Assembly (NCBI GenBank): GCA_018263435.1
Contig: JAANXD010000087.1
Location: 1-41,554, forward strand
DNA length: 41,554 nucleotides
Reading direction: 5' to 3'
DNA from: Candidatus Scalindua arabica
GTDB lineage: Bacteria > Planctomycetota > Brocadiia > Brocadiales > Scalinduaceae
The notes under the pieces are model-generated. The model ran no database searches, was not told where the DNA came from, and worked only from the letters and a program-made list of their open reading frames with translations. Of this stretch, positions 1-41,554 are shown one piece after another. The position numbers were made by a program, and so were the translations under genes. The first letter of the stretch is position 1; each line of letters opens with the position of its first letter.

Positions 1-188
1 GACAATAAGGTATTTAATTGCCCAAGTGATACCACGGTAAGTGCGACATCAGCATCATCCGCCTGGGTATGAGCCCTGTCATATCCATAACTACTCTGGG
101 TTTGGGTAAAAGCTGTCCCAGATGACATACCGGCATTTGAAGCAGCACTTACCGTGGTATCACTTGGGCAATTAAATACCTTATTGTC
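1..188. repeat. Perfect 44-bp inverted repeat (arms 1-44 and 145-188)
   Basis: Bases 1-44 are an exact reverse complement of bases 145-188, separated by 100 bp, and the match stops abruptly at base 45/144. The inner arm encodes the normal pilin sequence around [11 protein letters not shown]. The outer arm reads in frame as [10 protein letters not shown], which does not look like the family sequence expected after the YGYD segment. One arm coincides exactly with the window edge, so a foldback assembly or amplification artefact at a contig end is the simplest explanation; a genuine inversion is possible. Confidence 0.9.
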
Positions 189-455
189 ACTTACATATGT
201 ATTATATAACAAGTTTAAAGATGCCATTGCCGGGTTTGAGGCTGTACTTGAAGGAAATGATTCATTATTCTCATTCGCATACATTATCAAGCCCATACCT
301 ATCTGTTTTACATTACTCATGCATTGAGTCTTACGTGCTGATTCTCTTGCCCTGCTCAATACCGGAAGCAGGATTCCGGCAAGGATACCAATTATTGCAA
401 TCACAACCAGTAATTCAATGAGAGTAAAACCTCTGTTTAATTTAGGAATCCTCAT
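1..455 (-). CDS. DUF1559-type pilin-like protein, N-terminal methylation motif (3' end outside window)
   Basis: The visible N-terminus carries a type II/IV prepilin signature, [20 protein letters not shown], at about residues 8-27: a G/F cleavage site, E at +5 and a hydrophobic helix. Next comes the '[18 protein letters not shown]' region typical of the large planctomycete DUF1559 family, and then a CPSD/YGYD segment. The ATG at 453-455 is preceded by AAAGGGA, a reasonable ribosome binding site. The family is thought to form secreted pseudopilin-like proteins; substrate and role are unknown. The frame runs off the window at base 1. The last 14 or so codons (bases 1-44) are the reverse complement of bases 145-188 of the same gene, so the visible C-terminal end may not be the true protein (see repeat). 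Confidence 0.85.
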
Positions 456-742
456 TCGCAAAGTCCCTTTCTTGAAGGTTTGTAAAGTAAAATATATTAG
501 AAGGTTGTAAACATCCATTAATTTTACTAATGACAGATGTAACATGCTTAAATATACTTTTTACTTGTGTGCGTAAGTATAATATCATATATACTTATGT
601 CAAGCTTTTTTGTGTATCTGTTATACAATGTCCTCGAAAATCATACCAATATAATTTCCTGGAAATAGATAAACTCATAGTGATTAATCAGAAAATTTTT
701 GGAAGACATTTTTAAATTCAGCGTTTTGCGGATTTGTTAAAT

Positions 743-3385
743 ATGTTTAACGAAAAACCTCAAGCTACTACTACACAAGATTTTAGACCGTTCCCATACT
801 GTGATCAAATAATAATAGCTATCCTGTTAGTCATTATTATTGCGGTTCCTCTCTATTTTGATGTCCATATTCACAGCGTATTCGACCTGAGCAAGATTAC
901 TATTCTGTATGTATTGACACTTGCCATGCTAGCTATCTGGTCAATAAAGACCATTTTACAATCTTCCATGCCAGCCAGTTTGCCAGGCGGGAACCAACAG
1001 CACCTAAGCAGTTTCAACCTGAGTCCGCTGTCAAAGGCACAACCATTAAGCCTGCCGATAGTAGCTTTTCTATTTGTCAGTGGACTTTCAACTATATCTT
1101 CCATAAATCCTTATTTAAGTTTAGTGGGCACTTACAAAAGATATGGAGGATTTATATCAACAATTGTGTACGTCTCATTATTCTTTGTCATTGTAAATTT
1201 CATCGACAAGAGAAGGTTAAGCTCACTCCTCGACGTAATTATCATAACTGCCAGTGCTGCATCCGTATATGGCATCCTGCAATATTTCGGATTAGACCTG
1301 TATCATTGGAGCACGTCTTTTGGTTATGGAATAAGGGTTTCTTCCACCTTTGGGCACCCTGCATTCTTTTCTGCATTTCTTATTATGGTTATACCTCTTG
1401 TTCTTATCAAAATCTTCTCCTGTAAAGAATGGTTCAAGGCTTATCCATATATAGGAATTTTAGCGTTATTATTGATCGCATTTTATTATACAAGAACACG
1501 CGCTTCCTTTCTGGGCCTTATTGTTTCAAATTTGTTTTTCTTTTCTTTGATTGGGAAAAAAAACCTTCTGGCAGATAAGACAAAAACGATTGTTACGATA
1601 TCTATCATGATCGGTATTTCAATTCTCTTTAATGTAAACGACAAGGCGTCCGTTGTCGGAAGATTCAAAGGCAGCATAAATCCCGTCCACTTAAACAATA
1701 AATCAGGAGAGAAAACTGAAAACCTGCAGAGTAAACATCTTGCAGAACAAGACCTGCTTGCGCAACATACACCTTTTGATGGCTCAACCCAATATCCTCG
1801 CCTTCCCGCCCGGCAGCACCGTTCGGACGGGTCTGATAAACAGGATCATTACTGGGATGTCGATCTCGCACATAAATTAGAAGGCACAACTCTTACAAGA
1901 TTCCTACAATATCTGACGAGTCTCAGGATTATTTATGATTATCCCATTCTTGGAATCGGACCGGACACATTAGGCATGATATACCCTCAGTATGTAGCAA
2001 AGCTTCATCGGGAAATGAACGAACAGAGGGGTTTTGAAAATCAAAACAGGATACACAGTGATTTAATAAATATAACAGTTTCAACCGGCCTGCTGGGCCT
2101 GGGAGTTTATGTGTGGTTCGCCTTTGCTTATGGAAGGATGGTGTGGAAAGGATGTAAGAAGGCGGATGGTTCTGACAAAATACTCATAATAGGCCTTTGT
2201 ACAGGATGCCTGGCTTATTTTGTTCAAAATCAGTTTAGTTTCGGGCATATACCCATAATCACACTCTTCTGGTTTCTTGTTGCCATGTCGGTTATTGCCT
2301 GCCTGCCCGTCCGCCAGGCGGGCCGCCCCAAACAGTTCAAACGGCTTAATCCGTTCAAACAGTTTAAACGGTTCAATGGGAATCTTGCAAAATACATATT
2401 CTGTGGAATTACCATATGTTTAATGATCCTGCTTATTACACTTAGTTTGTATCGTTATAAAGCAGACATATATTTTGAACACGGGCGACGATCACTTGGC
2501 CAATATAAAGCAGATATCCCGACTCAAGACGGGCAAAAGCCATCTACGATAATTCCGATAAATGAGGCAATCCAAAGCCTGGAAACGGCTGTAAAACTTA
2601 ATCCATTAGCATTGAATTATCGTAACGTGCTAAGTGGTATCTATCTGAAGATGGCAGCAATTGGTATCAGCAAAGATCCCGAAAGTATCATGGAGGGCCT
2701 GCCAGACAACTTTTCGCATGAACAGACAACAATGTGGTTTGCAAATGCAATTGACGGTGCAGAGACAGTACAAAAACTTTATCCCAGGGATTATCATTCT
2801 GCTTTTACCCTTGGTCAGGCCTACCATCTCCTTGATAAGATGTCTGACGAGGACATGAGTAAGAACGCAATCAAATACTATAAAAGAACAGCAATGCTGC
2901 ATCCGTTTAAGCTTGAATATCGGAATAAACTTGCACGGCTCTATGCCGAAAAAGGTCGGTACGAGGACGCCATTCATGAGTTAAAAGAGGCAAAGAGTAT
3001 TGCACCATCCAATCAGGCACCCTACTTAAACCTCGCTAAGGTATTCATGAATGACGGAGAACGATATGAAGAAGCAGAAGCCACCCTTCTTGAATTCATC
3101 AAGAAAAATCCTGACAGTAAAATATCAGATATTTACAGACTTCTGAGTTACATCTATTTGAAGACAGCAAAATGGGAAAAAGTCTTGATTCAATCAGAAA
3201 AGATAATTCAACTCGATCAGGGAGATTTAGAGGCCCATAAATATGCGATTATGGCCAACTCAAGGCTTAAAAGATTTGAAGACGCGCGAAATCTGTGTAA
3301 TCGTATCCTGGATTTAACAGGATCAGGGAGTAACACATACAGCAAATATGCTAAAGATATGCTGGAGGTTTTATCGGGAAAGTAA
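743..3385 (+). CDS. O-antigen ligase/polymerase (WaaL/Wzy family) with C-terminal TPR domain
   Basis: This is an approximately 880-residue integral membrane protein. About ten hydrophobic helices fill residues 20-560, with a large soluble loop around residues 300-400. The segment around 'LGIGPDTLGMIYPQY' matches the Wzy_C/WaaL periplasmic loop region. Residues from about 600 to the end are soluble and contain tetratricopeptide repeats (for example 'EKGRYEDAIHELKEAKSIAPS'). Family members join or polymerise polysaccharide on lipid carriers at the periplasmic face of the inner membrane. The ATG at 743 is chosen; a TTG at 734 is possible, and neither has a clear ribosome binding site. Two GC-rich repeat insertions interrupt the protein in frame (1801-1836 and 2299-2375). 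Nearby lpxD and lpxI fit an LPS context, although the genes are convergent. Confidence 0.8.
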   Translation: MFNEKPQATTTQDFRPFPYCDQIIIAILLVIIIAVPLYFDVHIHSVFDLSKITILYVLTLAMLAIWSIKTILQSSMPASLPGGNQQHLSSFNLSPLSKAQPLSLPIVAFLFVSGLSTISSINPYLSLVGTYKRYGGFISTIVYVSLFFVIVNFIDKRRLSSLLDVIIITASAASVYGILQYFGLDLYHWSTSFGYGIRVSSTFGHPAFFSAFLIMVIPLVLIKIFSCKEWFKAYPYIGILALLLIAFYYTRTRASFLGLIVSNLFFFSLIGKKNLLADKTKTIVTISIMIGISILFNVNDKASVVGRFKGSINPVHLNNKSGEKTENLQSKHLAEQDLLAQHTPFDGSTQYPRLPARQHRSDGSDKQDHYWDVDLAHKLEGTTLTRFLQYLTSLRIIYDYPILGIGPDTLGMIYPQYVAKLHREMNEQRGFENQNRIHSDLINITVSTGLLGLGVYVWFAFAYGRMVWKGCKKADGSDKILIIGLCTGCLAYFVQNQFSFGHIPIITLFWFLVAMSVIACLPVRQAGRPKQFKRLNPFKQFKRFNGNLAKYIFCGITICLMILLITLSLYRYKADIYFEHGRRSLGQYKADIPTQDGQKPSTIIPINEAIQSLETAVKLNPLALNYRNVLSGIYLKMAAIGISKDPESIMEGLPDNFSHEQTTMWFANAIDGAETVQKLYPRDYHSAFTLGQAYHLLDKMSDEDMSKNAIKYYKRTAMLHPFKLEYRNKLARLYAEKGRYEDAIHELKEAKSIAPSNQAPYLNLAKVFMNDGERYEEAEATLLEFIKKNPDSKISDIYRLLSYIYLKTAKWEKVLIQSEKIIQLDQGDLEAHKYAIMANSRLKRFEDARNLCNRILDLTGSGSNTYSKYAKDMLEVLSGK
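1801..1836. repeat. GC-rich palindromic element inside the O-antigen ligase gene
   Basis: A C/G-rich stretch with imperfect dyad (CCCGCCCGGC...GGACGGG) lies in frame within the AT-rich ligase gene, in the hydrophilic loop. It shares the CCCG...CGGACGGG theme with elements at 2304-2332 and 4278-4308. The encoded residues (LPARQHRSDG) look like inserted, non-conserved sequence. Confidence 0.5.
2299..2375. repeat. In-frame GC-rich palindrome plus short tandem repeats
   Basis: GCCCGTCCGCCAGGCGGGC (about 2306-2324) forms a hairpin. It is followed by alternating copies of GTTCAAACGG/GTTTAAACGG-like units up to 2375. The encoded residues (CLPVRQAGR then KQFKRLNPFKQFKRF) form a basic insertion between two membrane helices. 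The composition and self-repetition differ from the flanking coding sequence, which suggests that a mobile palindromic repeat landed in the gene without breaking the frame. Confidence 0.6.
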
Positions 3386-3411
3386 ATCAGGTACTTATTA
3401 AATGCTATCTA

Positions 3412-4230
3412 TTACAAAGCGATTATAGAAATCTTATACTTGTCTGCCAGTTTAACGGTATCTTCTTTATCAAGGATCAAAGTTTTTTCCGCCTCTATCG
3501 CTAATGTAGATACGCCTGCCTCTTTAAGGTAATCGACAGTTTCTGTCCCAATGGTTGGTACATCAAAGCGCGGATCTTGACCCTTCTTACTTAACTTTAT
3601 TACCACAACTTTTCCGCGGCCAAGTTCACCTCCACGTTTGATTGTTTCATTTGTCCCCTCAATCGCTTCGACTGCCAGGACTATTTTATCCTTTACTACA
3701 ATGCACTGTCCTATCTCCATCCCTGCAATCTCCTTTGCAATCTTCCATCCGAACTCTATATCGGCTGTCTCATTTTCTGATGGTTTCCTCTTAGTCAAAC
3801 AACCTTTCTCTGCCAGAAGGTTCTTCACGTAATCTATAGAACTGACAAGTTCTATACCGTCCTCGGCCAGTTCGTTTGCAACGGCTTCAAGAATAGAATG
3901 ATCGTGCTTACTCCTCAGCTTTTTATACCACATATTGATAGCTCTCAGGTCAGGTCTTAATTTTAAGTGTTTAAATCTTGAATGTATATGTGACTTCGTC
4001 AACCCCCCTGCCATCACAGCCTTTTCTATATGTTCGCTCTTTAATGTCTTTATCAATTTACCCATCTTGGCAATACCGACCCAGTATAATTTCTCAACAT
4101 ATTTCTCAATTTCAGGAGATGCTTCGTTTTCAATAGCAACGGCTATTAAACTTATACCTTTGGCCTTTGCACTCTGTGCAAAGAGTATCGGGAACCTGCC
4201 ATTACCTGCAATCAATCCTAATCTTTTCAT
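3412..4230 (-). CDS. lpxI: UDP-2,3-diacylglucosamine pyrophosphatase LpxI (DUF1009)
   Basis: This 272-residue protein opens with MKRLGLIAGNGRFPILFA, the LpxI N-terminal domain signature. It continues with 'AVMAGGLTK' and a C-terminal domain containing 'DPRFDVPTIG', the region that holds the catalytic aspartate in characterised LpxI. LpxI hydrolyses UDP-2,3-diacylglucosamine to lipid X and UMP, the fourth step of lipid A synthesis, in place of LpxH. The ATG at 4228-4230 follows GGTGGAAGAGAA. A longer in-frame reading back to 4314 only translates a palindromic repeat and is rejected. It lies 80 bp downstream of lpxD on the same strand, so the two are probably one operon. Confidence 0.93.
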   Translation of the reverse strand: MKRLGLIAGNGRFPILFAQSAKAKGISLIAVAIENEASPEIEKYVEKLYWVGIAKMGKLIKTLKSEHIEKAVMAGGLTKSHIHSRFKHLKLRPDLRAINMWYKKLRSKHDHSILEAVANELAEDGIELVSSIDYVKNLLAEKGCLTKRKPSENETADIEFGWKIAKEIAGMEIGQCIVVKDKIVLAVEAIEGTNETIKRGGELGRGKVVVIKLSKKGQDPRFDVPTIGTETVDYLKEAGVSTLAIEAEKTLILDKEDTVKLADKYKISIIAL

Positions 4231-4277
4231 TTCTCTTCCACCTGGAATATACGAATTATTTGGGTAATTTGTGGTAG

Positions 4278-4308
4278 CCGCCCGAACGTACCGTTCAGTA
4301 CGGGCGGG
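4278..4308. repeat. GC-rich palindrome between lpxD and lpxI
   Basis: CCGCCCG (4278-4284) pairs with CGGGCGG (4301-4307). A nested GAACG/CGTTC stem lies at 284-288/292-296 of the same kilobase. The palindrome sits two bases beyond the lpxD stop. It could act as an intercistronic RNA hairpin and resembles the elements embedded in the ligase gene. Confidence 0.65.
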
Positions 4309-4310
4309 CA

Positions 4311-5345
4311 TCAATCGCTCAATTTAGATTCCAACTCTTTTATCTTCCTCTGTAACTCCTTTACAGTCTCTCTCATCTCAGGGAGCCTTTGTATTATCAT
4401 ATAACATTTTCTCATTCTTTCGATCTCTATTGCAGGTGTGCCCAGAAATGTACCGCCTGCAGGCAGGTCATTTGTAACTCCTGTCCAGCCGCCCACTTTC
4501 ACATTATCTCCCACCTTGATATGGCCTGCAACACCTGACCCGCCGGCCAGGATAACGTTATTTCCAATCTGAACACTGCCCGCAATTCCAACCTGTGAGG
4601 TTACCAGAACATCTTCACCAATCTCAACATTGTGAGCAATCATTACCTCACTGTCTATCTTTGTACCTCTCCTGATTCTGGTCTCCCCCAGTACGGCACG
4701 GTTGATTGTTGTATTGGCGCCTATATCAACATCATCTTCGATTACGGTAATTCCGATCTGAGGTATTTTAAAGTAAGTCTTCCCATCCGGAGCATATCCA
4801 TAACCGCTGCAGCCAATGACTGAATTACTATGGATCACTACACGTTCACCGATTATTGTTCCTTTGTGGAGTACGGTATTTGGATGGATTATGGTATCCT
4901 TCCCTATCTGACAATCATCCCCTACATAAACACCGGGATACAAAACCACATCATCAGCCACCTTCGCATTTTCACCTATAAAGACAAATGGGTAAACGGT
5001 TACATTAGGGGCCATTTCGGCTGAATCACTTACTCTGGCTGAGTCATCCACTGTCCCTGAATATACTTTCTCAGGATTCATCATCAGATCAACAACCTTT
5101 GCAAATGCCAGGTAAGGGTCCTTGGTTACCAGCAGGTTTTTGCCTTCAGCTTCCATGCCCGGTGACACCAGGATTGCGGACGCCCCGGTCGACCCAAGCT
5201 TTTTAATATACTTCTTATTAGATACAAAGGTGATGTAACCTTCCACTGCTTCATCAATCGTCATTACACCCTTTATCTTTATATTCTCGTCGCCGACTAC
5301 CTCTCCGCCTACGTATTCAGCAAGCTCTTTCAGTGTCTTTTCCAT
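4311..5345 (-). CDS. lpxD: UDP-3-O-acylglucosamine N-acyltransferase LpxD
   Basis: The 344-residue product has the LpxD uridine-binding N-domain (residues 1-100, 'GVMTIDEAVEGYITFVSNKKY'), a long left-handed beta-helix of hexapeptide repeats (about 105-310) and a C-terminal helix rich in K/E/L. The catalytic histidine is H238 in IAHNVEIGED. LpxD transfers a 3-hydroxyacyl chain from acyl-ACP to UDP-3-O-acylglucosamine, the third step of lipid A synthesis. The ATG directly abuts the stop codon of the upstream protease gene (zero spacing), with GGGAAAG as ribosome binding site, so translational coupling is likely. Length is normal for the family. Confidence 0.96.
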   Translation of the reverse strand: MEKTLKELAEYVGGEVVGDENIKIKGVMTIDEAVEGYITFVSNKKYIKKLGSTGASAILVSPGMEAEGKNLLVTKDPYLAFAKVVDLMMNPEKVYSGTVDDSARVSDSAEMAPNVTVYPFVFIGENAKVADDVVLYPGVYVGDDCQIGKDTIIHPNTVLHKGTIIGERVVIHSNSVIGCSGYGYAPDGKTYFKIPQIGITVIEDDVDIGANTTINRAVLGETRIRRGTKIDSEVMIAHNVEIGEDVLVTSQVGIAGSVQIGNNVILAGGSGVAGHIKVGDNVKVGGWTGVTNDLPAGGTFLGTPAIEIERMRKCYMIIQRLPEMRETVKELQRKIKELESKLSD

Positions 5346-6299
5346 TTATACTTTCCCGTAATTGTATGAATCGTTATAGATTTTCTTGATTACTATTAAT
5401 ATACATATTAAGAAAATCCATATGACGATCCCTGTTACTAACTTGCTATCACCACCAAACAGCCATATCAGTTTCTCCCTGAAACGCGAGATGAATATAG
5501 AGTCTGTCTTCGACATAAACACCATTCCTGAATGCAGGCCGATGGAGAGGTACAGTGATTTAGTTCGAATCAATGCATAAGACAGCACTATACCAACCAG
5601 AAAGAGCCCTATAATCGCAGGCAGATGTTGCACTATATCAAAAAACAGAGGCTTAAAGAATTGCGCCATGGTTACAAAACCGACAAACGGCTGAAAACCT
5701 GTAGAAACAAAAACATCAGCCCTGAAAAAATGCAGAACCGAGTAAATCAGACTGCACACGATTACGGCCGTCAGCGTTGACATATTTTCCATAAAAGACT
5801 GTAACAGGTACCCCCTGAAAAATATCTCCTCCATAAAGCCTATTAAACAACCTATAAACAGATACTTGAAAATGTCTACTATCGACTCTCTTAATACTTC
5901 GGAATCCAGTTTATCGTAAATTATAAAATCAAGATGAATAACCCACGCACCGGAAAGAAGCCCAATACCATAATAGATAAGTAGTGACAATACCGCCAGT
6001 GAAAAACCAAATAGAAACTGCCTGAAGAAGCCCGGCCTTCTCTTTAAGCCTGAAGAGATCAGTGTACCGAATCTCAACGACTTCCTGTAGACCAGAAACA
6101 CTATCAGGGCAGCCACCATTAATACCCTTCTCATCACCTTGCCGAAATTATACACACCATTCTCGTAGTCCACCGAATCCGCCATGAAACCCGTCTTCTC
6201 CAGCATAAAGTCCAGAGGAACCTTCTTGATGGGCGCAATGATACAGCTGGCAAATACTATAATCAAAAACAGCAGGATTAATTTCTTATATAGTTTCAT
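5346..6299 (-). CDS. CPBP-family intramembrane metalloprotease (Rce1/Abi-like)
   Basis: This 317-residue, strongly hydrophobic protein has about eight predicted membrane helices. It shows the CPBP motifs FMEEIFFRGYL (the EExxxR motif, near residue 160) and, further on, SLIYSVLHFFRADVF carrying the conserved histidine of motif 2. The family comprises membrane metal-dependent proteases related to CAAX prenyl endopeptidase; bacterial substrates are mostly unknown. The stop codon touches the lpxD start, so it is probably co-transcribed with lpxD-lpxI and may act on envelope proteins, which is inference. No good ribosome binding site precedes the ATG at 6299; the upstream bases are a GGGTTACGGGTTACAAG-type short repeat. 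Confidence 0.85.
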   Translation of the reverse strand: MKLYKKLILLFLIIVFASCIIAPIKKVPLDFMLEKTGFMADSVDYENGVYNFGKVMRRVLMVAALIVFLVYRKSLRFGTLISSGLKRRPGFFRQFLFGFSLAVLSLLIYYGIGLLSGAWVIHLDFIIYDKLDSEVLRESIVDIFKYLFIGCLIGFMEEIFFRGYLLQSFMENMSTLTAVIVCSLIYSVLHFFRADVFVSTGFQPFVGFVTMAQFFKPLFFDIVQHLPAIIGLFLVGIVLSYALIRTKSLYLSIGLHSGMVFMSKTDSIFISRFREKLIWLFGGDSKLVTGIVIWIFLICILIVIKKIYNDSYNYGKV

Positions 6300-6654
6300 T
6301 ACGAGTTTCGGGTTACGGGTTACAAGTTACGAGTTAAATAGGTTTAATCGAATATTTTGACAGAAAGGTACTGATATTTCAAAGGATACAGGGAATCAGG
6401 CAATTTATAATGACCTTCAAGTGGGTGTATGTGAACTGACAAACCGGATTTGGAATCTAACACAATACCCGTAAACAGTCAAGTCAAAAGGTATTAGCTG
6501 CAAAGACAAAAGATAGTCCTCACACAAAGCCACAAAGATCACAGATAAAAACGAATTTCGAATTACGAAGTGCACCAGCAAGTAAAACCAATTGACAAAA
6601 AACTGCCAAAGTATAAGATTACTTTAATAAATATATATAATGTAAAAGTAATGT
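6300..6654. other. Intergenic region upstream of the CPBP-lpx cluster, with possible coding relict
   Basis: The first 40 bases are a short-period repeat (variants of GGGTTACGAGTTAC). On the minus strand, 6344-6463 is an open stretch starting GTG that reads as plausible protein (for example SGLSVHIHPLEGHYKLPDS) and ends KIFD-stop. It has no ribosome binding site or upstream continuation and may be a gene remnant or chance. A CACAAAG-type repeat lies at about 6524-6540. The CPBP-lpxD-lpxI promoter should be here, but none is clear. Confidence 0.3.
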
Positions 6655-6660
6655 TATATA

Positions 6661-8345
6661 GTTTCTGTACGGAAATTATTAAGCCTAATGATTGCAGTAG
6701 TTTATATCCGTGAGGAGGTATTAAAAGTCCTTGCAAATTGGGAGTAAAATGATACAATTCAGTTCTGTAAGTTATTGTAAAACAATGAATTATATCAATA
6801 ATCCCAAATGCAAGGAGGAAAAATGCGAGTAATTTCTGACACACAAATGAGGCTTGAATTCTACCAAAGCCATAGCAAAATGTCAAAGAAACTGGAGAAA
6901 ATATCTGAGGTTTTGCAAAAAGATATGAGTTTTTTAGAAAAGGTAGCAGAAGATTTCAAGACACCAAAAGGATCTTCAGCTGGAGCAAAGGGGATGACAA
7001 TAGAACAGGTAGTAAGAGTAGCAATATTGAAACAACTACGTCAGTTAGGCTATGAGGAGCTCTACGATGAATTGAACGATAATATAAGTTACCGGCGTTT
7101 TGGGAAGATCCATGAGGGGGAAGTGCCGAAGAAAATGACGTTGAATGAAAATATCAAAAGGATATCACCGGAGGGATGGGAAGAAATACACAAGGTAATA
7201 ATAAAAACCGCAAAAGGGCTGGGTGTGGAAAAAGGTAAAAGTGTACGAATGGACTCAACAGGAGTAGAGAGCAATATACATTATCCGACCGATGGAGAGT
7301 TGTTGTGGGATTGTGTAAGAGTGATAGATCGTATTATAGAAGGAGTAATGGATGAATATCCTGATATGGAAATTGGGTATCACAATCATACAAAGAGGGC
7401 AAAGAAGCGCAGGTACAGGATAGTCAATACGAGTAGTGAGGAAAAGCGAGTAGAAGCGTATAGAGATTTATTGAAGGTGTCAAGAGTGACAGGGAAATAT
7501 GGCGAGTCTTGCATAGAGCAATTGGAGAAAAAAGTAAGACAGGGAGATATAGAGGCTGGAGTATATAAAGAGGATTTAACAGGGTATTTGGAGTCATTGA
7601 ATACCATAATAAACCAGACAGAACGTCGGGTATTAAATGAAGAGAAAGTTGAAGCGAAGGACAAGTTGGTATCCATATTTGAGACACATAGTGATATATT
7701 GGCTAAAGGTAAAAGGAAAGTAATCTTTGGCCACAAGATACTGTTGAGCGGAGGAAAAAGTAACCTGATATTAGATTGTATGATAGAGAGAGGTAATTGG
7801 AGTGATGCTGAGTATTTTGAAAAAGGGATAGACCGGCTTAAGGAAAGATATGACGTCCATCCAGAAGAAATAACTACAGATGGTGGGTTTGCCGGTAAGA
7901 ATAATTATGATTATGCAGTTGGTAAAAAGATTAAGAAAGTTTTGTTTACCAAGAAATGTTCATCTAAAATAGTAGAGTTGGTGAAGACCAGTCGAGCGTA
8001 CAAGAGATTAAAAAGATTTAGAGCAGGAATCGAGGGATGTATATCCGCGGGAAAGAGAGCGTATGGTTTAAGCCGGTGTACCTGGAAAGGGTGGCGAAGC
8101 TTTCAAAGTTACGTCTGGCTGGGAGTAATAGCATTTAACCTGAGTATCATGGCAAATACTTTACTGAAGTAAATGTAACAGACGTAATATTTATAATTAA
8201 CAAGAATACTACAGTAGTGGTATGTTTAAATTCAGACAGAAACTCAGATTTTAAAGTTTTTTTCAAATTATTGCTAATTTGAAAAGCAAAAAAACTGACG
8301 ATCGGATTAGGAGACGTCTTTAACGCTTCATTTCCGTACTGAAAC
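6661..8345 (+). mobile_element. Complete insertion sequence, about 1.69 kb, ISNCY-like
   Basis: The left end GTTTCTGTACGGAAAT (6661-6676) is repeated in inverted form at the right end (8330-8345) with one mismatch in 16. Both ends are flanked by TATATA (6655-6660 and 8346-8351), consistent with a 6-bp target duplication. That sequence is itself palindromic, so the terminal repeat could be counted up to 23 bp with a shorter or no duplication. One transposase gene fills the interior. Near-perfect ends and an intact gene suggest recent insertion. It landed between the CPBP-lpx cluster and a ParE-type toxin-antitoxin module, 41 bp before the antitoxin start. Confidence 0.85.
6823..8172 (+). CDS. 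DDE transposase, IS4/IS5 superfamily (ISNCY-like)
   Basis: The 449-residue transposase has an apparent DDE triad: D144 in VRMDSTGVESNIHYPTD, D353 in TTDGGFAGKNN and E404 in FRAGIEGCISAGKRAYGLSR. The last has the spacing of the Y-(2)-R-(3)-E-(6)-K-like signature. The N-terminal region (residues 1-110) is a helical DNA-binding domain ('TIEQVVRVAILKQLRQLGYEELYDEL'). The pattern matches transposases that ISfinder places in the ISNCY group; this is from memory. The ATG at 6823 is chosen because AAGGAGG (6812-6818) lies just before it; the in-frame ATG at 6808 precedes that ribosome binding site. No frameshift or stop disrupts the gene. Confidence 0.92.
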   Translation: MRVISDTQMRLEFYQSHSKMSKKLEKISEVLQKDMSFLEKVAEDFKTPKGSSAGAKGMTIEQVVRVAILKQLRQLGYEELYDELNDNISYRRFGKIHEGEVPKKMTLNENIKRISPEGWEEIHKVIIKTAKGLGVEKGKSVRMDSTGVESNIHYPTDGELLWDCVRVIDRIIEGVMDEYPDMEIGYHNHTKRAKKRRYRIVNTSSEEKRVEAYRDLLKVSRVTGKYGESCIEQLEKKVRQGDIEAGVYKEDLTGYLESLNTIINQTERRVLNEEKVEAKDKLVSIFETHSDILAKGKRKVIFGHKILLSGGKSNLILDCMIERGNWSDAEYFEKGIDRLKERYDVHPEEITTDGGFAGKNNYDYAVGKKIKKVLFTKKCSSKIVELVKTSRAYKRLKRFRAGIEGCISAGKRAYGLSRCTWKGWRSFQSYVWLGVIAFNLSIMANTLLK

Positions 8346-8391
8346 TATATAAACTATTAACTAAATCATTTATAAATTCGAGGAATAAACC

Positions 8392-8574
8392 ATGATTGAG
8401 AAAGAGCAGGCAATTAAAGCTATTCAGGATCTTCCGCAAAATGCAACTATTGAAGATGCAATGGAAAAACTATACCTTCTTTATAAAATAGACCGGGGTA
8501 TGAAACAGGCCGATGAAGGAAACAAAATATCACAAGATGAGGCAAAAAAGAAAATGGAAAGATGGTTAAAGTAA
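8392..8574 (+). CDS. Small antitoxin paired with ParE-type toxin
   Basis: The 60-residue acidic/basic helical protein (MIEKEQAIKAIQDLPQNATIE...) resembles short RelB/ParD-like antitoxins whose C-terminus ends in a lysine-rich helix. GAGGAA lies 7 bases before the ATG. It overlaps the downstream toxin gene by 13 bases, the usual antitoxin-first layout. The N-terminal part probably binds the operator and the C-terminus the toxin (inference from layout). The gene starts 41 bp after the IS end, so its native promoter may have been displaced and expression may depend on the element. Confidence 0.75.
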   Translation: MIEKEQAIKAIQDLPQNATIEDAMEKLYLLYKIDRGMKQADEGNKISQDEAKKKMERWLK

Positions 8575-8867
8575 CTTGGACAGATCAATCACTTGAAGAC
8601 TTGGACGCAATTTGTTTATTTATTGCTCGCGATTTTCTTGAATATGCAAGATTATTTGCAATAAGAGTATTTGAAGCAACAGATCGACTTGAAACCTTTC
8701 CAAAATCAGGAAGGGTTGTTCCAGAGATAGGTCGTGAGGATATACGTGAAATAATATTGGGGAATTACCGAATTATTTTTCGTATTGTTACGGAAGAAGT
8801 CGAAATTCTTACAGTTCATCATGGAGCAAAACCTCTAGAAGATATCAATTTTCCAAATTCCACATAA
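8562..8867 (+). CDS. RelE/ParE-superfamily toxin
   Basis: The 101-residue protein has the ParE/RelE fold signature: an N-terminal strand VKVTWTDQSLEDLDAICLFIA, a helix pair, then 'FPKSGRVVPEI', 'IREIILGNYRIIFRI' and a final strand 'EVEILTVHHGAK'. Members poison either DNA gyrase (ParE) or ribosome-bound mRNA (RelE). The 'ILGNYRIIFRI' segment favours the ParE-like branch, but the target cannot be told from sequence. Translation is likely coupled to the overlapping antitoxin gene. The reading frame is complete. Confidence 0.88.
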   Translation: MVKVTWTDQSLEDLDAICLFIARDFLEYARLFAIRVFEATDRLETFPKSGRVVPEIGREDIREIILGNYRIIFRIVTEEVEILTVHHGAKPLEDINFPNST

Positions 8868-8965
8868 AAGCATACACTTTACCATAAATAAACAAAAGAA
8901 TGTCTGCCCCTATATATTTTCTACAATCTATAATCTACAATCATCTATCGTCAATATTCAATTCC

Positions 8966-9934
8966 TTACACCCTCACCATCTTATACGCAGTCCTGAAGA
9001 TCACCAAGAGCATTCCTGAGCCAAAGCAGCCGATTGCGATCAGTGTAAGTGGTATGCTCGGGTTCTTTTTTACGGAGACAGCTACTGCAGGCGTGACTTT
9101 GATGTCTTCAAAAATCATGTTCGACCCCTTGACGTTTTGTGCATTCTGCCTGCCGATGCGAACATAGGACTTATTGTATTTGCCGTCTTTACCTTTTGAA
9201 ACCAGCTGGATAGCGGGTGTAAGGAATTGTGGAGGAAAGTAAAGGTTTGCCAGAAGTACCTTTGATCCGTTTATCTCTATAACATCCTTTATATTATAAA
9301 GACTTGTCTTGCCGTCGATATTCAATACTACTCCGTTTGGCATATTGCCATAATTTTGCAGAAGAAACTGCTTGGTTCCGCTATCTACAAGTACTGGATT
9401 GTTGTAGCCAAGTGTATCGTCGTACTCTTCACCGTCCTTCCTTACTTTCACCTGTGCCTTTATCTTCCTTGGCATGCCGCTGGGGTATGAAGTGGTTTCA
9501 AGGCCGGTCACCTTCAACTCGTATTCACCGGATTGCACCCATTCATCGGCAATCGTGATCGGCATGCCGGACTCTGACCATATACCGCCTATAAGATGGG
9601 CCACCAGCGTAATCAGAAATCCGATGTGTACAATCGATGCCCCGTACAGGGGTATCTTGCCGGTACGCGCCTTCACCTTTCTGATAATAGAGTCCAGTGT
9701 ACAGCAGAAAATACATATCCCATACACGGCAAAGGCGATAAACATTACATAAAACCAGGTGTGTATCAGTCTGGGGTTATTATAGAAGAAGGTAATATCT
9801 TCTCCTGAAAGCCCTTCATAAGCTTCCGGGACATAGTTCATTATAAGACTCCCTATTATGAGGAGTCCCGTGACGGTGAACCCGGCTATTATTCCCGTCT
9901 TCTGAGATTTTAAGAAATCGTATACTTTTCTCAT
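8966..9934 (-). CDS. ResB/Ccs1-like cytochrome c biogenesis protein
   Basis: The 322-residue protein has membrane helices at about residues 14-33, 59-79, 97-117 and 296-315. They enclose a periplasmic domain (about 120-295) rich in beta strands, the layout of ResB/Ccs1. H58, H103 and H113 lie in or near the helices and are candidate heme ligands. With CcsA it forms the system II synthetase that carries heme across the membrane and attaches it to CXXCH apocytochromes. It is shorter than many ResB proteins. The start follows GAGGGATAA. The ccsA gene lies 128 bp upstream on the same strand, separated by a hairpin repeat; the two presumably work as one complex. Anammox planctomycetes use system II for their many cytochromes c, which fits but does not prove the host. 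Confidence 0.85.
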   Translation of the reverse strand: MRKVYDFLKSQKTGIIAGFTVTGLLIIGSLIMNYVPEAYEGLSGEDITFFYNNPRLIHTWFYVMFIAFAVYGICIFCCTLDSIIRKVKARTGKIPLYGASIVHIGFLITLVAHLIGGIWSESGMPITIADEWVQSGEYELKVTGLETTSYPSGMPRKIKAQVKVRKDGEEYDDTLGYNNPVLVDSGTKQFLLQNYGNMPNGVVLNIDGKTSLYNIKDVIEINGSKVLLANLYFPPQFLTPAIQLVSKGKDGKYNKSYVRIGRQNAQNVKGSNMIFEDIKVTPAVAVSVKKNPSIPLTLIAIGCFGSGMLLVIFRTAYKMVRV

Positions 9935-9967
9935 TTATCCCTCATACGTAGCCAATGTCATTAAGAC

Positions 9968-10038
9968 GTAGCGGAAACCTTCAGGTTTCCATTACCATGT
10001 GTAAATGTATAAATGGAAGGCTAAAGCCATTCCGCTAC
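9968..10038. repeat. Dispersed hairpin repeat GTAGCGGA...TCCGCTAC, copy 1 (71 bp)
   Basis: Terminal inverted repeats GTAGCGGA (9968-9975) and TCCGCTAC (10031-10038) enclose two internal hairpins. The first is GGAAACCT-TC-AGGTTTCC (9973-9990). The second is GGAAGGCTAAAGCCATTCC with one bulge. It lies between ccsA and resB. The full-length relative is at 40084-40188 and a rearranged one is at 37942-38028. Confidence 0.85.
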
Positions 10039-10062
10039 AGATTATTACACTTTCGTTTGAGG

Positions 10063-10836
10063 CTAAAAACTGTGTGAACTCTTTATAAGGAAACTCGTAC
10101 CGACATACGTCATAAGTAATATCAGAAAACCAACCAGGGACAGTGGAGTCTTGAATTTTCTGGCCTCCGGCCAGTAATCCAGATGAATACATGTAGCATA
10201 GAAGAACCATATAATCACAGACCACAGCAACTTAGCATCCCACAGGAAATATGCCCCCCAGGCTACGTATCCCCACAGACCACCGAATATCATGGATATC
10301 GAGAAGGCTATCAGGCCGTATTGAAAGCCGAAATCAATTATATTCTCAAACCGCCTCCTATCTCCCTCAGAGAAATATTGCGCCATTGCCGCCGCAGCCG
10401 AACTTGTCCACAATGCGTAACAGAAGAAAGATATGGGGACATGAAGGATATACCATATGGTCAGCATCAGCGGCGGTGCGTATGACAGTTTCATTAAATA
10501 GGGATAAAAGCAAACGGAAGCTACAACAAAAAAGCAGTATCCCACACAAAACAGGGATATCCTGTATACGTAGCTTTCTACTCTGGAATAACACAAAAGC
10601 ACAACGAAGCAGGAAAGGGCAAATGCGGTGAAGGACTCAAACTTGTTTGTCAGTGGGAAATATTCTATGGAGATGCCTCTGGAAGTAATTGATAATGTAT
10701 GCAGAATAACCCCTCCCAGGAGCACATAAAACCTTGTCCTTCTGCCCAGAAATCCGATTACCCAGTAAGAGGTGTATATAAGTAATGAACACCAATACAA
10801 GATAATAGATAATTTTAGATATAACTGTGGATCCAT
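10063..10836 (-). CDS. ccsA: Cytochrome c biogenesis protein CcsA/ResC
   Basis: The 257-residue protein has about eight membrane helices and the heme-handling tryptophan-rich motif WGYVAWGAYFLWDAK (residues 188-202). H46, H132 and H218 are candidates for the conserved histidines. CcsA and ResB/Ccs1 together form the heme-export and attachment machine of system II. The ATG at 10836 (MDPQLYLKLS) is preferred: a longer in-frame reading to 10911 translates the palindrome at 10894-10917 and adds a hydrophilic stretch atypical of the family. No strong ribosome binding site is visible. It is first in the ccsA-resB pair. Confidence 0.9.
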   Translation of the reverse strand: MDPQLYLKLSIILYWCSLLIYTSYWVIGFLGRRTRFYVLLGGVILHTLSITSRGISIEYFPLTNKFESFTAFALSCFVVLLCYSRVESYVYRISLFCVGYCFFVVASVCFYPYLMKLSYAPPLMLTIWYILHVPISFFCYALWTSSAAAAMAQYFSEGDRRRFENIIDFGFQYGLIAFSISMIFGGLWGYVAWGAYFLWDAKLLWSVIIWFFYATCIHLDYWPEARKFKTPLSLVGFLILLMTYVGTSFLIKSSHSF

Positions 10837-10893
10837 TTTATTTAAGGGTGAATTGTTAAAATAAAAGACTCCATGAGATTTATTGGCCGAACA

Positions 10894-10917
10894 CCGGCCT
10901 TGTATAGACAAGGCCGG
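10894..10917. repeat. Short palindrome upstream of ccsA
   Basis: CCGGCCTTG (10894-10902) and CAAGGCCGG (10909-10917) form a perfect 9-bp stem with a TATAGA loop. It lies between the PpiC-like gene and ccsA, both leftward. There is no T-tract on the leftward side, so it is not a typical intrinsic terminator. It may be a small repeat or an RNA-stabilising hairpin. Confidence 0.6.
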
Positions 10918-10981
10918 GTCGGAAGGGAATAACGAAATCCGGATAGCTGTTTACAATTCCCCAATTTGTAAGGGTGTATGG

Positions 10982-12301
10982 TTATTCCGTTGAACTCATT
11001 GCTCCGCCGTGAGGTGAACCGCTACTAGCGTGAGGATCACCACCACCATAGGCTGAACTACCCGGCATAGGCATTCCAGCGTGAGGATTAGGATTACCAC
11101 GGCCAGAACTGCCGCCATGAGGCGAAGCACCCGGGCCACCATACATTGTACTACCATGAGCCATGCTGCCGTGACCACCAGTTGATGCATATGGGGTTGG
11201 TGTGTACAAAATGTTTACATCTGCATTGTCGTTTAATTCTTGTATTAATGTCATTGTTTTTTCATTAAAAAGTGCAAGCTTGACATTCTCCTTTGTCTCT
11301 TCAAACGTGATATCTTTGCCCGCCTGTTTATCAGTAATCTTTATTATGTGGTAACCAAACTTAGTTTTCACCGGTTCACTGATGCTATTTACCCCTGTAC
11401 TAAAGGCAGTTTTCTCAAATTCTTCCACCATCTGCCCTCTGGTAATAACACCTAACTCTCCACCACTTTTTGCAGAAGGACAATCGGAGTTTTCCTCAGC
11501 AAGCTTTGCAAAATCAGCTCCATTATCAAGTTCTTTCTTTATTCTTTCTGTATCTTCTTTTGCCTTCTTTAAACCCTCTTCATCCTTTATTGTTCTCGTA
11601 TCTATGAGTATATGGCTTGCAGTTACAGTTTCATTGTTAAAAATACCTATGTTTTCAGTAAAATATTTCTTCATCTCTTCTTCCGATACTGTCCTGTTCA
11701 GGTATTCGTCTACCGATAATGAAATATCCATGGCCATTCTCAACTCGTTTATACCTCCACCCTGCTCTTCCATGAGTGTTTCAAGGCTTTTATCTGCGGT
11801 ATCAGGATTATTCTTGATGTTTTCCCTGAATGCATTTATCTCTTCTTCAATGCGGGTTGGACTAATCTGAATATTTTCTTTTCTGATAAATTGCTTGAGT
11901 ACAAACTGTGTAACCAGGTCTTTTATAATTTTTTCTTCAACGAGGTGTAATCTTTTTGTACTCACTTTCTGCTTTACCTTATCTAATATCGCGTCAAGTT
12001 CCAGGCGAAGGATTGGCTCTCCATTTACCATTGCAATAGCTTCGTTAGGGTCATTCGTTGCTGTAGCACCTCCAACACCTTGATGTATTCTGGCATAGTC
12101 ATCTGGTTTATACTCCTGCCTCGCCTTCAGCTTGGCAAGGTCTTCCTGTTCCTTCTTCAACGCCTGCTGCTCAAAATTCATGTCACCAGCGCCACCGCCG
12201 ACACCGGCATGTGGACTCTGTCCTCCATCATCACCACAGCCATTTATTAATAAACCTAAGAAGCTAAAAGAAATCAATGTTATAATAATTCTTACTTTCA
12301 T
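10982..12301 (-). CDS. PpiC/SurA-like peptidyl-prolyl isomerase lipoprotein with His/Gly-rich tail
   Basis: A lipoprotein signal (MKVRIIITLISFSFLGLLINGC, lipobox cysteine C22) is followed by a Gly-rich linker. A SurA_N-like helical domain spans about residues 80-200 ('AMVNGEPILRLELDAILDKV'), and a parvulin domain about 220-330 ('TASHILIDTR', 'GGELGVITRGQMVEEFEKTAF', 'KTKFGYHIIKI'). The last 70 residues are low complexity with recurring SPHGG/PHAG units and about six histidines. Family members chaperone outer-membrane or exported proteins. The ATG at 12301 is preceded by TTGGGGAAAGTA; the TTG further up is part of that ribosome binding region. The His-rich tail is unusual and could bind metal (inference). 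Confidence 0.88.
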   Translation of the reverse strand: MKVRIIITLISFSFLGLLINGCGDDGGQSPHAGVGGGAGDMNFEQQALKKEQEDLAKLKARQEYKPDDYARIHQGVGGATATNDPNEAIAMVNGEPILRLELDAILDKVKQKVSTKRLHLVEEKIIKDLVTQFVLKQFIRKENIQISPTRIEEEINAFRENIKNNPDTADKSLETLMEEQGGGINELRMAMDISLSVDEYLNRTVSEEEMKKYFTENIGIFNNETVTASHILIDTRTIKDEEGLKKAKEDTERIKKELDNGADFAKLAEENSDCPSAKSGGELGVITRGQMVEEFEKTAFSTGVNSISEPVKTKFGYHIIKITDKQAGKDITFEETKENVKLALFNEKTMTLIQELNDNADVNILYTPTPYASTGGHGSMAHGSTMYGGPGASPHGGSSGRGNPNPHAGMPMPGSSAYGGGDPHASSGSPHGGAMSSTE

Positions 12302-12390
12302 TACTTTCCCCAATGTTGATTTTAGAAAATTATAGATAATTTATCGATTCTAATGTATATAATTATGATTGTCAAAAGAAAAAGAGCCTC

Positions 12391-12417
12391 TTGTTATGTA
12401 GGCGCTATTAGTATAAT
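12391..12417 (+). promoter_or_regulatory. Possible promoter for pepA
   Basis: TATAAT (12412-12417) is preceded by TTGTTA (12391-12396) with a 15-bp spacer, in the divergent region between the PpiC-like gene and pepA. An 8-base inverted pair CGATTCTA/TAGAATCG flanks the region (about 12338-12350 and 12424-12432). The spacer is short, so the -35 call is uncertain. Confidence 0.4.
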
Positions 12418-12475
12418 ATGTCGATAGAATCGTAATTAAATTATTTGTTTTTTCTTCTTGCGTGGAGGATTGAGA

Positions 12476-13996
12476 ATGAAGATTTCAGTAAAATTTGGTG
12501 CGGCAGAAAAAGAATCTACAGACGTAATCGTGATAAGTCTCTTTGAAAATGTAAAGAAAATACCTTCCGAATTAAACTCTCTTGATAAAGCATCCGGAGG
12601 GTTCATATCAAATCTACTGCAGAACAAGGATTTTACCGGTAAGCTGAACGAAACCGTAATGATTCCAACTTATAAGAAGGTTACTCCAAAAAGGATACTG
12701 CTTGTTGGATTAGGAAAAACGACTGAACTCTCATCAGATAAAATTCGTCAAGCAGCCGGTACTGCAACAAGGGAAATACAGGGAAAGAAATTTAAAAACC
12801 CTTCAATGTTATTATATAAAACAGAATACAAAGGTATTCCCATTGAAGACATTACCCGTTCAGTTGTAGAGGGCATACTGTTATCGCTGTATAACTTCAC
12901 CATGTATAAAACATTAAAGAAGGAAGATAAAGCTACCATTAATAATTTCACATTGATTGTCCAGAAGAAAGAGGTACTGGCGAAGGTTAAATCCGTAACA
13001 AAGAATACCCAAACTGTAGCGGAAGCTGTTTGTTTCACGCGTGATATCGTGAATATGGCAGGAAGCGATGCGACACCAACCTTCCTTGCAAATAAAGCAA
13101 AAGAGATTGCAAAGAAACCGGGAGTTAAATGCAGAACATTATCACGCCCTGATATGAAGAAGCTGGGGATGGGTGGAATCTTGAATGTATCGAGAGGGAG
13201 TTCTCAACCCCCCAAATTTATCATCCTTGAATACAATACAAGAAAAAAGAACAGTGACACAATCGTTCTCATAGGTAAAGGAGTAACATTTGACTCAGGA
13301 GGAATATCCTTAAAACCGGGAGCTAATATGGATCTGATGAAGGCCGATATGTCAGGCGCTGCCGCTGTACTGGGCGCCTTTAAGGCGATATCCAACCTGA
13401 AGCCGGCCGCTCATATTGTTGGCCTGATACCGTGTACAGAAAATATGCCAGGAGGCAGCGCCTTGAAACCCGGTGATATTATCAAATGCATGTCAGGAAA
13501 GACGGTAGAAGTTTTAAACACGGATGCCGAAGGTCGCCTGATATTGGCGGATGCTATCGCTTACGCAAAAAGGTATAAGCCGGATGCCGTAATAGACCTT
13601 GCCACATTAACTGGTGCATGTGTCGCCGCATTAGGTACATTTACATCGGGCATGCTCGGCAATAATGATAAACTTAAGGATAGGATAAAACAAGCCGGTG
13701 AAGAAAGCCATGAAAGGGTATGGGAACTGCCGCTATGGAAGGAATATTACGAATTGATAAAGAGTAACATAGCTGACATTAAGAATACCGGCGGTAAATA
13801 TGCAGGCACCATTACGGCTGCATGTTTCTTAGGTGAGTTCGTAGAAGACTTCCCATGGGTTCACCTTGATATTGCCGGAACCTTTCTGGTAGAAAAGGAC
13901 ACTCCATACATAAGGAAAGGCGCAACTGGAGTTGGTGTACGATTACTAACACGTTTGATTCAAGACTGGAAGAAGATGCGTAACAAAACCGGTTAA
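12476..13996 (+). CDS. pepA: Leucyl aminopeptidase, M17 family
   Basis: The 506-residue protein has the M17 N-terminal macro-like domain and the C-terminal di-metal peptidase domain. Metal and active-site segments are visible: 'GKGVTFDSGGISLKP', 'MKADMSGAAAVLG' and NTDAEGRLILADA (the family signature). It removes N-terminal residues from peptides in the cytosol as a hexamer. The ATG at 12476 follows GGAGG (12464-12468) at a 7-base gap; a TTG at 12458 lies before that site and is rejected. Length and motifs are normal. It stands alone, divergent from the PpiC-like gene. Confidence 0.95.
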   Translation: MKISVKFGAAEKESTDVIVISLFENVKKIPSELNSLDKASGGFISNLLQNKDFTGKLNETVMIPTYKKVTPKRILLVGLGKTTELSSDKIRQAAGTATREIQGKKFKNPSMLLYKTEYKGIPIEDITRSVVEGILLSLYNFTMYKTLKKEDKATINNFTLIVQKKEVLAKVKSVTKNTQTVAEAVCFTRDIVNMAGSDATPTFLANKAKEIAKKPGVKCRTLSRPDMKKLGMGGILNVSRGSSQPPKFIILEYNTRKKNSDTIVLIGKGVTFDSGGISLKPGANMDLMKADMSGAAAVLGAFKAISNLKPAAHIVGLIPCTENMPGGSALKPGDIIKCMSGKTVEVLNTDAEGRLILADAIAYAKRYKPDAVIDLATLTGACVAALGTFTSGMLGNNDKLKDRIKQAGEESHERVWELPLWKEYYELIKSNIADIKNTGGKYAGTITAACFLGEFVEDFPWVHLDIAGTFLVEKDTPYIRKGATGVGVRLLTRLIQDWKKMRNKTG

Positions 13997-14048
13997 AAAT
14001 GAAGTACACTTATTGCATTACCTAAATTTGAAAGAGTGTAATCACTAT

Positions 14049-14232
14049 CTATTTGTTACCATGAAAATCGGTGAATAACTCAATTTCTTCTATATCTTTA
14101 AAATCATCTTTATCCATAGTAGTTATTTTGCTTATTTCATTCTCAAGGTAAATACTTATTATTCCGAAATCACGGATCTTCATCAATTGAATAAACAAGA
14201 ATATTCGTATCAACTAATCCTCGTTTTTTCGT
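14049..14232 (-). pseudogene. Relict of a VapC-type PIN-domain toxin
   Basis: On the minus strand, a start-less reading RGLVDTNILVYSIDEDP-stop (ending about 14172) has the PIN N-terminus with its first metal-binding aspartate. A shift of one frame then continues as RDFGIISIYLENEIS, TTMDKDDFKDIEEIEL and a stop at 14049-14051, which resembles a PIN-domain C-terminus. About 80 central residues and the start codon are missing. Both pieces are in the right order and strand, so this is a deleted and frameshifted vapC. No convincing VapB remains; a 16-codon plus-strand reading at about 14298-14348 is unrecognised. Confidence 0.7.
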
Positions 14233-14342
14233 ATATATAAGATAAAGCCTTTAACTTTATATAAATCCGCAAAAATTTGAGGAAAGATTTAGGCATTGAA
14301 TGAGACGGGAAATATTTGTAACTATGAAAGATGACTACAAAC

Positions 14343-14741
14343 TTATATGAATACCGCAGGAGATACATTGAACCGCTTTGCCAATATTCGAATCTGTCTT
14401 ACGTTAAGTTCTCTGTTACCTTTTAATATGTCAGACACAACACCTTGAGAACCTACGTCAGGTAGATCAGATTGCGTGAGTCCATGTTCATCCATAAAAA
14501 AACGTAACATTTCTGTGCCATTACACTTTGGCATTGGATGGTGCTTCTCCTCATATGCGTTTATCAATGTGCCAAGCGTATCTAAAAGCTCATATAGTGG
14601 ATGTCGTTCGTCTGTACCAACTTCATCAATAAGATTTTCCATCCGTTCAACTGCTCCTTGATACTCTTTTTCGTTGCGAATGGCCAAAATTGGACTTATT
14701 GCAGACCAGTGAGTTTCTATATCTTTGGTTATAGTATTCAT
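14343..14741 (-). CDS. higA: HigA-type antitoxin with helix-turn-helix
   Basis: The 132-residue protein has a helical N-terminal half and a C-terminal XRE-like helix-turn-helix (about residues 75-132: 'MRFFMDEHGLTQSDLP', 'SQGVVSDILKGNRELNVRQIRILAKRFNVSPAVF'). It neutralises HigB and represses the operon. The ATG overlaps the higB stop as ATGA (14738-14741), so a TTG nine bases upstream is rejected. The toxin-first order is typical of higBA. The gene is intact. Confidence 0.88.
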   Translation of the reverse strand: MNTITKDIETHWSAISPILAIRNEKEYQGAVERMENLIDEVGTDERHPLYELLDTLGTLINAYEEKHHPMPKCNGTEMLRFFMDEHGLTQSDLPDVGSQGVVSDILKGNRELNVRQIRILAKRFNVSPAVFI

Positions 14742-15025
14742 TGTTTCCAATCTTCCTTATCATATTCACGGTGGGTTAAAATATTACGGATGTAAACCTT
14801 GCTACGATTGAAATGTACTGATACAATAAGCCTGTATTTGTTGCCACCAATATTGAACACAACCAAGTCTCCTACTTTGTCTGCTGTGGGGAAGGCTGCC
14901 CGCAATTCGTTAAAATTGCCAAACGTACTTTTTTGCATAGCTTTAAACCATCGTGAAAGTGAATTTTTACTGTCTGGATATTGCCTCCAAAATCTTTGTA
15001 ATGCTTTCCTGCTGATTATATGCAC
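14738..15025 (-). CDS. higB: HigB-family mRNA interferase toxin
   Basis: The 95-residue protein matches the HigB family (RelE-like fold) throughout: 'ISRKALQRFWRQYPDSKNSLSRWF', 'FNELRAAFPTADKVGDLVVFNIGGNKYRLIVSVHF' and 'KVYIRNILTHREYDKEDW'. HigB toxins cut mRNA on the ribosome. Translation starts at GTG (15023-15025). It is followed by higA with a 4-base ATGA overlap. A palindrome and promoter lie just upstream (15050-15079), suggesting autoregulation. This looks like the one fully intact module in an otherwise decayed patch, apart from the DUF6364-PIN pair. Confidence 0.9.
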   Translation of the reverse strand: MHIISRKALQRFWRQYPDSKNSLSRWFKAMQKSTFGNFNELRAAFPTADKVGDLVVFNIGGNKYRLIVSVHFNRSKVYIRNILTHREYDKEDWKQ

Positions 15026-15049
15026 AAAACAATAATATTTTAAACTGAG

Positions 15050-15079
15050 ATATTATGCAAGTGTAAATTAAGTTTACAA
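15050..15079 (-). promoter_or_regulatory. higBA promoter with overlapping palindromic operator
   Basis: Reading leftward, TTGTAA (plus 15074-15079) and TAATAT (plus 15050-15055) are separated by 18 bp. TGTAAA-TTAAG-TTTACA, a perfect 6-bp dyad with a 5-bp centre (15062-15078), overlaps the -35 box and spacer. That is a natural site for HigA binding. The assignment is from position and symmetry only. Confidence 0.6.
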
Positions 15080-15222
15080 AATTGCTTTTAGAGTTGAAAC
15101 AAGGAATTTACAGATTCAGCATGACAAATTGGGCGTTTTTGCTATTGTGACACTCACAGACTAAAGGGTGAGAAACGTTGAACACAAACTTCAACCTGTA
15201 GCCACTACGCCTGCTCTCTATT

Positions 15223-15391
15223 CTACCTTGTGAACATAAAATTTACTTATGCTTGTAACGCTTTCATATCCATTGTCGATTGTTGTCACTACCTCATATT
15301 CTCCTTAATTGTTTGTGAAGACCTTTATGCCAGATGGGGTTAACTGACGCCAGCTTTTTTTTCCTTTTTTGCTGTTTAATTTTTCAAAGAG
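15223..15391 (-). pseudogene. C-terminal relict of an unknown, probably extracytoplasmic protein
   Basis: The minus strand reads LFEKLNSKKGKKSWRQLTPS, then GIKVFTNN, a TAA stop, and in the same frame GEYEVVTTIDNGYESVTSIS, KFYVHKVE, stop. The second half, with alternating hydrophobic strands and T/S/Y content, looks like the end of a beta-rich secreted protein. One in-frame stop and no start suggest a decayed gene. The family is not recognised. Confidence 0.45.
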
Positions 15392-15413
15392 CTAAACTAA
15401 TACGAAAGATTTA

Positions 15414-15566
15414 ATGGATTTCTCTGAAGGCAAAAACGGTTTACATAAAGAGAACAAGTTTTACTCCCTCTCAAAGAGTGACAATGAAACTGTGAGGAAA
15501 GCATTAACCATACTTCAAACAGTCTTTAAAAGTATAAAACCTCTTTCAAAAGACAAGGTTTTATGA
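15414..15566 (+). CDS. Small hypothetical ORF, 50 aa
   Basis: An ATG-started frame of 50 codons reads MDFSEGKNGLHKENKFYSLS and so on, ending SIKPLSKDKVL. It is lysine-rich, hydrophilic and partly helical, with no recognised domain. No clear ribosome binding site precedes it. It may be a fragment of a larger degraded gene or a chance frame. The remaining DNA between 15036 and 15904 shows nothing else beyond the neighbouring relicts. Confidence 0.25.
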   Translation: MDFSEGKNGLHKENKFYSLSKSDNETVRKALTILQTVFKSIKPLSKDKVL

Positions 15567-15817
15567 AACAAGTCGCAATATGTAAGCCGCCAACCGAATC
15601 AACCATATGGAATCTTTAGTTCTTGATAATCAACGATACGAATATCAAAGACAAGATTTATGACCCTGTTGATAAAGTCCGAAATTTGCCAATTTTCTGA
15701 AAAGTTGTTGTCGTAAGTTATTGCTATCATTAGGCTGGGAAATTGGCTATTTAGCGAAAACTGATTAAATCAACAGAGTCATTTATGTGCTGCACTGCTT
15801 CAAGAAAAAGGCAAAGC

Positions 15818-15900
15818 ATGGGATCTAAGCACCGAAAGAAGATATGGACGTTATCAGGCAGCGATTGAAAGAAGTAAAGAAAATAACCAAGGGAGGATAA
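15818..15900 (+). pseudogene. Relict of a RelE/HigB-like (Gp49-type) toxin
   Basis: Just before the HigA-like gene, one frame reads MGSKHRKKIWTLSGSD-stop, resembling the 'lkgkIWELR' core of Gp49/HigB-type toxins. The next frame reads RQRLKEVKKITKGG-stop, like the basic C-terminal helix of that family, and ends at 15900 on the GGAGG used by the antitoxin. The order and position (toxin tail directly before a COG5606-type antitoxin) fit a deleted toxin gene. The match is short. Confidence 0.45.
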
Positions 15901-15904
15901 AACC

Positions 15905-16234
15905 ATGACAAAAAAAATAGAATTTACCGACAGTTGCGGTAATGTGTTTGCCGATCTTGATCTTGAAAATGCAGACGAAATGCTTGCAAAGAGCACACTC
16001 GCAATCACGATTCGTAAGATCATCAAGAAGCGTGGCCTTACGCAGGCGCAAGCGGCTAAGATATTCAGTACACATCAAACACAGATTGCCAGACTAAACA
16101 AAGGCAGTAGCGTTAAGAGCATGTCTTTCGATCTGCTCTTAAGCTGGCTTACCAAACTTGACCAAGATATAACTGTGACTATAAAACGTAAACCATGCAA
16201 CCGAAAAAGCGCAGCGATCCACGTTGCTGTTTAA
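15905..16234 (+). CDS. XRE-family antitoxin (HigA-like, COG5606 type), orphan
   Basis: The 109-residue protein shows the family's N-terminal 'NVFADLDLENADEMLAKSTLA' and then the helix-turn-helix 'IKKRGLTQAQAAKIFSTHQTQIARLNKG' (about residues 42-70). It ends with 'DLLLSWLTKLDQDITVTIKRKP'. Such proteins neutralise RelE/Gp49-like toxins and repress their own operons. GGAGG lies 8 bases before the ATG. The toxin that should precede it survives only as fragments, so it is probably an orphan that may still bind DNA. Confidence 0.85.
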   Translation: MTKKIEFTDSCGNVFADLDLENADEMLAKSTLAITIRKIIKKRGLTQAQAAKIFSTHQTQIARLNKGSSVKSMSFDLLLSWLTKLDQDITVTIKRKPCNRKSAAIHVAV

Positions 16235-16279
16235 GGTTCGAGAAGAAATAACTGCTTTTTCAAGGCGGAAAGATCGATA

Positions 16280-16387
16280 TTGGTGGAACATGACTGGTAT
16301 CGTAAAAAGACCGTACGGCTAGCTGTCTTAAAGTATTACCGAACCCTTATCAGGGATATTCTACATCTCAAAGACCTGATGAGATAA
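16280..16387 (+). other. Unrecognised 35-codon open stretch, possible gene fragment
   Basis: A TTG-started frame reads LVEHDWYRKKTVRLAVLK and so on, ending HLKDLMR-stop. It is in phase with, and directly downstream of, the HigA-like gene stop. The basic/aromatic composition looks protein-like, with a faint resemblance to the C-terminus of type I restriction R subunits ('DW..k..r..v...i..il'). That likeness is too weak to name. The rest of 16235-16453 shows nothing. Confidence 0.2.
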
Positions 16388-16453
16388 TAATGTTGACGAG
16401 CAGAAAATTTAATATAGTTTGTGGTGTTATTATTTCATTAATCACAATATGAA

Positions 16454-16648
16454 ATGATTATATATTGGGACAAAACAGATAAAATATTTGTTATTGATAT
16501 TCCCGAGTTACCAGGTTGTATGGCACATGGTAAGACAAAAAAAGGAGCGGTTGAAAATGCTGAAGAGGCAGTACACCTTTGGATAAAAACGGCAAAAGAA
16601 GATGGTACTCAAATACCTGTACCAAAGGGACGATTAATGTTTGCTTAA
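16454..16648 (+). CDS. HicB-like antitoxin domain protein, orphan
   Basis: The 64-residue protein is the partial RNase-H-fold HicB domain: 'IIYWDKTDKIFVIDIPELPGCMAHGKTKKGAVENAEEAVHLWIKTA', ending 'PKGRLMFA' as in short HicB proteins. Homologues usually begin a few residues earlier (YEIIIYWS). Here the codons before the ATG (QYE) fit that pattern but are cut off by a TAA, so the original start seems lost. No hicA (double-stranded RNA-binding-like toxin) lies next to it and there is no good ribosome binding site. It is therefore an orphan or a decaying antitoxin. Confidence 0.75.
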   Translation: MIIYWDKTDKIFVIDIPELPGCMAHGKTKKGAVENAEEAVHLWIKTAKEDGTQIPVPKGRLMFA

Positions 16649-16693
16649 TATTTGTTCAAGTCCAAATTCGAAGCAATCTGGAAAGGTTAAGAA

Positions 16694-16822
16694 ATGAATG
16701 GGATGCATTCTGTCACTCAAACACTAGCGACAGTTAGAATAATCAATGTGAACGTTACGGATGACACGTTATCTGTTGATCTGGAAGATGGTCGTACTAT
16801 TGCCATTTTTGGTTCAATTTGA
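16694..16822 (+). pseudogene. Truncated DUF2442 protein
   Basis: The frame reads MNGMHSVTQTLATVRIINVN, VTDDTLSVDLEDGRTIAIFG, SI-stop. 'VTDDTLSVDLEDGRTIAV' is the hallmark N-terminal half of DUF2442, which normally continues 'PLAWYPRLL'. Here the frame diverges after DGRTIA and stops, so about half the domain is gone. DUF2442 genes often accompany DUF4160; an intact pair is at 33591-34156. No DUF4160 remnant was seen here. Confidence 0.65.
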
Positions 16823-17052
16823 ACATCCATTTTTACCATCCTCTTTTTACGTTTTCATCAATTCCCCAACGGTTTGAAAGCACCGTTTTCAAAGACAGCA
16901 TTTATTACCCTAGACATTATTTTGCATCCTTATATTAATTTTTCTAATAAGTACACATAGCTGCATACAGTAAGTTTTAACTTTAACTCTTTTTGTCAAG
17001 AATTATCTGCTTTAGCAATGTGACATACTGCCGGGATGGTCACAAAATGGAT
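16823..17052. other. Gene-free stretch between the DUF2442 and DUF6364 loci
   Basis: Apart from the DUF104 relict on the minus strand (16858-16917), this AT-rich stretch holds no gene that I can support. It ends at the strong promoter of the DUF6364-PIN pair. Confidence 0.5.
16858..16917 (-). pseudogene. N-terminal relict of a DUF104 antitoxin
   Basis: The minus strand reads MSRVINAVFENGAFKPLGN followed by two stop codons. This is close to the start of DUF104 (AF2212-like) antitoxins, which begin 'M.kvI.AiFENGvFKPLe'. Only the first third of the domain remains. The partner PIN-type toxin is absent. Confidence 0.6.
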
Positions 17053-17081
17053 TTGACAAAAGGCTAATTGTGCCGTATACT
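17053..17081 (+). promoter_or_regulatory. Strong sigma-70-type promoter for the DUF6364-PIN module
   Basis: TTGACA (17053-17058) and TATACT (17076-17081) are separated by exactly 17 bp, close to the consensus. Transcription would start near 17088, 34 bases before the antitoxin ATG. No terminator is seen before uvrA, so this promoter may also feed uvrA. Confidence 0.8.
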
Positions 17082-17121
17082 ATTAACAAAATATACGTCA
17101 AATTTTATTGTTGAGTAAGAA

Positions 17122-17364
17122 ATGCAAAAGAAATTAACATTAAGAATTGATGAGAATCTAATTGAAAAGGCTAAACGCTTCTCAGAAAAAAATGGGAAAT
17201 CAGTTTCAAAAATAGTTTCCGATTATTTCTCAATACTGTTTGGAAAATATTCACCGTCAGACTCTGAAAATACCCCCATAGTCCAATCACTTAAGGGCAG
17301 TCTTAAAGGGAAGGATATAAACAAGAAAGACTATAAATTGTATTTAGAAAAAAAATATCTTTGA
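17122..17364 (+). CDS. DUF6364-family ribbon-helix-helix antitoxin
   Basis: The 80-residue protein starts MQKKLTLRIDENLIEKAKRF with 'SEKNGKSVSKIVSDYF', an N-terminal ribbon-helix-helix DNA-binding domain of the DUF6364 type. The C-terminal part (about 45-80, with 'PIVQSLKGSLKG') is the toxin-binding tail often seen with PIN partners. Its stop overlaps the toxin start by 4 bases (TTGA). It probably represses the strong promoter just upstream; that promoter region has no obvious palindrome. Confidence 0.82.
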   Translation: MQKKLTLRIDENLIEKAKRFSEKNGKSVSKIVSDYFSILFGKYSPSDSENTPIVQSLKGSLKGKDINKKDYKLYLEKKYL

Positions 17365-17768
17365 AAGTTCTTTTTGACACAAATGTGATACTTGACGTAA
17401 TGTTGGACAGGAAGCCACATTCAAATGTTTCTGCTCAATTATTTTCTAAGGTTGAATCTGGAGATATAACAGGATACATAAGCGCAACTACGGTAACTAC
17501 TATACATTATCTTGCAAAGAAAGCAGTTGGTGCTATAAAAGCTGAACTTGAGATCGACAAATTATTTACACTTTTTGAAATTGCCCCTGTAAATCGAGCC
17601 GTTTTAGAGGAAGCTGCAAAATCAAACATTACAGATTTCGAAGATGCGGTCATACACGAAGCTGCCAGGCATGTTGGTGTAGATGCTATCGTTAGTCGTA
17701 ATGTTAAGGATTTCAAGCGAGCAATCCTGCCTGTATATACTCCCAACGAATTATCAAAGATACTTTAA
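17361..17768 (+). CDS. PIN-domain toxin (PIN_3, VapC-like ribonuclease)
   Basis: The 135-residue PIN protein has its acidic residues intact: D6 in VLFDTNVILDVML, D92/D95 in 'ITDFEDAVIHEAA', and N114/D117 in 'VSRNVKDF'. The last segment with 'ILPVYTPNELSKIL' is typical of PIN_3 proteins paired with DUF6364. PIN toxins are Mg-dependent RNases that cut tRNA or rRNA. Translation starts at TTG (17361), overlapping the antitoxin stop, so the two are coupled. It ends 4 bp before the proposed uvrA start. Confidence 0.87.
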   Translation: MKVLFDTNVILDVMLDRKPHSNVSAQLFSKVESGDITGYISATTVTTIHYLAKKAVGAIKAELEIDKLFTLFEIAPVNRAVLEEAAKSNITDFEDAVIHEAARHVGVDAIVSRNVKDFKRAILPVYTPNELSKIL

Positions 17769-17772
17769 TCCA

Positions 17773-20586
17773 TTGAAAGATTACATTTCAAACAGCCACA
17801 TATCAATAAAGGGTGCAAGACAACATAACCTCAAAAGTATAAATATCAATATTCCCAGAGACCGGCTTGTGGTCATCACGGGAGTAAGCGGTTCCGGTAA
17901 ATCTTCTCTGGCCTTTGATACTATTTATGCAGAGGGACAGCGACGCTACATCGAAAGCCTCTCCTCGTATGCAAGGCAATTCCTCGACCAGATGCAGAAA
18001 CCGGATGTCGATATCGTAGAAGGCCTTCCTCCCACGATCGCCATCGAACAACGCACAAGTAATACAGGTCCCCGTTCCACTGTTGCCACAACAACAGAGA
18101 TATACGACTACCTGCGCCTCCTATTTGCAAAAGCAGGCACACCATATTGCCATAATTGCGGTACAAAAATTACAAGGCAAACCATAGAACAGATTCTAGA
18201 CAGGGTAAGCCGGATCCCCAAAGGCGAAAAGATCATGATTTTATCACCCATAATCAAGGGCAAAAAAGGTGAGCATAAAGAGATTTTCCAGAAAATAAGA
18301 CGCAAGGGTTTTGTACGTGCCAGAGTTGATGGAGACATTGTTGACGCAGGTACTGATATCAAACTAAGCAGGTATAAGATACATGATATAGACGTTGTTG
18401 TTGACAGGCTGGTAGTGAAGAGCAACATTCAGAAAAGACTCTACGACTCAATACGTACAAGCCTGGAACTGGGTGAAGGTGTAGTGATGGTTGCCAGGAA
18501 GAAAAAGGGGAAGTGGGAAGATATGGTTTTCAGTGAGCACTATTCCTGCCCGGGCTGTGGAATTGGCTACGAAGAACTTGCACCCAGAATGTTTTCCTTC
18601 AACAGTCCGTACGGCTCGTGTAAAGAGTGTGAAGGACTTGGCATGACGCTGGAGTTCGACCCGGAACTGATCATTCCCAATGAAGAGTTAAGTTTAGGTG
18701 AAGGAGCTGTTCATGCATGGTCGAACTGGAGCACAATCACACAAGATCATTACAGTCAACTAATAGATGAGTTTTCTGGGAAATTCGGTATAGACCTGAA
18801 GATGCCATTCAAGAAGATTAACAAAAGGTTCAGAAACATCTTATTAAATGGCGAGACACAAAATAATAATGCTGATAGCTTTGAAGGCGTCATCCCGACT
18901 TTATGGCGCATATATGATAAAACAAACAGTCCCGATGTTGTAAAACGGCTTGAAAGATATATGGATTATGATGTGTGTGAGGAGTGCAGTGGAGCAAGAT
19001 TAAGGCCGAAAGCTTTATCAATAAAGATGAACGGTAAGTCAATAGCCGAGGTTACCTCAATGACTGTAGAAAAAGCCTCCGGTTTTTTCAAATCTCTTAA
19101 ATTCCAGGGAGAAAGGAAGATTCTTGCCGGAAGGATATTAAAAGAGATCACAACAAGATTAAGCTTTATGATTGACATAGGGTTATGCTACTTAACGCTG
19201 AACAGGAGAAGCAATACACTTTCCGGCGGAGAAATGCAGAGAATTCAACTGGCCACTCAGGTAGGCACAGGCCTGATCGGCGCCTGCTACGTATTGGACG
19301 AACCAACAATAGGGCTACATCAGAGAGATAACAAAAGATTAATAGGTACGTTAGAAAAATTGAAGGATTCGGGAAATACCGTGATAGTAGTTGAACATGA
19401 TGAAGCTGCCATAAGAAGCGCAGACTATGTAATTGATCTGGGGCCGGGTGCCGGTGAACATGGAGGGACGGTGGTAGCAGATGGTACTGTTCCGGAGATT
19501 ATATCCAACAACGGCTCATTAACCTCTCAATACCTGAATAACAAACTTAAGGTGGAAGTCTCCGGCCTGAGAAAGAAGGCAGACATGAAAAACTCTATCT
19601 TGATAAAAGGTGCCAGTGAAAACAACCTCAAATCAATTGACGTCAGGATCCCATTAAAAGTTTTCTGCTGTATAACGGGTGTTTCCGGTTCAGGCAAGAG
19701 TACGCTGATCGACCAGATATTAAACAGAGCGCTGATGAAAGCAATTTATGGCAGCCGGGCCAAACCGGGCAAACACAGCAGGATAACAGGTATAGAGAGG
19801 ATCGATAAGGTTATTGAAATAGACCAATCCCCGATCGGGCGCACACCACGTTCTAATCCTGCAACATACACGAATCTATTCAGCCACATAAGAAATGTTT
19901 TTGCCCTGACAAAAGAGTCTAAAATACGTGGATACAAATCCGGCCGTTACAGTTTTAACGTCAAAGGAGGCCGGTGCGAACTATGCGAAGGACAGGGCAC
20001 AAAGAAGATTGCCATGAATTTCCTGCCGGACATGTTTGTTCTTTGTGAACAATGCAGGGGCAAAAGATATAATCCTGAAACACTGGAAATAAGGTATAAG
20101 GGTAAAACCATTTCTGATACACTGGACATGAGTGTAGAGGAAGCATACGATTTTTTCAGGAATATTCCCCGAATAGAACGTATATTGAGAACACTACGTA
20201 ACGTGGGATTGGGGTACATAACGCTCGGGCAATCTAGCACAACTATTTCCGGCGGTGAAGCGCAAAGGGTAAAACTGTCAACTGAACTCGCAAAACAGAG
20301 CACAGGAAAGACACTCTACATACTTGACGAACCGACAACCGGCCTCCACTTCGCAGACATACAAAACCTCCTGAAGATACTTCACAGATTAACTGACATG
20401 GGGAACACGGTTATAGTTATTGAACATAACCTAGATGTTATCAAGACAGCAGATTATATAATCGATCTCGGGCCAGAGGGAGGCGAAAGAGGAGGAGAGA
20501 TTGTAGCTGTCGGCCCCCCGGAAAAAATATGTCGAATCAGAAAGTCTTATACGGGGAGGTATTTAAAGAGTGTTTGCGGCATGTAA
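17773..20586 (+). CDS. uvrA: Excinuclease ABC subunit A
   Basis: The 937-residue protein is near-identical in length to well-studied UvrA. It has two ABC ATPase modules: Walker A GVSGSGKSSLAF (near residue 35) and GVSGSGKSTLIDQ (near 640), signatures LSGGEMQRIQ and ISGGEAQRVKLS, and Walker B 'YVLDEPTIGLH' and 'YILDEPTTGLH'. CxxC zinc sites are visible ('CPGCG', 'CKEC', 'CELC', 'CEQC'). UvrA finds DNA lesions and loads UvrB. The TTG at 17773 is chosen because it gives MKDYISNSHISIKGARQHNL, the normal N-terminus; upstream in-frame starts lie inside the PIN gene. There is no strong ribosome binding site, so translation may be coupled to the toxin gene 4 bp upstream. Confidence 0.95.
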   Translation: MKDYISNSHISIKGARQHNLKSININIPRDRLVVITGVSGSGKSSLAFDTIYAEGQRRYIESLSSYARQFLDQMQKPDVDIVEGLPPTIAIEQRTSNTGPRSTVATTTEIYDYLRLLFAKAGTPYCHNCGTKITRQTIEQILDRVSRIPKGEKIMILSPIIKGKKGEHKEIFQKIRRKGFVRARVDGDIVDAGTDIKLSRYKIHDIDVVVDRLVVKSNIQKRLYDSIRTSLELGEGVVMVARKKKGKWEDMVFSEHYSCPGCGIGYEELAPRMFSFNSPYGSCKECEGLGMTLEFDPELIIPNEELSLGEGAVHAWSNWSTITQDHYSQLIDEFSGKFGIDLKMPFKKINKRFRNILLNGETQNNNADSFEGVIPTLWRIYDKTNSPDVVKRLERYMDYDVCEECSGARLRPKALSIKMNGKSIAEVTSMTVEKASGFFKSLKFQGERKILAGRILKEITTRLSFMIDIGLCYLTLNRRSNTLSGGEMQRIQLATQVGTGLIGACYVLDEPTIGLHQRDNKRLIGTLEKLKDSGNTVIVVEHDEAAIRSADYVIDLGPGAGEHGGTVVADGTVPEIISNNGSLTSQYLNNKLKVEVSGLRKKADMKNSILIKGASENNLKSIDVRIPLKVFCCITGVSGSGKSTLIDQILNRALMKAIYGSRAKPGKHSRITGIERIDKVIEIDQSPIGRTPRSNPATYTNLFSHIRNVFALTKESKIRGYKSGRYSFNVKGGRCELCEGQGTKKIAMNFLPDMFVLCEQCRGKRYNPETLEIRYKGKTISDTLDMSVEEAYDFFRNIPRIERILRTLRNVGLGYITLGQSSTTISGGEAQRVKLSTELAKQSTGKTLYILDEPTTGLHFADIQNLLKILHRLTDMGNTVIVIEHNLDVIKTADYIIDLGPEGGERGGEIVAVGPPEKICRIRKSYTGRYLKSVCGM

Positions 20587-20600
20587 ACATTTTTACTATT

Positions 20601-21212
20601 TCATATCACACCATTATTCCTACACTTTATGAGCTGGATTAGTTTGAAGACATTTAACCTGTCTTTGAAATCAATATGTAAATTTGCACTATTTAATAAT
20701 TTCTCAAGGTCTATGGTTTTTCCCAGACCCAACCTGCATCGTATGGGAGATAACGCTTTCTCAAACTTTGCAACGAGACTATCATCGATTCCCGCATAGT
20801 TTAAAAAAAAGAACTCGGCATTTTCTTTGCACACACGCTTTATTTCTTTAAGAGTTTCGAAAGGTTTTGGAATTACCATTATTGAATGAGAAGCAATTAC
20901 TTTATCAAAATAATTATTTTTAAACGCCATCTCTGATGCATCCGTTATGCACAGTTTTACATTGTGATAACCAAGACGTTGTTTTTTTTCTCCTGCCTGC
21001 TTAATCATGTCCCGGCTTATGTCGATTCCAATGACCTCTGCGTCTCTTCTATAAAGGGGCAGAGATACTCCGGTTCCAATCCCAACCTCAAGGATTTTCT
21101 CTCCCGGTTGTATGTCCATTAATTCACTCGCCATACGACGCCCGGGATGTAATAGCGTCCCAAACACACTATCATAGAAATGTGAGTACAGGGAATAGAT
21201 CTTTTTTGGCAT
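20601..21212 (-). CDS. SAM-dependent methyltransferase, class I (UbiE/PmtA-like)
   Basis: The 203-residue protein has motif I ILEVGIGTGVSLPLY, 'VIGIDISRDMIKQAG', 'LCITDASEMAFKNNYFDKVI' and 'FETLKEIKRVCKENAEFFFLNY'. Its N-terminal 'YSLYSHFYDSVFGTLLHPGR' resembles phosphatidylethanolamine N-methyltransferases of the PmtA type as well as UbiE-like enzymes. The substrate is therefore a lipid or quinone by analogy only. The ATG at 21212 (MPKKIYSLYS) is chosen; 30 more hydrophobic residues could be read from 21302 but lack a good start context. It is convergent with uvrA, with 14 bp between the stops. Confidence 0.8.
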   Translation of the reverse strand: MPKKIYSLYSHFYDSVFGTLLHPGRRMASELMDIQPGEKILEVGIGTGVSLPLYRRDAEVIGIDISRDMIKQAGEKKQRLGYHNVKLCITDASEMAFKNNYFDKVIASHSIMVIPKPFETLKEIKRVCKENAEFFFLNYAGIDDSLVAKFEKALSPIRCRLGLGKTIDLEKLLNSANLHIDFKDRLNVFKLIQLIKCRNNGVI

Positions 21213-21336
21213 TATATTGATCTTTAAACAGTTATAAAGTCCAGTCGTTAATAATAACGTCAATACCTTATTTATTAATAGAGCATATATAATAACACCC
21301 AATACTTTATAGAAAAAAACATAAAATTACAATCCT

Positions 21337-22839
21337 TTAATTATAATTTACCAGAAGTCTGCATAAGGCATCCTGAAGCTGCTTTGCCTGCCACGTACTA
21401 CCTTTTATTTCGTTTACTAATATTGAAAACGCTATTACTTCTTCGTTTAATGTTTTGACGTATCCGGAAAGCGTACTCGTTCCGCGAATATACCCTGTCT
21501 TTGCCCTTATTCTTGATTTATACGGTTCTTCTTTCAGGCGTTTCTTTAGTGTACCATCTATGCCGGAGATTGGAAGTGATTCCAGGAAAATACCGGCATC
21601 TTTGTGTCCGTACATATGGCGTAATACTCTTATTATCAATTCCGGAGTCAATTTGTTTTCTCTCGACAAACCGGAGCCATCACTAAGCTGATATTGATCC
21701 CCTGAAATCTTTAATTTTGAAATGAAATCCTTAATTACGTCCAGTCCACCGGAAAATGTCCCTTCATTCTTAACGACCGCCCCAATAGTCTTCAGTATCT
21801 GTTCCGCATAAAAACCCTGACTGCGCTTGTTCGTCACATTGACAGCTTGTATTAAACTCGAAGTCGTAACTGCTAATTTACGAAGTTTATATCCGGCATT
21901 TAAATCCGATTCGTTAATAATCCTTACCCCCCCCATAACTCGAACATTCTTTCGCTCTAATATCTCCTTAAAAACAGTTGCCGTATATAGAGGTGGATTA
22001 TGTATAGTGATCCACTCTTTTTGAGGTTCAGTCTTTGACCACAAGAACCCTTTAACATTAATCCTGTTTGTAAATGGTTTTCTGTGAAACGAATAAGAAT
22101 GCTTCGATTTCAACGTCGTAGTTTTACATTTATTAATTATCTCAACGTAGGATGTTTCAGGCTCAACTTGTATGAAAACAAGACCTCCGGGTTTATCGTT
22201 GGGTTCCAGGACAACATCAATGCAATTATCATTAAATGAGAGGCCACTAATCGGTGCACAGTACCACTCAGAAAGCTGGTCTTTTGGCCAGCCATCGTGA
22301 ATAAATTCCCTATCAAAGATGCTGTCATCAGCGATGATATCTCCCGTGACTACTGTTATACCTTGTTTTTTTACCGCATCAGCCCAATAGGCAGGGACTG
22401 CGGTAATCTCACCTTCAAAGAACCTTCCCGAAATATTAGGATCACCACTTCCCTTTATGACAATATCACCATCCAGTTTACCATCAGAAGAGATGCTTCC
22501 ACGATACAATATTTTAGTTTTGTATTCAAAATCCGCGCCAAGATAAACCAACGCTGTGGCCGTAGTAAATAACTTCATGTTGGAAGCAACGATAAAAGAT
22601 TTGTTAGAATTGGTTTTATACAGAGGCTTGTTTTCACTTATGGAAAATATACTTATGCCAACACGAGTGTCTTTTGGCTTATATTTCTGTAATATTGCAT
22701 TTATGCCTTCCTCTAATTTTCCTTCTTTTGGTGTAGACCATGTATTTTCTAAACATAAGATGCAGGAAAATACGAAGGCAATTATTAAGAAATAGGAGGT
22801 TTTATATCTGGTTTGATAAGTTCTGGAAATGAGTTTCAT
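21337..22839 (-). CDS. dacB: D-alanyl-D-alanine carboxypeptidase/endopeptidase (PBP4, S13 family)
   Basis: This 500-residue exported protein has an N-terminal signal anchor at residues 14-30. The S13 catalytic set is visible: S86-N-M-K89 (SxxK, nucleophile S86) and K447-T-G449, with the substrate-loop sequence 'LSDGSGLSRENKLTP' at about 385-399. The second motif, normally SxN in 'NK.S.N.YAEQ', reads S340-Q-G342, so asparagine is replaced by glycine. The enzyme trims or cleaves peptidoglycan cross-links, which matters because anammox planctomycetes were long thought to lack peptidoglycan. The ATG at 22839 is chosen; the longer frame to 22947 overlaps the upstream gene. It lies downstream of the receiver-domain gene on the same strand. 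Confidence 0.9.
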   Translation of the reverse strand: MKLISRTYQTRYKTSYFLIIAFVFSCILCLENTWSTPKEGKLEEGINAILQKYKPKDTRVGISIFSISENKPLYKTNSNKSFIVASNMKLFTTATALVYLGADFEYKTKILYRGSISSDGKLDGDIVIKGSGDPNISGRFFEGEITAVPAYWADAVKKQGITVVTGDIIADDSIFDREFIHDGWPKDQLSEWYCAPISGLSFNDNCIDVVLEPNDKPGGLVFIQVEPETSYVEIINKCKTTTLKSKHSYSFHRKPFTNRINVKGFLWSKTEPQKEWITIHNPPLYTATVFKEILERKNVRVMGGVRIINESDLNAGYKLRKLAVTTSSLIQAVNVTNKRSQGFYAEQILKTIGAVVKNEGTFSGGLDVIKDFISKLKISGDQYQLSDGSGLSRENKLTPELIIRVLRHMYGHKDAGIFLESLPISGIDGTLKKRLKEEPYKSRIRAKTGYIRGTSTLSGYVKTLNEEVIAFSILVNEIKGSTWQAKQLQDALCRLLVNYN

Positions 22840-22906
22840 CTCAGAGTTCGGCCAAAAATAACCTGGCCTTTCGCATCCCGTTTTCAGGCCATCTGTATCC
22901 GGCCCC

Positions 22907-23302
22907 TTACAGGTGGCTTCGTACTGCCTTGCGCACACGAGATACAAGTACTTTTCTTACTTTATTTAAAAACGGGTCCCATTCGATAGGTTTTGGAATG
23001 TATCCCTGGGCCCCTGCCTTTAGTATCATGGACTTTATTTTCTTGGAATTACTTCCATGAATTATAATAGCTGGAATAACAGGATCTATACCCCTGATAT
23101 CTGCCAAAACTTCAAGGCCTGGTATATCCTGAACCTTAAAACCTATTATTGCCAGATCCATCCTTCTTTCTTCCAGGATTGCAAATGCAACCTTGGCATT
23201 CAGGGCAACTTCCGTTTCAAAACCGTTTAACTCAAAAAAGTCTCTAAGCTCGTCAACAGTTTCTCTTGCATCTGCAATTATTAAAATCCTGGCAATGCTC
23301 AT
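22907..23302 (-). CDS. Degenerate response-regulator receiver domain
   Basis: A single 131-residue CheY-like domain (ARILIIADARETVDELRDFF ... 'GAQGYIPKPIEWDPFL') followed by a short basic tail. The conserved lysine of the 'KP' motif is present (K104) and one of the two acidic pocket residues is D11. The phospho-acceptor position, in 'DLAIIGFKVQDIPGLEVL', is G54 instead of aspartate. It is therefore a pseudo-receiver that probably works by binding rather than phosphorylation (inference). No output domain or kinase is nearby. It precedes dacB on the same strand. Confidence 0.82.
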   Translation of the reverse strand: MSIARILIIADARETVDELRDFFELNGFETEVALNAKVAFAILEERRMDLAIIGFKVQDIPGLEVLADIRGIDPVIPAIIIHGSNSKKIKSMILKAGAQGYIPKPIEWDPFLNKVRKVLVSRVRKAVRSHL

Positions 23303-23343
23303 TTTATTAAATACCCTTTTGATAAAGCTCTAACAAATTCAAA

Positions 23344-23697
23344 TGGTGGAGGCGGCGGGAGTCGAACCCGCGTCCCAAAGTATTTCAGCAAAAGCATCTA
23401 CACACATAGTCTGTCTTTTAATTTCGCTGTTTTGAATACCGACAGACAGGCCTTCAAAACAACTATCTCAAATTAAAGTTTCGCCAAGCCTCCTTTGAGC
23501 AAAAAGGCTTAACTATCCTGCTATTTTTCGCCTATTCAGCCCCGCAGGAAAGAATTGAAAAGACGCGGCCGGTTTTACGCAGCCAATGCTAGTTCATTAT
23601 CAGCATTTAAGTTTTTGTCAGGTTTTTTATGAGGCCGCCTGACCACCTCAGAGTGCAACTTTTGCATCCAGTTACCCGGTCGATACCTTTCGCCCCC
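23344..23697 (-). ncRNA. ssrA: Transfer-messenger RNA (tmRNA, ssrA)
   Basis: The 354-nt RNA has a tRNA-like acceptor stem: 5' GGGGGCG pairs with 3' CGCCUCC, followed by A and an encoded CCA. The T-arm GGTTCGACTCCCGCC and the 5' 'AAAGGTATCGACCGGG' region are diagnostic. The interior encodes a proteolysis tag (23575-23619). tmRNA with SmpB rescues stalled ribosomes and tags the nascent peptide for degradation. The gene lies immediately downstream of smpB on the same strand. Confidence 0.95.
23575..23619 (-). other. tmRNA tag-peptide reading frame
   Basis: The internal frame reads DKNLNADNELALAA-stop; the usual ...LAA end recognised by ClpXP is intact. The resume codon is inferred as GAC, giving a first residue of Asp. 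It could be one or two codons different, because it is assigned from the frame of the LALAA end. Confidence 0.75.
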
Positions 23698-23717
23698 TTC
23701 TAATCCACATAACCCTT

Positions 23718-24158
23718 TTATCTTTTAACGATACGTTCAATTTCACGTTCAATAGTCTTTTTCTTTATGGCTTCTCTTTTATCTACTAACCGTTTACCGC
23801 GACCGATGCCCAATTCAACCTTAATTTTCCCTTTCCTCAAATAAATTGAGAGGGGAACTAAAGAAAGGCCTTTTTGTTGGGTTTTTGCGACTAATTTCTT
23901 AATTTCACGTTTATGAAGAAGTAACTTTCTTACACGTATAGGATCATGATTCTCTCGATTTCCCTGTTCATATGGACTTATGTGTAAATTGTGAAGGAAA
24001 ACCTCATCATCCTTTATTTGTGCATAACTTTCACCTATACTTACATTTCTATTACGAATTGATTTTACTTCTGTACCTTTTAAGGCAATCCCCGCTTCGA
24101 TTTTTTCAATAATTTCATAATTGAAGCGAGCCTTTTTGTTAGTTGAAACAATTTCCAT
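23718..24158 (-). CDS. smpB: SsrA-binding protein SmpB
   Basis: The 146-residue OB-fold protein matches SmpB throughout: 'NKKARFNYEIIEKIEAGIALKGTEVKSIR', 'GNRENHDPIRVRKLLLHKREI', 'LVPLSIYLRKGKIKVELGIGRGKRLVDKREAIK' and a basic helical C-terminal tail. It binds the tRNA-like part of tmRNA and delivers it to stalled ribosomes. It is adjacent to ssrA, the classic pairing, with 20 bp between. Confidence 0.96.
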   Translation of the reverse strand: MEIVSTNKKARFNYEIIEKIEAGIALKGTEVKSIRNRNVSIGESYAQIKDDEVFLHNLHISPYEQGNRENHDPIRVRKLLLHKREIKKLVAKTQQKGLSLVPLSIYLRKGKIKVELGIGRGKRLVDKREAIKKKTIEREIERIVKR

Positions 24159-24159
24159 G

Positions 24160-24187
24160 TTGACAAACCGTTATAGTCAATTATATT
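24160..24187 (+). promoter_or_regulatory. Promoter for tRNA-Leu
   Basis: TTGACA (24160-24165) and TATATT (24182-24187) are separated by 16 bp. The expected start is near 24194, about 35 bases before the mature tRNA 5' end. It lies immediately beside the smpB start on the opposite strand. Confidence 0.65.
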
Positions 24188-24228
24188 AACAAATATACCA
24201 TCAAGTTTCAAGTGTTATTACACTTATA

Positions 24229-24312
24229 GCCGAAGTGGCGGAATTGGCAGACGCGCTAGGTTCAGGACCTAGTGTCCGCAAGGATGTCGGGGTTCGAATC
24301 CCCGCTTCGGCA
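24229..24312 (+). tRNA. tRNA-Leu, anticodon CAG
   Basis: The acceptor stem GCCGAAG (24229-24235) pairs with CTTCGGC (24305-24311), with discriminator A at 24312. The anticodon stem CTAGG/CCTAG encloses TTCAGGA, giving anticodon CAG (reads CUG). A long variable arm (TGTCCGCAAGGATGT) marks it as a class II tRNA, and the T-arm GGGGTTCGAATCCCC is complete. CCA is not encoded. Confidence 0.97.
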
Positions 24313-24691
24313 TATCTCATTTCAGAGAACACTTAAGTTTCTTATTAATAAATACTTATGATTAGTTTTTCATATCTTAAAAATCCTCTTTTGTCATCAA
24401 CTGCCAGTATGACATCTTCCTGAGTTTGCATAATAAAAGACATCTGCCAATTCGGCAGTACGACTAAATCTTATTCTTTTGCACAAAAAAGTATTTTCTA
24501 ATTTTTCTAAACTAAAAGTACAGTGATCTGTTGATAGTATACGTTTTAGGGAAAAATCAAAGACAAAAAACTGAGATATTAAATAAGAATACCGGATCAG
24601 GCATTTTTTTTGCTATACTACATCCATCCAACTAAAAATATAAAAACTTATTTTAACTGTAGCACAGCCGAAAAAGGGAGGTTTTGAAATT
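24313..24691 (+). promoter_or_regulatory. Long groEL leader with palindrome and possible -10 box
   Basis: These 379 bp before groEL hold no gene. CTGCC-AATTC-GGCAG (24444-24458) is a perfect small palindrome, and a half-site CTGCCAG occurs near 24404. TATACT (24614-24619) could be a -10 box, but no matching -35 is seen. A CIRCE element was looked for and is not present. AGGGAGG precedes the groEL ATG. The palindrome as operator is a guess. Confidence 0.35.
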
Positions 24692-26335
24692 ATGGCCGAA
24701 AAGAAAAAAATTGTTTTTGACCAGGATGCATTTGACGCTTTGAAGAAGGGTATTGATCAACTCGCTTCTGCTGTCAAAATAACTCTGGGCCCAAGAGGAA
24801 GAAACGTAATACTGCAAAAAAGTTTTGGGTCGCCTACAATTACGAAAGACGGTGTAACAGTAGCAAAAGAAATAGAACTCGAAGATCATATAGAAAATAT
24901 TGGTGCTCAAATGGTAAAGTCTGTAGCTTCAAAAACGAGTGATGTTGCCGGTGATGGTACTACTACCGCGACAGTACTTGCAGAAGCTATATTTCTAGAG
25001 GGATTGAAAAACGTAGTCGCAGGTGCAGATGCAATGGCACTCAAACGAGGTATCGAAAAGGCTGTTGATAAGGTGGTGGAGACTTTGAAAGCGATGAGTA
25101 TTCCTGTAAAAGGCAGAAAAGAAATAGAGCAGATTGGCACTGTATCTTCAAATCAGGACACCGAGATAGGCAAGATCATTGCCGATGCAATGGAAAAAGT
25201 AGGTAAGGACGGTGTCATTACGGTTGAAGAGGGCAAGAGCCTACAGACTGAATCAACATGGATTGAGGGCTTGCAATTTGACAAGGGATATCTTTCCCCT
25301 TATTTTGTAACCGACCCTTCAAAGATGCAAGTGATCCTGGAAGACCCTTATATACTCATTCACGAAAAGAAGATTTCTTCAGCAAAGAATATTTTGCCTA
25401 TTTTAGAAAAGGTTGCGCAAAGTGGCAAGCCCCTATTGATAATAGCAGAAGATATTGAAGGCGAAGCATTAACTCTCCTGGTAGTCAACAAACTTCGCGG
25501 AACACTAAAATGTGCGGCGGCGAAGGCGCCTGGTTTTGGAGATAGAAGAAAGGCAATGTTGCAGGATATCGCGATACTTACCGGTGGACAGGCCATCTTT
25601 GAAGACTTAGGCATAAATATGGAAGGAGTAGAGCTTAAAGACCTCGGAAGGGCGAAGAAAATTGAAATCGACAAAGAAAATACTACTATAATAGAGGGCG
25701 CCGGCAGTAGCAAAGATATACAGGGAAGAATAGCACAAATACGAGCAGAAATACAGAGTACTACCTCAGATTACGATATAGAGAAACTGGAGGAAAGACT
25801 TGCAAAATTAACTGGTGGGGTAGCGCTTATTAATGTTGGTGCAGCTACTGAGAGTGAAATGAAAGAAAAGAAAGCCAGGGTGGAAGATGCCTTGCACGCA
25901 ACCAGAGCGGCTGTTGAAGAGGGCATTCTACCTGGTGGAGGAGTGGCCTTTATGCGTGCCATTGGTAAACTGAAAGCATTGAAACTAAAGGGAGATGAAT
26001 CAACAGGGGTTGATATTATACGTAGAGCATTATCTGCACCTCTAAGTCAAATTGTTGAAAATGCAGGTGAAAATGCACCAATCGTTGTGGAAAGAGTTGC
26101 CAATGCCGAGGGAAATGAGGGTTATGACGCAAGCAAATCTAAATATTGTGATATGGTTAAGCAGGGAATTGTAGATCCGACTAAAGTAGTAAGGTCTGCA
26201 ATTCAAAATGCCTCAAGCATCGCAACGCTTCTGTTAACCACTGACGCTATGATAGGAAAAGTACCCGAAAAGAAAAAGGCACCGGCTATGCCAGCAGGTG
26301 GAGGAGGTTATGGTGGGTATGGAGATATGTACTAA
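24692..26335 (+). CDS. groEL: Chaperonin GroEL (60 kDa)
   Basis: The 547-residue protein is a full-length group I chaperonin: '[25 protein letters not shown]', the ATPase motif '[11 protein letters not shown]' with D88, '[14 protein letters not shown]' and 'YDAS' near the C-terminus. It folds proteins in an ATP-driven double ring. The C-terminus is [12 protein letters not shown] rather than the common GGM repeats, as in additional GroEL paralogues. No groES is next to it, so the co-chaperonin must be elsewhere. AGGGAGG is the ribosome binding site. It heads a quality-control cluster with hsp20 and lon, but a terminator separates it from hsp20. Confidence 0.96.
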
Positions 26336-26369
26336 ACTCTATCTCTGTAAAACTATAAAGCAATCATTT

Positions 26370-26405
26370 AAAAAAGCCGGCCTGATTTTATGGGTCGGCT
26401 TTTTT
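26370..26405 (+). terminator. Intrinsic terminator after groEL
   Basis: AAAAAGCCGGCC and GGTCGGCTTTTTT form a GC-rich stem (one G-T pair) followed by a T-run. It lies 35 bp beyond the groEL stop. Confidence 0.85.
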
Positions 26406-26493
26406 GTTGAATGGGTTTTGCAAAGTTGTTATATTTAATTTTCACGCTTTTTCAAAGATATTTCTACTATTAAGGCATAGAAATGAGGGTAAA

Positions 26494-26943
26494 ATGGCTA
26501 CTATATCTGATGAATTATCGCAAAAATTAATGGCAAAACATAGTAATATTGAAAAGCTTTTCGAAGAATTCTTTTTTATGACTAAGAGTCATGATTTCAC
26601 TTCATCAACCCCATGGCAACCCCCCACTGACGTATATGAAACGGGCAAAGAAATTATAGTAAAAATTGCTGCTTCCGGTCTTAAGCCGGAAGATATCTCC
26701 GTTCTATTTTCTAACCATATACTTACAGTAAGCGGCAAAAGAGGTGACGATTCAGCCCATCAAAAGGTATGTTTTTATCAGGTTGAAATAAGATATGGGT
26801 ATTTTGAAAGAAAGATAAAGATTCCAAAACATGTCGATGCAAATAACATACAGGCCACATACGAGAACGGATTTATAGTAATAAATATCCCAAAAGCCGA
26901 AAAAGACTTTGATTCTACAATATCCATTAAAATTACATATTAA
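26494..26943 (+). CDS. Small heat-shock protein (Hsp20/alpha-crystallin)
   Basis: The 149-residue protein has a short N-terminal arm and an alpha-crystallin domain at about residues 42-133 ('WQPPTDVYETGKEIIVKIAASGLKPEDISV', 'ILTVSGKR', 'YGYFERKIKIP', 'YENGFIVINIPK'). It holds unfolding proteins in an ATP-independent way. The ATG at 26494 follows GAGGG; upstream in-frame codons overlap the groEL terminator and are rejected. The canonical C-terminal IXI motif is not obvious (the end reads ISIKITY). Lon follows after 11 bp, so hsp20-lon is an operon. Confidence 0.9.
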   Translation: MATISDELSQKLMAKHSNIEKLFEEFFFMTKSHDFTSSTPWQPPTDVYETGKEIIVKIAASGLKPEDISVLFSNHILTVSGKRGDDSAHQKVCFYQVEIRYGYFERKIKIPKHVDANNIQATYENGFIVINIPKAEKDFDSTISIKITY

Positions 26944-26954
26944 TTTATACTGCG

Positions 26955-29387
26955 ATGAAAGTTAAGGAAAAGAACTCAATAAATTCAGAAGATGTGGAAC
27001 TCGACAATTCAGATATTCCAAAACACTTCGAACCAGAATCTATGAATGTCCCTGAGGAACTGCCTGTTTTGGGGCTAAAGGATGTAGTGGTCTTTCCACA
27101 AATGGTTACAGCTCTGGGGGTATCTACAGAAAAAGAACTTAAACTACTTGATAATGTTCTGGCAACTAACAGATTCCTGGCGCTTGTTGCCGAGAAAGAT
27201 GCAGAAAAAGAGAAATTGTCCCCTTCTGACCTTTATGAGTATGGAACAGCTTCAGTGGTATTACAGATGTTAAGAATGCCTGATCATACAGCAAAGATGC
27301 TTGTGCAGGGAATAGCAAGGATACGCATTAAAGAGTTTACCGAAACAGAACCTTTTTTTAAGGCGAAAGTAGAAGTATTAAAAGATGATCCTGATAAAGG
27401 AGATGTTGAGACTGAAGCACTGGCGACAAATGCCAAAAATCAGTTCTCTCAAATGATATCTATCTCTCCCAATTTACCGGAAGAATTAAAGATTGTCATT
27501 ATTAATATAGATGATCCCGGAAGACTTACAGACTTAATATCTTCTCATCTGAACATAAGCATTCCTGAAAAACAGGAAATCCTTGAAACTTCAAATGTGA
27601 AGAAACGGTTACAGAAGATAAATACATTTGTTAACAATGAAATGCAGGTATTAGAACTCGCCGGTAAGATACAAACACAAGTTAAGAGTGAAATGGATAA
27701 AGGACAGCGTGAGTACTATCTGCGCCAGCAACTTAAAGCTATACAGGAAGAACTTGGAGAAGGAGATGATCAGGCCGCCGAGGTTAAAGAATTGAGAAAA
27801 AAGTTAAAGCAGGCAAAATTACCGGAGGAAGCCATAAAGGAAGCAGACCGGGAACTCTCACGCCTTTCAAGGATGCATCCTTCATCAGCAGAATACACTG
27901 TTGCACGCACATATCTGGACTGGGTGATAGCCTTGCCCTGGTCGAAGTCTACCAAAGACAATCTGAATATCTCCAGTGCCCACAAAGTGCTTGATACAGA
28001 TCATTACGATCTGAAAAAAGTTAAGGAAAGGATTCTGGAATACTTAGCCGTCAGGAAACTTAAGGAAGACATGAAAGGGCCAATCCTCTGCTTTGTAGGC
28101 CCACCGGGTACAGGTAAAACATCTCTTGGCAAATCAATAGCCAGGGCAATGGGAAGAGAGTTTGTCAGGATGTCGCTTGGAGGAATTCGTGACGAAGCTG
28201 AGATTCGCGGCCATAGGCGTACTTATGTTGGTGCACTCCCGGGGAGGATCATACAAGGCCTTCGCAAGACATCCTCGAACAACCCTGTCTATATGCTGGA
28301 TGAAATAGACAAACTGGTAACAGATTTTCATGGAGACCCCTCATCTGCCCTATTAGAAGTACTTGATCCGGAACAGAATTTCTCTTTTTCAGACCATTAC
28401 CTTGATGTACCATTTGATTTGTCTAAGGTAATGTTCATAACTACCGCAAACATTCTCGACACAGTACCACATGCTTTAAGAGACAGAATGGAAGTCCTGG
28501 ATTTGCCCGGTTATACCACAGAAGAAAAACTTGAAATTGCAAAACAGTATTTAATACCAAAACAATTTGAAGCACATGGCTTAAAAGAAAAACATTTAAA
28601 AATTGCGGACAGCGCAATTAATACAATAATAAGTGATTACACAAAAGAAGCCGGACTCAGAAACCTTGAACGCGAAATTGGCACAGTTTGTAGAAAAGTA
28701 GCCAAAGAAGTTGCCTCCGGCAAGACAAAACCGGCTAAAGCAAACGCAAAGAACGTTAACAACTTTCTGGGACCCATAAAATTCTTCTCCGAAATAGCAG
28801 AAACAGCCGTTGAACCCGGAGTAGCAACAGGACTCGCATGGACTCAGGCCGGAGGTGAAATATTATTTATCGAGTCTACAAAAATGCCGGGAACCGGAAA
28901 ACTGACGTTAACAGGCCAGCTTGGAAACGTTATGAAGGAATCCGCTCAGGCGGCATTGAGTTATGTCCGTTCAAAGGCAGAGACGTTTGGCTTCTCATTA
29001 AAGGATTTCTCAAAATATGACTACCATATCCATGTCCCTTCAGGTGCGATTCCCAAAGATGGACCTTCAGCCGGTGTTACCATGGCAATATCTCTAATAT
29101 CACTATTCAAGAGTGTATCAACAAGACCTCGTGTTGCCATGACTGGAGAAATAACGTTAAGGGGTAGAGTTTTGCCTGTTGGCGGAATCAAAGAAAAGAT
29201 ATTAGCGGCAAAAAGGGCAGGTATTGCCACAGTTGTCCTGCCAAAGAAGAACGAAAAGGATTTAGTAGATGTTCCAGAGAAGGCAAAAAAAGAGTTGTCA
29301 TTTAAATTAGTAGAAAAAGTAGACGAAATACTTCCTATAGCTTTTGAAGCAAAAAACAAAACAAAAACAAAAAAAAGGGGTAAATGA
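26955..29387 (+). CDS. lon: ATP-dependent protease La (Lon)
   Basis: The 810-residue LonA protein has an N-terminal substrate domain ('LPVLGLKDVVVFPQMV', about residues 34-230), a coiled linker, and an AAA+ module with Walker A GPPGTGKTS (about residue 382) and 'YMLDEIDK'. It ends with a C-terminal serine protease domain with S705 in PKDGPSAGV and K748 in GGIKEKIL as the catalytic dyad. It degrades misfolded and regulatory proteins. That includes antitoxins in many bacteria, which is relevant given the many toxin-antitoxin loci here. It has an extra acidic N-terminal arm of about 30 residues and a Lys-rich end. It is the second gene of the hsp20-lon operon. Confidence 0.96.
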   Translation: MKVKEKNSINSEDVELDNSDIPKHFEPESMNVPEELPVLGLKDVVVFPQMVTALGVSTEKELKLLDNVLATNRFLALVAEKDAEKEKLSPSDLYEYGTASVVLQMLRMPDHTAKMLVQGIARIRIKEFTETEPFFKAKVEVLKDDPDKGDVETEALATNAKNQFSQMISISPNLPEELKIVIINIDDPGRLTDLISSHLNISIPEKQEILETSNVKKRLQKINTFVNNEMQVLELAGKIQTQVKSEMDKGQREYYLRQQLKAIQEELGEGDDQAAEVKELRKKLKQAKLPEEAIKEADRELSRLSRMHPSSAEYTVARTYLDWVIALPWSKSTKDNLNISSAHKVLDTDHYDLKKVKERILEYLAVRKLKEDMKGPILCFVGPPGTGKTSLGKSIARAMGREFVRMSLGGIRDEAEIRGHRRTYVGALPGRIIQGLRKTSSNNPVYMLDEIDKLVTDFHGDPSSALLEVLDPEQNFSFSDHYLDVPFDLSKVMFITTANILDTVPHALRDRMEVLDLPGYTTEEKLEIAKQYLIPKQFEAHGLKEKHLKIADSAINTIISDYTKEAGLRNLEREIGTVCRKVAKEVASGKTKPAKANAKNVNNFLGPIKFFSEIAETAVEPGVATGLAWTQAGGEILFIESTKMPGTGKLTLTGQLGNVMKESAQAALSYVRSKAETFGFSLKDFSKYDYHIHVPSGAIPKDGPSAGVTMAISLISLFKSVSTRPRVAMTGEITLRGRVLPVGGIKEKILAAKRAGIATVVLPKKNEKDLVDVPEKAKKELSFKLVEKVDEILPIAFEAKNKTKTKKRGK

Positions 29388-29403
29388 TGTAACCCCTTTT
29401 TAT
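29372..29403 (+). terminator. Intrinsic terminator overlapping the lon stop
   Basis: AAAAAGGGGT (29372-29381) pairs with AACCCCTTTT (29391-29400) around a 9-base loop that contains the lon stop codon, followed by TATT. The stem uses the last lysine/glycine codons of lon. Confidence 0.75.
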
Positions 29404-29635
29404 TCTATGTATTACGCAAGGTATACTCTGTTTTGCACATACCGAAACTGCTGCAAAAAATGCAACAACTCACTTTTTTATCACATCTTCTGAGTAATAA
29501 TTGAAAAAAATTCCTCTAAAATCAACAATTCTCTTATCTTCTGTAACTCATGGAATGAAATGTCTTTGCGACTATAAATGTTGTACACAAAACCTCACAA
29601 CATACAACATTTTGTATATTTTGCGGGAAATGTAC

Positions 29636-29663
29636 TTGACATTTTATCCACAATCTGTATATT
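29636..29663 (+). promoter_or_regulatory. Promoter upstream of the glycyl-radical-like gene
   Basis: TTGACA (29636-29641) and TATATT (29658-29663) with a 16-bp spacer. A near-inverted pair, TACACAAAA (about 29584-29592) and TTTTGTATA (about 29610-29618), lies just before the -35 box and could be a regulator site. The leader from this promoter to the GTG start is about 175 nt long. The upstream part (29404-29635) shows nothing else. Confidence 0.65.
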
Positions 29664-29750
29664 ACCACTCAATTATGAATTTGCGCATCTAGATGCATTT
29701 CCTTTTTAACTGTAAATTTCTGTCGGCTCTAAGTCTCCGAGAAAGGAGGG

Positions 29751-29792
29751 ATGTTTAATAGAGTAGTTTTCGGTTGGTTATCAGTTAAATAA
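29751..29792 (+). CDS. Possible 13-aa leader peptide
   Basis: AAAGGAGGG sits directly before an ATG that opens MFNRVVFGWLSVK-stop, within the long leader of the next gene. The ribosome binding site is better than those of most genes in the window. The spacing to the ATG is very short (the ATG follows GGG immediately), and the peptide may be incidental. A CTCC-GAGAAA-GGAG hairpin could mask the site. Confidence 0.35.
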   Translation: MFNRVVFGWLSVK

Positions 29793-29844
29793 GTGGTTTA
29801 ACGTTATATTTCTTTATTTTTTCTATTTGAAGGAGGAGAATATA

Positions 29845-30288
29845 GTGACAGTATTATTAAAGGAGAGCGCCAGTACTACAGAAAGTGTTGAAAAGAGCTT
29901 AACAATCTTTGCAGAGGCTGTAGAGCTGTCTTCAGACCTCGAGATAATCGGTACAGCACTTCCTAATGGCGAAGAGGTTTTCGTGATTAGAGACTACAGT
30001 AAGACCGAAGGTATTGAAGGTGCTTACGTTGAAGTGTCAATCGATGAAATCGTCCAGAAAGTTACAGATACAGACAAAGCTCAAGAATTTATAAATGTAA
30101 TTCAAAATGTAAGAAAACCTATAGTCCTGGAAGGGATTACGAGGATTGTAGGATATTATTCCAGAATGAGCAACTGGAATAAGAGTAAGGTAGGGGAGTT
30201 GAGAGACAGGCACAGTAAGAATTATGCGCTTGGAGGTCAGTCACCCGTATTCGAAGAAGATAGAGACACATATGTTAACAATTTATAA
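29845..30288 (+). CDS. Stand-alone protein with class III ribonucleotide reductase (NrdD)-like C-terminal glycyl-radical-type motif
   Basis: The 147-residue product starts at GTG (29845) after GAAGGAGGAGAA. Residues 1-90 form an acidic alpha/beta region that I do not recognise. Residues 96-125 (EGITRIVGYYSRMSNWNKSK) follow the pattern at the C-terminus of Thermotoga/archaeal-type NrdD, 'E..TRv.GYyRPv.nWN.GK..Ef.dR', where the glycine of RxxGY (here G103) carries the radical. The zinc-binding cysteines that precede this in NrdD are absent; the protein has no cysteine at all. It is monocistronic, with its own promoter and a very strong terminator. It could be a spare radical domain like GrcA/YfiD, a regulator, or a remnant under selection. 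The family resemblance is from memory. Confidence 0.6.
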   Translation: MTVLLKESASTTESVEKSLTIFAEAVELSSDLEIIGTALPNGEEVFVIRDYSKTEGIEGAYVEVSIDEIVQKVTDTDKAQEFINVIQNVRKPIVLEGITRIVGYYSRMSNWNKSKVGELRDRHSKNYALGGQSPVFEEDRDTYVNNL

Positions 30289-30307
30289 AAATAAAGATGG
30301 CTTTTAG

Positions 30308-30344
30308 AGGCTTATAAGGTGTACAACCTTATAAGCCTTTTTTT
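30308..30344 (+). terminator. Strong intrinsic terminator
   Basis: AGGCTTATAAGGT and ACCTTATAAGCCT form a perfect 13-bp stem with a GTACA loop, followed by TTTTTTT. It closes the single-gene transcript of the glycyl-radical-like gene. Confidence 0.92.
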
Positions 30345-30473
30345 ATTAATATCCCACCAAATTCTCTTCCATCCTCTAATATTTATAATTATGTCTCGTT
30401 ATCTGGATAATAACACACATTTCTTACAAATTTTCAGTAGGAACTATATACCTGAACAATATTTGTTTTTTTG

Positions 30474-30502
30474 TTGACAATGGTAACCCAATGTCATAAA
30501 CT
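30474..30502 (+). promoter_or_regulatory. Probable rpsT promoter
   Basis: TTGACA (30474-30479) lies 17 bp before TAAACT (30497-30502); CATAAA slightly earlier is an alternative -10. The start would be near 30510, giving a leader of about 45 nt. Confidence 0.5.
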
Positions 30503-30553
30503 CTTAGATTAAATATAGTTGAAGAAAAGGGTAAGAAATAAAGGAAAAACTTA

Positions 30554-30829
30554 ATGCCAACCAGCAAATCTGCGAAGAAAAATGTAAGACAAGATGCTGT
30601 ACTTAGGATGAGAAACAGAGACAGAAAATCTGCCTTAAAAACCCAGATAAAGAAGTTTGTTCTGGCTGTCAAAAAAAATGAACTCGAAGAAGCGGAAAAA
30701 CACTTGTCACTTGCGACTAAAAAGCTTGATAAGATTGCATCTAAAAATGTTATACACAAAAAGACAGCATCTAGAAAAAAATCCCGCTTAACAAAGATGC
30801 TAAACAAACAAAAGGCAGCTTCATCTTAA
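30554..30829 (+). CDS. rpsT: 30S ribosomal protein S20
   Basis: The 91-residue, strongly basic helical protein opens MPTSKSAKKNVRQDAVLRMR and continues 'NRDRKSALKTQIKKFVLAVKK' and 'KKTASRKKSRLTKML', the S20 pattern. It binds 16S rRNA early in 30S assembly. AAAGGA lies shortly before the ATG. It is monocistronic, as is usual for rpsT. Confidence 0.95.
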   Translation: MPTSKSAKKNVRQDAVLRMRNRDRKSALKTQIKKFVLAVKKNELEEAEKHLSLATKKLDKIASKNVIHKKTASRKKSRLTKMLNKQKAASS

Positions 30830-30834
30830 ATATC

Positions 30835-30860
30835 CTGAAGATATTCAGCCTGCTTTTTTT
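30835..30860 (+). terminator. Weak terminator after rpsT
   Basis: CTGAA-GATA-TTCAG (30835-30848) is followed by CCTGC and seven T residues. The stem is short and the T-run is offset, so it is a modest candidate between convergent genes. Confidence 0.35.
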
Positions 30861-31797
30861 AAATATCATACATCAGACCCTTTAAATGTTCCTCTATGCA
30901 TTTTGGTAAATCTAGTAAGTGATATCCACCCTCCAGGCAAGAAGCAATTCTACCATCACAACAATCTTTAGCAACATTTTGTGTAAGCTTAGTTAGTTTA
31001 TTGTAATCAGAAGCTTCCAGGCTCAGGCCGCTTATGGGGTCCAGGCGGTATGCATCAAAACCGGATGAAATTAGTATAAACTGCGGCTTGAAAGGTTTAA
31101 TTCTTTTTTCCAATATGTCTTCAAAGAATTTTAAATACTCCTGTGGTTCTATATTAAATGATAGAGGTATATTTATGGTGAAACCAGAGCCGCTGTCTTT
31201 ACCTGTTTCTTCTTCTGCGCCTGTTCCCGGGTAAAATGGATATCTGTGCATGGAAAAATACATTACCGATGGATCGTCGTAAAATGCGTCCTGTGTTCCG
31301 TTGCCATGGTGCACGTCCCAATCGATTATTACAATTCTGTCAAGGTCGTATCTTGATTGAATGTACTTTGCGGCTATTGCAACATTATTAAACAGGCAGA
31401 AACCCATCGCCTTTTCCGGGGTGGCATGATGTCCCGGAGGACGTACTAAACAGAATGCATTATCTGCCTTTTTATCCATTATTAAATCAATGGCAGTGAG
31501 AGGTGCGCCGGCGGCGTTCAATGCGGCTTCATATGAGTCGGAGGATACATATGTATCGGGGTCTAAGTAACCTCCACCTGATCTTGCAATTTCAGCAACT
31601 TGTTCTATTTGACTTGTGCTATGAATGGCAGATACTTCGGCTTCAGTGGCAGCTCTTGGTTTTCTAATATCCAATTTCTGCCAACAATTTGCTGAACGAA
31701 GGTGTTCAATCGTATTTATTATCCTTGCGGAGTTTTCAGGGTGATTAGCCCCTGTATCATGTTTTAAATAAATATCATCGTAAATTACTACCGTCAT
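30859..31797 (-). CDS. Histone deacetylase/AcuC/AphA-superfamily zinc hydrolase
   Basis: The 312-residue protein has the full set of class I/II deacetylase motifs: 'HPENSARI', RPPGHHA (active-site His pair), 'GFCLFNNVAIAA', DWDVHHGNGTQ (zinc ligands), 'SSGFDAYRLDPISGL' and 'EGGY'. Bacterial members remove acetyl groups from small molecules such as acetylpolyamines or acetoin-related substrates, or from proteins; the substrate here is unknown. It is convergent with rpsT and divergent from rnhA. Length is normal. Confidence 0.92.
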   Translation of the reverse strand: MTVVIYDDIYLKHDTGANHPENSARIINTIEHLRSANCWQKLDIRKPRAATEAEVSAIHSTSQIEQVAEIARSGGGYLDPDTYVSSDSYEAALNAAGAPLTAIDLIMDKKADNAFCLVRPPGHHATPEKAMGFCLFNNVAIAAKYIQSRYDLDRIVIIDWDVHHGNGTQDAFYDDPSVMYFSMHRYPFYPGTGAEEETGKDSGSGFTINIPLSFNIEPQEYLKFFEDILEKRIKPFKPQFILISSGFDAYRLDPISGLSLEASDYNKLTKLTQNVAKDCCDGRIASCLEGGYHLLDLPKCIEEHLKGLMYDI

Positions 31798-31863
31798 GGT
31801 AATTATGTTAAATGATTCTTTTTGTTAAATCAAACCAATTATAATTAAAGGGATTGCGGGTGA

Positions 31864-32478
31864 ATGATGAAAAAAAGCACTGTTTCTGACCATGAGATAT
31901 TAACTCTGATACACAAGAATATCGATATGAGGAAGTTGAAGAATAAGAATAAAGCAATAACAAAAAAGAGAATAGATGAACTCCTGCAGAAGCTTAAAGA
32001 ATATGTAAAGAAGGAAGATCTGTCTATTTCCGGTGAAGCGGGAAAGGGTGCTTCAACTATTGATAAACAGTTTGACTCTCTAATCGTAAATGTTGACGGC
32101 GCTTCAAAGGGAAACCCTGGGAAAGCAGGTATTGGCGTTGCTGTGTTTGATAAAGATTTAAATATTGTACATGAGAGCTGTGAGTATATTGGTGCGGCAA
32201 CTAATAATGTTGCAGAATATAAAGCACTGATTCTTGGTGCTAAATTGGCAATAAAATTTAATGCAAAGAGTACACTGTTTAAATCGGACAGTGAGCTCAT
32301 GGTGAAACAGATTGTTGGAGAATACAGAGTTAAGAATACACAGCTCAAGTCCCTGTATAGTGAAGTGCAAAGCCTTCTTGAAAAGCTGCCGGAATGGAAA
32401 ATAAAGCACGTTCCCAGAGAAGAAAACACAGACGCTGATTTACTGGCAAATAAAGGTGTAGAAATGTTTACTGAATGA
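31864..32478 (+). CDS. rnhA: Ribonuclease HI with N-terminal helical extension
   Basis: The 204-residue protein carries an RNase H domain at residues 72-204 with all acidic residues: D78 in 'VNVDGASKGNPGKAG', E118 in 'NNVAEYKAL', D142 in 'KSDSELMVKQ' and the final D in 'REENTDADLLAN'. It degrades RNA in RNA-DNA hybrids. The first 70 residues are a Lys-rich helical extension not present in standard RNase HI ('KRIDELLQKLKEYVKKEDL'), and not the usual hybrid-binding caulimovirus-type domain. Tandem ATGs at 31864/31867 make the exact start uncertain by one residue. Confidence 0.88.
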   Translation: MMKKSTVSDHEILTLIHKNIDMRKLKNKNKAITKKRIDELLQKLKEYVKKEDLSISGEAGKGASTIDKQFDSLIVNVDGASKGNPGKAGIGVAVFDKDLNIVHESCEYIGAATNNVAEYKALILGAKLAIKFNAKSTLFKSDSELMVKQIVGEYRVKNTQLKSLYSEVQSLLEKLPEWKIKHVPREENTDADLLANKGVEMFTE

Positions 32479-32731
32479 ATCGATAGAGACCCTTGATATG
32501 AGCGATGTGGGAGTGGACTGCAGAGAGATTGTACTTGTGGTGTCTGTGTTAAAGACAACAAAAGAATCCATTCCCTATAGTTTCTCGGCGTCTTTAATTC
32601 CATGTGTAGAAACAGTCTTGAGTCAATGATGAGGTTTATAAGATTGTGACAGGCGGTGAGAGGTGATTTCCATTTACTAATCACAGATCAAGGTGTGACC
32701 CCATTTCTGTTTGCATTTCTGTTCCTTTGAG
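32479..32731. other. Gene-free stretch after rnhA
   Basis: No supported gene. The minus strand is open through this part, but mostly as the continuation of the antisense frame of rnhA, and its composition is not convincing. Sequence near 32660-32720 (GTGATTTCC..., GGTGTGACCCC) is featureless. Confidence 0.4.
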
Positions 32732-32981
32732 GGCAATTTTTCAAGTGAAATTTCTAGAAAACTTGGAGAGATCAATAGTCTTAGTTAGCTGCCGTATAAA
32801 ATTGACTGTAAGTGTGTACTAAATAGAGGGGGTATTACGGCAGATATTTTTCAGTTATTTCCTGACGCCCAGCATTTCAACGAAACCTTCGGTTCTTGTG
32901 GCAATCTGCCCTGCTATATAGTTAGTGTCGTCGACGCAATCTCCGTCAAGGTTTAAGAGGGGGTATCTGTCCCTTGCCAGC
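32732..32981. repeat. Segmental duplicate B of the 3' end of the dehydratase-type gene
   Basis: About 250 bp match 34267-34516 at roughly 85% identity by eye. They cover about 120 bp of downstream non-coding DNA (GAAATTTCTAGAAAACTTG, TAGAGGGGGTATTAC) and the last 42 or so codons of the gene. Similarity ends abruptly at about 32981. Confidence 0.88.
32855..32981 (-). pseudogene. C-terminal fragment of a 2-hydroxyacyl-CoA dehydratase-type subunit
   Basis: The minus strand reads LARDRYPLLNLDGDCVDDTN, YIAGQIATRTEGFVEMLGVR, K-stop, almost identical to the end of the intact gene at 34390. Most differences between the copies are at third codon positions. The copy therefore evolved as coding sequence for a time, as a second full gene, before the rest was lost. 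No upstream part is found; the frame continues into unrelated sequence. Confidence 0.8.
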
Positions 32982-32999
32982 CCAAAGTAGAGGAGGTAA

Positions 33000-33140
33000 T
33001 GAGGAATATATTTCTTGTTCTGAATTTAAAGCATGAATCTTGGCAAGATGTTGGCCTTTCAGTTTTTGCAATTAAGCAATCTGTTCATCAATACGTTTAA
33101 TTTTACTTTCGAGTTTATACTTTTCATTATCAATATTCAT
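33000..33140 (-). pseudogene. Relict of a small coiled-coil protein
   Basis: The minus strand reads MNIDNEKYKLESKIKRIDEQ, IA, a TAA stop, then LQKLKGQHLAKIHALNSEQE in the same frame. Heptad-like K/E/L/I spacing continues across the stop, pointing to a coiled coil broken by one nonsense codon. The upstream in-frame sequence toward the nucleotidyltransferase carries two more stops. The family is not recognised. Confidence 0.4.
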
Positions 33141-33200
33141 CTTTTTGATGGAAAAGAGTCTCAAAGAAGTCATTTCTGTTTACGATCCAAAAAGGACATC

Positions 33201-33257
33201 TTATTTTAGATTTAAGAAATCCTCTGGAGTCAAATCAATGTCCTTTCGTTTAGACAT
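33201..33257 (-). other. 18-codon ORF coupled to the nucleotidyltransferase
   Basis: MSKRKDIDLTPEDFLNLK-stop starts 5 bases before the end of the nucleotidyltransferase gene, where a HEPN (HepT) toxin gene would be expected to start. It may be the truncated 5' end of a former partner; the frame carries on past stops into the coiled-coil relict. Confidence 0.35.
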
Positions 33258-33552
33258 AGACAATATTCCTCTTTATATCATCAGCAATCTCTTTGATTCT
33301 GATATTATCAATGCCTTCTTGTGTCAAGACATCTACCTTTGTGTTAAAAAGACTTTCTAAATATTCAACAAGCTCTATAAATTTCAACCCTATTGGTTTT
33401 CTCAGTTTAACTACTATATCTATATCACTGTCTTCTCTTTCGGTTTCTTTTGCAACAGAGCCGAAAATGCCTATTTTTTCAACTCCAAATTCATGCGAAA
33501 GATAGGGATATTTCTCTTTAATTAATTCCAGCGTTGGATTGTGCGGCATCAT
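33250..33552 (-). CDS. MntA-like minimal nucleotidyltransferase (putative antitoxin)
   Basis: The 100-residue protein has the pol-beta-like nucleotidyltransferase signature with G31-S32 in 'GIFGSVAKETERE', D43 and D45 in 'DSDIDIVV', and a third acidic residue D74 in 'KVDVLTQ'. The catalytic set is complete. In MntA-HepT modules this type of enzyme AMPylates and silences a HEPN ribonuclease. Here the HEPN gene is missing downstream and only short relicts remain. The start could be either of two adjacent ATGs (33552/33549). It lies 38 bp downstream of the DUF2442 gene. Confidence 0.85.
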   Translation of the reverse strand: MMPHNPTLELIKEKYPYLSHEFGVEKIGIFGSVAKETEREDSDIDIVVKLRKPIGLKFIELVEYLESLFNTKVDVLTQEGIDNIRIKEIADDIKRNIVYV

Positions 33553-33590
33553 TTCTATTTCTCTCTTTTACTACATACTTCTGAGACTTG

Positions 33591-33854
33591 CTATGGTTTT
33601 ATATTATTTTCATACAAATCTGCAATTGGGAAGCAAAGGTCATAGTCATTCCACTCTAAATCACCATTATCAATTTTAAATTTTCTAAATTCCTGTTTGT
33701 CTAAATATTTTCTTATTAAAGGGTTTAGCGAACTATTTAAGAATGGAAACAAATCTACCAGTTGAATCGTATTATCATTAAACGATAATTTGATTTTATA
33801 TTCTCCAACGTATTCAGCAGAAATAATTGTAATAACTTGTTCATCAAGAATCAT
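33591..33854 (-). CDS. DUF2442 protein
   Basis: The 87-residue protein has the DUF2442 pattern of short strands: 'YKIKLSFNDNTIQLVDLFPFL' followed by 'FRKFKIDNGDLEWNDYDLCFPIADLYEN'. Function is not established. DUF2442 and DUF4160 proteins are commonly encoded as overlapping pairs and have been suggested to be toxin-antitoxin-like. Its ATG overlaps the DUF4160 stop (33851-33854, ATGA), so translation is coupled. A truncated relative is at 16694-16822. Confidence 0.8.
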   Translation of the reverse strand: MILDEQVITIISAEYVGEYKIKLSFNDNTIQLVDLFPFLNSSLNPLIRKYLDKQEFRKFKIDNGDLEWNDYDLCFPIADLYENNIKP

Positions 33855-34156
33855 TTTACTTTCCTTTCAATAATTTCACATGAAATTTGTTTATGCAAAA
33901 CAAAATAATCAATCCATTTCTGGACAATTTTGTCAGCATAGACGTTAACAAATTTTTCAAAGTCTCTTAAAATATTTGCAGGCAATGGGGCCCGCCCTTT
34001 TACAGATTTAATAATAATACTCTCGACTTTTCCATCCTTAATTATTAATTCTGCCTTAGACTCTTTCCCTTGATACTTACCATGGACGTGAACAGGTTCG
34101 TGTTCATTGCTATAAAATATTATGGCTATTCCACAGTATATGTATATTTTAGGCAT
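33851..34156 (-). CDS. DUF4160 protein
   Basis: The 101-residue protein starts MPKIYIYCGIAIIFYSNEHE followed by 'PVHVHGKYQGKESKAELIIKDG', the DUF4160 core with its conserved E/PVHVH histidine motif, then a helical C-terminal half. Function is unknown; the histidine-rich motif suggests metal or nucleic acid contact (inference). It is first in the DUF4160-DUF2442 pair with a 4-base overlap. It is unusually long at the C-terminus for this family, with an extra 'QKWIDYFVLHKQ' segment. Confidence 0.78.
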   Translation of the reverse strand: MPKIYIYCGIAIIFYSNEHEPVHVHGKYQGKESKAELIIKDGKVESIIIKSVKGRAPLPANILRDFEKFVNVYADKIVQKWIDYFVLHKQISCEIIERKVK

Positions 34157-34266
34157 AAATTCCCTTCTTTTTCAATCCCATAGTTAAACACACAGTTGCT
34201 ATGATATTAGAAACAGACAGTATCTGTATATTTCCATTAGCATAGTCATGATTTATATTACTTTAA

Positions 34267-34516
34267 GGTAATTTTTCAAGTGAAATTTCTAGAAAACTTG
34301 AGGAGATCAATAAGCTTCGTTTGCTGACTGATAAAACTGACTGTGAATGTGTACTAATTAGAGGGGGTATTACAGCAGATACTTTCTTGCTATTTTCTGA
34401 CACCCAGCATTTCAACGAAACCTTCGGTTCTTGTGGCAATCTGCCCTGACATATAGTTGGTGTCATCGACACAATCTCCATCAAGGTTTAAGAGGGGGTA
34501 TCCTTCTTTTGCCAGC
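34267..34516. repeat. Segmental duplicate A (source copy)
   Basis: This segment includes the last 42 codons of the intact dehydratase-type gene and about 120 bp beyond its stop. It is the partner of 32732-32981, in the same orientation, 1.3 kb away. Confidence 0.88.
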
Positions 34517-35670
34517 TCTGCTTTTATAGTAGGTACTGCAGCGTTGTTTCTCCTGCATCCCCAGGTGGAATAAGCAATTATACCGTCTACATTGTAATCT
34601 TTGGCTAATGTTTTAATAACATTCAGTCTGTTATCCAGAGGTCCGTTGTTGTGGTTGGAGATCAGCTTTCGTGCGAGGCTTTCGTATGGCTTATCAGGGT
34701 CTAGTTTGTCCCAGTAGACGTGATTGATTTCCTCAAAGACTATTTTGGTATTTCCGGCATTTTCAATCTTGTCAAAGACATCAGCCTTAAAATATGGTTT
34801 TAGTTCCAGCCAGAGGAGCCTGATCTCTTTTTCATCTGCAACCTCTCCATTCTTTCTTCTTGTAGCAATTATTTCCTTGAGTTCGTCTACCAGTGCTGTA
34901 TAGAAATTTACTGCATATTCTGAGCCGATTTGATAGTGACTTGGCACCATGAAGCCAAGACCGTCACCTCCTGCGAGTGGGGATAAAGGATCCTGTCTCA
35001 CATGATTTAATTCAATCATTTTTTCCCTTGCTTGATTGGACAATTCGATGGCCTCTGCAAGAGCGTGTTTTTCCATCTTTTTCCCTGTAACTTCTTCCAT
35101 GCGCTTTGTTAAGCGGATTAATTGATTTGTCAGAAATTTTACAGAGTGGTCATTCATCTCATGAGGAACGTCTACTATCATACTCTGTTTTCCTGTTATA
35201 GATTCACAGATCTTTATCGTCTTTATGTTACTGTCACATATCGTTGATGTACCTGCGAGAAACAGGGGGCGCGGGTAGACACCCATATAAGCATTTCCTA
35301 AAGCTGTTCTATGGAAAGAACAGACATCGGTTGGTATAGCACCCAGATCAGCTTCAGCAAGAGCACCAGAACCCTGGCCAAATTTTGAACAAAGGGCTGC
35401 AGCTATTTCTAATGAGAAGGGATAGAGTTTCATCGCAAAGATGATCTCTGATGGTACGAATAGCGTTGTCCATATTGAACCATGTTTGTATGAATTAGAA
35501 AAAAGTTCAATTACGCTTTTAGATAGAACATGAAAAGATTCGATGTGTTCCTTTGAAATGCCTTTTCCGGTTACTTTTGAATATATATTCAGAAACCTAA
35601 ATAGTTCTTTTGCTAACAAAGGAGTTAGTTTTCGAGCAAACTTCTTTTTTGCGCTTTTAATGTTTACCAT
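34390..35670 (-). CDS. 2-hydroxyacyl-CoA dehydratase / benzoyl-CoA reductase-type (HgdB/BcrB-like) iron-sulfur subunit
   Basis: The 426-residue protein belongs to the HgdB/BcrB/DccP superfamily: an N-terminal helical part, then 'VPSEIIFAMKLYPFSLEIAAALCSKFG', 'IPTDVCSFHRTALG', 'STICDSNIKTIKICE' and a second Rossmann-like half with 'VDGIIAYSTWGCRRN' and 'GYPLLNLDGDCVDD'. The cysteines in these segments are the likely cluster ligands. Such proteins accept electrons from an ATP-driven activator at very low potential. The activator is the fused gene immediately upstream (150 bp gap, same strand). No CoA-transferase or acyl-CoA enzyme is nearby, so the substrate is open. Its 3' end is duplicated at 32732-32981. 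Confidence 0.85.
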   Translation of the reverse strand: MVNIKSAKKKFARKLTPLLAKELFRFLNIYSKVTGKGISKEHIESFHVLSKSVIELFSNSYKHGSIWTTLFVPSEIIFAMKLYPFSLEIAAALCSKFGQGSGALAEADLGAIPTDVCSFHRTALGNAYMGVYPRPLFLAGTSTICDSNIKTIKICESITGKQSMIVDVPHEMNDHSVKFLTNQLIRLTKRMEEVTGKKMEKHALAEAIELSNQAREKMIELNHVRQDPLSPLAGGDGLGFMVPSHYQIGSEYAVNFYTALVDELKEIIATRRKNGEVADEKEIRLLWLELKPYFKADVFDKIENAGNTKIVFEEINHVYWDKLDPDKPYESLARKLISNHNNGPLDNRLNVIKTLAKDYNVDGIIAYSTWGCRRNNAAVPTIKAELAKEGYPLLNLDGDCVDDTNYMSGQIATRTEGFVEMLGVRK

Positions 35671-35820
35671 AATTCTTTTTAGCTTATTTGGTTTAGAAAA
35701 TCTCTATAACAATGCTTGGCAAGATTAATTTGATATTACCAGATATGTTTCCTGCAGATGGCTTAGATTGAGTGTTAGTAGCTATACCAAAAACTGGGGA
35801 GATTAATTGGTAGCTCTAAA

Positions 35821-37728
35821 TCACGTAGTTAGCTGTTCTATGAATGCTTCAATCCTGGTCTTTATTTGACCCTCGCTTTTAGAACTGTTATCACAATTTA
35901 TATGTAGCAGGGGAATATGTTTCTTCTCAAACTCTTCCTTGACCAGAGGATAATCATATAAGGTATGATCACAGAATTTTAAGGAGTGATAGATAGCTCC
36001 GTTTATTGCCCTTCTTTCGATAAGAGAGACTATGCTTTTAATTCTCCCGAAGACGTCGACCATTCTGGAGCAGGGAGATCTTTTTAGGTATCTTTCAGAT
36101 ATGGACTTGTATGGGTTATCTGTTATTTCTACTTTTCTGTCAAAATACCTGCTGCCGGTACATAAATCTTCTGATACCACCCTGGCGCCCGCATCTTCAA
36201 TCATTTTGATTATCTCTTCATTTTCCAGTATGCTTCCCCAAATAAAGAGTTTTGGTACCGGATCCTTTTCAGGAACATCGCTTATTTTCTTCATAAGAGA
36301 GGTGAGAGTTGATACATAATCCTGGAATTTCTCAGGTACTGCATTTATGCCCTTTCTCAATAATGTGAAGGTTTCATAACCGGAATGTCCAACGTAACCG
36401 TTCCATTGCCTTTGTAAAAATTCCATAACATTATCTCTCATCCCGTTGTACAAAGTGATACTTCTATTAATGTCTTCATTCTGTATCTTAAGTTTAAAGT
36501 GATTCTCCATTCCTTCTTTTAATGCTTGAATTTCATCGGCAAAATATTGTACAGATGCTTCGTCACTATTTTTTGGAATATCGAGGAAATAATTAAATTT
36601 CTCTCCTTTATCTATTCTTACCCATGCATCGTAGAGCCTTCTCATACCATCACAGGAATTAGTAAACACAATTCCTTCGAGATGGTTCAGATTTCCCGCT
36701 AATTTTTGATCGGTAAGAGTCTTTATATATGAACATATGTTACTGCAGAGAAGTGATTCACCTCCTGCTCCATTTTCTTCATTAGAGCCCTTTATCCTGA
36801 CAGGGTGATATCCAGCTGCCCTGATAATCTCCACTGGTGTATAAGTACAGAAATAACCGATTTTCAGCATTTTATCGTCATCGAGTTGAACGTCGGTGAT
36901 TGATGATGTCTTATTATCAGCAGTAGCCGCAACGGATTCTTCCTTCGGATCAGCATTCGCGTTCTCTAAGGCTATTATGGCTGCTCCTAAAGCACCAATT
37001 ATTTGTGGTTCTTCAGGCATTTTAATAGTACAGAGCAGCTTCTTTTCAAGTTCACGCACAACTCCTATATTCTTGGCAACACCCCCGGTCATTACAACCG
37101 TTTCTTCCAGGCCAACCCTCTTCGCTTGTCCAGAGACCCTTTTGGCTATGGAAACATGCAATGCCTTGCAAATGTCTGGGGTCTTCTGGTCCGCGCCAAT
37201 TAAGGATACAACTTCTGATTCTGCAAATACAGTACACAAACTACTGATAGAGACATTGTCCTTTCCTTTAAGAGAGAGCTCCCCCATATCATCAAGCTCA
37301 ATCTCTAATGTCCTTGCCATTACCTCCAGGAACCTTCCTGTCCCCGCTGCGCACTTGTCATTCATAGAAAAGTCTAGGACATTACCTTTTGCGTCCAGCT
37401 TTATGGCCTTGCTATCCTGTCCACCAATGTCGATGACAGTTCTGGCATCAGGAAAGAAATGATTTGCACCTTTTGCATGGCAGGTAATCTCCGTTACAAC
37501 TTCATTGGCAAAAGGAACTTTGATTCTGCCATACCCGGTCGCCACTATATAGGTTAGGTCTTCTGCTTTTAACTTTGTGGCATCCAGGATATGCTTGAAT
37601 ATTTTATCACATGCCTTTTTACTGCTGGCACCTGTAGCGATTACTTCATAGGCTACTATTTCCTTTTTTTCATTTATTAATACTGCGTCTGTAGATAAAG
37701 ACCCTATATCAATTCCGAGCGTCAACAT
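35821..37728 (-). CDS. Fused ATPase activator (HgdC/BcrAD-like) and dehydratase-type (HgdB-like) subunit
   Basis: The 635-residue protein has two parts. Residues 1-260 are a BadF/BadG/BcrA/BcrD ASKHA ATPase: 'LGIDIGSLSTDAVLI', 'VIDIGGQDSKAIKL', and C126 in MNDKCAAGTGRFLE and C165 in 'SSLCTVFAESEVV', which in HgdC dimers hold the bridging [4Fe-4S] cluster. After a low-complexity linker (260-286), residues 287-635 are an HgdB-type domain with C294, C328, C332 and C359 ('FCTYTPVEIIRAAGYHPV', 'LLCSNICSY', 'TNSCDGMRRLYD'). This joins the electron pump to a possible acceptor in one chain. AAGGAG precedes the ATG. The second subunit follows downstream, so the two form an operon. Confidence 0.88.
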   Translation of the reverse strand: MLTLGIDIGSLSTDAVLINEKKEIVAYEVIATGASSKKACDKIFKHILDATKLKAEDLTYIVATGYGRIKVPFANEVVTEITCHAKGANHFFPDARTVIDIGGQDSKAIKLDAKGNVLDFSMNDKCAAGTGRFLEVMARTLEIELDDMGELSLKGKDNVSISSLCTVFAESEVVSLIGADQKTPDICKALHVSIAKRVSGQAKRVGLEETVVMTGGVAKNIGVVRELEKKLLCTIKMPEEPQIIGALGAAIIALENANADPKEESVAATADNKTSSITDVQLDDDKMLKIGYFCTYTPVEIIRAAGYHPVRIKGSNEENGAGGESLLCSNICSYIKTLTDQKLAGNLNHLEGIVFTNSCDGMRRLYDAWVRIDKGEKFNYFLDIPKNSDEASVQYFADEIQALKEGMENHFKLKIQNEDINRSITLYNGMRDNVMEFLQRQWNGYVGHSGYETFTLLRKGINAVPEKFQDYVSTLTSLMKKISDVPEKDPVPKLFIWGSILENEEIIKMIEDAGARVVSEDLCTGSRYFDRKVEITDNPYKSISERYLKRSPCSRMVDVFGRIKSIVSLIERRAINGAIYHSLKFCDHTLYDYPLVKEEFEKKHIPLLHINCDNSSKSEGQIKTRIEAFIEQLTT

Positions 37729-38045
37729 TTATATTTTCTCCTTAAGTGTTTATTACCTCTGTTTCATTCAACTATTGTTTCTATAATAATAGCCTTAAAT
37801 AGTAACATGGCGATTCTGTATAGTCAAGGTATATAGTTCAGGTATATAGTTCAAATGTCAAAAAAACAAATAATCCTTGCTTTTAAAGGAAATAATATTA
37901 TATACTTATACATTAAAAGTGGTGTCAAAAACTAACAGACTGTAGCGGAAGGCCATGCTTGGTAGTATAGGAAATTCAAACTGGTAGCCGCAGACTTCAG
38001 TCTGCGCAGGCTAAAGCCATGCGACTACATCAAATCGTTTTAAAT
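37729..38045. other. Divergent intergenic region between the ATPase fusion and def
   Basis: No gene. A 13-bp direct repeat GGTATATAGTTCA occurs twice in tandem (37828-37840, 37841-37853). The second half is occupied by the hairpin repeat at 37942-38028. Promoters for both directions should lie here, but I cannot assign them. Confidence 0.5.
37942..38028. repeat. Dispersed hairpin repeat, copy 2 (rearranged)
   Basis: GTAGCGGAAGGCCATGC (37942-37958) is followed by a second, internally complete unit at 37984-38028: GTAGCCGCAGAC-TTCA-GTCTGCG, then CAGGCTAAAGCCATGCGACTAC. The layout echoes copies at 9968 and 40084 but with a different first hairpin. It ends 17 bp before the def ATG, so the def leader RNA would carry these hairpins. 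Confidence 0.75.
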
Positions 38046-38561
38046 ATGGAAATAGCAGTTTATCCAAATCCGGTATTAAAAATCAAAGCTAAACCAATTG
38101 AAAATATCAACAACGAGATCTGCCAAATTGCCGAGGAAATGCTTGATACTTTGTATGATGCTTGTGGAGTGGGGCTTGCAGCGCCGCAGGTAGGACTGTC
38201 GATACGTTTAGTTGTATTAGACATAACCGGTGAGAAAACCGGTGAAAGGGTATTCATAAACCCGTATATCGCTGAAGAGAGAGGTGAAACCCTGGAAGAA
38301 GAAGGCTGCCTGTCCTTCCCCGATGTAATGGGAAAGATAGTACGTTCACAATATGTAAAAGTCATCGCATACAACCTTAAGGGTGAAAAGCTTGAAATAG
38401 AAGCAAAAGGCCTATTGAGCCGTGCATGGCAGCATGAAATCGACCACTTGAATGGTTGCCTCTTTATTGATAAGATGTCTCCTGCAAGTACGATAGCCAA
38501 TAAACCGAAACTGAAAGAACTTGAACAATCTTATCAAGATAACAAAGCCGGCGTTAGTTAG
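38046..38561 (+). CDS. def: Peptide deformylase
   Basis: The 171-residue enzyme carries all three motifs: GVGLAAPQVG (41-50), EEGCLS with metal ligand C88, and QHEIDHLNG with H130, E131, H134. It removes the formyl group from nascent proteins. The ATG at 38046 (MEIAVYPNPVL) gives the normal N-terminus; an ATG at 38019 lies inside the hairpin repeat and is rejected. The downstream gene is fmt (30 bp gap), the usual def-fmt order. Confidence 0.96.
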   Translation: MEIAVYPNPVLKIKAKPIENINNEICQIAEEMLDTLYDACGVGLAAPQVGLSIRLVVLDITGEKTGERVFINPYIAEERGETLEEEGCLSFPDVMGKIVRSQYVKVIAYNLKGEKLEIEAKGLLSRAWQHEIDHLNGCLFIDKMSPASTIANKPKLKELEQSYQDNKAGVS

Positions 38562-38591
38562 TCTTTTATACTGTTCGCAATTAAATATAGA

Positions 38592-39542
38592 ATGAATGTA
38601 GTTTTTATGGGTACCCCGGAATTTGCGGTTCCCAGTTTAAAATGCATAAGCGAATCAAAACACAATATACTGGCCGTAGTTACACAGACAGATAAACCTA
38701 AAGGGCGAAAGGGGAAGCCTTGCGCACCCCCTGTTAAAAGTGTTGCCATAGATGCAGGCTACCAAATAATACAGCCGGACAATATAAATGATGAACACGT
38801 TTTAGAAAAACTTAAAGAGCTGAATCCTGATGTTATAGTGGTTGTTGCGTTCGGACAGAAGATTTCTGACAGAATACTGGATTTACCAAAACACAAATGT
38901 GTAAATATCCACGCTTCACTGCTACCCAAGTATCGAGGAGCAGCGCCTATTAATTGGGCAATCGTCAACGGAGAGACAGAAACAGGGATAACTACAATCA
39001 TTATGAGTGAGAAGATGGATGCCGGTGAGATGATCGACCAGAAATCAGTAGCAATCGATCCCGAAGAAACAGCCGGTGAACTTGGGAACAGATTGAGCAG
39101 GCTCGGAGCAGAGACTTTATTAGAGAGCTTAATGCAGATTGAAACAGGAAGTGTAAAATACACACAACAGGATGAAGAACTTGTTTCTCTTGCACCAAAA
39201 ATCAAAAAAGAAGACGGGCTGATTAACTGGAACCAGGGTGAAAAAGAGATACATGATTTTGTAAGAGGTATGAATCCGAGACCATCCGCTTATACTTCTT
39301 TAATCAGAAATAATTCAAAGGAGAGAATAATAATTCTAAAGACGGAGAGAGATAATTCTCCAGACGCCGGAACAGTTAACGTTCCCGGTACGATTATGGA
39401 TATATCTAATCGCGGCATTAAGACTGCGGCAAAAAATGGAAGTATATGGGTCACAGAGGTCAAGCCGGAAGGCAAGCGAATGATGAGTGCTTCTGCATTC
39501 TCAAGAGGACACGATCTAAAAGTTAATTATTTATTTCAATAA
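38592..39542 (+). CDS. fmt: Methionyl-tRNA formyltransferase
   Basis: The 316-residue protein has 'MNVVFMGTPEFAVPSL' at the start and the catalytic formyl-transfer site with N105 and H107 in VNIHASLLPKYRGAAPINWA and D143 in 'MDAGEMI'. An OB-like C-terminal domain begins near residue 208. It formylates initiator Met-tRNA. Length is standard. It follows def and precedes the DUF116 gene by 38 bp, all co-directional. Confidence 0.96.
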   Translation: MNVVFMGTPEFAVPSLKCISESKHNILAVVTQTDKPKGRKGKPCAPPVKSVAIDAGYQIIQPDNINDEHVLEKLKELNPDVIVVVAFGQKISDRILDLPKHKCVNIHASLLPKYRGAAPINWAIVNGETETGITTIIMSEKMDAGEMIDQKSVAIDPEETAGELGNRLSRLGAETLLESLMQIETGSVKYTQQDEELVSLAPKIKKEDGLINWNQGEKEIHDFVRGMNPRPSAYTSLIRNNSKERIIILKTERDNSPDAGTVNVPGTIMDISNRGIKTAAKNGSIWVTEVKPEGKRMMSASAFSRGHDLKVNYLFQ

Positions 39543-39580
39543 GATATTAATTATCTTCAAACCAGGGAGATTCAAAAAGA

Positions 39581-40063
39581 ATGGAAGTTATAGACAAAAA
39601 ATTTGTTTCACTTAACAACATGATGACCAAGCTGAGGAAAAAGAAATGCCCGCCGGAGGGTTTACTGCTACTTTTTCCACACTGCATACAAAATTCAACT
39701 TGCAAACAAAATATCAAACATGATATCAATGAGTGTAAGAGCTGCGGAAAGTGCAAGGTAATGGACCTACTGGCATTGTCAAAGGAATACGGCGTAAGTA
39801 TAGCCGTTGCCAGTGGTGGGAGGATTGCCCTTAAAAGAGTCATGGCTGAGGAAGTTCAGGGAGTCGTGGCTATTGCCTGTGAAAAAGAATTGCGGACAGG
39901 ATTAATGGCTGCCATGCCAAAGGCCATATATGCAGTCCCTAACCTGAGACCTCACGGCTACTGTGTAGACACGGATGTGTATATGGACGATGTAATAAAG
40001 GCCATAGAGTTTTTTGTTAAAGGCTGCAAAGAGGATACTAAAACACCAGAACCTTTGACATAG
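39581..40063 (+). CDS. DUF116 cysteine-rich protein
   Basis: The 160-residue protein belongs to DUF116: 'LLLLFPHCIQNSTCKQNIKHDINECKSCGKCKV' followed by 'GVVAIACEKELRTGL' and 'HGYCVDTDVYMDD'. Nine cysteines are present (C23, C35, C41, C52, C55, C58, C100, C128, C149), and CxxCxxC at 52-58 suggests an iron-sulfur or zinc site. Function is unknown. DUF116 genes recur beside def and fmt in several anaerobes, as here. This copy is shorter than many, lacking the N-terminal membrane part. Confidence 0.82.
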   Translation: MEVIDKKFVSLNNMMTKLRKKKCPPEGLLLLFPHCIQNSTCKQNIKHDINECKSCGKCKVMDLLALSKEYGVSIAVASGGRIALKRVMAEEVQGVVAIACEKELRTGLMAAMPKAIYAVPNLRPHGYCVDTDVYMDDVIKAIEFFVKGCKEDTKTPEPLT

Positions 40064-40083
40064 CACCCCGCCACATATCCTCT

Positions 40084-40188
40084 GTAGCGGAAACCTTCAG
40101 GTTTCCACATCCATGGCCAGCAAGTAAAAGACCACATAAACACTGGCATTCACCCCATGGTAAGTGGAGGTCTAAAGACCTCCGCTAC
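40084..40188. repeat. Dispersed hairpin repeat GTAGCGGA...TCCGCTAC, copy 3 (105 bp)
   Basis: GTAGCGGA (40084-40091) and TCCGCTAC (40181-40188) bound the element. Inside are GGAAACCT-TC-AGGTTTCC (40089-40106), identical to copy 1, and GGAGGTCT-AA-AGACCTCC (40166-40183). The middle is not conserved with copy 1. It lies between the DUF116 gene and fbp. Confidence 0.88.
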
Positions 40189-40276
40189 ATTTATTCCGCA
40201 TAGAAAGATTATCTACATTAATTAACAGAAGAAACTTACAAACTGACAAAACCGGAAACCTTCAGGAGGCGTCTTT

Positions 40277-41293
40277 ATGGGCACAAAAGGGATGAGTGTA
40301 CTCAGGCATATTGTTGAACAGGAGAGGAAATTTCCGCAAGCAACAGGCAGTCTTACCGGATTGTTAATGGACTTAATATATGCGGCTAAGGTTATATCAA
40401 GAGAGGTTAATAAGGCCGGCCTTGTTGATATACTTGGCCTCACCGGTGAAGAAAATATTTCTGGTGATGAAGTAAAGAAGCTGGACGAATATGCCAACGA
40501 CAAATTATTTAATGCTATGGATCATGGAGGACATCTTTGCGCAATGGCCTCGGAGGAGAATGACGAAATCATTCCCATTCCAGATCAATTCCCTAAAGGC
40601 AAATATGTACTGCTCTTTGATCCGCTTGATGGCTCGTCCAATATCGATGCGAACGTAAGTATAGGAACAATATTTTCCATACATCGGAAGAAAACAGATG
40701 GCGAAAACGGAACAATCGAAGACTGCCTTCAAAAGGGGTGTGATCAGATAGCTGCAGGTTATATAATCTATGGTTCCAGTACTGTACTGGTCTATACAAC
40801 AGGCCAGGGCGTAAATGGTTACACGCTGGACCCCAGTGTGGGAGAGTTCCTGTTATCACATGAAGATATAAAAACCCCTCCAAAAGGTAAAATCTATAGT
40901 GCAAATGAAGGCAATGCTAAATTCTGGAATGAAGGAACAAAGAAATACATCAGCCATCTGAAAGAAAAAGATTCTGACACCGGCAGGCCATACTCATTGC
41001 GTTACATCGGGTCACTGGTATCTGATTTTCACAGAAATCTACTCTACGGCGGTATCTTCCTATATCCCGCTGATTACAAAGACCCAAAAAATCCAAAAGG
41101 TAAATTGCGTTTATTATATGAGGCTTCACCTTTGGCATTTATAATAGAACAAGCTGGTGGAATGGCAACTACCGGCAAGGAAAATATAATGGACATTGTG
41201 CCGACAGAGCTCCACCAGAAAGTACCCTTAATCATAGGAAGCAAAGAAGACGTGCTTACTTATCAGAAATTTGTAGCAGATAACACAGGTTAA
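40277..41293 (+). CDS. fbp: Fructose-1,6-bisphosphatase, class I
   Basis: The 338-residue enzyme shows the class I signature: '[10 protein letters not shown]', '[26 protein letters not shown]' (metal and phosphate site), '[25 protein letters not shown]' and '[19 protein letters not shown]'. It hydrolyses fructose-1,6-bisphosphate to fructose-6-phosphate in gluconeogenesis, as needed by an autotroph. AGGAGG (40265-40270) precedes the ATG at a short distance. It stands alone after a hairpin repeat. Confidence 0.96.
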
Positions 41294-41371
41294 TACATCT
41301 GAAAAGCTAAATTAGTTAACTCAAAAACTACCTGCGGCAAGTATTTAACACTTTGACCATAAGTATTTGTA

Positions 41372-41554
41372 TCATTTTCTCATAAAGAAAAATCCAGAGG
41401 TTAGACCTATTAGAATACCGGGAATCAATCCTAAAAGGATATGGTTGCTGAGGTAGGAATAGATATTAATAGCAGTTGGTGTTAGAAAAACAATGGCTTT
41501 GTCCCACTTGTCATTTAAAAAAAACCAATCAATTGAAAACATATTTGTGTAGTC
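41372..41554 (-). CDS. Membrane protein, partial at window edge
   Basis: The minus strand is open from the window edge to a stop at 41372-41374. An internal ATG (41540-41542) opens MFSIDWFFLNDKWDKAIVFL, and a second hydrophobic helix 'ILLGLIPGILIGLTSGFFFMRK' closes the protein. It is either a 56-residue two-helix protein or the C-terminus of a larger one. The family is not recognised. Bases 41294-41371 between it and fbp show nothing. Confidence 0.5.
   Translation of the reverse strand, partial: DYTNMFSIDWFFLNDKWDKAIVFLTPTAINIYSYLSNHILLGLIPGILIGLTSGFFFMRK

Follow-up and report, generated by a model that had tools for sequence, protein, structure and literature searches.

YfiD of E. coli and Y06I of phage T4 are autonomous glycyl radical cofactors of pyruvate formate-lyase (PFL), and the authors of the YfiD study speculated that proteins of this kind may also assist further glycyl radical enzymes (PMC8683613). 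In the class III ribonucleotide reductases (RNRs) described in the literature consulted here, the radical glycine lies on the NrdD chain itself, as G621 in Thermotoga maritima (PMC4493059) and G711 in Prevotella copri (PMC11226230). In some RNRs, what was once a single gene now yields two or more polypeptides; examples are the class II RNR of Pseudomonas aeruginosa, which is split (PMC4520616), and split phage nrdD genes (PMC3653736). In the open-licence literature searched, we came across no account of a class III RNR whose glycine is carried by a separate chain, of a split class III RNR or of a glycine-less NrdD.

The window analyzed here, a stretch of 41,554 nucleotides from Candidatus Scalindua arabica (contig JAANXD010000087.1), encodes a stand-alone protein of 147 residues. 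This protein likely bears the radical for a class III RNR that consists of two polypeptides. Like GrcA/YfiD and Y06I, this protein is small and free-standing, has an N-terminal region of its own followed by a C-terminal glycyl-radical loop, is also carried by phages, and would act on a large enzyme in trans. By analogy, YfiD together with PFL is its nearest working precedent. In contrast to GrcA/YfiD, however, the loop is of the NrdD type rather than the PFL/Gly_radical type, the glycine of the proposed partner itself was lost during evolution, and NrdR-type boxes are located at the gene. The N-terminal domain is predicted to be folded, whereas that of YfiD was described as disordered (PMC8683613). 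The likeness to class III NrdD is twofold: the loop of the small protein is the NrdD loop, and the partner NrdD comes with the ATP-cone, barrel, CCR finger-loop motif, zinc ribbon, NrdG, and NrdR. Unlike in the T. maritima and P. copri enzymes, the radical glycine appears to reside on the other polypeptide. While the known split RNRs reflect gene splits or intron/intein interruptions, the radical loop here is joined to an N-terminal domain of its own and is encoded at a distant locus under a separate promoter.

Table 1 Features of the stand-alone glycyl-radical gene in the window.
Feature	Position	Strand	Basis
NrdR-like box 1 (ACTATAAATGTTGTAC), putative	29571..29586	+	Best-scoring 31-bp pair in the window; kept in homologous promoters
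NrdR-like box 2 (ATACAACATTTTGTAT), 31 bp from box 1, putative	29602..29617	+	
Promoter TTGACA-16-TATATT	29636..29663	+	11 of 12 consensus bases; kept in relatives
Ribosome-binding site AGGAGG	29831..29836	+	Position common to most relatives
Stand-alone glycyl-radical protein, 147 aa, GTG start	29845..30288	+	Profile matches; homologues in 17 of 17 Scalindua-family genomes
N-terminal domain, residues 1-90, proposed docking domain (role inferred)	29845..30114	+	Predicted fold
Glycyl-radical hairpin ITRIVGYYSR, residues 98-107; Gly103 codon 30151-30153	30136..30165	+	PF13597 match; invariant R100/G103; predicted hairpin
Helix after the loop, residues 108-123, MSNWNKSKVGELRDRH	30166..30213	+	Model; NWN.SK invariant
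Intrinsic terminator, 15 pairs, then T run	30306..30340	+	

The protein is cysteine-free, and its motif EGITRIVGYYSRMSNWNKSK spans residues 96-115. An earlier note on this DNA had described this reading frame with a consensus promoter of its own, and both were confirmed; the terminator that it placed behind the gene is also present, with the longer stem listed in Table 1 in place of the 13 bp given there. The assignment as a stand-alone NrdD-type glycyl-radical domain likewise stood. Pfam PF13597 (NRDD) matches with E = 4.6e-5 and aligns residues 95-123 with profile positions 533-560 of 562, and TIGR02487 matches at its last positions with E = 4.5e-4; neither match reaches the cut-offs set for whole proteins, and a fragment is not expected to. 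The lack of a profile match, or of conservation of Arg100 and Gly103, had been named beforehand as refuting the assignment; the profiles do match, and both residues proved invariant in 90 homologues, together with Val102, Tyr104, Asn110, Trp111, Asn112, Ser114, and Lys115. The protein accordingly carries the R-x-x-G-Y radical loop of NrdD, with Arg100, Gly103, and Tyr104 invariant. The catalytic barrel, the active-site cysteines, and the zinc site are absent, as only the last 28 profile positions match and the chain has no cysteine. PF01228 (Gly_radical, the PFL type) did not match, and a Pfam scan up to E = 10 returned only NRDD and a chance hit to Dor1. A sequence search of the PDB gave nothing useful, NCBIfam has no model for the stand-alone form, and PHROGs has no family for the protein.

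Since the profile match is short and under the Pfam whole-protein cut-off, one might take the motif for a chance resemblance or the gene for a fragment of a broken nrdD. The motif is, however, invariant in the 90 homologues, and many distinct homologues occur in bacteria and phages, which contradicts chance; the protein's own N-terminal domain, its own promoter with a conserved layout, and its conservation contradict a fragment. The probability that we leave to either explanation is practically negligible.

A structure model built with 90 diverse sequences has a mean pLDDT of 83, and the 10-residue blocks between residues 11 and 90 reach 90-95. The N-terminal domain is predicted to fold as a helix, three strands, and two helices. 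Behind it, residues 98-101 pair with residues 104-107 as a hairpin with Gly103 in the turn, and a helix comes next. Foldseek searches with two models found nothing at E ≤ 0.001, and the N-terminal domain has no match in the PDB at that threshold. Elsewhere in the window, on the minus strand at 33250-33552, a 100-aa ORF looks by eye like a minimal nucleotidyltransferase (GSVAKETEREDSDIDIVV). Minimal nucleotidyltransferases occur in two-gene MNT/HEPN modules.

The search for nrdD and nrdG in the same genome, which the earlier note had suggested, located both on another contig. The one NrdD detected in the genome (L001:847-3243) is preceded directly by nrdR, identified by TIGR00244, and followed by nrdG2; the stand-alone gene is unlinked to it. 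This NrdD matches TIGR02487 with 370 bits and retains the beta-A cysteine, the CCR motif, and all four zinc cysteines. It has no radical glycine on its own chain: the tail reads SIKRNATQNRINNW and the loop is lost. Its NRDD match ends at position 538 because the tail has CDASNLYSIKRNATQNRINNWDMTK in place of YGISRIVGYFSRINNWNKSK, and the radical loop is destroyed, with RIVGYY changed to RNATQN. Since the genome's NrdD lacks its own glycine, the 147-residue protein is best read as a radical subunit and is probably not a spare part here. NrdD is very probably the partner because the two loci share NrdR-type boxes and no PFL-like enzyme was detected in the genome. Such an enzyme (PF02901) is encoded in 8 of the 62 genomes of the order; as the present genome has no match, we dismissed it as a partner. 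The genome also encodes a class II RNR (L268); its class III enzyme may therefore be dispensable, and we do not claim essentiality there. Just 3′ of nrdG, at L001:4076-4318, lies an 80-aa lysine/alanine-rich ORF resembling histone H1.

The glycine-less NrdDs are under strong purifying selection, with a core dN/dS of 0.016-0.08 among glycine-less pairs (unsaturated pairs only). Of the 42 NrdDs that lack an intact RIVGY/RVVGY loop, the two RxDGY tails among them, every one retains the zinc-site cysteines and the CCR motif, and 41 retain the beta-A cysteine; the remaining row has a gap there. No class I or II RNR was detected in any of the 16 genomes of family f41 (three more than 90% complete, the others less) or in G001, G003, G007, G009, G019, and G021, all at least 93% complete; NrdD itself was not found in the G003 draft. 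These results bear on the explanation that the glycine-less NrdD is inactive or has another job and that the stand-alone protein is unrelated to ribonucleotide reduction. While the class II RNR of the present genome and the lack of linkage between the two genes would fit such a view, we regard it as quite unlikely, since selection is strong, active-site residues are kept, other species with a glycine-less NrdD have no detected class I or II enzyme, NrdR-type boxes lie at both genes, and the radical loop of the small protein is invariant. It is extremely unlikely that the glycine-less NrdD draws on another radical source, such as another residue of its tail, with the small protein serving as a regulator or decoy. 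Some tails, as in f4, do have cysteines near the old glycine position, but the tails vary by lineage with no common residue there, and the small protein has preserved precisely those residues that make up a functional glycyl-radical loop.

In the Scalindua family (f1), the stand-alone protein is present in 17 of 17 genomes, and the R-x-x-G-Y loop is absent from all 14 readable NrdD tails. Two other families of Brocadiales show further replacements: f4 has a cysteine at the glycine position of NrdD, and eight f2 tails reach this position, with Ser, Asn, or Asp in six of them and a glycine still present, within RxDGY, in two. Beyond the order, the family alignment, searched against 392 planctomycete genomes, picked up shorter forms of about 105-140 aa with the same C-terminal motif in families f41, f100, f72, f88, f51, and f47, where the readable NrdD tails are glycine-less and scrambled. 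In planctomycete genomes without the stand-alone protein, the NrdD tails are mostly intact. Over 62 scored NrdDs, 37 glycine-less ones occur with the stand-alone protein and three without, and the glycine-bearing ones divide into 10 with and 12 without (Fisher p = 7e-5, a value that ignores shared ancestry). The NrdD tree has six state changes on the best topology, two of them forced by well-supported branches; a phylogeny-corrected independent-pairs test is powerless because the independent losses, and hence the pairs, are too few.

Several observations weigh against reading the protein as a radical subunit. Independent losses are few, the present genome has a class II RNR, two f2 NrdDs keep the glycine in RxDGY, and three glycine-less NrdDs come from genomes with no detected stand-alone gene: G017 (96% complete), G018 (77%), and G126 (73%). 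G017 also lacks the gene that adjoins the stand-alone gene in two relatives, which suggests an assembly gap. In G102, G296, and G348 (L226:517-2872, L225:848-3134, and L221:1-1063), an nrdD of another type ends after the zinc site; the glycyl-radical motif is found in a short ORF of its own, directly after this gene and before nrdG. This arrangement is apparently a split in cis.

The Brocadiaceae-like family f5 differs in usually having the stand-alone protein alongside an intact NrdD; G065 and G374 likewise combine the two. Among the f5 tails read, G042 (100% complete; L069) is the exception, with RIGDYF, in which Asp replaces Gly and the remaining loop is intact, apparently a fresh loss. The coexistence in f5, G065, and G374, and the precedent of YfiD (PMC8683613), are what one would expect of a GrcA-like spare part that repairs an NrdD whose glycyl-radical loop was cut by oxygen, the role proposed in the earlier note. 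Such a role is unlikely here, since the NrdD of this genome and of the whole Scalindua family has no radical glycine to damage. Of that proposal, NrdD as the partner is retained, and the repair role fits only relatives with an intact NrdD, such as f5. It may well be the ancestral role of the protein and its role in f5.

In front of the promoter of the Brocadiales stand-alone genes lie two NrdR-like boxes of 16 bp in a 31-bp register; a few copies, chiefly second copies in f5, are without a good pair. With 16-bp boxes, this register leaves a spacer of 15 bp, as in known NrdR sites (PMC12051234) and within the 15-16 bp expected for box pairs of the NrdR regulon; of 26 spacings compared, 31 bp is the best for the box pair. 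Pair scores average 24.8 over 22 selected regions, compared with 18.7 (sd 0.23) in shuffled sequence. The window's own pair scores 23 of 32, a value that, taken by itself, chance could produce in 41 kb (null maxima 21-23). The pair pattern matches three places in the whole 2.69-Mb genome, namely the stand-alone gene, the nrdRDG operon, and a site on contig C15, and the reversed control matches none; as the pattern was written from sites in this genome, the first two matches are not independent. The case for the boxes rests on the 31-bp register kept across relatives and on the whole-genome rarity of the pattern, which occurs in one other place. The stand-alone genes of f41 show the same spacing preference, and the viral copies from IMG/VR (L132-L190) are without the boxes. 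From these sequence patterns, we infer that NrdR may bind at the pairs.

The third site, at L267:5189-5231 on contig C15, combines a tandem NrdR-type pair with the promoter sequence CTTGACA. An ORF resembling an antiporter lies about 650 bp downstream, and the locus shows no evident RNR gene. The second stand-alone copies in some f5 genomes (L022:1405-1854, L101:1173-1550, and L108:951-1376) are without an NrdR-type box pair. The second copy of G034 resembles viral copies such as L178 and may be of phage origin.

Under the radical-subunit reading, NrdD would supply the catalytic barrel, the active-site cysteines, the ATP-cone, and the zinc ribbon, and the 147-residue protein would dock on it via its N-terminal domain, so that the RIVGYY hairpin comes to occupy the site of the missing loop. 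NrdG would generate the glycyl radical on Gly103, from which it would be passed to a cysteine of NrdD to begin turnover, and catalysis would then run as it does in class III enzymes generally. Repression by NrdR probably extends to both loci, the nrdRDG operon and the stand-alone gene.

Phages also carry the gene. Sixty IMG/VR contigs matched, 59 of them encoding the short protein and one a full NrdD; several contigs hold identical or near-identical copies of the stand-alone gene. The closest viral copy is 71% identical to the 147-residue protein, and in the two contigs examined, portal genes (E = 1e-52 and 2e-63) lie within a few kilobases of the gene. INPHARED phages gave no match. The phage-borne radical subunit may serve to drive the host NrdD. 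Taken as a whole, we are inclined to favor, with some reserve, a two-subunit class III RNR whose catalytic chain has lost its radical site and depends on a separate, NrdR-regulated radical subunit. This state would have evolved on more than one occasion within Planctomycetota, perhaps out of a precursor resembling a spare part, and phages would exploit it with box-free copies of the subunit that drive the host NrdD during infection.

If this is correct, a radical subunit acting in trans would be a new RNR architecture and would represent a natural step from spare-part repair to an obligate subunit. It would also offer a handle on the loading and protection of a free glycyl-radical protein, and the viral copies would be a phage-carried dNTP-supply gene. 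For these anammox bacteria, the finding corrects the annotation, as their NrdD looks defective unless the separate gene is counted.
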